DNA of 33,317 nt from Betaproteobacteria bacterium (GTDB taxonomy: Bacteria > Pseudomonadota > Gammaproteobacteria > Burkholderiales > SG8-41). The notes beneath the pieces were generated by a model. It did not search any database. It was given only the letters and a program-made list of their open reading frames with translations, and was not told the DNA's origin. A program made the translations under genes and the position numbers. The stretch spans positions 1-33,317 of the forward strand of contig PLYS01000423.1 in the NCBI GenBank assembly GCA_003153455.1, given 5' to 3'. Positions 1 through 33,317 of the stretch are shown in pieces; position 1 is the stretch's first letter; each line of letters opens with the position of its first letter.

Positions 1-98
1 ACAACGATGCGCACGGGTTTTGCCGGGTACGGTACTTGCGCCCACGCGGGCGCGATGCACGCCGCAAGCAGCGCGGCTAATACGACACTCGTCCTCAT
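1..98 (-). CDS. Bug/TctC-family tripartite tricarboxylate transporter substrate-binding protein, N-terminal part (cut by window edge)
   Basis: Reading the minus strand from ATG at 98 gives a signal peptide: MRTS, a hydrophobic Val/Leu/Ala stretch, then APAWAQ with a likely signal peptidase cut after AWA. The mature start VPYPAKPVRIVV is the standard opening of Bug/TctC periplasmic binding proteins. These capture carboxylates and related acids in the periplasm, usually for a TctAB-type permease. A GGAGG ribosome-binding site lies 7 nt upstream of this ATG. An in-frame ATG at 140, also behind a strong GGAGGAGG, would add 14 residues before the signal peptide. I prefer 98 because it gives a normal short signal peptide. 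Only about 32 residues are visible, so no ligand can be suggested. Confidence 0.8.
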   Translation of the reverse strand, partial: MRTSVVLAALLAACIAPAWAQVPYPAKPVRIV

Positions 99-198
99 CA
101 GCTTGCCTCCGTCCGTGGAGATAATGGGCCTTATGTTCATGCTTGCTTCCTCCTCCCCGGAAGGTGACCGCGATCCGGGCGGGTCGTGAGCGGGATCA

Positions 199-390
199 GT
201 GGTCAATCACCGAGCAATCTATTCCAAGCACCAAAGCGAAGCAAGCTCTTTCCCGCGCCCCGGCTGCTCCGAGGAGTGGTTCCTGAAAGTGGTCGACGAG
301 GGCATCGCCGATTTAGACGCCGGTCGCACCTTCTCCACTCGCGAAGTGCTTCGGCCAACTCCGGACGGTCAAGGTCGCCTCGGGCAATGA
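199..390 (+). pseudogene. Possible antitoxin-like remnant
   Basis: The 63-codon frame includes EGIADLDAGRTFSTREVL. This resembles the tail of ribbon-helix-helix or RelB/ParD-type antitoxins, where a GIADxxAGR segment followed by a short helix ending in EV is common. The residues before and after it do not look like the family, and no toxin gene follows. It may be a decayed fragment or coincidence. Confidence 0.25.
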
Positions 391-397
391 CTGCTCC

Positions 398-495
398 TCG
401 GCCACAGCGGCCGCTGGCGATTTGCCCAAGAGGTAGTCGGAGCTTCGAATTTGAGCGTCCGATTCCGAAAAATTTCAGATGACGCTTTCGACCCG
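398..495 (+). repeat. Diverged ~100-bp repeat, copy A
   Basis: This stretch aligns with the reverse complement of 4912-5010. Both begin TCGGCCACAGCGGCC followed by CTGG, share GATTTGAGCGTC or AATTTGAGCGTC and then CCGAAAA in the middle, and end in CGACCC. GCGGTCACACAG is found close to both copies, just after A and just before B in repeat orientation. The copies are clearly diverged. Judged by eye; family and mobility are unknown. Confidence 0.45.
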
Positions 496-808
496 ATGCG
501 GTCACACAGTCCGACGTAGATCGAGCGTCCGCTTACGCCGGCAGCCGACATTCACGCATCCGCACCATCGGAATTGAATCGAATTAGGAAGACTTCGATG
601 TCTCGCTGGCTGTCTGCGCCAGCCGTGCCACCGCTTCATACATATCTTCCACCGCGTCGGCCTTGAAGCTCAATTCCCGTACTTTGGCCCGGCACGCTCG
701 CGCAATTCCTAGTCGATGATATCCGAGGCCACCGCACTTTGACATTAATCAAGCCCCAAGTGTGCGCTGGCGGTCAGACTTGAACGACGGCAGCTGACAC
801 CATGTGCT

Positions 809-3391
809 ATGCAAATTCGTCTCCTTTCCCGGACCGCCCCAATGACGACAAATGAAGCGCTTCACGGACTGTCACAGGAAGAGGCGGCCTTGCGCCTCGC
901 GCGGGACGGTTTCAACGAACTGCCCTCGGCCAAGCCGCGCAGCCTCTTTGCCATTGCGGCCAAGGTGGTGTGCGAACCGATGTTCCTGCTCTTGATCGCC
1001 TGCGGCGCGATCTACCTGCTGCTCGGCGATCGTACCGAAGCGTTGATGCTGCTCGGCTTCGTTCTGGTGGTGGTCAGCATCAGTTTCCTCCAGGAACGCA
1101 AGACCGAGCGCGCGCTCGAGGCCTTGCGCGATTTGTCCAGCCCGAGGGCGCTGGTCATACGCGATGGCGAACAACGGCGCATCGCCGGCCGCGAGGTCGT
1201 GCGCGGCGACCTGCTGGTGCTTGCCGAGGGGGACCGGGTTCCGGCCGACGCGGTGCTGATCTCCGGTGTGAACGTATCTGCGGATGAATCGCTGCTCACC
1301 GGCGAATCGGTCCCGGTGCGCAAGGCGGGCGCCGCAAGCGTTCCAGACGTTGGCGCCGCAGGCGCGATGGGCAAGCCAGGCGGAGACGACTTGCCTTTCC
1401 TGTACTCGGGCACCCTGGTGGTCCAGGGCAAGGGCCTGGCGCAGACCTTGGCTACAGGGCAGCACACCGCAATCGGCAACATCGGCAAGGCGCTCGCCGC
1501 GGTGGAACAGGAGCCGACGCGCATCCAGCTCGAGACCGCGAGAATCGTAAAGCGCTTGGCATGGCTGGGCTTCGCCTTGAGCCTGGCGGTGGCGATCGCC
1601 TACGCGCTGCTGCGAGGTGACTGGCTCAACGGATTCCTGGTCGGAATCACGCTGGCGATGGCGATCCTGCCGGAGGAACTGCCGGTGGTGATGACCATCT
1701 TCCTGGGGCTGGGCGCATGGCGCATCGCGCAACAGCGGGTGTTGACGCGGCACATTCCCGCAGTCGAGATGCTGGGATCCGCCACCGTGCTGTGCGTGGA
1801 CAAGACCGGGACGCTGACGCAGAACCGCATGGCCCTGGCGCAGCTGTGCGCGCAGGACCATGTCCTCGATCTCGCCGCCCTGAAGGGGTCCGAACTGCCC
1901 GAACAGTTTCACGAACTGCTGGAATTCAGCATGCTCGCCAGCCACCGCGATCCCTTCGATCCGATGGAAAAAGCCATCGCCGAGTCGGCACAGAAGGCGC
2001 TCGCGGGCACGGAGCACATTCATGGCGACTGGACGCTGATCGAAGAATACGCGCTGTCCAGAGAGCTCCTGGCGGTTTCGCACGTGTGGCAGTCGCCAGA
2101 CCGCGAGCACTATGTCATTGCTGCCAAGGGCGCACCTGAAGCCATAGCCGATTTATGCCATCTCGGCAAGGCGGATGCGGGAGCACTCGAGCGCTCGGTG
2201 ACGGCAATGGCCGCGCAGGGCCTGCGGGTGCTGGGAGTAGCCAAGGCTTCATTCAGGCAGGCTGATCTGCCCGCGATCCAGCACGACTTCAACTTCGAGC
2301 TCCTCGGGCTGATTGGCCTTGCCGACCCGGTGCGCGATTCGGTGCCGGCCGCGATCGGCGAGAGCCACGCCGCCGGCATGCGCGTCATTATGATCACCGG
2401 CGATTATCCGGCGACAGCCATCAGCATCGCGCAGAGAATCGGGCTCAAATCGCCGGAGCGCATCATCACCGGCGCGGAGCTGGATGTGCTCTCCGACGCG
2501 GAACTCGCGCGCGACGTACGGGATGTCAACGTTTTCTGCCGCGCCGCGCCCGAACACAAACTGCGCCTGGTGAACGCGCTCAAGGCCAACGGCGCGATCG
2601 TCGCCATGACCGGCGACGGGGTGAACGACGCGCCAGCGCTGAAGGCGGCGCACATCGGCATCGCCATGGGAGCGCGCGGCACCGACGTGGCGCGCGAATC
2701 CGCCGCGCTGGTGCTGCTCGATGACGATTTCACTTCCATCGTGGCGGCAGTCAGGCTGGGCCGTCGCATTTTCGACAATCTGAGAAAGGCCATCGCCTTC
2801 GTCATGGCGGCGCACGTACCCATCGTCGGCATGTCTTTGATCCCGGTGGCGATGGGCTGGCCATTGGTGCTGTTGCCGGTTCACATCCTGTTCTTGCAGT
2901 TGATCATAGATCCGGCCTGCTCGGTCGTGTTCGAAGCGGAGCCTGAAGAAGCCGACGTGATGCGCCGCGCACCGCGCCCGCCCGATGCTTCTCTCTTCGA
3001 CCGCGGCACTGTCGTCTTCGGCCTGCTTCAGGGCGGCGGCATCCTCGCGATCGTGTTTGCAGTGTTCACCATCGCCTTGTACCGCGGTCAGGATGCGGAG
3101 GTGGCGCGCGCGCTCACATTCACCGCCATGGTCATCGCCGATCTCGGCTTGATCTTGAGCAACCGCTCGCGCGCGCGCAACGTGTTTGCCACGTTAGGCA
3201 CGAGCAACCGGGCCCTGTGGTGGGTGCTGGGAGGCGCGCTCACCTTCCTGGGCGTGGTGCTGTATGTGCCGCCGCTGCGCGAATTGTTCCATTTCGGCTA
3301 TCTGCACGCCGACGATATCCTGATTGCCATCACGGCGGGAATAGTTTGCATCTTCGGTGCGGAAGCAGCCAAGCGTCTGCGCAAACTCTGA
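809..3391 (+). CDS. Cation-translocating P-type ATPase (P2, calcium-type)
   Basis: This is an 860-residue membrane pump that uses ATP to move a cation, probably Ca2+ or a related ion, across the inner membrane. It shows the cation-ATPase N-terminal motif GLSQEEAALRLARDGFNELP, the actuator loop LLTGES near residue 165, the phosphorylation motif VDKTGTLTQNRM with the aspartate at about residue 331, and the hinge MTGDGVNDAPAL near 600. The fourth membrane segment has PEELPVV instead of the textbook PEGLP, and there are no N-terminal heavy-metal domains, so it is not a copper or zinc P1B pump. Transmembrane segments occur at about 45-105, 245-300 and in the C-terminal 200 residues. The length is close to normal. 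An alternative start is ATG at 842, which begins nearer the conserved region; neither has a strong ribosome-binding site. It stands alone, with no regulator beside it. Ion specificity is inferred only. Confidence 0.93.
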   Translation: MQIRLLSRTAPMTTNEALHGLSQEEAALRLARDGFNELPSAKPRSLFAIAAKVVCEPMFLLLIACGAIYLLLGDRTEALMLLGFVLVVVSISFLQERKTERALEALRDLSSPRALVIRDGEQRRIAGREVVRGDLLVLAEGDRVPADAVLISGVNVSADESLLTGESVPVRKAGAASVPDVGAAGAMGKPGGDDLPFLYSGTLVVQGKGLAQTLATGQHTAIGNIGKALAAVEQEPTRIQLETARIVKRLAWLGFALSLAVAIAYALLRGDWLNGFLVGITLAMAILPEELPVVMTIFLGLGAWRIAQQRVLTRHIPAVEMLGSATVLCVDKTGTLTQNRMALAQLCAQDHVLDLAALKGSELPEQFHELLEFSMLASHRDPFDPMEKAIAESAQKALAGTEHIHGDWTLIEEYALSRELLAVSHVWQSPDREHYVIAAKGAPEAIADLCHLGKADAGALERSVTAMAAQGLRVLGVAKASFRQADLPAIQHDFNFELLGLIGLADPVRDSVPAAIGESHAAGMRVIMITGDYPATAISIAQRIGLKSPERIITGAELDVLSDAELARDVRDVNVFCRAAPEHKLRLVNALKANGAIVAMTGDGVNDAPALKAAHIGIAMGARGTDVARESAALVLLDDDFTSIVAAVRLGRRIFDNLRKAIAFVMAAHVPIVGMSLIPVAMGWPLVLLPVHILFLQLIIDPACSVVFEAEPEEADVMRRAPRPPDASLFDRGTVVFGLLQGGGILAIVFAVFTIALYRGQDAEVARALTFTAMVIADLGLILSNRSRARNVFATLGTSNRALWWVLGGALTFLGVVLYVPPLRELFHFGYLHADDILIAITAGIVCIFGAEAAKRLRKL

Positions 3392-3842
3392 CTTGCGGGA
3401 TATGCAATTAGGTCCCTTGACTCGAGCGACCGCCGCTGAAAGCTATTCCAGTTCATGCGGGTTTTTGTCGTCGATGACGGGACTTAGCCACACGGTTCGC
3501 TTAGTTGTTGCGAATAGATTGATTTTCATCAAGTGCAGAGGAAGATACTTCCCAGAAGTGATCACTAAAATGGCTTGCCGCGTTGGGTATCCGCAAGCGT
3601 CTCCTTTCGGGCTGGAACCGGACGATCAGCAGCCTGATTTCGTAGCGCCTCCATGGACCGCTCCTGGCCGATAGGGTCTATTCCCCACTCAGCCCGTAAC
3701 CAGCCACTGGGAAAATCCCCCATATTTTCAAGGTCCGCTTACGGGCGACTATGGCTAACCGCCGCTCCCGGCCAGGACCGGCCCCGGACGCCCACGTGTT
3801 TGCTCCATAGCTGACGCTAGCCGGTCAGTCTGGAGTAGGAGT
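3392..3842. other. Intergenic stretch without a recognisable gene
   Basis: About 450 bases separate the convergent ATPase gene and the minus-strand hypothetical gene. I found no frame with protein-like composition and no clear terminator. The right half contains GGTCCGCTTACGGGCGAC and the short GC-rich palindrome GGCCAGGACCGGCC, which look like intergenic debris. Confidence 0.45.
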
Positions 3843-4289
3843 TCAGGCGGACTCGCTATCCGTGTTTTTCAATTCGTCACCGCCGTGGCTTCCCTGAATT
3901 GCTTGGGAGCGGAGCCGAGATCCTATTACGTTCTCGACAATCTTTGCTCGAAGACGTTCGACAGTGTCATCACGTTGAACCGGTAATTGTAAAGTTCTAG
4001 CGAGGGCTTCTAATTCCCCCCTTCTTGGAACAGAGTCGATCAGCAAAGTCTCACCTTCCTCCCTAGACTGCAGAACGCTCAGGCGTTTGGAAATTGCTTG
4101 ATAGAAACCAATGTCTTTCTTGAGCTTTCCAAAAGATGAATCTCGCTCTCGAACGGGTGCGTCTGGCTTTAGACGTTGAGCTAGTTCAAACAATGGCGCG
4201 AGCTCTGCGTCGGAGCGATTGTCGACATAGTCCGCAAGTTTGCGTAGCAAATTAGAAAGCTCGCTTCTCTTTTGCCTGGTTATTGCCAT
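3843..4289 (-). CDS. Conserved hypothetical protein next to a ParA-like remnant
   Basis: This is a charged, mostly helical protein of 148 residues with no signal peptide or membrane segment. The middle and end (RGELEALARTLQLPV, then DTVERLRAKIVENVIG and RLRSQAIQG) look like a conserved helical domain that I cannot assign to a family. The gene starts 4 nt after the stop of the ParA-like fragment, so the two once formed an operon. ParA ATPases are often followed by a small partner protein, so that role is possible here but unproven. The frame is intact. Local base composition is lower in GC than the ATPase gene, consistent with acquired DNA. Confidence 0.6.
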   Translation of the reverse strand: MAITRQKRSELSNLLRKLADYVDNRSDAELAPLFELAQRLKPDAPVRERDSSFGKLKKDIGFYQAISKRLSVLQSREEGETLLIDSVPRRGELEALARTLQLPVQRDDTVERLRAKIVENVIGSRLRSQAIQGSHGGDELKNTDSESA

Positions 4290-4293
4290 CTTG

Positions 4294-4626
4294 CTATCTC
4301 CACCAGTTCATTTGTTGCCCGAATTCAGTCGCCACCTCTTCCAGATCATCGACTACGCTTTGATGGCTTCCCGAAGTATATCGGTTAAGCACGACTGGGA
4401 CCCCATACTGGGGCGCGTCTGCGAATAGAGTGTCGTTTCTCTTGATGTATGCATTGTAAACGGCGACCCCCGCCGTCTTATGTTGCGTCATGAACGCTCT
4501 TTGAGCGGCCATCGGTTCCCCACCGTACTCCTGAATCATAGTAAATACGACTCCGAGGACCTTTGGCTTAATTGTTGCAACCTTTTCGCCCTGATCTAAA
4601 GCCGCATATGAATGTTCGCACTTAGT
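4294..4626 (-). pseudogene. ParA-like ATPase, C-terminal fragment
   Basis: The frame is open from 4626 to the stop at 4294, with an in-frame TGA just upstream at 4627-4629. It encodes KVATIKPKVLGVVFTMIQEY, then EPMAAQRAF, FADAPQYGVPVVLNRY and a helical tail. This pattern matches the last third of chromosome/plasmid-partition type ParA (AAA_31) proteins. The Walker A and B motifs and the rest of the ATPase domain are absent from the upstream DNA in any frame I checked. The longest ATG-started piece is 81 codons from 4539. It is most simply a truncated gene, still adjacent to its former partner gene at 3843-4289. Confidence 0.6.
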
Positions 4627-5191
4627 TCAAACGCTGTAACTGCAACGATGCTTGAGCCTGGCTCGGTGCAACTTGTCCGCGAAAGTGCTGGAATCATTTC
4701 CAACTCAAGAGTTGCCTTGCAGACTTTCAGCCGTTCTAGAAAAGCAACTCTAGCTAGCGGAGCGAAATTAACAAAGGTGCATTATGCGCGACAATGGGGC
4801 GGCTTCAAGCACGCCATTGCGGCGCTTCGAATTGATTCGCTAATCCCTCGGAGAAGCGCGGTCGAACGCGGGCGTTGAACGGCCGCTTCGGAGAACGCGC
4901 TATGTCCGGAGTGGGTCGACGGACTGCCCCTGGCGTTTTCGGACAGCAGACGCTCAAATCGACAATCCTGATTTCAACAATCACAGGCCCCCAGTGGCCG
5001 CTGTGGCCGAGAAGCGGCCACTCACGAGGTCCTAGCTGTGTGACCGCACAGGGTCGTTAGCTTCCAGTCACCAATATATTCGATAACTGCCCGCCTGCCT
5101 AAGGTACATGGATTCACGTAGAGCTCAATAGCTGACCGCACGTTCGAGCCAGTACCAAACCCCCATTATCACAACGCCCCGCCTTCCGGCC
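4627..5191. other. Gene-poor stretch with repeat copy B
   Basis: About 560 bases lie between the ParA-like stump and the end of the grdB-like gene. Apart from the inverted repeat copy at 4912-5010, I see no gene. The 88-codon plus-strand frame at 4612 has no family resemblance and lies over the ParA remnant. Confidence 0.45.
4912..5010 (-). repeat. Diverged ~100-bp repeat, copy B (inverted relative to 398-495)
   Basis: Read on the minus strand from 5010, this begins TCGGCCACAGCGGCC and continues through GATTTGAGCGTC and CCGAAAA to GTCGACCC, in the same order and spacing as 398-495 on the plus strand. The two copies flank the ATPase, hypothetical and ParA-remnant stretch in opposite orientation. 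Judged by eye. Confidence 0.45.
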
Positions 5192-6514
5192 TCAGGCCGC
5201 CTGGACCTCGAGCAGGGTTGGAGTAGTCACTGCGGTGCAGAGCGACTGCAGTCCGAGGAGCACTTGCTGGCGCCGCAACGCGCGTTCATGTTCGGGGGTG
5301 AGGTGCGGGTCGCCCAGAACATACGGCACCGCCCTGCCTAAAATAACGCGATAGGCGCCGACGTTCAGTGGGATGGCCGGGATCGCGCTGAAGAAAGCCA
5401 CCGCGATACCAATCCGTTCGATTTCCTTTGCTATCGTTGCGCCGCAACGATTGCAGGTCCCTCAGGTAGCGGTGAGGAGAACGGCGTGGACCCCGTCCTG
5501 CTTCAGGGCGAGGGCCATTTCACGGCCGAAGCGGCGTGCCCGCTCTACCGGTTGCACATTGCCCACGGTGGTGTATAGGTACGGGAGCACGCGGCCCACT
5601 TTGCCCTGTTGCTCTAGCTCGCGCAGGATATCCAGTGGCACCGCGCGTTGCGGGTCCTGCCGGACGTAGCCGTTGTCGTAGCCGCCATGAACGCAAGTCC
5701 ATTCCGCCGGGCTCATTTCCTGCAGGTGGCCGATGGGGTATTTCATCCACTTGGTGGCCCGCCAGGACTCGATCCGATCCGGATTGCCCTGCGGCACCAC
5801 GCCGGAGGTTGTCACCAGCGCGATGGTCGCGTTCTCCAGTCCGGAGAGCGCCGCCGCCGGGCTCACCTGATCGTATTGCGGCAACTGCACCTCGCTCGTA
5901 AACGGCCGCTGCTGCAGGCGGTCAAGCAGCATTTCCACCATGCGCTCGGCGCCGCTCTTGGCGTCGAATTCGTTGCGGCGCATGCCCGTGGGCAGGTAAC
6001 CGTCGACGTCGGCCGGACCGGCGGGTTCGCCGCGGCCAAGCTTCAGCGCAAAAGGCGCCAGGCGCGCCATCACGCCCCCCATGTCCATCGCAGTATTGCC
6101 GGCGGGCAGGATGTAGGTGCGACGCCGGTAGAGATCCACACCCGGATTCTCCGGAAACATTGCAGTCACCGCGGGCAGATTCAGCCGCTCTTTGACCGCG
6201 CTGCACACGGCGCCGCAGGCAACGCCATAGCGCCCGGCTGCAAAGGCAGGCCCTGCCACCACCAGGTCGGGCTTCTGGGCGGCGATCAGTTTCAGCACTT
6301 CCGCCAACGCGTCGTCAGTGTGCTCGTTGAAATAAGAATCACCGCAAATTACCGTCGCCACCACGTCGGCGCTTTCTCCCAGGCACTTTTGCAGGAGCAC
6401 TCCGGGACCCACGGGGCCGGTCTTCACCGTCGGGCGCGCATCGGCCTTGTCTTCTCCGCCGATACCGCCAAAAAACTGGTTCAGGTAATGGATCACTCGC
6501 AATTGGGTCGCCAC
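5192..6514 (-). CDS. GrdB-like selenoprotein, glycine/sarcosine/betaine reductase component B (in-frame UGA = selenocysteine)
   Basis: In clostridia this subunit carries the selenocysteine of protein B, which reductively cleaves the C-N bond of glycine, sarcosine or betaine. The protein of about 440 residues is colinear with GrdB: VIHYLNQFFGGIGGEDKAD at the start, then VGPGVLLQ, ICGDSYF, AGPAFAAGRYGVACG, ENPGVDLY, TTSGVVPQGNPDRI and YTTVGNVQP. The frame meets TGA at 5464-5462 (residue 351) in the context LLTAT-U-GTCNRCG, exactly where clostridial GrdB has TSTUGTCTRCG. It then continues in frame with KEIERIGIAV and YVLGDPHLTPEHE to a TGA at 5192. A bSECIS hairpin follows the UGA. The start is GTG at 6514 behind AGAGGGG; longer frames run into the upstream gene. 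It lies 22 nt downstream of the grdE-like gene. Substrate is unknown, and the rest of the reductase is not in this window. Confidence 0.93.
5429..5455 (-). promoter_or_regulatory. Bacterial SECIS element directing selenocysteine insertion
   Basis: On the minus strand, six bases after the UGA, the mRNA can fold as UGC, A.A mismatch, then ATCGTTGC paired perfectly with GCAACGAT around a three-base loop GGC, and a closing GCA. The first loop G is 19 nt after the UGA. This fits the known bacterial rule of an apical loop about 16-25 nt downstream with a G in its first two positions. The hairpin overlaps codons for the conserved CNRCGA segment, so it also serves as coding sequence. SelB would bind here, but no sel genes lie in this window. 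Confidence 0.85.
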
Positions 6515-6536
6515 TCGAATCCCCTCTGGTTTCGTG

Positions 6537-7817
6537 CTAATAGGCCCGTCCGCGATGCGTGGTGTAACCAAGCTGACAGGTGGCAGCGTAGAGTTGCCGC
6601 AACCCCACCGGGAAGGCTTCGTTGGGCTGCTTCTGAAAGCCGATTTCATAATCGTTGCCGGCCAGGAACCGATCGCCGCCCAAGACCCGGGATACGGCCG
6701 GCATTTGGATGATTTCCTCCTGGTTGCCGACCGAGACGATTGCGGTAGCCTGGGGTACATAGGTCACTAGCGGGAAATCACTGCCGTCGGTATCGGAGTA
6801 CTCGTCCACCCCTAAGACAGTAGCGATACCTGCCTGCTCTACGTGCTGGCAAATGAGCATTTGATCGGCGTACGCGTGGCCGCCGTTGGACATGGTGATC
6901 ACGGCCCCCTGTGCGTCAAGCATTTTCGCGAGCTTGGCCATCTGGGCCGCCTGCCGGTGCTTTTCAATCGCGCTTGGGATCAGGGACCGGCCCAGGATTA
7001 CGCCCACAAAGTTGATATCCTGGCCGTGTCGCCGGTAAAGGGCCTGAATGACCGGCTCGTTCTGGTAGTGATGCGTCGGGCTCCGGTGGCAGGCGATCCA
7101 ATAGTCGGCGCTGATGAGGGCACTGTCGAGCACTTCGTTGGGATGGACCAATGCCGGTGTGCTGGTGACACTCATTCCGTACAGGAAGGTGGTATGCAGT
7201 TCACCTTCGCTCATGGTGGGCATGATGTAGACCACGCGGGGAAGGCTAGCGTCCACCTTACCCAGTTCATAGTTAACCACCGCGTCGGGCTGCAGGTCGC
7301 GGGTCGCCTCGGCCAGGTACTTGGCCACTCGCATGGTGGCTTTGCGGCAAGACGCAGTGGCGTCCGGTATGTGCACGCCGGGAGCGAACGAGAATTGCAA
7401 CACAACGTTGCACATGTCTGAGAAAGGACTATAGGGCGCACCCGGCCCCGACATGTCGATGATCGCTTCTTTCAGGCCCTGGCTGTCCGCAGCGCCGGGA
7501 ATGTCACCGGTGGCGATTACCGCCACGCCTTCAAGCCGATGGGTCACACCGCTGCCAACCTGGTCGGGCGGCGAGATGAACCACGGAAAGGTGGAACCCG
7601 CCGGCTTGTATCTGGGCTCGATAGCGTCGATCACGTGAATGATCCGGGTGGACTCCCCTGAGCCTGCTAACTCCACCGAGACGCCGGTTAGATTGCTGTC
7701 CCCCAGAACCATGGCCGTAACGGCAGCCCGGTCGACAGTGAGAACTCCATTGCGCAGAGCCGTCGTCTCTCCGAAAGATATCTGCGTGACCCGAAAACTG
7801 GCCATTTCCAATCGCAT
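6537..7817 (-). CDS. GrdE/GrdG/GrdI-like subunit of glycine/sarcosine/betaine reductase component B
   Basis: In clostridia this proprotein cleaves itself before a cysteine (Cys242 of GrdE), giving two chains and a pyruvoyl group that binds the amine substrate. The 426-residue product opens MRLEMASFRVTQISFGE with NGVLTV after it, closely matching the MRLELGK...FGE...NGVLYV start of GrdE. It continues with VELAGSGESTRI, VGSGVTHRLEG, IDMSGPGAPY and PVIQALYRRHGQDINFVGVI, all family landmarks. At the processing site it reads SADYWIACHRSP. By my alignment Tyr239 sits where the pyruvoyl Cys should be, and the nearest Cys is residue 243. Cleavage is therefore doubtful. The gene precedes the grdB-like gene by 22 nt and is divergent from three RidA genes. 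Family assignment is firm; activity is not. Confidence 0.9.
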   Translation of the reverse strand: MRLEMASFRVTQISFGETTALRNGVLTVDRAAVTAMVLGDSNLTGVSVELAGSGESTRIIHVIDAIEPRYKPAGSTFPWFISPPDQVGSGVTHRLEGVAVIATGDIPGAADSQGLKEAIIDMSGPGAPYSPFSDMCNVVLQFSFAPGVHIPDATASCRKATMRVAKYLAEATRDLQPDAVVNYELGKVDASLPRVVYIMPTMSEGELHTTFLYGMSVTSTPALVHPNEVLDSALISADYWIACHRSPTHHYQNEPVIQALYRRHGQDINFVGVILGRSLIPSAIEKHRQAAQMAKLAKMLDAQGAVITMSNGGHAYADQMLICQHVEQAGIATVLGVDEYSDTDGSDFPLVTYVPQATAIVSVGNQEEIIQMPAVSRVLGGDRFLAGNDYEIGFQKQPNEAFPVGLRQLYAATCQLGYTTHRGRAY

Positions 7818-7930
7818 TGCCGTTTACCTTTCGGTCGATGCTCGTGCCGAGCTGATGACGGAACGATGTTGCGTTATTTCAAATGGTATCATGTCCGAAA
7901 CCGAAAAACGAAGCGATACCGGGAGATTCG
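7818..7930. promoter_or_regulatory. Divergent promoter region between grdEB-like and ridA-like operons
   Basis: These 113 bases separate two divergent operons and must hold promoters for both, unless the RidA genes read from farther away. The AT-richest part lies around 7873-7892 (TTGCGTTATTTCAAATGGTA). I cannot pick confident -35/-10 pairs. The first RidA gene has GGGAGA just before its ATG; the grdE-like gene has a weaker AAAGGT. Confidence 0.35.
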
Positions 7931-8320
7931 ATGCGCGAAGTCATCACGGCACCGCTGCCCGGGCTCGATCTGCGGCAGCACTACGGACATTACCAGTCGC
8001 CGGCGATCCGCGCCGGCGGGCTCATCTTCTGCTCCGGCATGATCCCGGTGGACCCACAAACCGGTGAGCGGCAGCACGGCACGCTGACCAGCGAGGCGCA
8101 TGTCATCTTTGGGAACCTGAAGCTTCTGCTCGAGTCGGCCGGGTCGTCGCTCGACCGGCTGGTGCAGGTGCATGCGCTGATCTATGACAGCATCGAGTAC
8201 GATGTGCTCAACCGTGTCTACCGGCAGTACGTGGCGAACGGCCCGCCCGCGCGCACCGTATGGACCGCGCAGATCGAAGCTGGGTTCAAGGTGCAGCTCG
8301 ATGTGGTGGCCGCCGCATGA
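7931..8320 (+). CDS. RidA/YjgF/YER057c/UK114-family protein (copy 1)
   Basis: RidA proteins are small trimers that hydrolyse reactive enamines/imines to keto acids or act in related chemistry in catabolic pathways. The 129-residue product shows the fold's signature segments: GGLIFCSGMIPVDPQTGE, then NLKLLLESAGSSLDRLVQVH and NGPPARTVWTAQ. The arginine of PARTV corresponds to the carboxylate-binding Arg of RidA (Arg105 in E. coli). The usual late glutamate is replaced (VQLDVVAAA). I chose ATG at 7931 because it follows GGGAGATTCG and begins at the family start; an upstream in-frame start at 7883 adds an unlikely leader. It is the first of three tandem RidA genes facing away from the grdEB-like pair. 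Confidence 0.9.
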   Translation: MREVITAPLPGLDLRQHYGHYQSPAIRAGGLIFCSGMIPVDPQTGERQHGTLTSEAHVIFGNLKLLLESAGSSLDRLVQVHALIYDSIEYDVLNRVYRQYVANGPPARTVWTAQIEAGFKVQLDVVAAA

Positions 8321-8339
8321 TGTGCCCGCAGGATATGCC

Positions 8340-8738
8340 ATGAGCTTGCAGCGTGAAGTGATTGCTCCGCCTCTGCCAGGGCTGGATGCGGGGCGCAGCT
8401 TCGATCAGCAGGTGTCGATGGTGGTGCGGGGCGGCGAGTTTCTGTTCGTTTCCGGCCTGACCGCCGTCGATCCGAAGACCGGTGAGCGAATGCTAGGCAC
8501 CACGATGAGCGAGACCCACCAGATCCTCGCAAATCTCAAGCTGATGCTGGAGGCAGCGGGTTCCTCACTCGACAAGGTCGTGAAGGTAAACGTGCTGCTG
8601 CACAGCATGCTGGAGGCGCCGAATATAAACGAGGTATTTTCCCGCTGCTTCCCCGAACCGCCCCCCGCACGCACCGTATGCGGTGCGCGCCTGCCCGACG
8701 GCGTGAGGGTCATGATCGAATGCACCGCATTGGCGTGA
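8340..8738 (+). CDS. RidA-family protein (copy 2)
   Basis: This 132-residue protein starts MSLQREVIAPPLPGL, similar to the start of copy 1. It contains GEFLFVSGLTAVDPKTGE, NLKLMLEAAGSSLDKVVKVN and PPARTVCGARLPDG, followed by MIECTALA. Both the carboxylate-binding Arg and the late Glu of classical RidA enzymes are present. The start at 8340 lies 19 nt after copy 1 stops. The longer frame from 8184 overlaps copy 1 and is a shadow. It probably works with copies 1 and 3, either as separate enzymes or as mixed trimers. Confidence 0.9.
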   Translation: MSLQREVIAPPLPGLDAGRSFDQQVSMVVRGGEFLFVSGLTAVDPKTGERMLGTTMSETHQILANLKLMLEAAGSSLDKVVKVNVLLHSMLEAPNINEVFSRCFPEPPPARTVCGARLPDGVRVMIECTALA

Positions 8739-8739
8739 A

Positions 8740-9150
8740 ATGATGACAGAGAAGCTTGCACGTTCGGCCATCCAGCCGAAGAACCCGCTGCTCAATGTCT
8801 CCCGCAGCGCTAACCTGCCACACGTACCCGGCATCCGCGTCGGCGACTACCTATTTCTCTCAGGAATGGGCCCGATCGATCCGCGCACGGGCGGGCGCAA
8901 TCATGGGCCGATAGCCGAGCAGATCCGCACGACCCTGAACAATATAAAGCACATACTGGAATTCGCTGGCTCGTCGCTGGAGCGAGTCGTGAGAGTGCAT
9001 GTGGTGCTGGCGGATATCTCGCACATGGACGAGATGGACCGGGTCTATCGCGAATTCTTCCCCGTCAATCCACCGGCGCGCACTGCGTGGTCGATGCAGC
9101 TTCGGTTCGGAAACGGCTGCGAGATCGAGTGCGTGGCGCTCGTGGACTGA
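8740..9150 (+). CDS. RidA-family protein (copy 3)
   Basis: This 136-residue RidA-family protein starts one base after the stop of copy 2, so translation is likely coupled. Landmarks are GDYLFLSGMGPIDPRTGG, TLNNIKHILEFAGSSLERVV and NPPARTAWSMQL with the conserved Arg, then CEIECVALVD with the late Glu. It has a longer N-terminus (AIQPKNPLLNVSRSANLPHV) than its neighbours and is the most divergent of the three. A second ATG follows at 8743. Confidence 0.9.
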   Translation: MMTEKLARSAIQPKNPLLNVSRSANLPHVPGIRVGDYLFLSGMGPIDPRTGGRNHGPIAEQIRTTLNNIKHILEFAGSSLERVVRVHVVLADISHMDEMDRVYREFFPVNPPARTAWSMQLRFGNGCEIECVALVD

Positions 9151-9164
9151 TCGCCTTATCGTAA

Positions 9165-9320
9165 TCAGAAGTTGTCGGCGGCCCAGTCGGCGACGTAATT
9201 GGCGGCGTGGGACCGATTGTCGCCCTGCACGTGCTCGCTGCCGCCTTCGTCGGCGGTGAATATTCTGATGTTATTGGCAGTACGGGCGCGGCATTTTGCC
9301 CAGGTGTAATATTGGCGCAA
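9165..9320 (-). pseudogene. Alpha/beta-hydrolase C-terminal fragment
   Basis: On the minus strand a 51-codon frame ends at 9165 and reads IRIFTADEGGSEHVQGDNR, then NYVADWAADNF. This resembles the C-terminal end of dienelactone-hydrolase/acylaminoacyl-peptidase-like alpha/beta hydrolases, where an EGG(A/S)EHxQxDN segment carries the catalytic histidine and an ADWxAD helix closes the protein. An in-frame TGA at 9321-9323 blocks extension. The rest of the enzyme is absent, so this is a relic between the RidA genes and the broken FAD oxidase. Confidence 0.4.
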
Positions 9321-9336
9321 TCATCCCGGATAAGCG

Positions 9337-10090
9337 ATGAACGACCCCGCCCACCTCCCTTCGGCTCTGCGCGAGCCGCTGCCATCAGCGCTGCTGGACG
9401 CGCTGCGCACGCTGCTGGGCGACCGTCTCAGCACGACCGACGCGATGCGTGAGCATCACGGCAAGGACGAATCGGCGCACCCGCACGCCTGGCCCGACGC
9501 GGTGGCATTTGTGCAGACGGCCGACGAAGTCGCGCACGTCGTCAAGCTGTGCCGCCAATACCGCGCGCCGCTGATCGCGTACGGCGCCGGCAGTTCAATC
9601 GAAGGCCAGGTGCTGGCCATACACGGTGGCTTGAGCATCGACTTCACGCGCATGAACCGAATCCTTGCGGTCAATGTCGACGATCTCGACGTCACGGTCG
9701 AGCCTGGTGTCACACGCAAGCAGCTCAACAGTCACTTGAGCGGCACCGGCATTTTCTTCCCGATCGACCCAGGGGCCGACGCGACGATCGGCGGCATGGC
9801 CGCGACGCGCGCCTCGGGCACCAACGCAGTGCGTTACGGCACGATGCGCGAGAACGTGATGGGATGCTGTTCTGCGAATTCCACGGCACGCCCGCCAGCG
9901 TTGCCGAGCAGGCGCGCTCCGTGCAGGAGATCGCGAAGGAACTGGGCGGCCTGGATTTCGAATGGGCGACCAGACAGGAAGACCGCACGCGCTTGTGGCA
10001 GGCGCGCCACGATGCCTACCCTGCGTGCCGGCAACTGCGGCCCGGCAACCGCGCGTTTTCCACCGATTCTTGCCCCGTCATTTCCACTAT
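9337..10090 (+). pseudogene. D-lactate-dehydrogenase-like FAD oxidase, broken (N-terminal and middle parts)
   Basis: The first part (to about 9860) is a normal PCMH FAD-binding domain: APLIAYGAGSSIEGQVLA, VTVEPGVTRKQLN, FPIDPGADATIGGMAATRASG and YGTMRENVMG. It then jumps, with a frame change, to MLFCEFHGTPASVAEQA, EWATRQEDRTRLWQARHDAY and the TDSCP segment. In the family these are separated by roughly 100 residues. This indicates an internal deletion at about 9860 that left the reading frame broken. Similarity ends around 10090 at the segment equivalent to TDVCVPIS. The missing C-terminal domain would hold metal and substrate ligands, so the gene is dead. A tail of the same family on the same strand occurs at 27816-27884. 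Confidence 0.85.
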
Positions 10091-10254
10091 TCATCCCCAC
10101 TGGTTAACCATCGGAAAATCACCTGTCGCTTGCCCGCTCTACCCGAACGGGGGCCGTACCCGAAGGATTACACTTTGCAACTTGAGCTTTCGGGGGCAGC
10201 GGGATCTAAAGAACTCGCGCAAGCGCGGAGTTGCCCAATGAGTGGTGACCCCGG

Positions 10255-11220
10255 CTACTCCGGCTTGATGCCAGCTGCCTTGGCGAGTTCTGAATATTTC
10301 TGGACTTCCGATCTTATGAAGGCGCCGAACTGATCCGGCGTGCTCGACGCCGGTTCGACGCCAAGCTCGCCGAAGCGCGCTTTGATGTCCGGCATAGCAG
10401 CGATCTTTGCCATGGCTGTCGACAGTATGGCGATAGCGTTGGGGGAAGTGTCCGCAGGCGCGACCAGGCCCCACCAAGTGCTGATGTCGAAATCTTTCAA
10501 GCCACCAGCTTCGGCGATCGTCGGCAGTTCGGGCATTAGCGGCGTGCGCTGTGCGCTGGCAATCCCTAGCGCTTTTAGCTTTCCAGTCCTGATGTACGGC
10601 GAAGTTACGCCTACGGCGAGAAACGCCAGATGGACATGTCCTCCGAGCAAATCGGCAATGGCGGGCGCGTCGCCCTTGTATATGATATTCGTGATCTGCA
10701 CCTTGGCAAGCGTATTGAACATTTCGCCGGCCAGATGCGGTCCTGCGCCGATGCCCGTCGATGCGTAGTTGAGGTATCCGGGTTTGGAACGGGCAAGCGC
10801 GATCAATTCCTTGACGGAGTTAGCGGGTACCGACGGATGCGTGACAAGCAAATAGGTGCTTTTTCCGGAGATGCTTATTGGCGCGAAGTCCCTGGTGATT
10901 TCGTACGGCAGTTTGAGATAAAGGCTCGGCGCCATAGCGTGGGAGCCTGCCAACATTAGCAACGTGTAGCCATCCGCAGGCGCTTTGGCTGCAATATTCG
11001 CGCCGATGGTGCCGCCGGCACCCGGTCGATTGTCAGCTACAACGCTCACGCCGAGCGATTCGCTGAGTTTCTGACCGACAGTGCGTGCCACGATGTCGGT
11101 GCTACCACCAGCCGGGTAGGAAACGACGAGACGGATCGGTCTTGCGGGGTAGTCCTGCGCAGACGCGAGTGGTACAAGAAAGGAAATTGCGATTGCAAAC
11201 CAACCATTAATGAGTTTCAT
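10255..11220 (-). CDS. Bug/TctC-family substrate-binding protein
   Basis: This 321-residue periplasmic binding protein has a signal peptide ending VPLASA before QDYPARPIRLVVSYPAGGSTD. Further landmarks are VVADNRPGAGGTIGANIAAK, PADGYTLLM, INYAS-like LNYASTGIGAGPHLAGEMF and the late ISTWWGLVAPADT. These are all typical of the Bug/TctC family, which binds carboxylic acids for uptake or sensing. No TctA or TctB permease gene is nearby. I chose ATG at 11220; the longer frame starts at TTG 11232. It is the last gene of the minus-strand cluster, after the CoxM/CoxL relics. Its ligand is probably the substrate of the neighbouring catabolic genes, but this is inference. Confidence 0.9.
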   Translation of the reverse strand: MKLINGWFAIAISFLVPLASAQDYPARPIRLVVSYPAGGSTDIVARTVGQKLSESLGVSVVADNRPGAGGTIGANIAAKAPADGYTLLMLAGSHAMAPSLYLKLPYEITRDFAPISISGKSTYLLVTHPSVPANSVKELIALARSKPGYLNYASTGIGAGPHLAGEMFNTLAKVQITNIIYKGDAPAIADLLGGHVHLAFLAVGVTSPYIRTGKLKALGIASAQRTPLMPELPTIAEAGGLKDFDISTWWGLVAPADTSPNAIAILSTAMAKIAAMPDIKARFGELGVEPASSTPDQFGAFIRSEVQKYSELAKAAGIKPE

Positions 11221-11247
11221 GTCTGCTCTCAAGAGAAGTAAGGCCGA

Positions 11248-11808
11248 TTATTTCAACGTTGCTTCCGTGGACGTGCGCGCATTCTCGATCATCTGCCAGA
11301 TCCGAGGTGGTGACAGCGGAAGCTCATAGGGTTGGACTCCCAGAGAGCTCAGTCCGGATGCCAAGGCATTCGAGATGACTCCCCCTACAGGAATAATTCC
11401 TCCTTCTCCCGCCCCTTTGGCGCCCAAGGGATTGTTTGGCGACGGATAGAGCTCGAGGGTGATCGCTCTGATGTTCGGGAAATCCTCGGCCGTCGGCATG
11501 AGATAGTGTGCCAAGGTTCCCGTCAGCAACTGCCCTTCGTCATCGTAGACTAAATGTTCGAGGATGCTCCCACCGAGCCCCTGGACGATCGCGCCTAAAA
11601 CCTGTCCGTGAAGCGTCATCGGATTGATGATGCGCCCGACATCCTCGACTGCAACATAATCGAGCACTTGCAGATGACCGGTTCGGGGATCGACCGCTAC
11701 GTGTGCGGCATGGGTACCTGAGGGGGTGATTTCCCTTACCCTTGTCCTCATAGCCTCCATTTCACCACCAAATTTCGTTTTCATCGCCACCATTGCTGAA
11801 ATCATCAA
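11248..11808 (-). pseudogene. Molybdenum-hydroxylase large subunit (CoxL/XdhA-type), C-terminal fragment
   Basis: About the last 160 residues of a xanthine-dehydrogenase-family molybdopterin subunit are present: GTHAAHVAVDPRTGHLQVL, DYVAVEDVGRIINPMTLHGQ and LGAKGAGEGGIIPVGG, with the catalytic glutamate in GAGEGG. The first 600 or so residues are missing, including the other molybdopterin-binding segments. The first 25 codons after the nominal ATG do not match the family. It directly abuts the CoxM N-terminal fragment, so a single deletion could have removed everything between. Confidence 0.85.
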
Positions 11809-11809
11809 T

Positions 11810-12058
11810 TCAAGTCCGACAGGCTGCTAGGCTCCTACCCAGCTTAGTAATCGAGATATCCCCGAGACCCGGTAACTTGCGCAGGTCAACTAGCAAGGAC
11901 GGCTGGGCAAGTCGGAAGGCTAGAATGGGAATAAGGCTTTGACCGCCGGCAATAGGCCTCGCATCGCCCGCGTGCATCGAGAGCAACGTGAGGGCTTCTG
12001 TGAGCGTGCTCGGAGCCGCATAGTCAAACGCCGGCAGCTTCATAGAGCACGTCTCCAA
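11810..12058 (-). pseudogene. CoxM-type FAD-binding medium subunit, N-terminal fragment
   Basis: The product starts MKLPAFDYAAPSTLTEAL (ATG at 12043; a further in-frame start at 12058) and contains the FAD-binding segment ARPIAGGQSLIPILAFRLAQP, then LVDLRKLPGLGDISI. After that the reading leaves the family and stops at SLAACRT. Only about 70 of roughly 280 residues remain. With the CoxL-type fragment immediately downstream this is the scar of a deletion in a former coxM-(S)-L operon. Confidence 0.8.
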
Positions 12059-12100
12059 GACCCATCACTTCTGCATCTTCCCTCTTGCGAGTGCATAATA

Positions 12101-12646
12101 TTATTTGTTTGAGATGGCCAACAAAGTTCTCAATGGCATCGCGAGCGAGCGTTTAACGTTCTTCACTTCTACGATGGAAGAGTGATTCTTGATGCCGATG
12201 TCCATCTCCAACATCATGTTAAGACTCTCGCTAAAGTTCTGCATGTCTCGCACCGCAAACTTCAGAAGGTAATCGTACTCGCCGCTGATCACGCTGCATT
12301 CGATGATCTCGGGAATCTTCTGAATCGCCGCCTCGAAGTTCGCATACTGTTTCGCCGTCTGTTCTGATAACCTGATGCGGCAGTGGACAAAGACATGCTT
12401 GGCAATTTTCCTCAGATTAACTATGGCGGCGACACCGGAAATGTAGCCTTGCGCACGCAGCTTGCGAACCCGCTGCAGGCACGAGCTCGCCGACAGAAAG
12501 ACCCTCTCAGCGAGCTGCACATTGCTAATATCCCCCTCCTGCTGGAGGATCTCGAGGATCTTGAGATCTGTGGGTGAGAGGTTATCCACTGGCTTGCCTA
12601 TTCTTGGAGGCCCTGATAATCGACTCCTTGATTTTGGTGCGCCCAA
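12101..12646 (-). CDS. Lrp/AsnC-family transcriptional regulator
   Basis: This 181-residue regulator has an N-terminal winged helix-turn-helix (LSPTDLKILEILQQEGDISN, then VQLAERVFLSASSCLQRVRKL at about 23-65). A C-terminal RAM/AsnC ligand-binding domain follows, with VISGEYDYLLKF typical of the effector-binding loop. Lrp-family proteins form octamers or dimers and respond to amino acids or related effectors. It lies 25 nt after the LLM oxidoreductase gene in the same direction and is the only regulator in the island. It is therefore the best candidate controller of the cluster. About 22 extra residues precede the usual start, so translation may begin later. Confidence 0.92.
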   Translation of the reverse strand: MGAPKSRSRLSGPPRIGKPVDNLSPTDLKILEILQQEGDISNVQLAERVFLSASSCLQRVRKLRAQGYISGVAAIVNLRKIAKHVFVHCRIRLSEQTAKQYANFEAAIQKIPEIIECSVISGEYDYLLKFAVRDMQNFSESLNMMLEMDIGIKNHSSIVEVKNVKRSLAMPLRTLLAISNK

Positions 12647-12671
12647 AGCAGTTTGCCGTCGACTATCAACA

Positions 12672-13673
12672 TCATTTTACCATTGGTTGCGCTGCCGCGA
12701 GCAGCGCGGAGATCTGCGCGTCGTCGCGCGTGGCGGCGAACACGACTTCGTCAAGGCCCGCTGCGTTGTACTCGGCAAGACCTGAACGCACTTCCTCGGG
12801 ACTGCCGAAAACCGCGTGTCGACGCATGACGTCGTTTGTGATCAGCGCCTCGGCGGCGGACCAATCGCTACGCGCGACGGCAGCACGGAGAATCTCCTGA
12901 TCGATCTGTGTCCCAGCGACTTCCATATTCTTGCTATGGTGATGATTGCGCAGAAGTATCGCGAGCAGGCGGCGCAGACGCGTGGTTGAAGCTTCCTCAA
13001 CCCCCGCTGCGGCGTACACGAGCCCGGCGGAGCGCACCGTGCGCCCCGCGGTCCCGCGGCGTACGTGCTCCATACACCAGCGCACGAACGCGACCGATGA
13101 ACCGCCGCTAATAAGCACACCATCGGCATGCGCACCTGCAAGTTCGAGCATCTTCGGGCTCGAAGCGGCCAGGAAAATCGGCACGCGGCGCTGCCCAGTG
13201 GCGAGAGAGCGATCACGCACGCGAAAGGTTTCTCCTTCTATGCGCACCTTCTCGCCCGATAAGAGAGCGCGGATGATCTCCAACGCCTCACGCATCGGTC
13301 TCAAGGGCTTCGCGGACGATATGCTCAGTGATTCCAAGTCGACGGGCCCGCCGGACCCCAAGCACAGCGTAACGCGTCCCGGATAAAACTCATCCAGCGT
13401 CGCGGCGGACATCGCTGCCTGTACGGGATGCACCGTGAACGGGTTCACTGCCATCAGCGCAGCGCCCAAGCGGACCGTTACACCGAGCGCGTGCGAGGCC
13501 CGGGTGACGGGATCTCGCTGGAACAGATGGTTCGCCAGCCAGATTCTCGACGCGCCTCCGGCTTCGCCAGCCGCAACTTTTGCACGGAATATGTCAGGTG
13601 GGTCGTCGCGCCCGTCAGAAGAGATGCTTACAGAGAGCCCCCTGCGCGGCGCGGGTGTCTTCACTTCGGGCAT
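12672..13673 (-). CDS. LLM-class (luciferase-like) flavin/F420-dependent oxidoreductase, copy 1
   Basis: This 333-residue TIM-barrel protein of the bacterial-luciferase/methylene-H4MPT-reductase superfamily carries GGASRIWLANHLF, VRLGAALMAVNPFTVHPVQ, ATLDEFYPGRVTLCLGSG and VPIFLAASSPKMLELAGAHADG. All are standard landmarks of F420- or FMN-dependent members. I chose ATG at 13673, preceded by AAGGGGG; a TTG at 13694 is less likely. The start overlaps the end of the amidohydrolase gene by 13 nt, implying coupled translation. The C-terminal third resembles the second LLM gene at 21568-22563, so the two are paralogs. It could be a monooxygenase or a hydride-transfer enzyme. Confidence 0.9.
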   Translation of the reverse strand: MPEVKTPAPRRGLSVSISSDGRDDPPDIFRAKVAAGEAGGASRIWLANHLFQRDPVTRASHALGVTVRLGAALMAVNPFTVHPVQAAMSAATLDEFYPGRVTLCLGSGGPVDLESLSISSAKPLRPMREALEIIRALLSGEKVRIEGETFRVRDRSLATGQRRVPIFLAASSPKMLELAGAHADGVLISGGSSVAFVRWCMEHVRRGTAGRTVRSAGLVYAAAGVEEASTTRLRRLLAILLRNHHHSKNMEVAGTQIDQEILRAAVARSDWSAAEALITNDVMRRHAVFGSPEEVRSGLAEYNAAGLDEVVFAATRDDAQISALLAAAQPMVK

Positions 13674-14680
13674 CGGCGCCCCCTTCTTTCGCAATCGTCG
13701 TTACTATGAACGGTCAGTCGCAATATCCGCTCCGCATTTTTATGGGCGATTTTCTCCCGGTCGTGCTCGCTAATTGGAAGCGCTTTTAGAAATTCAGCGC
13801 CCACTTTATTTGATTCGTAAGGCCAATCCACCGAGAACAGAACATTGTCCGCACCAACCTCGAGCAAACTGCAAAGCAGCGCCGGAATGGAAAAGGCGCC
13901 GGCCGTCGTGATAACGAGGTTATCGCGCATGTATTCGAGCGGCTGACGCTTTAGACCACGCCGTTTCGCGACGTAGCCCGTATGGTCACCCAGCCGATGC
14001 ATGCCGAACGGCAGTCCCTCGCCCATATGGCCGAGGATGATCTTCAGTTTCGGAAATTCATCAAAGGCGCCTGAGAACAGTATCCGCAAGAAATGAACGC
14101 TCGCGTCTATAGCAAAACCCCATGCAGCGCGAGATAGGTCTTCGAAGCCCTGAAAATACGCCTGCATTAATCCCGAGTGAGGCACAGCCGGATGCAGATA
14201 GATCGGGAGATCGTGCGCCTGCGCGCAGTCGAAGATACCCCAGTATTTCCTGTCGTCGAGGAAGCTGCCCCGCGTGTGGCCATTGATCATGGCCCCTCGG
14301 AAACCTAGCTTCATGATCGTGCGCTCGAATTCTTTCACGGCCGCTTCGGGATCAGGTGTCGGCAAAGCGGCGAAAGCAGCAAATCGTGTCGGATGCGCCT
14401 TGACCGCTTGGTACATGAGGTCGTTGGCGTCGCGAGCCATGGAAATGGCCACGTCTGCATCGAACGTCTCACACCCGGGCTGCGTCAACGACAGCACCTG
14501 CATGTCGATCCCGGCTGCATCCATTGCAGCCAGCCGCCGCTCACCGATATCAGATAGTTCAGCTTCGATATCGTGCCCCAGATGCGCGCTGCGGTCTTTA
14601 AAAACCGCTCTCGGCTGGTTCTTGATCTTATCCGTCTGCAGCGGCGATGTGAAATGTTCTTCCAGCGTGATTACTCGCAT
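13661..14680 (-). CDS. Amidohydrolase-family decarboxylase (gamma-resorcylate/ACMS decarboxylase-like)
   Basis: The 339-residue product belongs to the metal-dependent amidohydrolase_2 family, whose studied members mostly decarboxylate aromatic acids or open-ring semialdehydes. Visible metal and active-site motifs are ITLEEHF (Glu7, His9), IYLHPAVPHS, LGHMGEGLPFGMHRL and LFSVDWPYES with the late Asp. RLAAMDAAGIDMQVLSL and RFAAFAALPTPDPEAAV also match the resorcylate decarboxylase pattern. The gene lies 13 nt downstream of a Bug-protein gene and overlaps the LLM gene. An aromatic or heterocyclic acid substrate would suit the neighbouring molybdenum hydroxylase. Hydration or hydrolysis instead of decarboxylation is possible. 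Confidence 0.88.
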   Translation of the reverse strand: MRVITLEEHFTSPLQTDKIKNQPRAVFKDRSAHLGHDIEAELSDIGERRLAAMDAAGIDMQVLSLTQPGCETFDADVAISMARDANDLMYQAVKAHPTRFAAFAALPTPDPEAAVKEFERTIMKLGFRGAMINGHTRGSFLDDRKYWGIFDCAQAHDLPIYLHPAVPHSGLMQAYFQGFEDLSRAAWGFAIDASVHFLRILFSGAFDEFPKLKIILGHMGEGLPFGMHRLGDHTGYVAKRRGLKRQPLEYMRDNLVITTAGAFSIPALLCSLLEVGADNVLFSVDWPYESNKVGAEFLKALPISEHDREKIAHKNAERILRLTVHSNDDCERRGRRCPK

Positions 14681-14693
14681 TCAAGAATCCTTT

Positions 14694-15659
14694 TCATTCG
14701 ACTTTGACATTCGCCGCTTTAGCGACTTTGAACCACTTGTCGGACTCGGCGTTGAAAAAGGCAGTGAATTCCTCCGGTGTGCTTCCTACTGCGATGCCGC
14801 CCATGCCTAGCAGGTTTTCCCGGATCTCCGGCGTCTTTAAGGCTTTCGAGACGTCAGCGTAGATGTGGCGTACAATCTCGTGCGGAACACCCGCTGGCAT
14901 TGAAAGGCCTTGCCACGAGCTGGCCTCGTAGCCTTTTAACCCCGACTCGCTGACGGTTGGCACATCAGGCAGCGTCGGGAAGCGCTCCTTGGTCGAAACC
15001 GCAATCGCGCGTAACTTGCCGGCCTTCACGTGTGGCACGACCCCCACCGCAAGATTGAATGCAACTTCGATCCGTCCTGCCAGCTGGTCTACAAGCTGAG
15101 CGCCTCCACCCTTGTACGTGATCAGCACGATGTCGACCCCCGCCTGCTGTTTGAACATTTCCATTGCCAGATGATGGCTGGCGCCTCCGCCACTCGAAGC
15201 GTAGTTCATTGCACCGGGTTTCTTCTTGGCCAAGGCGATAAGCTCCGAGACGTTCTTTACCGGCAGCGCAGGATGCACGAGCAGCAACATCGGCATGGAC
15301 GCTACCTGCGTCACGTGCGAGAAATCCTTGAGCGAATCGAATGTAGCGTTGGTGGAAATTCTGGAAGCCATCGACTGTGCGGGTGCCACCATGCACATGG
15401 TGTAGCCATCAGGAGGGGACTTTACGCACATTGTCGTACCGATATTGCCGGATGCGCCGGGGCGATTGTCCGCAACCACCGTCACTCCCCAGGCTTCCGC
15501 CAATGCTCTGGCCACCACGCGCCCGAGAGCGTCAGTCGCGCCGCCTGGAGGGTACGATAGGATCATCCGGATCGGCTTCGCAGGATAGGTCTGCGCCTGC
15601 GCCGATAAAGGTAGTGCTGCGGCGAGGATCATAGTCAGCGATACAAACGACCCTTTCAT
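14694..15659 (-). CDS. Bug/TctC-family substrate-binding protein
   Basis: This 321-residue protein has a signal peptide ending PLSAQAQ before TYPAKPIRMILSYPPGGATD. Typical Bug segments follow: VVADNRPGASGNIGTTM, PPDGYTMCMVAPAQ, MNYASSGGGASHHLAMEMF and YKGGGAQLVDQLAGRIEV. Its ATG overlaps the stop of the FeS-Mo hydroxylase gene as TAATG, so the two are translated together. This suggests the binding protein supplies the hydroxylase substrate. No permease genes are adjacent. Confidence 0.93.
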   Translation of the reverse strand: MKGSFVSLTMILAAALPLSAQAQTYPAKPIRMILSYPPGGATDALGRVVARALAEAWGVTVVADNRPGASGNIGTTMCVKSPPDGYTMCMVAPAQSMASRISTNATFDSLKDFSHVTQVASMPMLLLVHPALPVKNVSELIALAKKKPGAMNYASSGGGASHHLAMEMFKQQAGVDIVLITYKGGGAQLVDQLAGRIEVAFNLAVGVVPHVKAGKLRAIAVSTKERFPTLPDVPTVSESGLKGYEASSWQGLSMPAGVPHEIVRHIYADVSKALKTPEIRENLLGMGGIAVGSTPEEFTAFFNAESDKWFKVAKAANVKVE

Positions 15660-18424
15660 TACAGGCCTCCAACAAGATGTTCATTGATCCGATTCATCCT
15701 CAGTAATTGCCAAAGCTGAGTAGGCGTCATAGGCGTCCTTCGCGGCCGAACACCGATTGCATGTGCTATAGCGTTCAATATGGCAGGAGCCGTTGGAATC
15801 AATGCAGGCTCGCCAACACCCTTGGCGCCGAATGGCCCAAGCGGCTCTTCGGCCTCAATTATGAAAATCTCGATCTCGGGCATGTCGCCTACTGTGGGAA
15901 TGAGATAATCGTGCAAGTTGTCGGTCTTCCCAGGGATATATTCCTCGATTAACGCGAGACCTAGCCCTTGGGCAATTCCCCCATGGATCTGCCCTTCGAC
16001 CTGCGTCAAATTGATCGCGCGTCCGACGTCGTGTGCGGCCCATATGTTTTTGACATGGACAGTGGCGACTACGGTATCGACCTCGACTAATGCCAGCTGC
16101 GCGCCAAACGCGTAGCTTGCGTAGGGAACACCTTGATATTGAGCATCAAGATCTGTCGTTGGCGGATCATAGAATCCGGTAGCGGTGATCAACATCCCAT
16201 CATCACATGGCCTCAATGATCCGAGATTTATTTCGATACGTCTTTTCCCATCGTCCGCATAAATCCTGCCGTTGTCGAATTCGATTTCTGCGTTTGAAGT
16301 AGTCTTTCCGTGTTTGCGTAGCGCGACTTTCAGATTTTCCGCCGCGAGCTTCACGGCATTTCCAGAAACGAACGTTTGGCGCGAAGCAGAGCTCTTCCCA
16401 GCATCAAGTGTCTTGTCAGTGTCTCCAACCACTAAGTCGATAATGTTCGGTGGCACCTTGAGCGTGTCCGCACATATTTGGGCAAGCACCGTGGTAACTC
16501 CCTGTCCAATGTCAACCGCTCCACTGAACAGCGTAATACGCCCATGCGCGCCAATTCCAACCCGAATCGATGAGGGGTTGGGCTGTGAAGTATTGCCGAT
16601 CCCATACCACATGCAGCCGATTCCGATACCACGGCGCTTGCTTCCACCCTTAGCATTAAAAGCATTGACGTTAGCCAGTTGCTCTCGCCAAATGGGGTGC
16701 AGCTTTTCAAGGCACGCACGCATGCCGATGCTTTGCTCAAGCTTTTGCCCGGTCGATGTCCTATCGCCCGCCTCAAGAACATTAAGCAAACGAAATTCGA
16801 GCCTATCGATGCCCATCGCATTCGCAAGCTCGTCCATCAGCGACTCGTGAACGATTGCGCATTGCGGCACCCCAAATCCGCGAAAAGCGCCTCCGATCGC
16901 GTCTGTCGTATGAATTGCGCGGGTCGTGCAGCGAACCGCCGGGACACGATACGGTCCCATCGCATGTATGGGAACTCGGCTTGCGACTATCGGGCCACAG
17001 GAGGCGTATGGGCCCGTGTTGAAGTCCGCGTGAAACTCATACGAGGCGATGCGGCCACTCTCATCACAGCTCAGCTTGGCCGTCATTGCCGCTGGGTGGC
17101 GCTTGGTGGTTACGCGCATGCTCTCGCTCCGGGAGTAGACGCAAACGACAGGTCTGGATAGATGCCATGCCGCGACTGCGATCAAAGGTTGCACGGACAT
17201 GTCGATCTTCCCACCAAAGCCTCCCCCAACGGCCGACGGAACGATCCGCACAGCCTTCGGATCGATGCCCAGAACGGAAGCGATCTCGTCTCGATTCATA
17301 TACGGCGTCTGAGTCGAAACAAACATCTCCATCCGGTCTCCTACCCGTCGTGCAACTCCCGCCTCAGGTTCAATGTAGGCGTGCTCCACAAAAGATGTGT
17401 CGAAGGCCCCTGCCACAAATCGGCTTCCCCTCTGGGCGACAACGTCCCCGGTGACCTGAATACCCTCCATGAGGATATTCGCTCGACGGCGTGCATGAAG
17501 CGTCGCGGCATCGGGTTTGCATGCCTCGACGAGGCCACTCACCGCGGGAAGTTCCTCCCATGCCACCGGAAACTCAGCCGTGGGAAACTGCTCGACTGCG
17601 CTACGCTCGCCGACAATGGCGGCAATCCCTTCTCCCAAGTAACGAACGTAGCCGTCAGCCAGCACAGGCTGATCTCGCAATCGTGGAAAAACACTGAATT
17701 CGTTACGTCCCGGTACATCTCGGGCAGTAAAAATTCGATGGATTCCCGGGTAACGGCGTAAGATCTCGGTCGTGTCTCCGAGGCGGAAGCGCGCATGAGA
17801 AACAGGCGACCGGATTACTCGCAGGTATAGGGCATCATGCGGCACTTCATCGGCAGCGAATTTCGCCGTTCCCGTCACGCGGGACCAACCGTCTACTTTG
17901 AGAAACCGGGTGCCGACAACTCCAACCGATCCGGCGGCAGGAATAGATTTCAAATCCGTGCGGTGGAGGAACGCCTCCACTGCTTCCACAATCTTGGTAT
18001 ACCCGGTACAGCGGCACAGCACCCCCCCCAGGCGATCAAGTATTTGCTGTCGCGTGGGCGCTTCTCGCTCCAATGCCAAATCGGCCGCCGCCATCAGCAT
18101 GCCCGGTGTGCATATGCCACATTGGATTGCACCTGCGGCAACGAACGCTTGCTGTAAACCTTTGAAACGCTCGTCGCCATGCAATCCCTCAACAGTCAGC
18201 ACGGACTTGCCGCTCGCTTGACCGAACGACACAAGGCAACTGCAGACCTGCTGGCCGTCCAGAAGCACAGTGCACGCCCCACAGTCGCCGGCATTGCAGC
18301 CGACTTTGGTGCCCGTGAGGCCGAGATCGCCGCGCAGGACCTCAGATAGCCGTTTCGATGCAGGAGCATTTACGTCTCGCGACAGGCCGTTGACTTTTAG
18401 AGAACCCGCGATCACATCGTTCAT
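15659..18424 (-). CDS. Molybdenum hydroxylase: fused [2Fe-2S] small subunit and molybdopterin large subunit
   Basis: This 921-residue enzyme of the xanthine-dehydrogenase/aldehyde-oxidase family hydroxylates a carbon next to nitrogen or an aldehyde using water. Residues 1-160 form the iron-sulfur part: C43, C48, C51 and C63 ligate the plant-type cluster, and C102, C105, C137 and C139 the second cluster (QCGICTPGM, LCRCTGYTKI). The molybdopterin part starts near 165 (VGTRFLKVDGWSRVTGTAKFA). It includes IVPSAVGGGFGGKIDM, GAFRGFGVPQ and FGAKGVGEPALIPTAPAI, with the catalytic glutamate in GVGEPA. Separate small and large genes are the usual arrangement, so the fusion is a feature of this subfamily. 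It overlaps the FAD-subunit gene by ATGA. All cofactor motifs look intact. Substrate is unknown. Confidence 0.93.
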   Translation of the reverse strand: MNDVIAGSLKVNGLSRDVNAPASKRLSEVLRGDLGLTGTKVGCNAGDCGACTVLLDGQQVCSCLVSFGQASGKSVLTVEGLHGDERFKGLQQAFVAAGAIQCGICTPGMLMAAADLALEREAPTRQQILDRLGGVLCRCTGYTKIVEAVEAFLHRTDLKSIPAAGSVGVVGTRFLKVDGWSRVTGTAKFAADEVPHDALYLRVIRSPVSHARFRLGDTTEILRRYPGIHRIFTARDVPGRNEFSVFPRLRDQPVLADGYVRYLGEGIAAIVGERSAVEQFPTAEFPVAWEELPAVSGLVEACKPDAATLHARRRANILMEGIQVTGDVVAQRGSRFVAGAFDTSFVEHAYIEPEAGVARRVGDRMEMFVSTQTPYMNRDEIASVLGIDPKAVRIVPSAVGGGFGGKIDMSVQPLIAVAAWHLSRPVVCVYSRSESMRVTTKRHPAAMTAKLSCDESGRIASYEFHADFNTGPYASCGPIVASRVPIHAMGPYRVPAVRCTTRAIHTTDAIGGAFRGFGVPQCAIVHESLMDELANAMGIDRLEFRLLNVLEAGDRTSTGQKLEQSIGMRACLEKLHPIWREQLANVNAFNAKGGSKRRGIGIGCMWYGIGNTSQPNPSSIRVGIGAHGRITLFSGAVDIGQGVTTVLAQICADTLKVPPNIIDLVVGDTDKTLDAGKSSASRQTFVSGNAVKLAAENLKVALRKHGKTTSNAEIEFDNGRIYADDGKRRIEINLGSLRPCDDGMLITATGFYDPPTTDLDAQYQGVPYASYAFGAQLALVEVDTVVATVHVKNIWAAHDVGRAINLTQVEGQIHGGIAQGLGLALIEEYIPGKTDNLHDYLIPTVGDMPEIEIFIIEAEEPLGPFGAKGVGEPALIPTAPAILNAIAHAIGVRPRRTPMTPTQLWQLLRMNRINEHLVGGL

Positions 18425-19308
18425 GTCATCAACGCCTCTGATATTTCCTGCAATGCTTCTTCGACAAGCGCCTTTGCCGCAGCTCGGCGAAACAGACCAC
18501 TTCCGCGAATGTCATCGATTGGAGCTAGCAGTGCGAGCTCTGCGTCCGTCAGTATGAGTTGGGAGATTGCACCGAGTTTTGCTCCCAACATCCGGCGCTC
18601 GACAGCCTCAAGTCGCAGCGGACGATCAGCGCAAGCGCCAACTGATATGGCAGCCCATTGGATGCACCCGTCCTCATCGATCTCGATGACCGCGCACACC
18701 ATGACAATGGATATGACCAAATAGCGCCGCGCCCCTAGTTTTTTGAAAGTGGAGGCGTGCCGGCGCTTGCGCGCAGGCACTCGAATCGCTTCAACGAGTT
18801 CACCTGCCTTCAGAGCCGTCCGTCGATTTCCGCAAATAAAAGTTGCCAGCGGCAACTCGCGCTTTCCAGATATCCCTGCAATCAACACGCTGGCGTCCAG
18901 TGCCAGGAGCACGGCGGCACCGTCGGCCGCGGGCGAAGCGTTGCAGATGTTGCCGCCTACCGTCCCGGTATTCTGAATTTGTCTACCGCCTACCTGCGCT
19001 GCTGCTTGTTTTAGCGCGTCAAACTGGGGGGGCAGTTTGGCGCTAATAACGGCGCTCCATGTCGTGAGCGCTGGGATCACCCAAGAATTGCCGATGCAAC
19101 GAATCGGTCCCCGAAGTTCAGTCACCGCCGAAATATCGATGAATCCATCGAGGCGGAGACCATGTTCTATCGCGGGATACAAATCCGTACCTCCGGCGAG
19201 AACGGGAAAACCGGTCGTATGGCGAAATCGGATCGCCTCGGCCAGATCTCGAGGGACTAAGTAATGCAAGCGAACATCTCCTTTAATTATTTGGCTGTCT
19301 GAAGGCAT
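18421..19308 (-). CDS. Molybdenum hydroxylase FAD-binding (CoxM-type) subunit
   Basis: The 295-residue product passes electrons between the iron-sulfur subunit and the acceptor through FAD. Motifs are FPVLAGGTDLYPAIEHGL near residues 34-50 and GGRQIQNTGTVGGNICNASP with ADGAAVLLALDA, the standard FAD contacts, followed by the CO_deh_flav_C domain. It overlaps the FeS-Mo subunit gene by four bases (ATGA), so together they encode a complete two-gene hydroxylase. The first 15 residues are less conserved. Confidence 0.92.
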   Translation of the reverse strand: MPSDSQIIKGDVRLHYLVPRDLAEAIRFRHTTGFPVLAGGTDLYPAIEHGLRLDGFIDISAVTELRGPIRCIGNSWVIPALTTWSAVISAKLPPQFDALKQAAAQVGGRQIQNTGTVGGNICNASPAADGAAVLLALDASVLIAGISGKRELPLATFICGNRRTALKAGELVEAIRVPARKRRHASTFKKLGARRYLVISIVMVCAVIEIDEDGCIQWAAISVGACADRPLRLEAVERRMLGAKLGAISQLILTDAELALLAPIDDIRGSGLFRRAAAKALVEEALQEISEALMT

Positions 19309-19383
19309 CAGCCCATGACTGCACAGTTCCGGGCTTGTAATTTATCTCGAGGGATTGCGAAGATATTGGCCGGCAAGTCCCGG

Positions 19384-20352
19384 TTAGTCGGCTTTTGCCC
19401 CAGACAACTGCACGACCTTTCCCCACTTGGCGGTCTCAACCGCAAGATGTTTAGCCAGATCCTGCGAAGAACCCCCGGCCGGGTCCGCACCAATCCCCTC
19501 AAATCGGTCGCGGATTTCGCGTTTTTCTAAGATGCGATTTGCTTCTGCATTCAGCTTCGCTACGATGCCCGGAGGTGTTCCCGCCGGCGCCATGATGGCC
19601 AACCAGGAGCTTGCTTCGTATCCAGGCACCACGCTTCCGATGGTAGGAACGTCAGGCAATATAGAGGAGCTTTGTGCGGTTGAGACTCCCAGCGCTACCA
19701 ACTTGCCCGCCCGAATGTGAGGGATCATGGCTGGCAATGTGTTTAACATCATCTCCACCTGCCCAGCGAGCAATGCCTGAAGTGCCGGACCGGTTCCCTT
19801 ATACGGAATGTGGGCCAAATCGGTCTTCGTAAGGGACGCAAAGAGAACTATCGCAAGGTGGGCACTCGTACCACTTCCGCCGGTTGCGTAATTAATGGAA
19901 CCGGGCTTCGAACGTGCGCGCCCGATGAATTGAACGAGGGTTTGCACCGGCAATGACGGATGCACCGTCAGAACGTTCCCTTGACGGGTAACTAAGACAA
20001 CCGGCGCGAAGTCCTTCTCGGGGTTGTACGGCAGCCGCGCGTAAAGAAACCGATTGATTACCTGTGGGCCTGGTGAGGTCAGGAGGATCGTATGGCCGTC
20101 CGGAGCGCTTTTCGCAACGATCTCAGCGCCAACATTTCCGCCGGCGCCGCCACGGTTGTCAACGATAAATGATTGCTTGAACGCCTGCCGCAGCTCCTCA
20201 GCAATAACCCGGGCGACGACGTCAGTAGTACCGCCTGGCGCAAAGGGTACGACAAAGCGGACGGGTCTCGATGGATAGTCCGCTTGCGCCCACCCCCGAG
20301 TGGACATTAGAGACAAAACTGCAGTTAACACCACACCTATCGAGTGAGTCAT
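19384..20352 (-). CDS. Bug/TctC-family substrate-binding protein
   Basis: This 322-residue protein has a signal peptide ending STRGWAQ before ADYPSRPVRFVVPFAPGGTTD. It then shows FIVDNRGGAGGNVGAEIVAK, APDGHTILLTSPGPQ, INYATGGSGTSAHLAIVLF and YKGTGPALQALLAGQVEM. It lies between the TPP decarboxylase genes (32 nt upstream) and the hydroxylase FAD gene (75 nt downstream) on the same strand. No membrane permease is present. It belongs to the same family as the other Bug genes here but is clearly diverged from them, so ligands may differ. Confidence 0.93.
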   Translation of the reverse strand: MTHSIGVVLTAVLSLMSTRGWAQADYPSRPVRFVVPFAPGGTTDVVARVIAEELRQAFKQSFIVDNRGGAGGNVGAEIVAKSAPDGHTILLTSPGPQVINRFLYARLPYNPEKDFAPVVLVTRQGNVLTVHPSLPVQTLVQFIGRARSKPGSINYATGGSGTSAHLAIVLFASLTKTDLAHIPYKGTGPALQALLAGQVEMMLNTLPAMIPHIRAGKLVALGVSTAQSSSILPDVPTIGSVVPGYEASSWLAIMAPAGTPPGIVAKLNAEANRILEKREIRDRFEGIGADPAGGSSQDLAKHLAVETAKWGKVVQLSGAKAD

Positions 20353-20384
20353 GCTCTCGGCGTCCTTGGAATTTCGTTCATGTG

Positions 20385-21023
20385 CTACGACGTGCGGAAC
20401 GATTTTTCTTCTTCAGTTGGCAGAATGTTGCGACCCTCAATTTTTTCGACAAAACGCAAAAATCGGTATTTGTTTTCTTTACCGTCAATCGTCGGCATTG
20501 GCACCTTTTCCGGGAGATGATCATCGACCTTTACAACGATGAGCCACATTTCACCGGATTTGAGCGAGGTATTCACGGCCTCTTCAAATGCCTTCATGTC
20601 AGCGACGGTAATTGCGTTCTTAACAGCAGCACCTCGGGCCATCGCCTCTAAATCGGTTCCGAAAGCCGTGGCCGTCGGCTGCACACCTCCGGGACTGAAT
20701 GCCCGCGTCGTTGAGAAGTAGCACGCATTGTCGAAAATAAAGACTATCAAATTCGGGGGTGCATACCGCCCTAACGTAGTCAGCATGCCGAGTCCCAAAA
20801 GCATGCTTCCGTCACCGTCCAGGGCGATAACCTTTTGCTTTGGCAAAGCCCGCGCAACGCCAAACGCGGTAGAGCTTACGCATCCCATTCCTTGGCGCAG
20901 CAGGTTCCCATCGCTAGGCCTTAGATGCTGCCATTCATACGTCGTATCCTGTAAGTTGCATACCGCAAGCGTGGTATCGGGAATCAGGGTTGCAAGACGC
21001 TTCAGATAGTCGAATCGACGCAT
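20385..21023 (-). CDS. TPP-dependent decarboxylase, beta (TPP-binding) subunit, sulfopyruvate/phosphonopyruvate decarboxylase-like
   Basis: This 212-residue protein corresponds to the C-terminal TPP-binding half of thiamine-diphosphate decarboxylases. The TPP/Mg motif starts at LDGDGSMLLGLGMLTTLGRY and ends at the NACY of IFDNACYFST. MGCVSSTAFGVARALPKQKV precedes it, as in sulfopyruvate decarboxylase ComE. The gene follows the alpha gene after 3 nt, and the pair should form one enzyme that decarboxylates a 2-oxo acid. The C-terminal 30 residues are charged and poorly conserved. The actual substrate is unknown; sulfopyruvate is only the name of the closest studied relative. Confidence 0.88.
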   Translation of the reverse strand: MRRFDYLKRLATLIPDTTLAVCNLQDTTYEWQHLRPSDGNLLRQGMGCVSSTAFGVARALPKQKVIALDGDGSMLLGLGMLTTLGRYAPPNLIVFIFDNACYFSTTRAFSPGGVQPTATAFGTDLEAMARGAAVKNAITVADMKAFEEAVNTSLKSGEMWLIVVKVDDHLPEKVPMPTIDGKENKYRFLRFVEKIEGRNILPTEEEKSFRTS

Positions 21024-21026
21024 GTT

Positions 21027-21518
21027 CTACTCCAAAACTATGCCACGACGCAGAATGAGGCAGACCGGACACTTCGTATGAAGCATGGACAGCACGAGGC
21101 GCGGCACGTGTGTGGTGACGTCGGCCGCGTTGTCGGCAATGGCATACGGAACGCGAAGTGCTGTTAGCACTGATTCCGTTGACCAGCCGAGCGGAACCGC
21201 CCACCAGTTTCCTTCTCCGATGTCGCCGCGATAATCCAACACCATTAGCAACGGCACCTCGTTGGCCGCGTTCAGGCGCATGAGTTGATATGCCGAAAGC
21301 AAGAGACCCGAATTTTCCATGAGCAGCGCAGGACGTTTGCCGCCGAGCCACGCGCCCGCGCAAATGGCCACCCCTTCGCCTTCATTGCTTGGAAAGACAG
21401 AATCAAACCGCGGATCTTCATCTATCTGCTTTTGAGTTGCAGACATACCGCTTGAAGGGAAAGAGGCAACAAAATTTACGCCTGCTGCCGCCAGTGCCTC
21501 AGTCAGCGCGTTAGTCAT
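21027..21518 (-). CDS. TPP-dependent decarboxylase, alpha subunit, sulfopyruvate decarboxylase-like
   Basis: This 163-residue protein is the N-terminal (PYR) half of a TPP enzyme. It starts MTNALTEALAAAGVNFVASF and has the cofactor-activating glutamate in SNEGEGVAICAGAWLGGKRP, followed by LLMENSGLLLSAYQLMRL, very like ComD and phosphonopyruvate decarboxylase. I chose ATG at 21518 with AGGAG 11 nt upstream. The longer frame to 21623 overlaps the LLM gene and lacks similarity. Neither half is functional alone. Confidence 0.88.
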   Translation of the reverse strand: MTNALTEALAAAGVNFVASFPSSGMSATQKQIDEDPRFDSVFPSNEGEGVAICAGAWLGGKRPALLMENSGLLLSAYQLMRLNAANEVPLLMVLDYRGDIGEGNWWAVPLGWSTESVLTALRVPYAIADNAADVTTHVPRLVLSMLHTKCPVCLILRRGIVLE

Positions 21519-21567
21519 GTTCAGACTGCTCCTACGCAAAGTTAACTTTGTAAATCTATATCTGCTG

Positions 21568-22563
21568 TTACAGTAGCCGCATGACCCGTTGAGCCGCGGC
21601 CAAGCTGCGATTCCGATCCGCAATGTCTCCTGTGGTCACCAGCACTGGTTCCGTGACGCCCGCGTCGAAGTACTCCCTCAGCCTCTTGGCACACGTCTCG
21701 ACGTTACCAGTGACGGTGAATGCATCGACGGCGTCCTCGGGTATAAGCGCGGTTGCTGCATCAAAATCGCGCCGGGAGATTGCATCGATGATTCGAGCTT
21801 GATCAATGGGCAAACCGGAAGCCTTGACGTTGTCATCAAGAAACTTATTGCGAAGCAAGAACGCTAATTTCTGCCGAGCCCTGAGGCGTGCATCTGCCTC
21901 TGCGCCTTCGGCAAAAATAAAAATTATGTAAGCCGCTCGATTCATGCTCGCCGGATTACGCTGCTTGTCCAAGGCACCTGTAGTCGCCACCTCAATTGAC
22001 TTCTTGACATGATTCACGGTAAGCCCGGCAGATAACACTAGACCATCAGCAATGGCTCCAGAGAGCTTCAGCATCTGCTCCTTCATTGGTGCCAGATACA
22101 CTGGGATCGGATAGTCTGGTGCAAAAGCCAACTTAGCGCCCGCAAGCGCAAAGGTGGACCCTTGAAGATAAACTGCGGTTTCAGCCCATAGCGCCTTAAG
22201 TGCAGCGACATAGTCGCGAATCGCGGCCACCGGCTTCACAACCTCTTGACCCGATTCTTTGAGAAACAGTGGATTTCCGATCCCGATCGCTACCTCCAGT
22301 CGTTTCGGCGCCATCTCGGCGATCGAAGCAAGCGCCATTGCTGTTGGTGTCGGATGGCGCAAATACGGGCTGAGCGCGGTGGGTATGATCCGTACCTTCT
22401 CTGTCTTAGCCGCGATTGCAGTCGCGGTGACGATCGTTTCCCTATAACCAACATGGTCTGAGATCCAAATCGAAGCCGCTCCCGCAGCCTCCGCTCGCTG
22501 AGCCATTGCCACTGCTTCCTGAACCGGGGCGAAGCCATCAAAGCTGATGCCGAATCTGGTCAT
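21568..22563 (-). CDS. LLM-class (luciferase-like) flavin/F420-dependent oxidoreductase, copy 2
   Basis: This 331-residue TIM barrel has MTRFGISFDGFAPVQEAVA, AAGAASIWISDHVGY, KVRIIPTALSPYLRHPTP, KRLEVAIGIGNPLFL and YPIPVYLAPMKEQMLKLSG. These are typical of luciferase-like oxidoreductases, with the methylene-H4MPT reductase and F420-dependent branch closest in style. ATG at 22563 overlaps the opine-dehydrogenase-like stop as TGATG. A broken F420-reductase gene at the island edge hints that F420 could be the cofactor. It is a paralog of the enzyme at 12672-13673; the related segment is clear near LLRNKFLDDNVKASGLPIDQ. Confidence 0.9.
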   Translation of the reverse strand: MTRFGISFDGFAPVQEAVAMAQRAEAAGAASIWISDHVGYRETIVTATAIAAKTEKVRIIPTALSPYLRHPTPTAMALASIAEMAPKRLEVAIGIGNPLFLKESGQEVVKPVAAIRDYVAALKALWAETAVYLQGSTFALAGAKLAFAPDYPIPVYLAPMKEQMLKLSGAIADGLVLSAGLTVNHVKKSIEVATTGALDKQRNPASMNRAAYIIFIFAEGAEADARLRARQKLAFLLRNKFLDDNVKASGLPIDQARIIDAISRRDFDAATALIPEDAVDAFTVTGNVETCAKRLREYFDAGVTEPVLVTTGDIADRNRSLAAAQRVMRLL

Positions 22564-23666
22564 CACAAATATCCTTCTTCGACGAGGCGGCGAACTTCTC
22601 GTGCAGTCAAGTCTTTAACGCCCATCTTCTCAAGGTTCAAACCAGTATCTCGATACGCCTTGCCGGCAATCGAACTTGCTAGCGTGATGACAGCGTCTGT
22701 AACTGGTGTTGGAACTTGGGCCACGCGCGCCAACTCCGAGAACGGCACTAAGCCGAACGGAATGTCTTCGTTGAAGAAGCGGTGATCAATCGAAGTCGGC
22801 GCCTTGATCCATCGGTTGGGTTCGCTGTTATGGAAGACGTCATAGGCCGTTCCACCGGCGCGACCCTTCTCATCGGTGTACCCCATCTGGAAGAAATGCT
22901 CTGAAAGCCTATCGATTCTACACTCGTATGCGGTGGCAATAGCCAGACGCTCAATGTCGAGTTGATCGATCAGCTTCCCCACAGAGGGGGTGATGCCATC
23001 GTAGTAGTGGCAGTAATCGCCGCCTGTCGACTCCATACGGCCTATATTGCATAGGAACGCCGGCGGATGATGAATAGCGTTGGTGTAAAGGAATAAGGTA
23101 TCCAGCACCGTCGGCACGGGATGGATCGCGGGAAAAAGCGGCCTCACGCGTTCAGCGAGTACTTCCGTATTCTTGCCGGGGAAAGCGGCGAACCTCAATT
23201 TGGCCGAAACCCTCGAGATCTTGACGCGAGCCGGATCGATCTTGCGACAGATGTAAGGTAGCGTGGAGGATACGCAAGTGACGGGATGGGAATGCCCGAG
23301 ACGACGCAAGGTGTGTGGCAACAGCGTCAGCGTCTGGCCAGGTGCCGCCACGAAGACCTGTTCGGGCGTGAGATAAGGCGCGACCAGCGCTGTGATGTTC
23401 TCGTGTGCTTGCGCGGGGGCCATGATCAGGACAGCGTCAGCGCCACTGACAGCTTCAGCAGCGTCATTCGTAATCAGCCCGATTCGAACAAACCCTTCGC
23501 CCAATACGCCTTCGTAACCGAGGCCGCCGCCTGCCTTGATCGGATCTATGGTCGAAGGGCTGCGGCCCCAGAGGCGCACATCGTATCCTCGCAATACAAG
23601 ATCGACAGCGGCTGCGCAACCGCCGTTGCCGGCACCCATGATCGCGACGCGCTCGACGTGCTTCAT
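22563..23666 (-). CDS. NAD(P)/octopine-nopaline-dehydrogenase-family protein
   Basis: The 367-residue product has an N-terminal Rossmann domain starting VAIMGAGNGGCAAAVDLVLRG, then VRLWGRSP for cofactor choice. The C-terminal octopine dehydrogenase domain has the conserved TNAIHHPPAFLCNIGRM segment, in which the histidine is the likely catalytic base. Opine dehydrogenases reversibly join an amino acid and a 2-oxo acid by reductive amination. In a catabolic cluster the reverse reaction, splitting an N-(carboxyalkyl)amino acid, is plausible and would feed a 2-oxo acid to the adjacent TPP decarboxylase. The gene overlaps the upstream Bug gene by ATGA. Confidence 0.88.
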   Translation of the reverse strand: MKHVERVAIMGAGNGGCAAAVDLVLRGYDVRLWGRSPSTIDPIKAGGGLGYEGVLGEGFVRIGLITNDAAEAVSGADAVLIMAPAQAHENITALVAPYLTPEQVFVAAPGQTLTLLPHTLRRLGHSHPVTCVSSTLPYICRKIDPARVKISRVSAKLRFAAFPGKNTEVLAERVRPLFPAIHPVPTVLDTLFLYTNAIHHPPAFLCNIGRMESTGGDYCHYYDGITPSVGKLIDQLDIERLAIATAYECRIDRLSEHFFQMGYTDEKGRAGGTAYDVFHNSEPNRWIKAPTSIDHRFFNEDIPFGLVPFSELARVAQVPTPVTDAVITLASSIAGKAYRDTGLNLEKMGVKDLTAREVRRLVEEGYL

Positions 23667-24649
23667 TCAGCTTCTCTCTCGATGCCCTTCGCCTTTACAA
23701 TCGCCCCAAAACGATCGAACTCCCTTTTCAGGAACGCGCCGAACTCTTCCGGATTGGCTCCCGCCGCTACTTGCCAGCCGAACGCGGCGATCTGTTTTGC
23801 CACCGCAGGGTCCCGCAGTGCGCTGGCGACTTCCGTACTCAGGCGCTTTCTTATCTCCGGGGGCATGCTTGCAGGTCCTACAACGCCGTACCAAGATCCG
23901 GAATCCGCCCCCATAACGCCCTGCTCAGCAAAGGTCTTCGTGTCGGGTAGCCATGGCAGCGCACGTTGGGAGGCTGCGACACCGAGCACCTTCACTTTTC
24001 CCGCGGGTAGGTTCGTGTACGCGGCAAGCGGGCTGCCGATCATGAGGTCCACATGACCGCCCATGAGCGCGAACAGCGCAGGGGCTGCGCCCTGAAACGG
24101 CACGTGGACGAGTTGAATGCCCATCGCGGACTCGAGCAGGGCGAACGCGACGTGTCCAGCGCTCCCGACGCCCCACGTTCCATACGTCATCTTCTTTGGA
24201 TTACGCTTCGCTGCAGCGATCAACTCCTGCAAGGTGTTTTCGGGAAGTGTTGGTCGGGAGATCAGCACGAATGAAGCCGTTGCGACAAGCGCGATTGGAT
24301 CGAAGTTCTTAATCGCGTCGTATTGCAGCGATTTGTAAATATGTGGACTGATGGAATGTGTATCTCCGTTCGCCATCAGCAATGTGTATCCGTCGGCTGG
24401 GGCTCTGGCCACATATGTCGACCCTATCGTTCCATTTGCACCGGGTCTGTTCTCCACGATCACACGTTGCTTCAACCTTTTCGATAACTCTTCAGCGATG
24501 ATGCGCGCGGATCCATCAGTCGTTGAACCGGGCGGCCAAGGCGCAACCATCTTGAGCGGCCGGTCAGGATAGCTAGCAACGGCGGAACCAGCGGCAAAAG
24601 ATAGGACAGTCGCTTGAACGGCAAATACAAATCCGCGAAACATGTTCAC
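23663..24649 (-). CDS. Bug/TctC-family substrate-binding protein
   Basis: This 328-residue protein has a signal peptide ending AAGSAVA before SYPDRPLKMVAPWPPGSTTD. It then has VIVENRPGANGTIGSTYVAR, PADGYTLLMANGDTHS, MTYGTWGVGSAGHVAFALL and FQGAAPALFALMGGHVDL. The gene sits between the enolase-superfamily gene and the opine-dehydrogenase-like gene, overlapping the latter by four bases. It is therefore the most likely binding protein for that part of the pathway. The ligand is not predictable from sequence. Confidence 0.93.
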   Translation of the reverse strand: MNMFRGFVFAVQATVLSFAAGSAVASYPDRPLKMVAPWPPGSTTDGSARIIAEELSKRLKQRVIVENRPGANGTIGSTYVARAPADGYTLLMANGDTHSISPHIYKSLQYDAIKNFDPIALVATASFVLISRPTLPENTLQELIAAAKRNPKKMTYGTWGVGSAGHVAFALLESAMGIQLVHVPFQGAAPALFALMGGHVDLMIGSPLAAYTNLPAGKVKVLGVAASQRALPWLPDTKTFAEQGVMGADSGSWYGVVGPASMPPEIRKRLSTEVASALRDPAVAKQIAAFGWQVAAGANPEEFGAFLKREFDRFGAIVKAKGIEREAE

Positions 24650-24705
24650 CTCTTCCGCAAAGAACGTAACCCTGCAATTCCGCGTACGTCAGTATGACGA
24701 TCTGT

Positions 24706-25878
24706 CTATTTGGTGACGCCGTATCGACGCAGTTTGTCCTCGTCCACTTCGATACCGAGACCGGGACCGCCGGGAACGATCAGACATCCATCTACGTATT
24801 CGAAGGGCGTCTTGATGATGTCGTCCATATATTTGCGGCCGGCAATCCGGGTTCGCTCGATCTCCGCGGTAGAGGTAACCGGGATGGTGCCCGCGAGCGT
24901 AATCTCAGGGGCCGCTGCAGCGAGGTGCAGATTGGCCGCGTTGCCAATTCCCATTTCGGCCGATCCGTTAATATCACATTGCATGCCGAACGCACCCGCC
25001 ACGGTAAGCAGTCTCTTAGCTTTCCAGAGCCCGCCTGGCTTGGTGTAGTAGACCGATAGGTACTGTGCTGCTCCGGCCGCGGCGATAGCTGTTACGTCGC
25101 GTTCCGTCCACGCGCTCTCATCGGCCATGATAGGCACATCGCAGCGGGAGCTGACTTCAGCCATCGCACGGATTCCATCGACGGGCTGCTCGGCATAGGA
25201 GATTCCAAACTCGGTCATCCGACGGATTGCGGTCACCGCCTCACGCCAGGTTTTATACCCCTGATTGGCGTCGACGCGGATCTTCGGTGCATTCCCAATG
25301 GCGCGCCGGATTTCGCGCACGATGGCCACATCGCGCTCAACCTCGACCCCGATCTTGATCTTGATCGTAGTTATTCCTTCCGCCACCACCTGCACCGATT
25401 CCGCAACGGCCTCATCGATTTCCATGAGACCGATGCTGTGCGCAACCGCAACCTTATCGCGGAAACGCCCGCCCAGCAGTTGATAGACGGGAAGGCCCAT
25501 ACTGCGCGCCACCGCATCGATGATCGCTACCTCGACGGCAGCTTTGGCGTACGGATACCCGCGGATAGTCCGATTCATCGCCACATGCACAGCCTCGAAT
25601 TGGCGAACATCAACATCTATTAAAGCTGCAGCGAGGTATTCGTGAATGACGGTGATCGTGGTCTTAGGGGTTTCACCATATCGCCCCGCATCGTCGCCAC
25701 CCCACGTCTTGATCGGCTGGGCTTCGCCCCAGCCGACGCTCCCGTCAATCAGCTGTGCGCGGGTGACGACGTAACCCGCGCCGATGGGAGAGTCGAGCCC
25801 GACCCAGCGATGAACACGCCGCGCAGGCAGCGCAATTAGAAACGTTTCGAGTTTCTCCAGCCGCAGCGCATCCGCCAT
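24706..25878 (-). CDS. Enolase-superfamily enzyme (mandelate racemase/muconate lactonizing type)
   Basis: This 390-residue enzyme has the full set of muconate-lactonizing-subgroup residues. A KxK pair sits at 173/175 in TTIKIKIG, metal ligands at Asp203 (RVDANQGY), Glu230 (SYAEQPV) and Asp253 (MADESAW), and the opposite-side lysine at 280 (YYTKPGG). Such enzymes abstract an alpha proton of a carboxylate and then racemise, epimerise, dehydrate or cycloisomerise it. The N-terminal capping domain carries the flexible loops that select substrate. It starts 2 nt after the M24-family gene stops and precedes a Bug gene. A racemase acting on an N-substituted amino acid would suit the opine-dehydrogenase-like neighbour, but this is speculative. 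Confidence 0.92.
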   Translation of the reverse strand: MADALRLEKLETFLIALPARRVHRWVGLDSPIGAGYVVTRAQLIDGSVGWGEAQPIKTWGGDDAGRYGETPKTTITVIHEYLAAALIDVDVRQFEAVHVAMNRTIRGYPYAKAAVEVAIIDAVARSMGLPVYQLLGGRFRDKVAVAHSIGLMEIDEAVAESVQVVAEGITTIKIKIGVEVERDVAIVREIRRAIGNAPKIRVDANQGYKTWREAVTAIRRMTEFGISYAEQPVDGIRAMAEVSSRCDVPIMADESAWTERDVTAIAAAGAAQYLSVYYTKPGGLWKAKRLLTVAGAFGMQCDINGSAEMGIGNAANLHLAAAAPEITLAGTIPVTSTAEIERTRIAGRKYMDDIIKTPFEYVDGCLIVPGGPGLGIEVDEDKLRRYGVTK

Positions 25879-25880
25879 GG

Positions 25881-27077
25881 TCAGCCGACCTGTATCAATT
25901 CGTCGTTGCTACAGATGTTCCCCGTAATTGCATCGAAGCCGTCCTTCGTGATCACGTACATATCCTCGACGTGGAAACCCATTTCTCCGGGAATCATATA
26001 CAGTGGCTCCATCGTGAATGTGATATTCGGCACGAAGATGATGTCCTTCGTCTCGGTCAGGTAGGGTTCTTCGTGAATGGTCTGACCTATGCCATGGCCG
26101 AGGAATTTGAGTGTCGGATCGATATTGTTTTCCTGACATATCCTGACGTAGGCCCTATAGACGTCGGCGACCGCTATACCGGGCTTCAGCATCGTTTTGC
26201 AGACCTCTCTCGCCCGGATAAGCACTGCCCAAATACTTCTCTGGCGATCGGAGGGTTTCCCGACAACTGCAGTACGGGTCACGTTCGAGCGATAGTTATC
26301 AAGATCCCCAAGGATTTCGATACGAATAAGATCGCCAGCCTCTATCTTCTTAGACGTGGTGCCGCAGTTCGTAATGGAGCTATTGACACCCGAACCCACC
26401 CGGTACTTGAAGTTCGACGATCCGCCCGCGATCATCTGATCGACGAGCTGACGCGCAACATCAATCTCGGTCATTCCAACGCGGATCTTCTTTAGGACAT
26501 CGTGTATAACCCGCTCGCTCAACGTGCCTACGCGACGCAGCGTACTTACCTCCTCGTCGCTCTTGATCATGCGGACGCGAAAGAAAAGGTCCGCACATCC
26601 TTCGAACGTGGCCAAATGCAAGCGCTTCCTGAGCTGAATGAAATCCTTTGCCGGCATGAAGTCGAGCTCGATCGCAATGCGGCCTTTTTCGACGCCGGCT
26701 TCGATTAGCGCATCGGCCAGCACGTTCGCCGGGTCGTCGACGAACTGGTTGTATGTGCGTATATCCTTGAACCGCGACCGTGCTCTGGCTTGAAGCTCTT
26801 CTACGTTTACCACGATCTGCGTCGCAAAAGTGTCACCCGCCAGGATTACGATGGTCCGGCGAAACCGATTCGTCAGGTGGCTCGGTACGAGGAAACCAGC
26901 GGCGTAGGTAACGTTGTCCTGCGACAGCGCGACTAGTGCGTCATAACCACCCTCTTTCATGGCATTGCGAAGACGCCGAAGCGTCTCGTGTTCTCCTTGA
27001 GCGGAGACTGCCCTGACGGCGGTGGAGTCACGCGCCAAAGACAATACAGACTCGGCCGATCCTATTGCTTTTCCCAT
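25881..27077 (-). CDS. M24-family (creatinase/Xaa-Pro aminopeptidase-like) protein with altered metal ligands
   Basis: The 398-residue product has a creatinase N-terminal domain (DALVALSQDNVTYAAGFLVP) and a pita-bread C-terminal domain. HGIGQTIHEEPYL, FTMEPLY and FHVEDMYVIT supply the family His and two Glu residues. The two usual metal aspartates look replaced: the segment reads LIRIEILGDLDNYRSNVTRT, with Glu for the first Asp and Asn for the second (normally SDxTRT). Metallopeptidase activity is therefore doubtful. A metal-independent creatinase-like C-N hydrolase is a reasonable alternative. It is the first gene of the minus-strand cluster, with AAGGAG 8 nt before the ATG. Confidence 0.88.
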   Translation of the reverse strand: MGKAIGSAESVLSLARDSTAVRAVSAQGEHETLRRLRNAMKEGGYDALVALSQDNVTYAAGFLVPSHLTNRFRRTIVILAGDTFATQIVVNVEELQARARSRFKDIRTYNQFVDDPANVLADALIEAGVEKGRIAIELDFMPAKDFIQLRKRLHLATFEGCADLFFRVRMIKSDEEVSTLRRVGTLSERVIHDVLKKIRVGMTEIDVARQLVDQMIAGGSSNFKYRVGSGVNSSITNCGTTSKKIEAGDLIRIEILGDLDNYRSNVTRTAVVGKPSDRQRSIWAVLIRAREVCKTMLKPGIAVADVYRAYVRICQENNIDPTLKFLGHGIGQTIHEEPYLTETKDIIFVPNITFTMEPLYMIPGEMGFHVEDMYVITKDGFDAITGNICSNDELIQVG

Positions 27078-27325
27078 GACTAGAACTCCTTAGGGTGTTG
27101 ATGCCTTTTGCCGGCCGTCGCTGCTGCGGATCACACGGCGACGTGGGTTCTCAATTTCCCGGAACCAACATTTTAAGATTTCACAAGTGGCTTTTATTCG
27201 CCATTTCACCGCGCATCAAAACTTTCTGCTGAAATGCCCCGCCTTTTCTGCAAGAATGTTTCGTCTTGCGTAGGGATAATCGCAACTCGGGGATAATTTA
27301 GGTCGCGAGAGAGGGAAAATACGTC
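27078..27325. promoter_or_regulatory. Divergent regulatory region at the head of the catabolic cluster
   Basis: This 248-base, AT-rich region lies between the first gene of the minus-strand cluster and the broken F420-reductase gene on the plus strand. It holds two direct copies of GGGATAAT at 27273-27280 and 27290-27297, 17 nt apart, which could be an operator or two halves of one. It probably contains the main promoter for the 27-12 kb gene run. I could not fix -35 and -10 boxes with confidence. Confidence 0.4.
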
Positions 27326-27835
27326 ATGTTGGCGGTCCTAGGTGGAACCGGTAGTTTAGGCTACAGTTAGGCGCGCCGCTGGGCTCTCGGCGGAGAAAAC
27401 ATCATCATCGGTTCACGCAGCGCCGAGAAAGCTGCCGCTGTCGCTGCTGAACTCTTGCGAATCGTCGGCGCTCAAGGCCGGTCAAATCCCGGGATAAGCG
27501 GAACCGATAATGTATCGGCCGCAGAACGTGCCGACATCGTTGCGCTCATTGTTCCATTTAATCATCAAGTTGCAGTTCTCAACGAGACTAGACACGCTCT
27601 ACAAGGAAAGATCCTTATTGATACGACAGTACCGCTGGTCCCTCCGAAGGTGGCACGTGTGCAATTACCGCCAGCCGGATCTGCAGCTCGCATCGCACAG
27701 AATCTGGTAGGGACTGGCGTGAGAGTGGTCTCGGCATTTCAGAACGTTGCTGCGAATTTGCTCCAATCTGATGGTTTGCTCGATTGCGACGTGTTGGTGT
27801 GTGGGGACAGCAAGGATGCGCGCGATCAAGCAGAC
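27326..27835 (+). pseudogene. NADPH-dependent F420 reductase (NpdG-like), broken
   Basis: From ATG at 27326 the frame reads MLAVLGGTGSLGYS, then TAG at 27368-27370, then ARRWALGGENIIIGSR with no other break through IVALIVPFNHQ, GKILIDTTVPLVPP and CDVLVCGDSKDARDQ. This matches the F420:NADP oxidoreductase family, which moves hydride between NADPH and coenzyme F420. The amber codon replaces the usual Leu of GxxLAxRWA. About 75 C-terminal residues are missing, because at 27816-27835 the sequence passes into the tail of a FAD oxidase read in another frame. Both lesions make it non-functional. Confidence 0.8.
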
Positions 27836-27884
27836 GCTGGATCCGGACAACATACTCAATCCGGGCAAGGTGATACGAGGATGA
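27816..27884 (+). pseudogene. FAD-linked oxidase (D-lactate dehydrogenase/GlcD family), C-terminal tail
   Basis: A 22-codon piece reads MRAIKQTLDPDNILNPGKVI plus RG and a stop. The segment MRAIKQ-LDPDNI-NPGK is the near-invariant end of D-lactate-dehydrogenase and GlcD-type oxidases. It lies on the same strand as the truncated FAD oxidase at 9337-10090, which lacks exactly this end. It begins in another frame inside the end of the NpdG-like sequence. Confidence 0.7.
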
Positions 27885-27919
27885 ACGTGTGGCTCCTCGG
27901 TATCCTTACTTCACCGGTT

Positions 27920-29116
27920 TCAAATAACGATACGCCGCCGCAGATCGGCGATCTGCGTGTCGCTGTAACCTAACTCGTGCATGACCTCGTCGGTATGCTC
28001 GCCGAGTTCCGGCGTCGCGCTGCGGATTTCGCTGGGTGTGCGCGAAAGGCTAAACGGCTGGCCAACGAGCTCGATGTCGCCGAGCACGGGATGCTTGACC
28101 GGCACCGCCATGCCGAGGTGCTCGACCTGCGGATCGGCGAACACTTCGTTCATCTTGTAGATCGGGCCGCTGGCAACGCTGGCTTTCTCGAACGCATCGA
28201 GCCACTCGCGGCTGGTCTTGCGACGCGTGAACTCCGCAATGTCCTTGTTGCATTCGGCGCGATTCCTGGAACGCAGCGGAGGGGTCGCATATTCGGGCTT
28301 GGCAAGCAGCTCCTGCGCGCCCAGCGCCTTGCACAGCCGCTCCCACATCGTCTGCGCGCTGGCGGCGATGTTGATGTAGCCATCAGCGGTCGGAAACACG
28401 CCGGTCGGAATCCCGGTCGGGTGATCGTTGCCGGCCTGCGGCGGCACTTCCTTAGCCACGAGCCAGCGCGCGGCCTGAAAGTCGAGCATCGCGATCATCG
28501 CCTGCAACAGCGACACCTGCACCCACTGCCCTTCGCCCGAGACCTCGCGCTCGAGCAGCGCGGTCAGGATCCCCATCGCGCAATAGTTGCCGGCGCTCGA
28601 ATCGGAAACCGCGATGCCGGCGCGCACCGGCCCCTGGCCCGGAATGCCGGTGATCGCCATCAACCCGCCCATACCCTGCGCGATCTGATCGAAACCCGGG
28701 CGCTTGGCATACGGCCCGTCCTGCCCGAACCCGGAAATGCTCGCGTATATCAGCCGTGGGTTGGTTTGCTTCAGCGTTTCGTAATCGATGCCGAGGCGGA
28801 ACTTTACATCCGGCCGGAAATTTTCCACCACGACGTCGGCGCGCTCGGTGAGCTTGCGGAAAATGGCAAGACCGTCGGGATCCTTCAAGTTGAGCGTCAT
28901 GCAGCGCTTGTTGCGATGCAGGTTCTGAAAGTCGGGGCCGTGGCGGTTGCCGCCCCAGCCATCGCTGACCTCCAGCCCCGCCGGAGTTTCGATCTTGATC
29001 ACGTCGGCGCCCCAGTCGGCGAGCTGGCGCACGCAGGTCGGGCCGGAGCGCACGCGCGTCAAGTCAACGAGAGTGAAACGGGACAATGGTCCGCGACGAG
29101 TCGAAGTGTTTGACAT
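27920..29116 (-). CDS. CaiB/BaiF-family CoA-transferase
   Basis: This 398-residue class III CoA-transferase moves CoA between carboxylic acids such as succinyl-CoA and an acceptor acid. Motifs are LVDLTRVRSGPTCVRQLADW and WGADVIKIETP near the N-terminus, DVVVENFRPDVKFRLGIDY, the GFGQDGPYAKRPGFD segment and AGIAVSDSSAGNYCAMGILTALL. In the last, Asp172 aligns with the catalytic aspartate of formyl-CoA transferase. The gene is convergent with the FAD-oxidase tail and divergent from glcD. Base composition resembles the GC-rich right flank, not the island, so it is probably native chromosome. Confidence 0.93.
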   Translation of the reverse strand: MSNTSTRRGPLSRFTLVDLTRVRSGPTCVRQLADWGADVIKIETPAGLEVSDGWGGNRHGPDFQNLHRNKRCMTLNLKDPDGLAIFRKLTERADVVVENFRPDVKFRLGIDYETLKQTNPRLIYASISGFGQDGPYAKRPGFDQIAQGMGGLMAITGIPGQGPVRAGIAVSDSSAGNYCAMGILTALLEREVSGEGQWVQVSLLQAMIAMLDFQAARWLVAKEVPPQAGNDHPTGIPTGVFPTADGYINIAASAQTMWERLCKALGAQELLAKPEYATPPLRSRNRAECNKDIAEFTRRKTSREWLDAFEKASVASGPIYKMNEVFADPQVEHLGMAVPVKHPVLGDIELVGQPFSLSRTPSEIRSATPELGEHTDEVMHELGYSDTQIADLRRRIVI

Positions 29117-29361
29117 GGCTGTTTTAACCTAAAGTGGAATCAGAACTCGCTTCTTCCCCCTCTGAGGGAAAGCAGATTTTTCAATCGGTAGGACGGATTT
29201 TACCTGCTATTCACCACCCGTGAGAATTCAGGCTTGCTCTTCCCGGCGAACGCCTTGCGGCCCGCGCTGAGCTGCACGTCAGCATCGGATTCGAGTGACG
29301 GGTTCCTGCAACGAATCATATCTACTCGCGCAACACCCCGGCTCTGGCGTACACTGTTCGC

Positions 29362-30849
29362 ATGGCTCTGGTCGTCGAACACGCCATCGATCGAAAACGG
29401 CAGCACGAAGTGGTGCGTGCGCTGGCGGCGTTTCTGCCGGAGCACGCGCTGCTTTATGAGCGCGAAGACGCCCAGCCGTACGAGTGCGACGGCCTGTCCG
29501 CCTACCGTCAGATGCCGATGGTGGTCACGCTGCCGCAGACCGAAGAGCAAATTCAACGCATCCTTAAGACCTGCCACGCGCTGCGCGTGCCGGTAGTCGC
29601 GCGTGGCGCCGGCACCGGGCTGTCGGGCGGTGCGCTGCCGCTCGGCGACGGCGTGCTGCTGTCGCTCGCGCGCTTCATGCGCATCCTCGAAATCGACCCG
29701 GTCTCGCGCACGGCGGAGCTGCAGACCGGAGTGCGCAACCTCGCGATTTCCGAAGCTGCCGCGCCGTACGGGCTTTACTACGCGCCCGATCCGTCGAGCC
29801 AGATCGCATGCACCATCGGCGGCAATGTCGCCGAGAACTCGGGCGGCGTGCATTGCCTCAAGTACGGGCTCACGGTGCACAATATCGTCAAGCTGCGCGC
29901 GTTCACGATCGAGGGCGAACTGCTCGAAATCGGCGGCGACGGGCTCGACACCGCGGGCTATGACCTGCTCGCACTGATGACCGGCTCCGAAGGCATGCTG
30001 GCGGTAATCACCGGCATCACGGTCAAGCTGCTGCCGAAGCCGGAGTGCGCGCAAGTGGTACTGGCCGCATTCGACGATATCGAAAAAGCCGCTGCCGCGG
30101 TCGCCAACGTGATCGCCGCAGGCATCGTCCCGGCCGGCCTCGAAATGATGGACCAGCCCGCCACCCGCGCAGTCGAAGAGTTCGTCCACGCCGGCTACCC
30201 GACCGACGTCGCCGGCATTCTGCTGTGCGAATCCGACGGCACCCGCGAGGAAGTCGCCGACGAGATCCGCCGCATCCAGGACGTGATGGAAGCGAGCGGC
30301 GCCATCCTGATCCGCGCCTCGCGCGATGAGGCCGAACGGCTCAGATTCTGGGCCGGACGCAAGGCTGCGTTTCCCGCGGTCGGACGCATCTCGCCCGACT
30401 ATTACTGCATGGACGGCACGATTCCGCGCAAGCGCGTCGGCGAGGTGCTGCGCGGCATCGCCGAAATGGAAAAGAAATACGGGCTGCGCTGCGCCAATGT
30501 GTTTCACGCCGGCGACGGCAATCTGCACCCGCTGATCCTCTACGACTCCAACGCGCCCGGCGAACTCGAACGCACGGAAGCGTTCGGCGGCGAGATCCTC
30601 GAGCTTTCGATCAAAGTTGGCGGCACCATTACCGGCGAGCACGGCGTGGGCATCGAGAAGATCAACTACATGTGCCTGCAGTTCCGGCCGGCGGAACTCG
30701 CAGCCTTCCACGGCGTGAAAACCGCATTCGACGGGCACACGCTGCTCAATCCCGGCAAAGCAGTGCCCACGCTCGCACGCTGCGCCGAGTTCGGCCGCAT
30801 GCACGTGCATGCCGGCCAGGAAAAGTTTCCAGACCTGCCGCGGTTTTAG
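29362..30849 (+). CDS. glcD: Glycolate oxidase, FAD-linked subunit GlcD
   Basis: The 495-residue FAD subunit oxidises glycolate to glyoxylate. The PCMH domain shows PVVARGAGTGLSGGALPLGD near residues 78-97 and CTIGGNVAENSGG near 150. The C-terminal domain has FHAGDGNLHPLILYD around 385-398 and TGEHGVGIEKINYM with the terminal LLNPGKAVPT. Length matches E. coli GlcD. There is no good ribosome-binding site before ATG 29362. A TACACT hexamer lies only 6 nt upstream, so the transcript could be nearly leaderless. The glcE, hypothetical and glcF genes follow in the same direction. Confidence 0.95.
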   Translation: MALVVEHAIDRKRQHEVVRALAAFLPEHALLYEREDAQPYECDGLSAYRQMPMVVTLPQTEEQIQRILKTCHALRVPVVARGAGTGLSGGALPLGDGVLLSLARFMRILEIDPVSRTAELQTGVRNLAISEAAAPYGLYYAPDPSSQIACTIGGNVAENSGGVHCLKYGLTVHNIVKLRAFTIEGELLEIGGDGLDTAGYDLLALMTGSEGMLAVITGITVKLLPKPECAQVVLAAFDDIEKAAAAVANVIAAGIVPAGLEMMDQPATRAVEEFVHAGYPTDVAGILLCESDGTREEVADEIRRIQDVMEASGAILIRASRDEAERLRFWAGRKAAFPAVGRISPDYYCMDGTIPRKRVGEVLRGIAEMEKKYGLRCANVFHAGDGNLHPLILYDSNAPGELERTEAFGGEILELSIKVGGTITGEHGVGIEKINYMCLQFRPAELAAFHGVKTAFDGHTLLNPGKAVPTLARCAEFGRMHVHAGQEKFPDLPRF

Positions 30850-30854
30850 TTAAG

Positions 30855-30938
30855 AGTTGAGAGTTCAGAGTTAACATCTCAGCATTATTGCGACGACTCG
30901 CGCCCGGCTTTTTACTCTCAACGCTGAACACTCAGCCT
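30855..30938. repeat. Imperfect inverted repeat between glcD and glcE
   Basis: The 99-bp gap between glcD and glcE contains TTGAGAGT at 30857-30864 and its exact complement ACTCTCAA at 30914-30921. Related words (TTCAGAGTT, CTGAACACTCAG) extend the similarity imperfectly. It can form a long-range hairpin and looks like a short intergenic repeat. It might weaken readthrough into glcE, but there is no U-tract typical of an intrinsic terminator. Confidence 0.4.
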
Positions 30939-30948
30939 GCTTAAATCC

Positions 30949-32175
30949 ATGCAAGAAATCATTAACCAATTAACAGACACGATACGTGCTGCGGCTGCCA
31001 ACAAGCTGCCGTTGTGCATCCGCGGCGGCGGCAGCAAGGATTTCTACGGCGGGCCGCTGCGCGGTGCGGCCTTCACTGTCAACGCTTATTGCGGTATCGT
31101 CGACTACGAGCCGACCGAGCTCGTGATCACCGCGCGCGCCGGCACGCCACTCGCCGAGATCGAAGCCGCGTTGCGCGGAAAAGGCCAGATGCTCGCGTTC
31201 GAGCCGCCGCATTTCGGCCTGCTGCCCTCACGCCTGCCCTCTCCCCTCTCCCCTCTCCCGCACGCGAGAGAGGGGAACGTCGTGCCGGCTTCGCCTGAAA
31301 ATTCCTCACAGTCGCCCTCACCCCTAGCCCCTCTCCCGCGCGCGGGAGAGGGGAACGTCGAGTCCGCTTCGCCGACGGATAGGATAGCCACACTGGGCGG
31401 CTGCGTTGCAGCCGGATTATCCGGCCCGCGCCGCGCTTACGCCGGCGCCGTACGCGATTTCGTGCTCGGCGTGCGCATGCTCGACGGCACAGGTAACGAT
31501 CTGCGTTTCGGCGGCCAGGTCATGAAGAACGTCGCGGGCTTCGACGTCTCTCGGCTGATGGTTGGATCGCTCGGTACGCTCGGTGTGATCCTCGAAATCT
31601 CACTCAAAGTGCTGCCGTTGCCGGCCGCGGAAACCACGCTGCGCTTCGAAAAAACCGCGGCTGAAGCGATCGCTCTCGTGAATGAATGGGCCGGCCAACC
31701 GCTGCCGGTCAGCGCCACCACCTGGGTTGGCGGCGATCTGAGCGCGCGCCTGTCAGGCGCGGCAGCGGCAGTCGATGCGGCGGCGAAAAAACTCGGCGGC
31801 AAGCGCATCGACCCGGAGCCGGCGACGCGCTTCTGGCATGGCATCCGCGAGCACACCGACCCATTCTTCAAGACCGGCCAATCGCTGTGGCGGATGTCGC
31901 TCAAATCCACGACCCCGCCGATCAACCTGCCGGGCGCGCAACTGATTGAATGGGGTGGTGCCTTGCGCTGGCTGGTGACCGATGCCGACGCCCAGACGGT
32001 GCGCGCTGCTGCGGCGCTCGGCGGCGGCCACGCGACATTGTTCCGCTGCAGCAACAAGTCCCCCGACGTGTTTCAGCCGCTGCCGCCGGCGTTGATGACG
32101 ATACATCGCAATCTCAAGCGAACCTTTGATCCCGCCGGGATTCTCAATCCCGGCCGCATGTACGATTGGATGTGA
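30949..32175 (+). CDS. glcE: Glycolate oxidase, FAD-binding subunit GlcE, with in-frame repeat insertion
   Basis: GlcE is the second FAD-domain subunit of the membrane-associated GlcDEF complex. Motifs are LCIRGGGSKDFYGGPLRGAA, ITARAGTPLAEIEAALRG, MLAFEPPHFG, TLGGCVAAGLSGPRRAYAG, FGGQVMKNVAGFDVSRLMVG and the end PAGILNPGRMY. The protein has 408 residues, compared with about 350 for E. coli GlcE. The difference is a block of about 57 residues rich in Pro and Ser between EPPHFG and TLGGC, encoded by two palindromic repeats (31221-31375). The reading frame survives. The block replaces a short loop before a FAD-binding segment, so function may be retained but should be tested. Confidence 0.93.
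   Translation: MQEIINQLTDTIRAAAANKLPLCIRGGGSKDFYGGPLRGAAFTVNAYCGIVDYEPTELVITARAGTPLAEIEAALRGKGQMLAFEPPHFGLLPSRLPSPLSPLPHAREGNVVPASPENSSQSPSPLAPLPRAGEGNVESASPTDRIATLGGCVAAGLSGPRRAYAGAVRDFVLGVRMLDGTGNDLRFGGQVMKNVAGFDVSRLMVGSLGTLGVILEISLKVLPLPAAETTLRFEKTAAEAIALVNEWAGQPLPVSATTWVGGDLSARLSGAAAAVDAAAKKLGGKRIDPEPATRFWHGIREHTDPFFKTGQSLWRMSLKSTTPPINLPGAQLIEWGGALRWLVTDADAQTVRAAAALGGGHATLFRCSNKSPDVFQPLPPALMTIHRNLKRTFDPAGILNPGRMYDWM
31221..31296 (+). repeat. Palindromic intergenic-type repeat inside glcE, copy 1
   Basis: The core pairs CCCCTCTC (31250-31257) with GAGAGGGG (31268-31275). It is preceded by three CCCTCTC-type units and CCCTCAC, and followed by AACGTCG and GGCTTCGCC. The same order of elements recurs in copy 2. 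Repeats of this style are common between genes in proteobacteria; being inside a gene is unusual. Confidence 0.8.
31312..31375 (+). repeat. Palindromic intergenic-type repeat inside glcE, copy 2
   Basis: It contains a perfect 26-bp palindrome at 31328-31353, with arms CCCCTCTCCCGCG and CGCGGGAGAGGGG. CGCCCTCACCCCTAGC precedes it, and AACGTCG then GCTTCGCC follow, as in copy 1. The two copies are direct repeats about 80 bp apart. Confidence 0.85.
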
Positions 32176-32179
32176 GGCC

Positions 32180-32677
32180 ATGGCAAACAACTTCCTCGAA
32201 CAACTGGTCGCCGAGTGGTACGAATACCAGGGTTATTTCGTGCGGCGCAACGTACCGGTCGGCAGGCGCACCCGGGGCGGATACGAATGCGAACTCGACA
32301 TCGTTGCATTTGACCCGGTCGAGCGGCACATGGTACATATCGAGCCGTCCATGGATGCCGAAAGCTGGGAGAAACGCGAGCGGAGCTTCAGAAAAAAATT
32401 CGACGCGGGCATCAAATACATTCCCGGCCTGTTTCCCGGCCTCGATTTGCCGGAGGAAATCGAACAGATCGCGATTTTCGCGTTCGCGAGCCGCGTCAAT
32501 CACCCAACGCTCGCCGGCCGCAAAGTGCTGCTGGTGTCGGACCTGATGCGCGAGATCATGGAAGACCTGAGCGACAAGAAAATCGCGTCCGCGGCGGTCC
32601 CCGAACACCATCCGATCCTGCGCACGCTGCAGTTCGTTGTGGAATACCGCAAGAAAGTGTTCGATACGCTGCGCTGA
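32180..32677 (+). CDS. Hypothetical protein with possible PD-(D/E)xK-like nuclease core, in the glc operon
   Basis: The 165-residue product starts MANNFLEQLVAEWYEYQGYF (ATG 32180, 4 nt after the glcE stop, GTGAGG upstream). The pattern of an N-terminal helix, then GYECELDIVAFD (Glu38, Asp40), then HMVHIEP (Glu55), resembles the core of restriction-endonuclease-like proteins. The lysine expected after the second acid is not present in that position (EPS instead of ExK), so catalysis is uncertain. The rest (SFRKKFDAGIKYIPGLFPGL, KVLLVSDLMREIMEDL) is unfamiliar. It sits between glcE and glcF on the same strand, so it should be co-transcribed with them, but a link to glycolate metabolism is not evident. 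Confidence 0.7.
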   Translation: MANNFLEQLVAEWYEYQGYFVRRNVPVGRRTRGGYECELDIVAFDPVERHMVHIEPSMDAESWEKRERSFRKKFDAGIKYIPGLFPGLDLPEEIEQIAIFAFASRVNHPTLAGRKVLLVSDLMREIMEDLSDKKIASAAVPEHHPILRTLQFVVEYRKKVFDTLR

Positions 32678-32720
32678 ATACACCAAAGCAATGTGGAACC
32701 ACGGATGATTTTTGATTCTT

Positions 32721-33317
32721 ATGCAAACTAATCTCGCCGAATTTATCAGGAACACGCCGCAAGGCCGGGAGGCTGAAGCCATCCTGCGCAAGTGCGTGCA
32801 CTGCGGCTTCTGCAATGCGACGTGCCCGACCTACCAACTGCTCGGCGACGAGCTCGATGGACCGCGCGGCCGCATCTACCTGATCAAGCAGGTGCTCGAA
32901 GGCGCAGCCGCAACCGCCAGGACGCAACTCCACCTTGACCGCTGCCTGACCTGCCGCTCATGCGAGACCACCTGCCCCTCCGGGGTCAGCTACGGTCGCC
33001 TCGTCGATATCGGCCGACCTATCGTCGACCAGCAAGTCGGCCGCGGCGCGGTTGAAACCGTGATGCGCAAAGCGCTGCGTGCCGTGGTTCCCAATCCATC
33101 GCTATTCTCACGACTGCTCAGGCTCGGTCAGTTCACCCAGCCGCTGCTGCCCGGCGCAGTGAAGCGCAAAGTGCCGCTATCGGCAAACGCCACGCCGTGG
33201 CCAACAAACTCGCATGCTCGCAGGATGCTGGTGCTCGACGGCTGCGTGCAACCGAGTCTGTCGCCGAACACCAATGCCGCGACGGCGCGCGTGCTCGACC
33301 GGCTCGGCATCACGCTG
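32721..33317 (+). CDS. glcF: Glycolate oxidase iron-sulfur subunit GlcF (N-terminal part, runs off the window)
   Basis: The visible 199 residues start MQTNLAEFIRNTPQGREAEA. Two ferredoxin-type motifs, KCVHCGFCNATCPTYQLLG (C25, C28, C31, C35) and RCLTCRSCETTCPSGVSYG (C75, C78, C81, C85), would bind two [4Fe-4S] clusters. The CCG-like domain begins near the edge with VLDGCVQPSLSPNTN. GlcF passes electrons from GlcD/GlcE to the quinone pool at the membrane. The start is 43 nt after the hypothetical gene. The remaining half or so lies outside the window. Confidence 0.95.
   Translation, partial: MQTNLAEFIRNTPQGREAEAILRKCVHCGFCNATCPTYQLLGDELDGPRGRIYLIKQVLEGAAATARTQLHLDRCLTCRSCETTCPSGVSYGRLVDIGRPIVDQQVGRGAVETVMRKALRAVVPNPSLFSRLLRLGQFTQPLLPGAVKRKVPLSANATPWPTNSHARRMLVLDGCVQPSLSPNTNAATARVLDRLGITL

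Follow-up and report, generated by a model that had tools for sequence, protein, structure and literature searches.

An in-frame UGA at positions 5464-5462, on the minus strand of a 33,317-nucleotide stretch of betaproteobacterial DNA (the window; contig PLYS01000423.1 of assembly GCA_003153455.1), is very probably decoded as selenocysteine (Sec) by the Sel machinery of the same genome by way of the hairpin that follows it. The product would be a full-length GrdB-type selenoprotein that pairs with a GrdE-like protein as protein B, a reading to which we give a probability of about 0.93. In glycine, sarcosine and betaine reductases a GrdB/GrdE pair serves as the substrate-specific 'protein B', and most of what is known of Sec-GrdB chemistry comes from anaerobes. 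The frame, its conservation, the covarying hairpin, the sel genes and the GrdE partner are established at the level of sequence. Gene finders taking UGA as a stop would terminate it at codon 350 and miss its catalytic residue.

The window corresponds to contig C91 of a draft genome (G000) of 6.69 Mb in 666 contigs, 88.6% complete with 5.4% contamination. Four features are central.

5192 to 6514, minus strand: grdB-like gene of 440 codons with the putative Sec codon at 351, assigned from its frame and matches to TIGR01918, NF040794 and PF07355
5462 to 5464, minus strand: UGA probably read as Sec (residue 351), from the frame and from TGA in 13 of 13 full-length family copies
5433 to 5451, minus strand: bSECIS-type hairpin, AUCGUUGC-GGC-GCAACGAU, from its fold, compensatory changes and chance controls
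6537 to 7817, minus strand: grdE-like gene (protein B alpha subunit) of 426 aa, from a PF09338 match of 391 bits and alignments

The grdB-like frame runs from a GTG start at 6514, with GAGGGG just before it, to a final TGA at 5194-5192. Protein comparisons used the full 440-codon reading with C put in place of Sec. As the first-pass annotation had proposed, the UGA splits a single GrdB-colinear gene: the match to TIGR01918 (GrdB family; 497 bits, cut-off 65.45) covers residues 6-435 and spans both sides. The best NCBIfam profile, NF040794 (sarcosine GrdF; 504 bits, under its cut-off of 800), also crosses the UGA, and the PF07355 model (466 bits, cut-off 22) stops just short of it. All three profiles match, and the label GrdB-like was correct. 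The site reads TAT-U-GTCNRCGAT, the motif that had been given for it, and is encoded with the in-frame UGA; U351-GTC-NRC fits UxxCxxC. The expected two-gene split by standard calling is present in the list of open reading frames, as an upstream ORF ending at 5462 and a 69-aa ORF at 5192-5401. Two small ORFs left of grdB had no PHROG match. No solved structure related by sequence to the window protein was found with phmmer (E up to 0.01), and an AlphaFold model built from three close sequences had a mean pLDDT of 44.9 and was set aside.

The hairpin consists of eight Watson-Crick pairs and an apical GGC loop at 5443-5441. The stem starts 11 nt downstream of the UGA, from which the loop is separated by 18 nt. 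The 8-bp perfect stem and GGC loop described earlier were thus recovered, but the distance of 19 nt downstream given with them is that of the first base of the loop rather than of the stem. The bSECIS model, as quoted in PMC13188914, has a loop of 3-9 nt, a stem of 4-16 bp and a distance of 16-37 nt from the UGA, together with a G within the first two loop positions and an MFE of at most -7.5 kcal/mol. Applied by hand and script, these lax criteria accommodate the 3-nt GGC loop, 8 bp, 18 nt and -14.5 kcal/mol found here. The folding z-score is only -1.47.

That z-score was obtained against dinucleotide shuffles, 17/200 of which folded equally well, and 249 of 5000 synonymous recodings of the same peptide were as stable as the native sequence. 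Folding energy alone is weak evidence for the hairpin. A perfect stem of at least 8 pairs, closed by a loop of 3-14 nt and placed as in a bSECIS, occurred in 260 of 100,000 synonymous recodings; the same test on the TGA triplets of both strands of the window was passed by 4/963, the grdB UGA included. The 45 nt past the terminal UGA of grdB fold at -12.9 kcal/mol, with a mostly G-U stem that is similarly located; taken by themselves, the lax published criteria therefore cannot separate the two grdB UGAs. No perfect Watson-Crick stem longer than 2 bp occurs in the SECIS position after the terminal UGA. The stronger support for the putative hairpin is comparative (conservation and covariation) rather than energetic.

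The nearest record, JACPTJ010000552.1, is a Betaproteobacteria MAG with a protein 93% identical to that of the window, followed by JADZGE010000042.1, a Burkholderiales MAG (84%). The genomes of these relatives carry paired labels, G399/G430 and G400/G450, respectively. A peptide-pattern search gave two loci, and whole-genome searches were therefore used instead. In a profile search of 74 genomes of the window organism's family, 13 full-length GrdB copies were found in four: two in G000, five in G430, five in G450 and one in G293. Each of the 13 contains one TGA, which falls in the Sec column when the copies are aligned. The UGA and a hairpin are present also in three reference genes, namely Peptoclostridium acidaminophilum GrdF and genes from Photobacterium and E. 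gilvus. With UGA in 12 other copies, a consensus error at this position is unlikely. Among the loci aligned across the site, which took in part of the UGA-less matches, the only sense codons at the Sec position were those for Cys (TGC or TGT), in four distant PrdB-like proteins (L040, L043, L047 and L049).

The 13 family sequences and the three references were used for a stem alignment of 16 sequences, 15 of them distinct. Seven of the eight pairs are present in 14 or more of the 15. The outermost A-U pair is formed in 3/15, leaving a conserved element of 7 bp, or 6 in Photobacterium. Changes on both sides were observed at three of the eight pairs (UA/GC/AU, UA/CG and UA/AU). The covariation score of the stem was 0.326 compared with 0.097 for shuffled alignments; no shuffle out of 500 scored as high, and slid registers reached at most 0.098. 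The number of double-change pairs and the further pair types showed no excess over shuffles (243/500 and 296/500). In four GrdB paralogs a downstream Cys codon, UGC, is changed to Ser AGC and the opposite Ala codon, GCA, to GCU, which keeps the pair; the hairpin is thus preserved in these Cys-to-Ser paralogs though the protein sequence differs. The first-pass annotation had named sense codons other than Cys or Sec in relatives, with no conservation of the hairpin, as grounds for abandoning its reading. Instead, UGA was found in the 13 relatives and three references, with a covarying stem.

Paralogs with the UxxCxxC cysteines replaced (UGTGTRSG, UGSGTRSG) are located as follows.

L084, 10474-11778
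L084, 16996-18291
L121, 6900-8204
L122, 7027-8322

These Cys-replaced paralogs, in which compensatory change maintains the hairpin, recall FarB as it is described in PMC10838667.

Over the 89 codons downstream of the UGA, the window gene has 15 synonymous and 3 replacement differences from the G430 orthologue, and 36 and 12 from that of G450. The corresponding dN values are 0.016 and 0.073 and the dS values 0.26 and 1.07. With dN/dS about 0.06-0.07, this part of the gene is, by this measure, under purifying selection.

In a phylogenetic tree, the window GrdB and its G430 and G450 orthologues form a clade of their own (100/100), the deep order being unsettled. Similarity of the window to G430 is confined to 5154-7850, where the G430 contig offers only 122 and 390 flank bases, and similarity to G450 to 5172-7818. 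As similarity ends near the grdEB pair, the neighbours give no stable functional hint. Two adjacent genes of the L-PSP/RidA family (PF01042) lie at 8184-9150 on the plus strand, divergent from grdE. Farther along, between 10255 and 24649, four genes for TctC-type solute-binding proteins (10255, 14694, 19384 and 23663) are interspersed with genes for molybdenum hydroxylase, luciferase-like oxidoreductase and amidohydrolase; this region is perhaps a catabolic island.

A search for sel genes in the organism's own genome, recommended with the original proposal, was positive even in the draft, with selB, tRNA-Sec, selD and a 3' fragment of selA all present. Contig C25 carries tRNA-Sec (74.5 bits; anticodon TCA, UCA in the RNA) and SelB (441 bits), and at its edge, directly before selB, a 36-position C-terminal fragment of SelA. 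SelD is on contig C219 (426 bits) and has an in-frame UGA of its own, in HGGGUGCK. A survey of 37 hand-picked genomes compared the occurrence of SelB with that of GrdB/PrdB-like genes. Where such a gene bears a UGA, SelB exceeded its cut-off in 17 of 18 genomes, the one exception (G144) having a SelB-like fragment at a contig edge; where the matches are UGA-less, it did so in 2/9 (Fisher p 0.0003, relatedness not corrected). Nine of ten relatives picked for having no GrdB-type match also had SelB above cut-off; its occurrence is therefore not tied to grdB in particular and points to other uses in the family.

Given UGA in 13/13 copies, a covarying stem and sel genes in G000, Sec insertion at residue 351 is very likely. 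Were the UGA an ordinary stop, GrdB would be truncated or decaying and the 69-aa ORF would be debris. The modest folding z-score is compatible with such a stop, as is the normal use of UGA for termination here: it ends grdB itself and 12 of the 22 Pfam-matched window genes that were tallied, two more Pfam-matched ORFs having been left out. Nevertheless, an ordinary stop is highly improbable when the codon is kept in all family copies and in three reference GrdB-type genes, the 89 codons beyond it are under purifying selection and the hairpin covaries; moreover, the terminal UGA is followed by a stable fold with G-U pairs but only a 2-bp Watson-Crick stem. Reassignment of UGA (e.g. to Trp) or near-cognate readthrough has nothing in its favor beyond the open frame. 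The same tally of UGA stops speaks against it, as do a dedicated tRNA-Sec and SelB in the genome and the choice of Cys as the sense codon in aligned distant relatives, and we regard it as barely credible.

The substrate function of the pair is less certain than Sec insertion. The grdE-like gene adjoins grdB, 22 nt upstream. At the NC-x3-C site, the window GrdE has Tyr at the first Cys position and retains the second (C243), and thus fails the two-cysteine test for a pyruvoyl-forming GrdE. According to passages of PMC10838667, the two cysteines serve autocatalytic pyruvoyl formation, and betaine GrdI and FarE are without them. NC-x3-C was intact in four GrdE-type partners beside motif-matching genes, and two betaine-type partners had a single, shifted Cys. 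In an alignment covering 12 of the 13 family pairs, only the second Cys was present in GrdE of the window and its two orthologues, and neither Cys in the other nine Burkholderiales-type partners. The window GrdE, like betaine GrdI and FarE, has no intact cysteine pair, and this pattern favors, with moderate confidence, a substrate that would have no need of a Schiff base. The FarE model itself gave 143 bits for the window GrdE, with a cut-off of 675.

Substrate motifs published in PMC9751293 were run on the 13 family copies and six reference genes. None of the 13, the window gene included, contained the published GrdB or GrdF motif. Both GrdF genes annotated in P. acidaminophilum have the GrdF motif. 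The GrdB (glycine) motif was matched by two unannotated genes, from Photobacterium and A. noterae, a control that is not independent of the motif, and neither motif was matched by betaine GrdH or by its relative in A. noterae. The window GrdB thus fails the tests for sarcosine GrdF, both by motif and by its NF040794 score.

Three genomes, G293, G399 and G400, have GrdA with CFVU as well as GrdC. No match to either was obtained in G000, a draft 88.6% complete. As GrdA, GrdE, GrdB and GrdC lie together on one 36-kb contig (C93) of G399, a single missing contig could explain the gap. A GrdA-less enzyme was considered after a first G000 search that had no control matches; the idea was weakened by GrdA in the three relatives and by positive controls. 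GrdD was above cut-off in none of the four Burkholderiales-type draft genomes (G293, 98% complete; the others, 85-89%), compared with about 550 bits in two control records, and G293 gave one partial match of 20.7 bits. These searches are suggestive of an absence of GrdD from the Burkholderiales-type genomes; if GrdD is truly absent, the acyl group on GrdC must exit by another route. No simple stem comparable to that of grdB was seen after the GrdA UGA in the three relatives or in the GrdA genes of plasmid records, and a weak stem at that UGA therefore says little.

Several roles for the pair can be weighed against these data. A genuine glycine or sarcosine reductase that supplies acetyl-phosphate formation in the clostridial manner would agree with sarcosine GrdF as the best NCBIfam profile and with GrdA and GrdC in three relatives. 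It is unlikely, because the profile score is well short of cut-off, neither motif fits although both annotated GrdF controls fit theirs, GrdE has lost its first Cys, and GrdD is below cut-off in 4/4 genomes apart from one weak partial match. More plausible, though somewhat short of an even chance, is a protein B that acts on a quaternary or non-amine substrate (resembling betaine, or with a C-halogen bond as in FarEB) and shares a common GrdA and GrdC. The lost first Cys of GrdE, matched in betaine GrdI and FarE, is consistent with such a substrate, and so are the Ser or Gly residues replacing UxxCxxC cysteines in the relatives' paralogs, FarB being described in PMC10838667 as without CxxC, and the multiple paralogs per genome. 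The low score against the FarE model, the cysteines retained in the window GrdB and a gene context that points to no substrate weigh on the other side.

Tentatively, the Burkholderiales-type lineage may possess a GrdD-less Sec reductase in which several Sec-GrdB/GrdE pairs of new specificity feed a Sec-GrdA and a GrdC and the acyl group leaves GrdC by an exit other than GrdD-made acetyl phosphate, for example to CoA. Genomes with up to five GrdB copies and GrdE partners that, where examined, have no intact pyruvoyl-site cysteine pair form the background to this proposal. If true, a GrdD-less reductase would represent carbon-scavenging or electron-accepting glycine-reductase chemistry outside Stickland fermentation. 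The presence of 13 Sec-GrdB copies with no GrdD above cut-off leads to testable questions: which substrate is reduced, and where the acyl group goes.

A creatine-to-sarcosine route was suggested by an M24/creatinase-fold gene in the window (25881-27077) and an M24 gene near P. acidaminophilum grdF. It was ruled out, as the two M24 proteins are only 26% identical and that of the window matches proline dipeptidases (7e-35) better than it does creatine amidinohydrolase 1chm (2e-16).

In the preferred reading, three steps are inferred: insertion of Sec in the cell, formation of the complex and the chemistry. The hairpin just past the UGA is predicted to direct Sec decoding of 5464-5462 by the Sel machinery, yielding a full-length GrdB-type selenoprotein of about 47 kDa. 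Together with the GrdE-like protein it would make up a 'protein B' of the glycine/sarcosine/betaine-reductase type, to which the substrate binds. The Sec selenolate would attack the C-X bond of the substrate, where the leaving group X is of amine type or of another kind, and the carboxyalkyl group thus bound to Se would be handed to the Sec protein GrdA and thence to GrdC.

Other loci with in-frame UGA codons were noticed. A second GrdB-type gene of G000 (C117:1668-2978; L054) has a UGA, its own GrdE-type partner and the site UGTSTRCG, and a TctC gene follows it. At C157:11682-11876 on the minus strand of G000 (L128), a 572-aa reading contains an in-frame UGA (NGAUGTCAPA) with a G-C-rich hairpin of 8 bp after it. 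Its N-terminus belongs to the UGSC family (PF24696, 82.5 bits; NF041046, 56.8 bits, below the cut-off of 125), the long C-terminal part fused to this domain has no Pfam match, and five further genomes of the family have homologues. PMC2398784 mentions UGSC fusions, so L128 is of a known kind. Most profile-search matches were shorter PrdB-like relatives, nearly all with UGA; in L058, L062, L068 and others the open frame has 412-426 codons and includes a UPNCTCAV site, with a UGA and a hairpin.

Glycine reductase is known mainly from anaerobes, as stated in PMC10059138. A 2006 survey (PMC1794560) lists Betaproteobacteria with a single selenoprotein family, FdhA according to its discussion. PMC5029168 reports 261 GrdB proteins from 146 organisms, and the survey in PMC9751293 was filtered by a motif that the 13 family copies fail. 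A limited search of the open literature, covering titles, the opening of abstracts and selected passages, found no earlier report of Sec-GrdB in Betaproteobacteria or Burkholderiales. The Sec site is of a known kind; the GrdD-less arrangement may be a variant.

PrdB-like UPxCT candidates from the same order resemble the window gene in their homology to the C-terminal half of GrdB and in having a UGA and hairpin; they differ in frames of 412-426 codons (three examined), in giving no GrdB N-terminal match (one scanned) and in their motif. Photobacterium sp. DA100 offers another proteobacterial GrdB-type gene with an in-frame UGA, accompanied by GrdE, GrdA and GrdC. Passages of PMC10059138 report grd and sel genes in Shewanella sp. 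MTB7 and describe gammaproteobacterial glycine reductase operons with GrdD. Unlike the window's relatives, the Photobacterium and Shewanella sets include GrdD, and the Photobacterium protein fits the glycine motif and is only 40% identical. The fluoroacetate reductase pair FarB/FarE of Cloacibacillus, as presented in PMC10838667, is likewise an extra substrate-specific protein-B pair with a partner devoid of the cysteine pair, and the prediction there is that it supplies a shared GrdA and GrdC. It differs from the window pair in that the window GrdE scores far below the FarE cut-off and the window GrdB retains UxxCxxC. P. acidaminophilum GrdF/GrdG differs in that the window GrdB fails the GrdF motif, the window GrdE is without the first Cys and GrdD is not above cut-off in the window's relatives. 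Nevertheless, the window GrdB is 46% identical to GrdF end to end, and the two genes share a U-GTC-x-RCG site and a hairpin at the same place, with GrdG immediately upstream in P. acidaminophilum.
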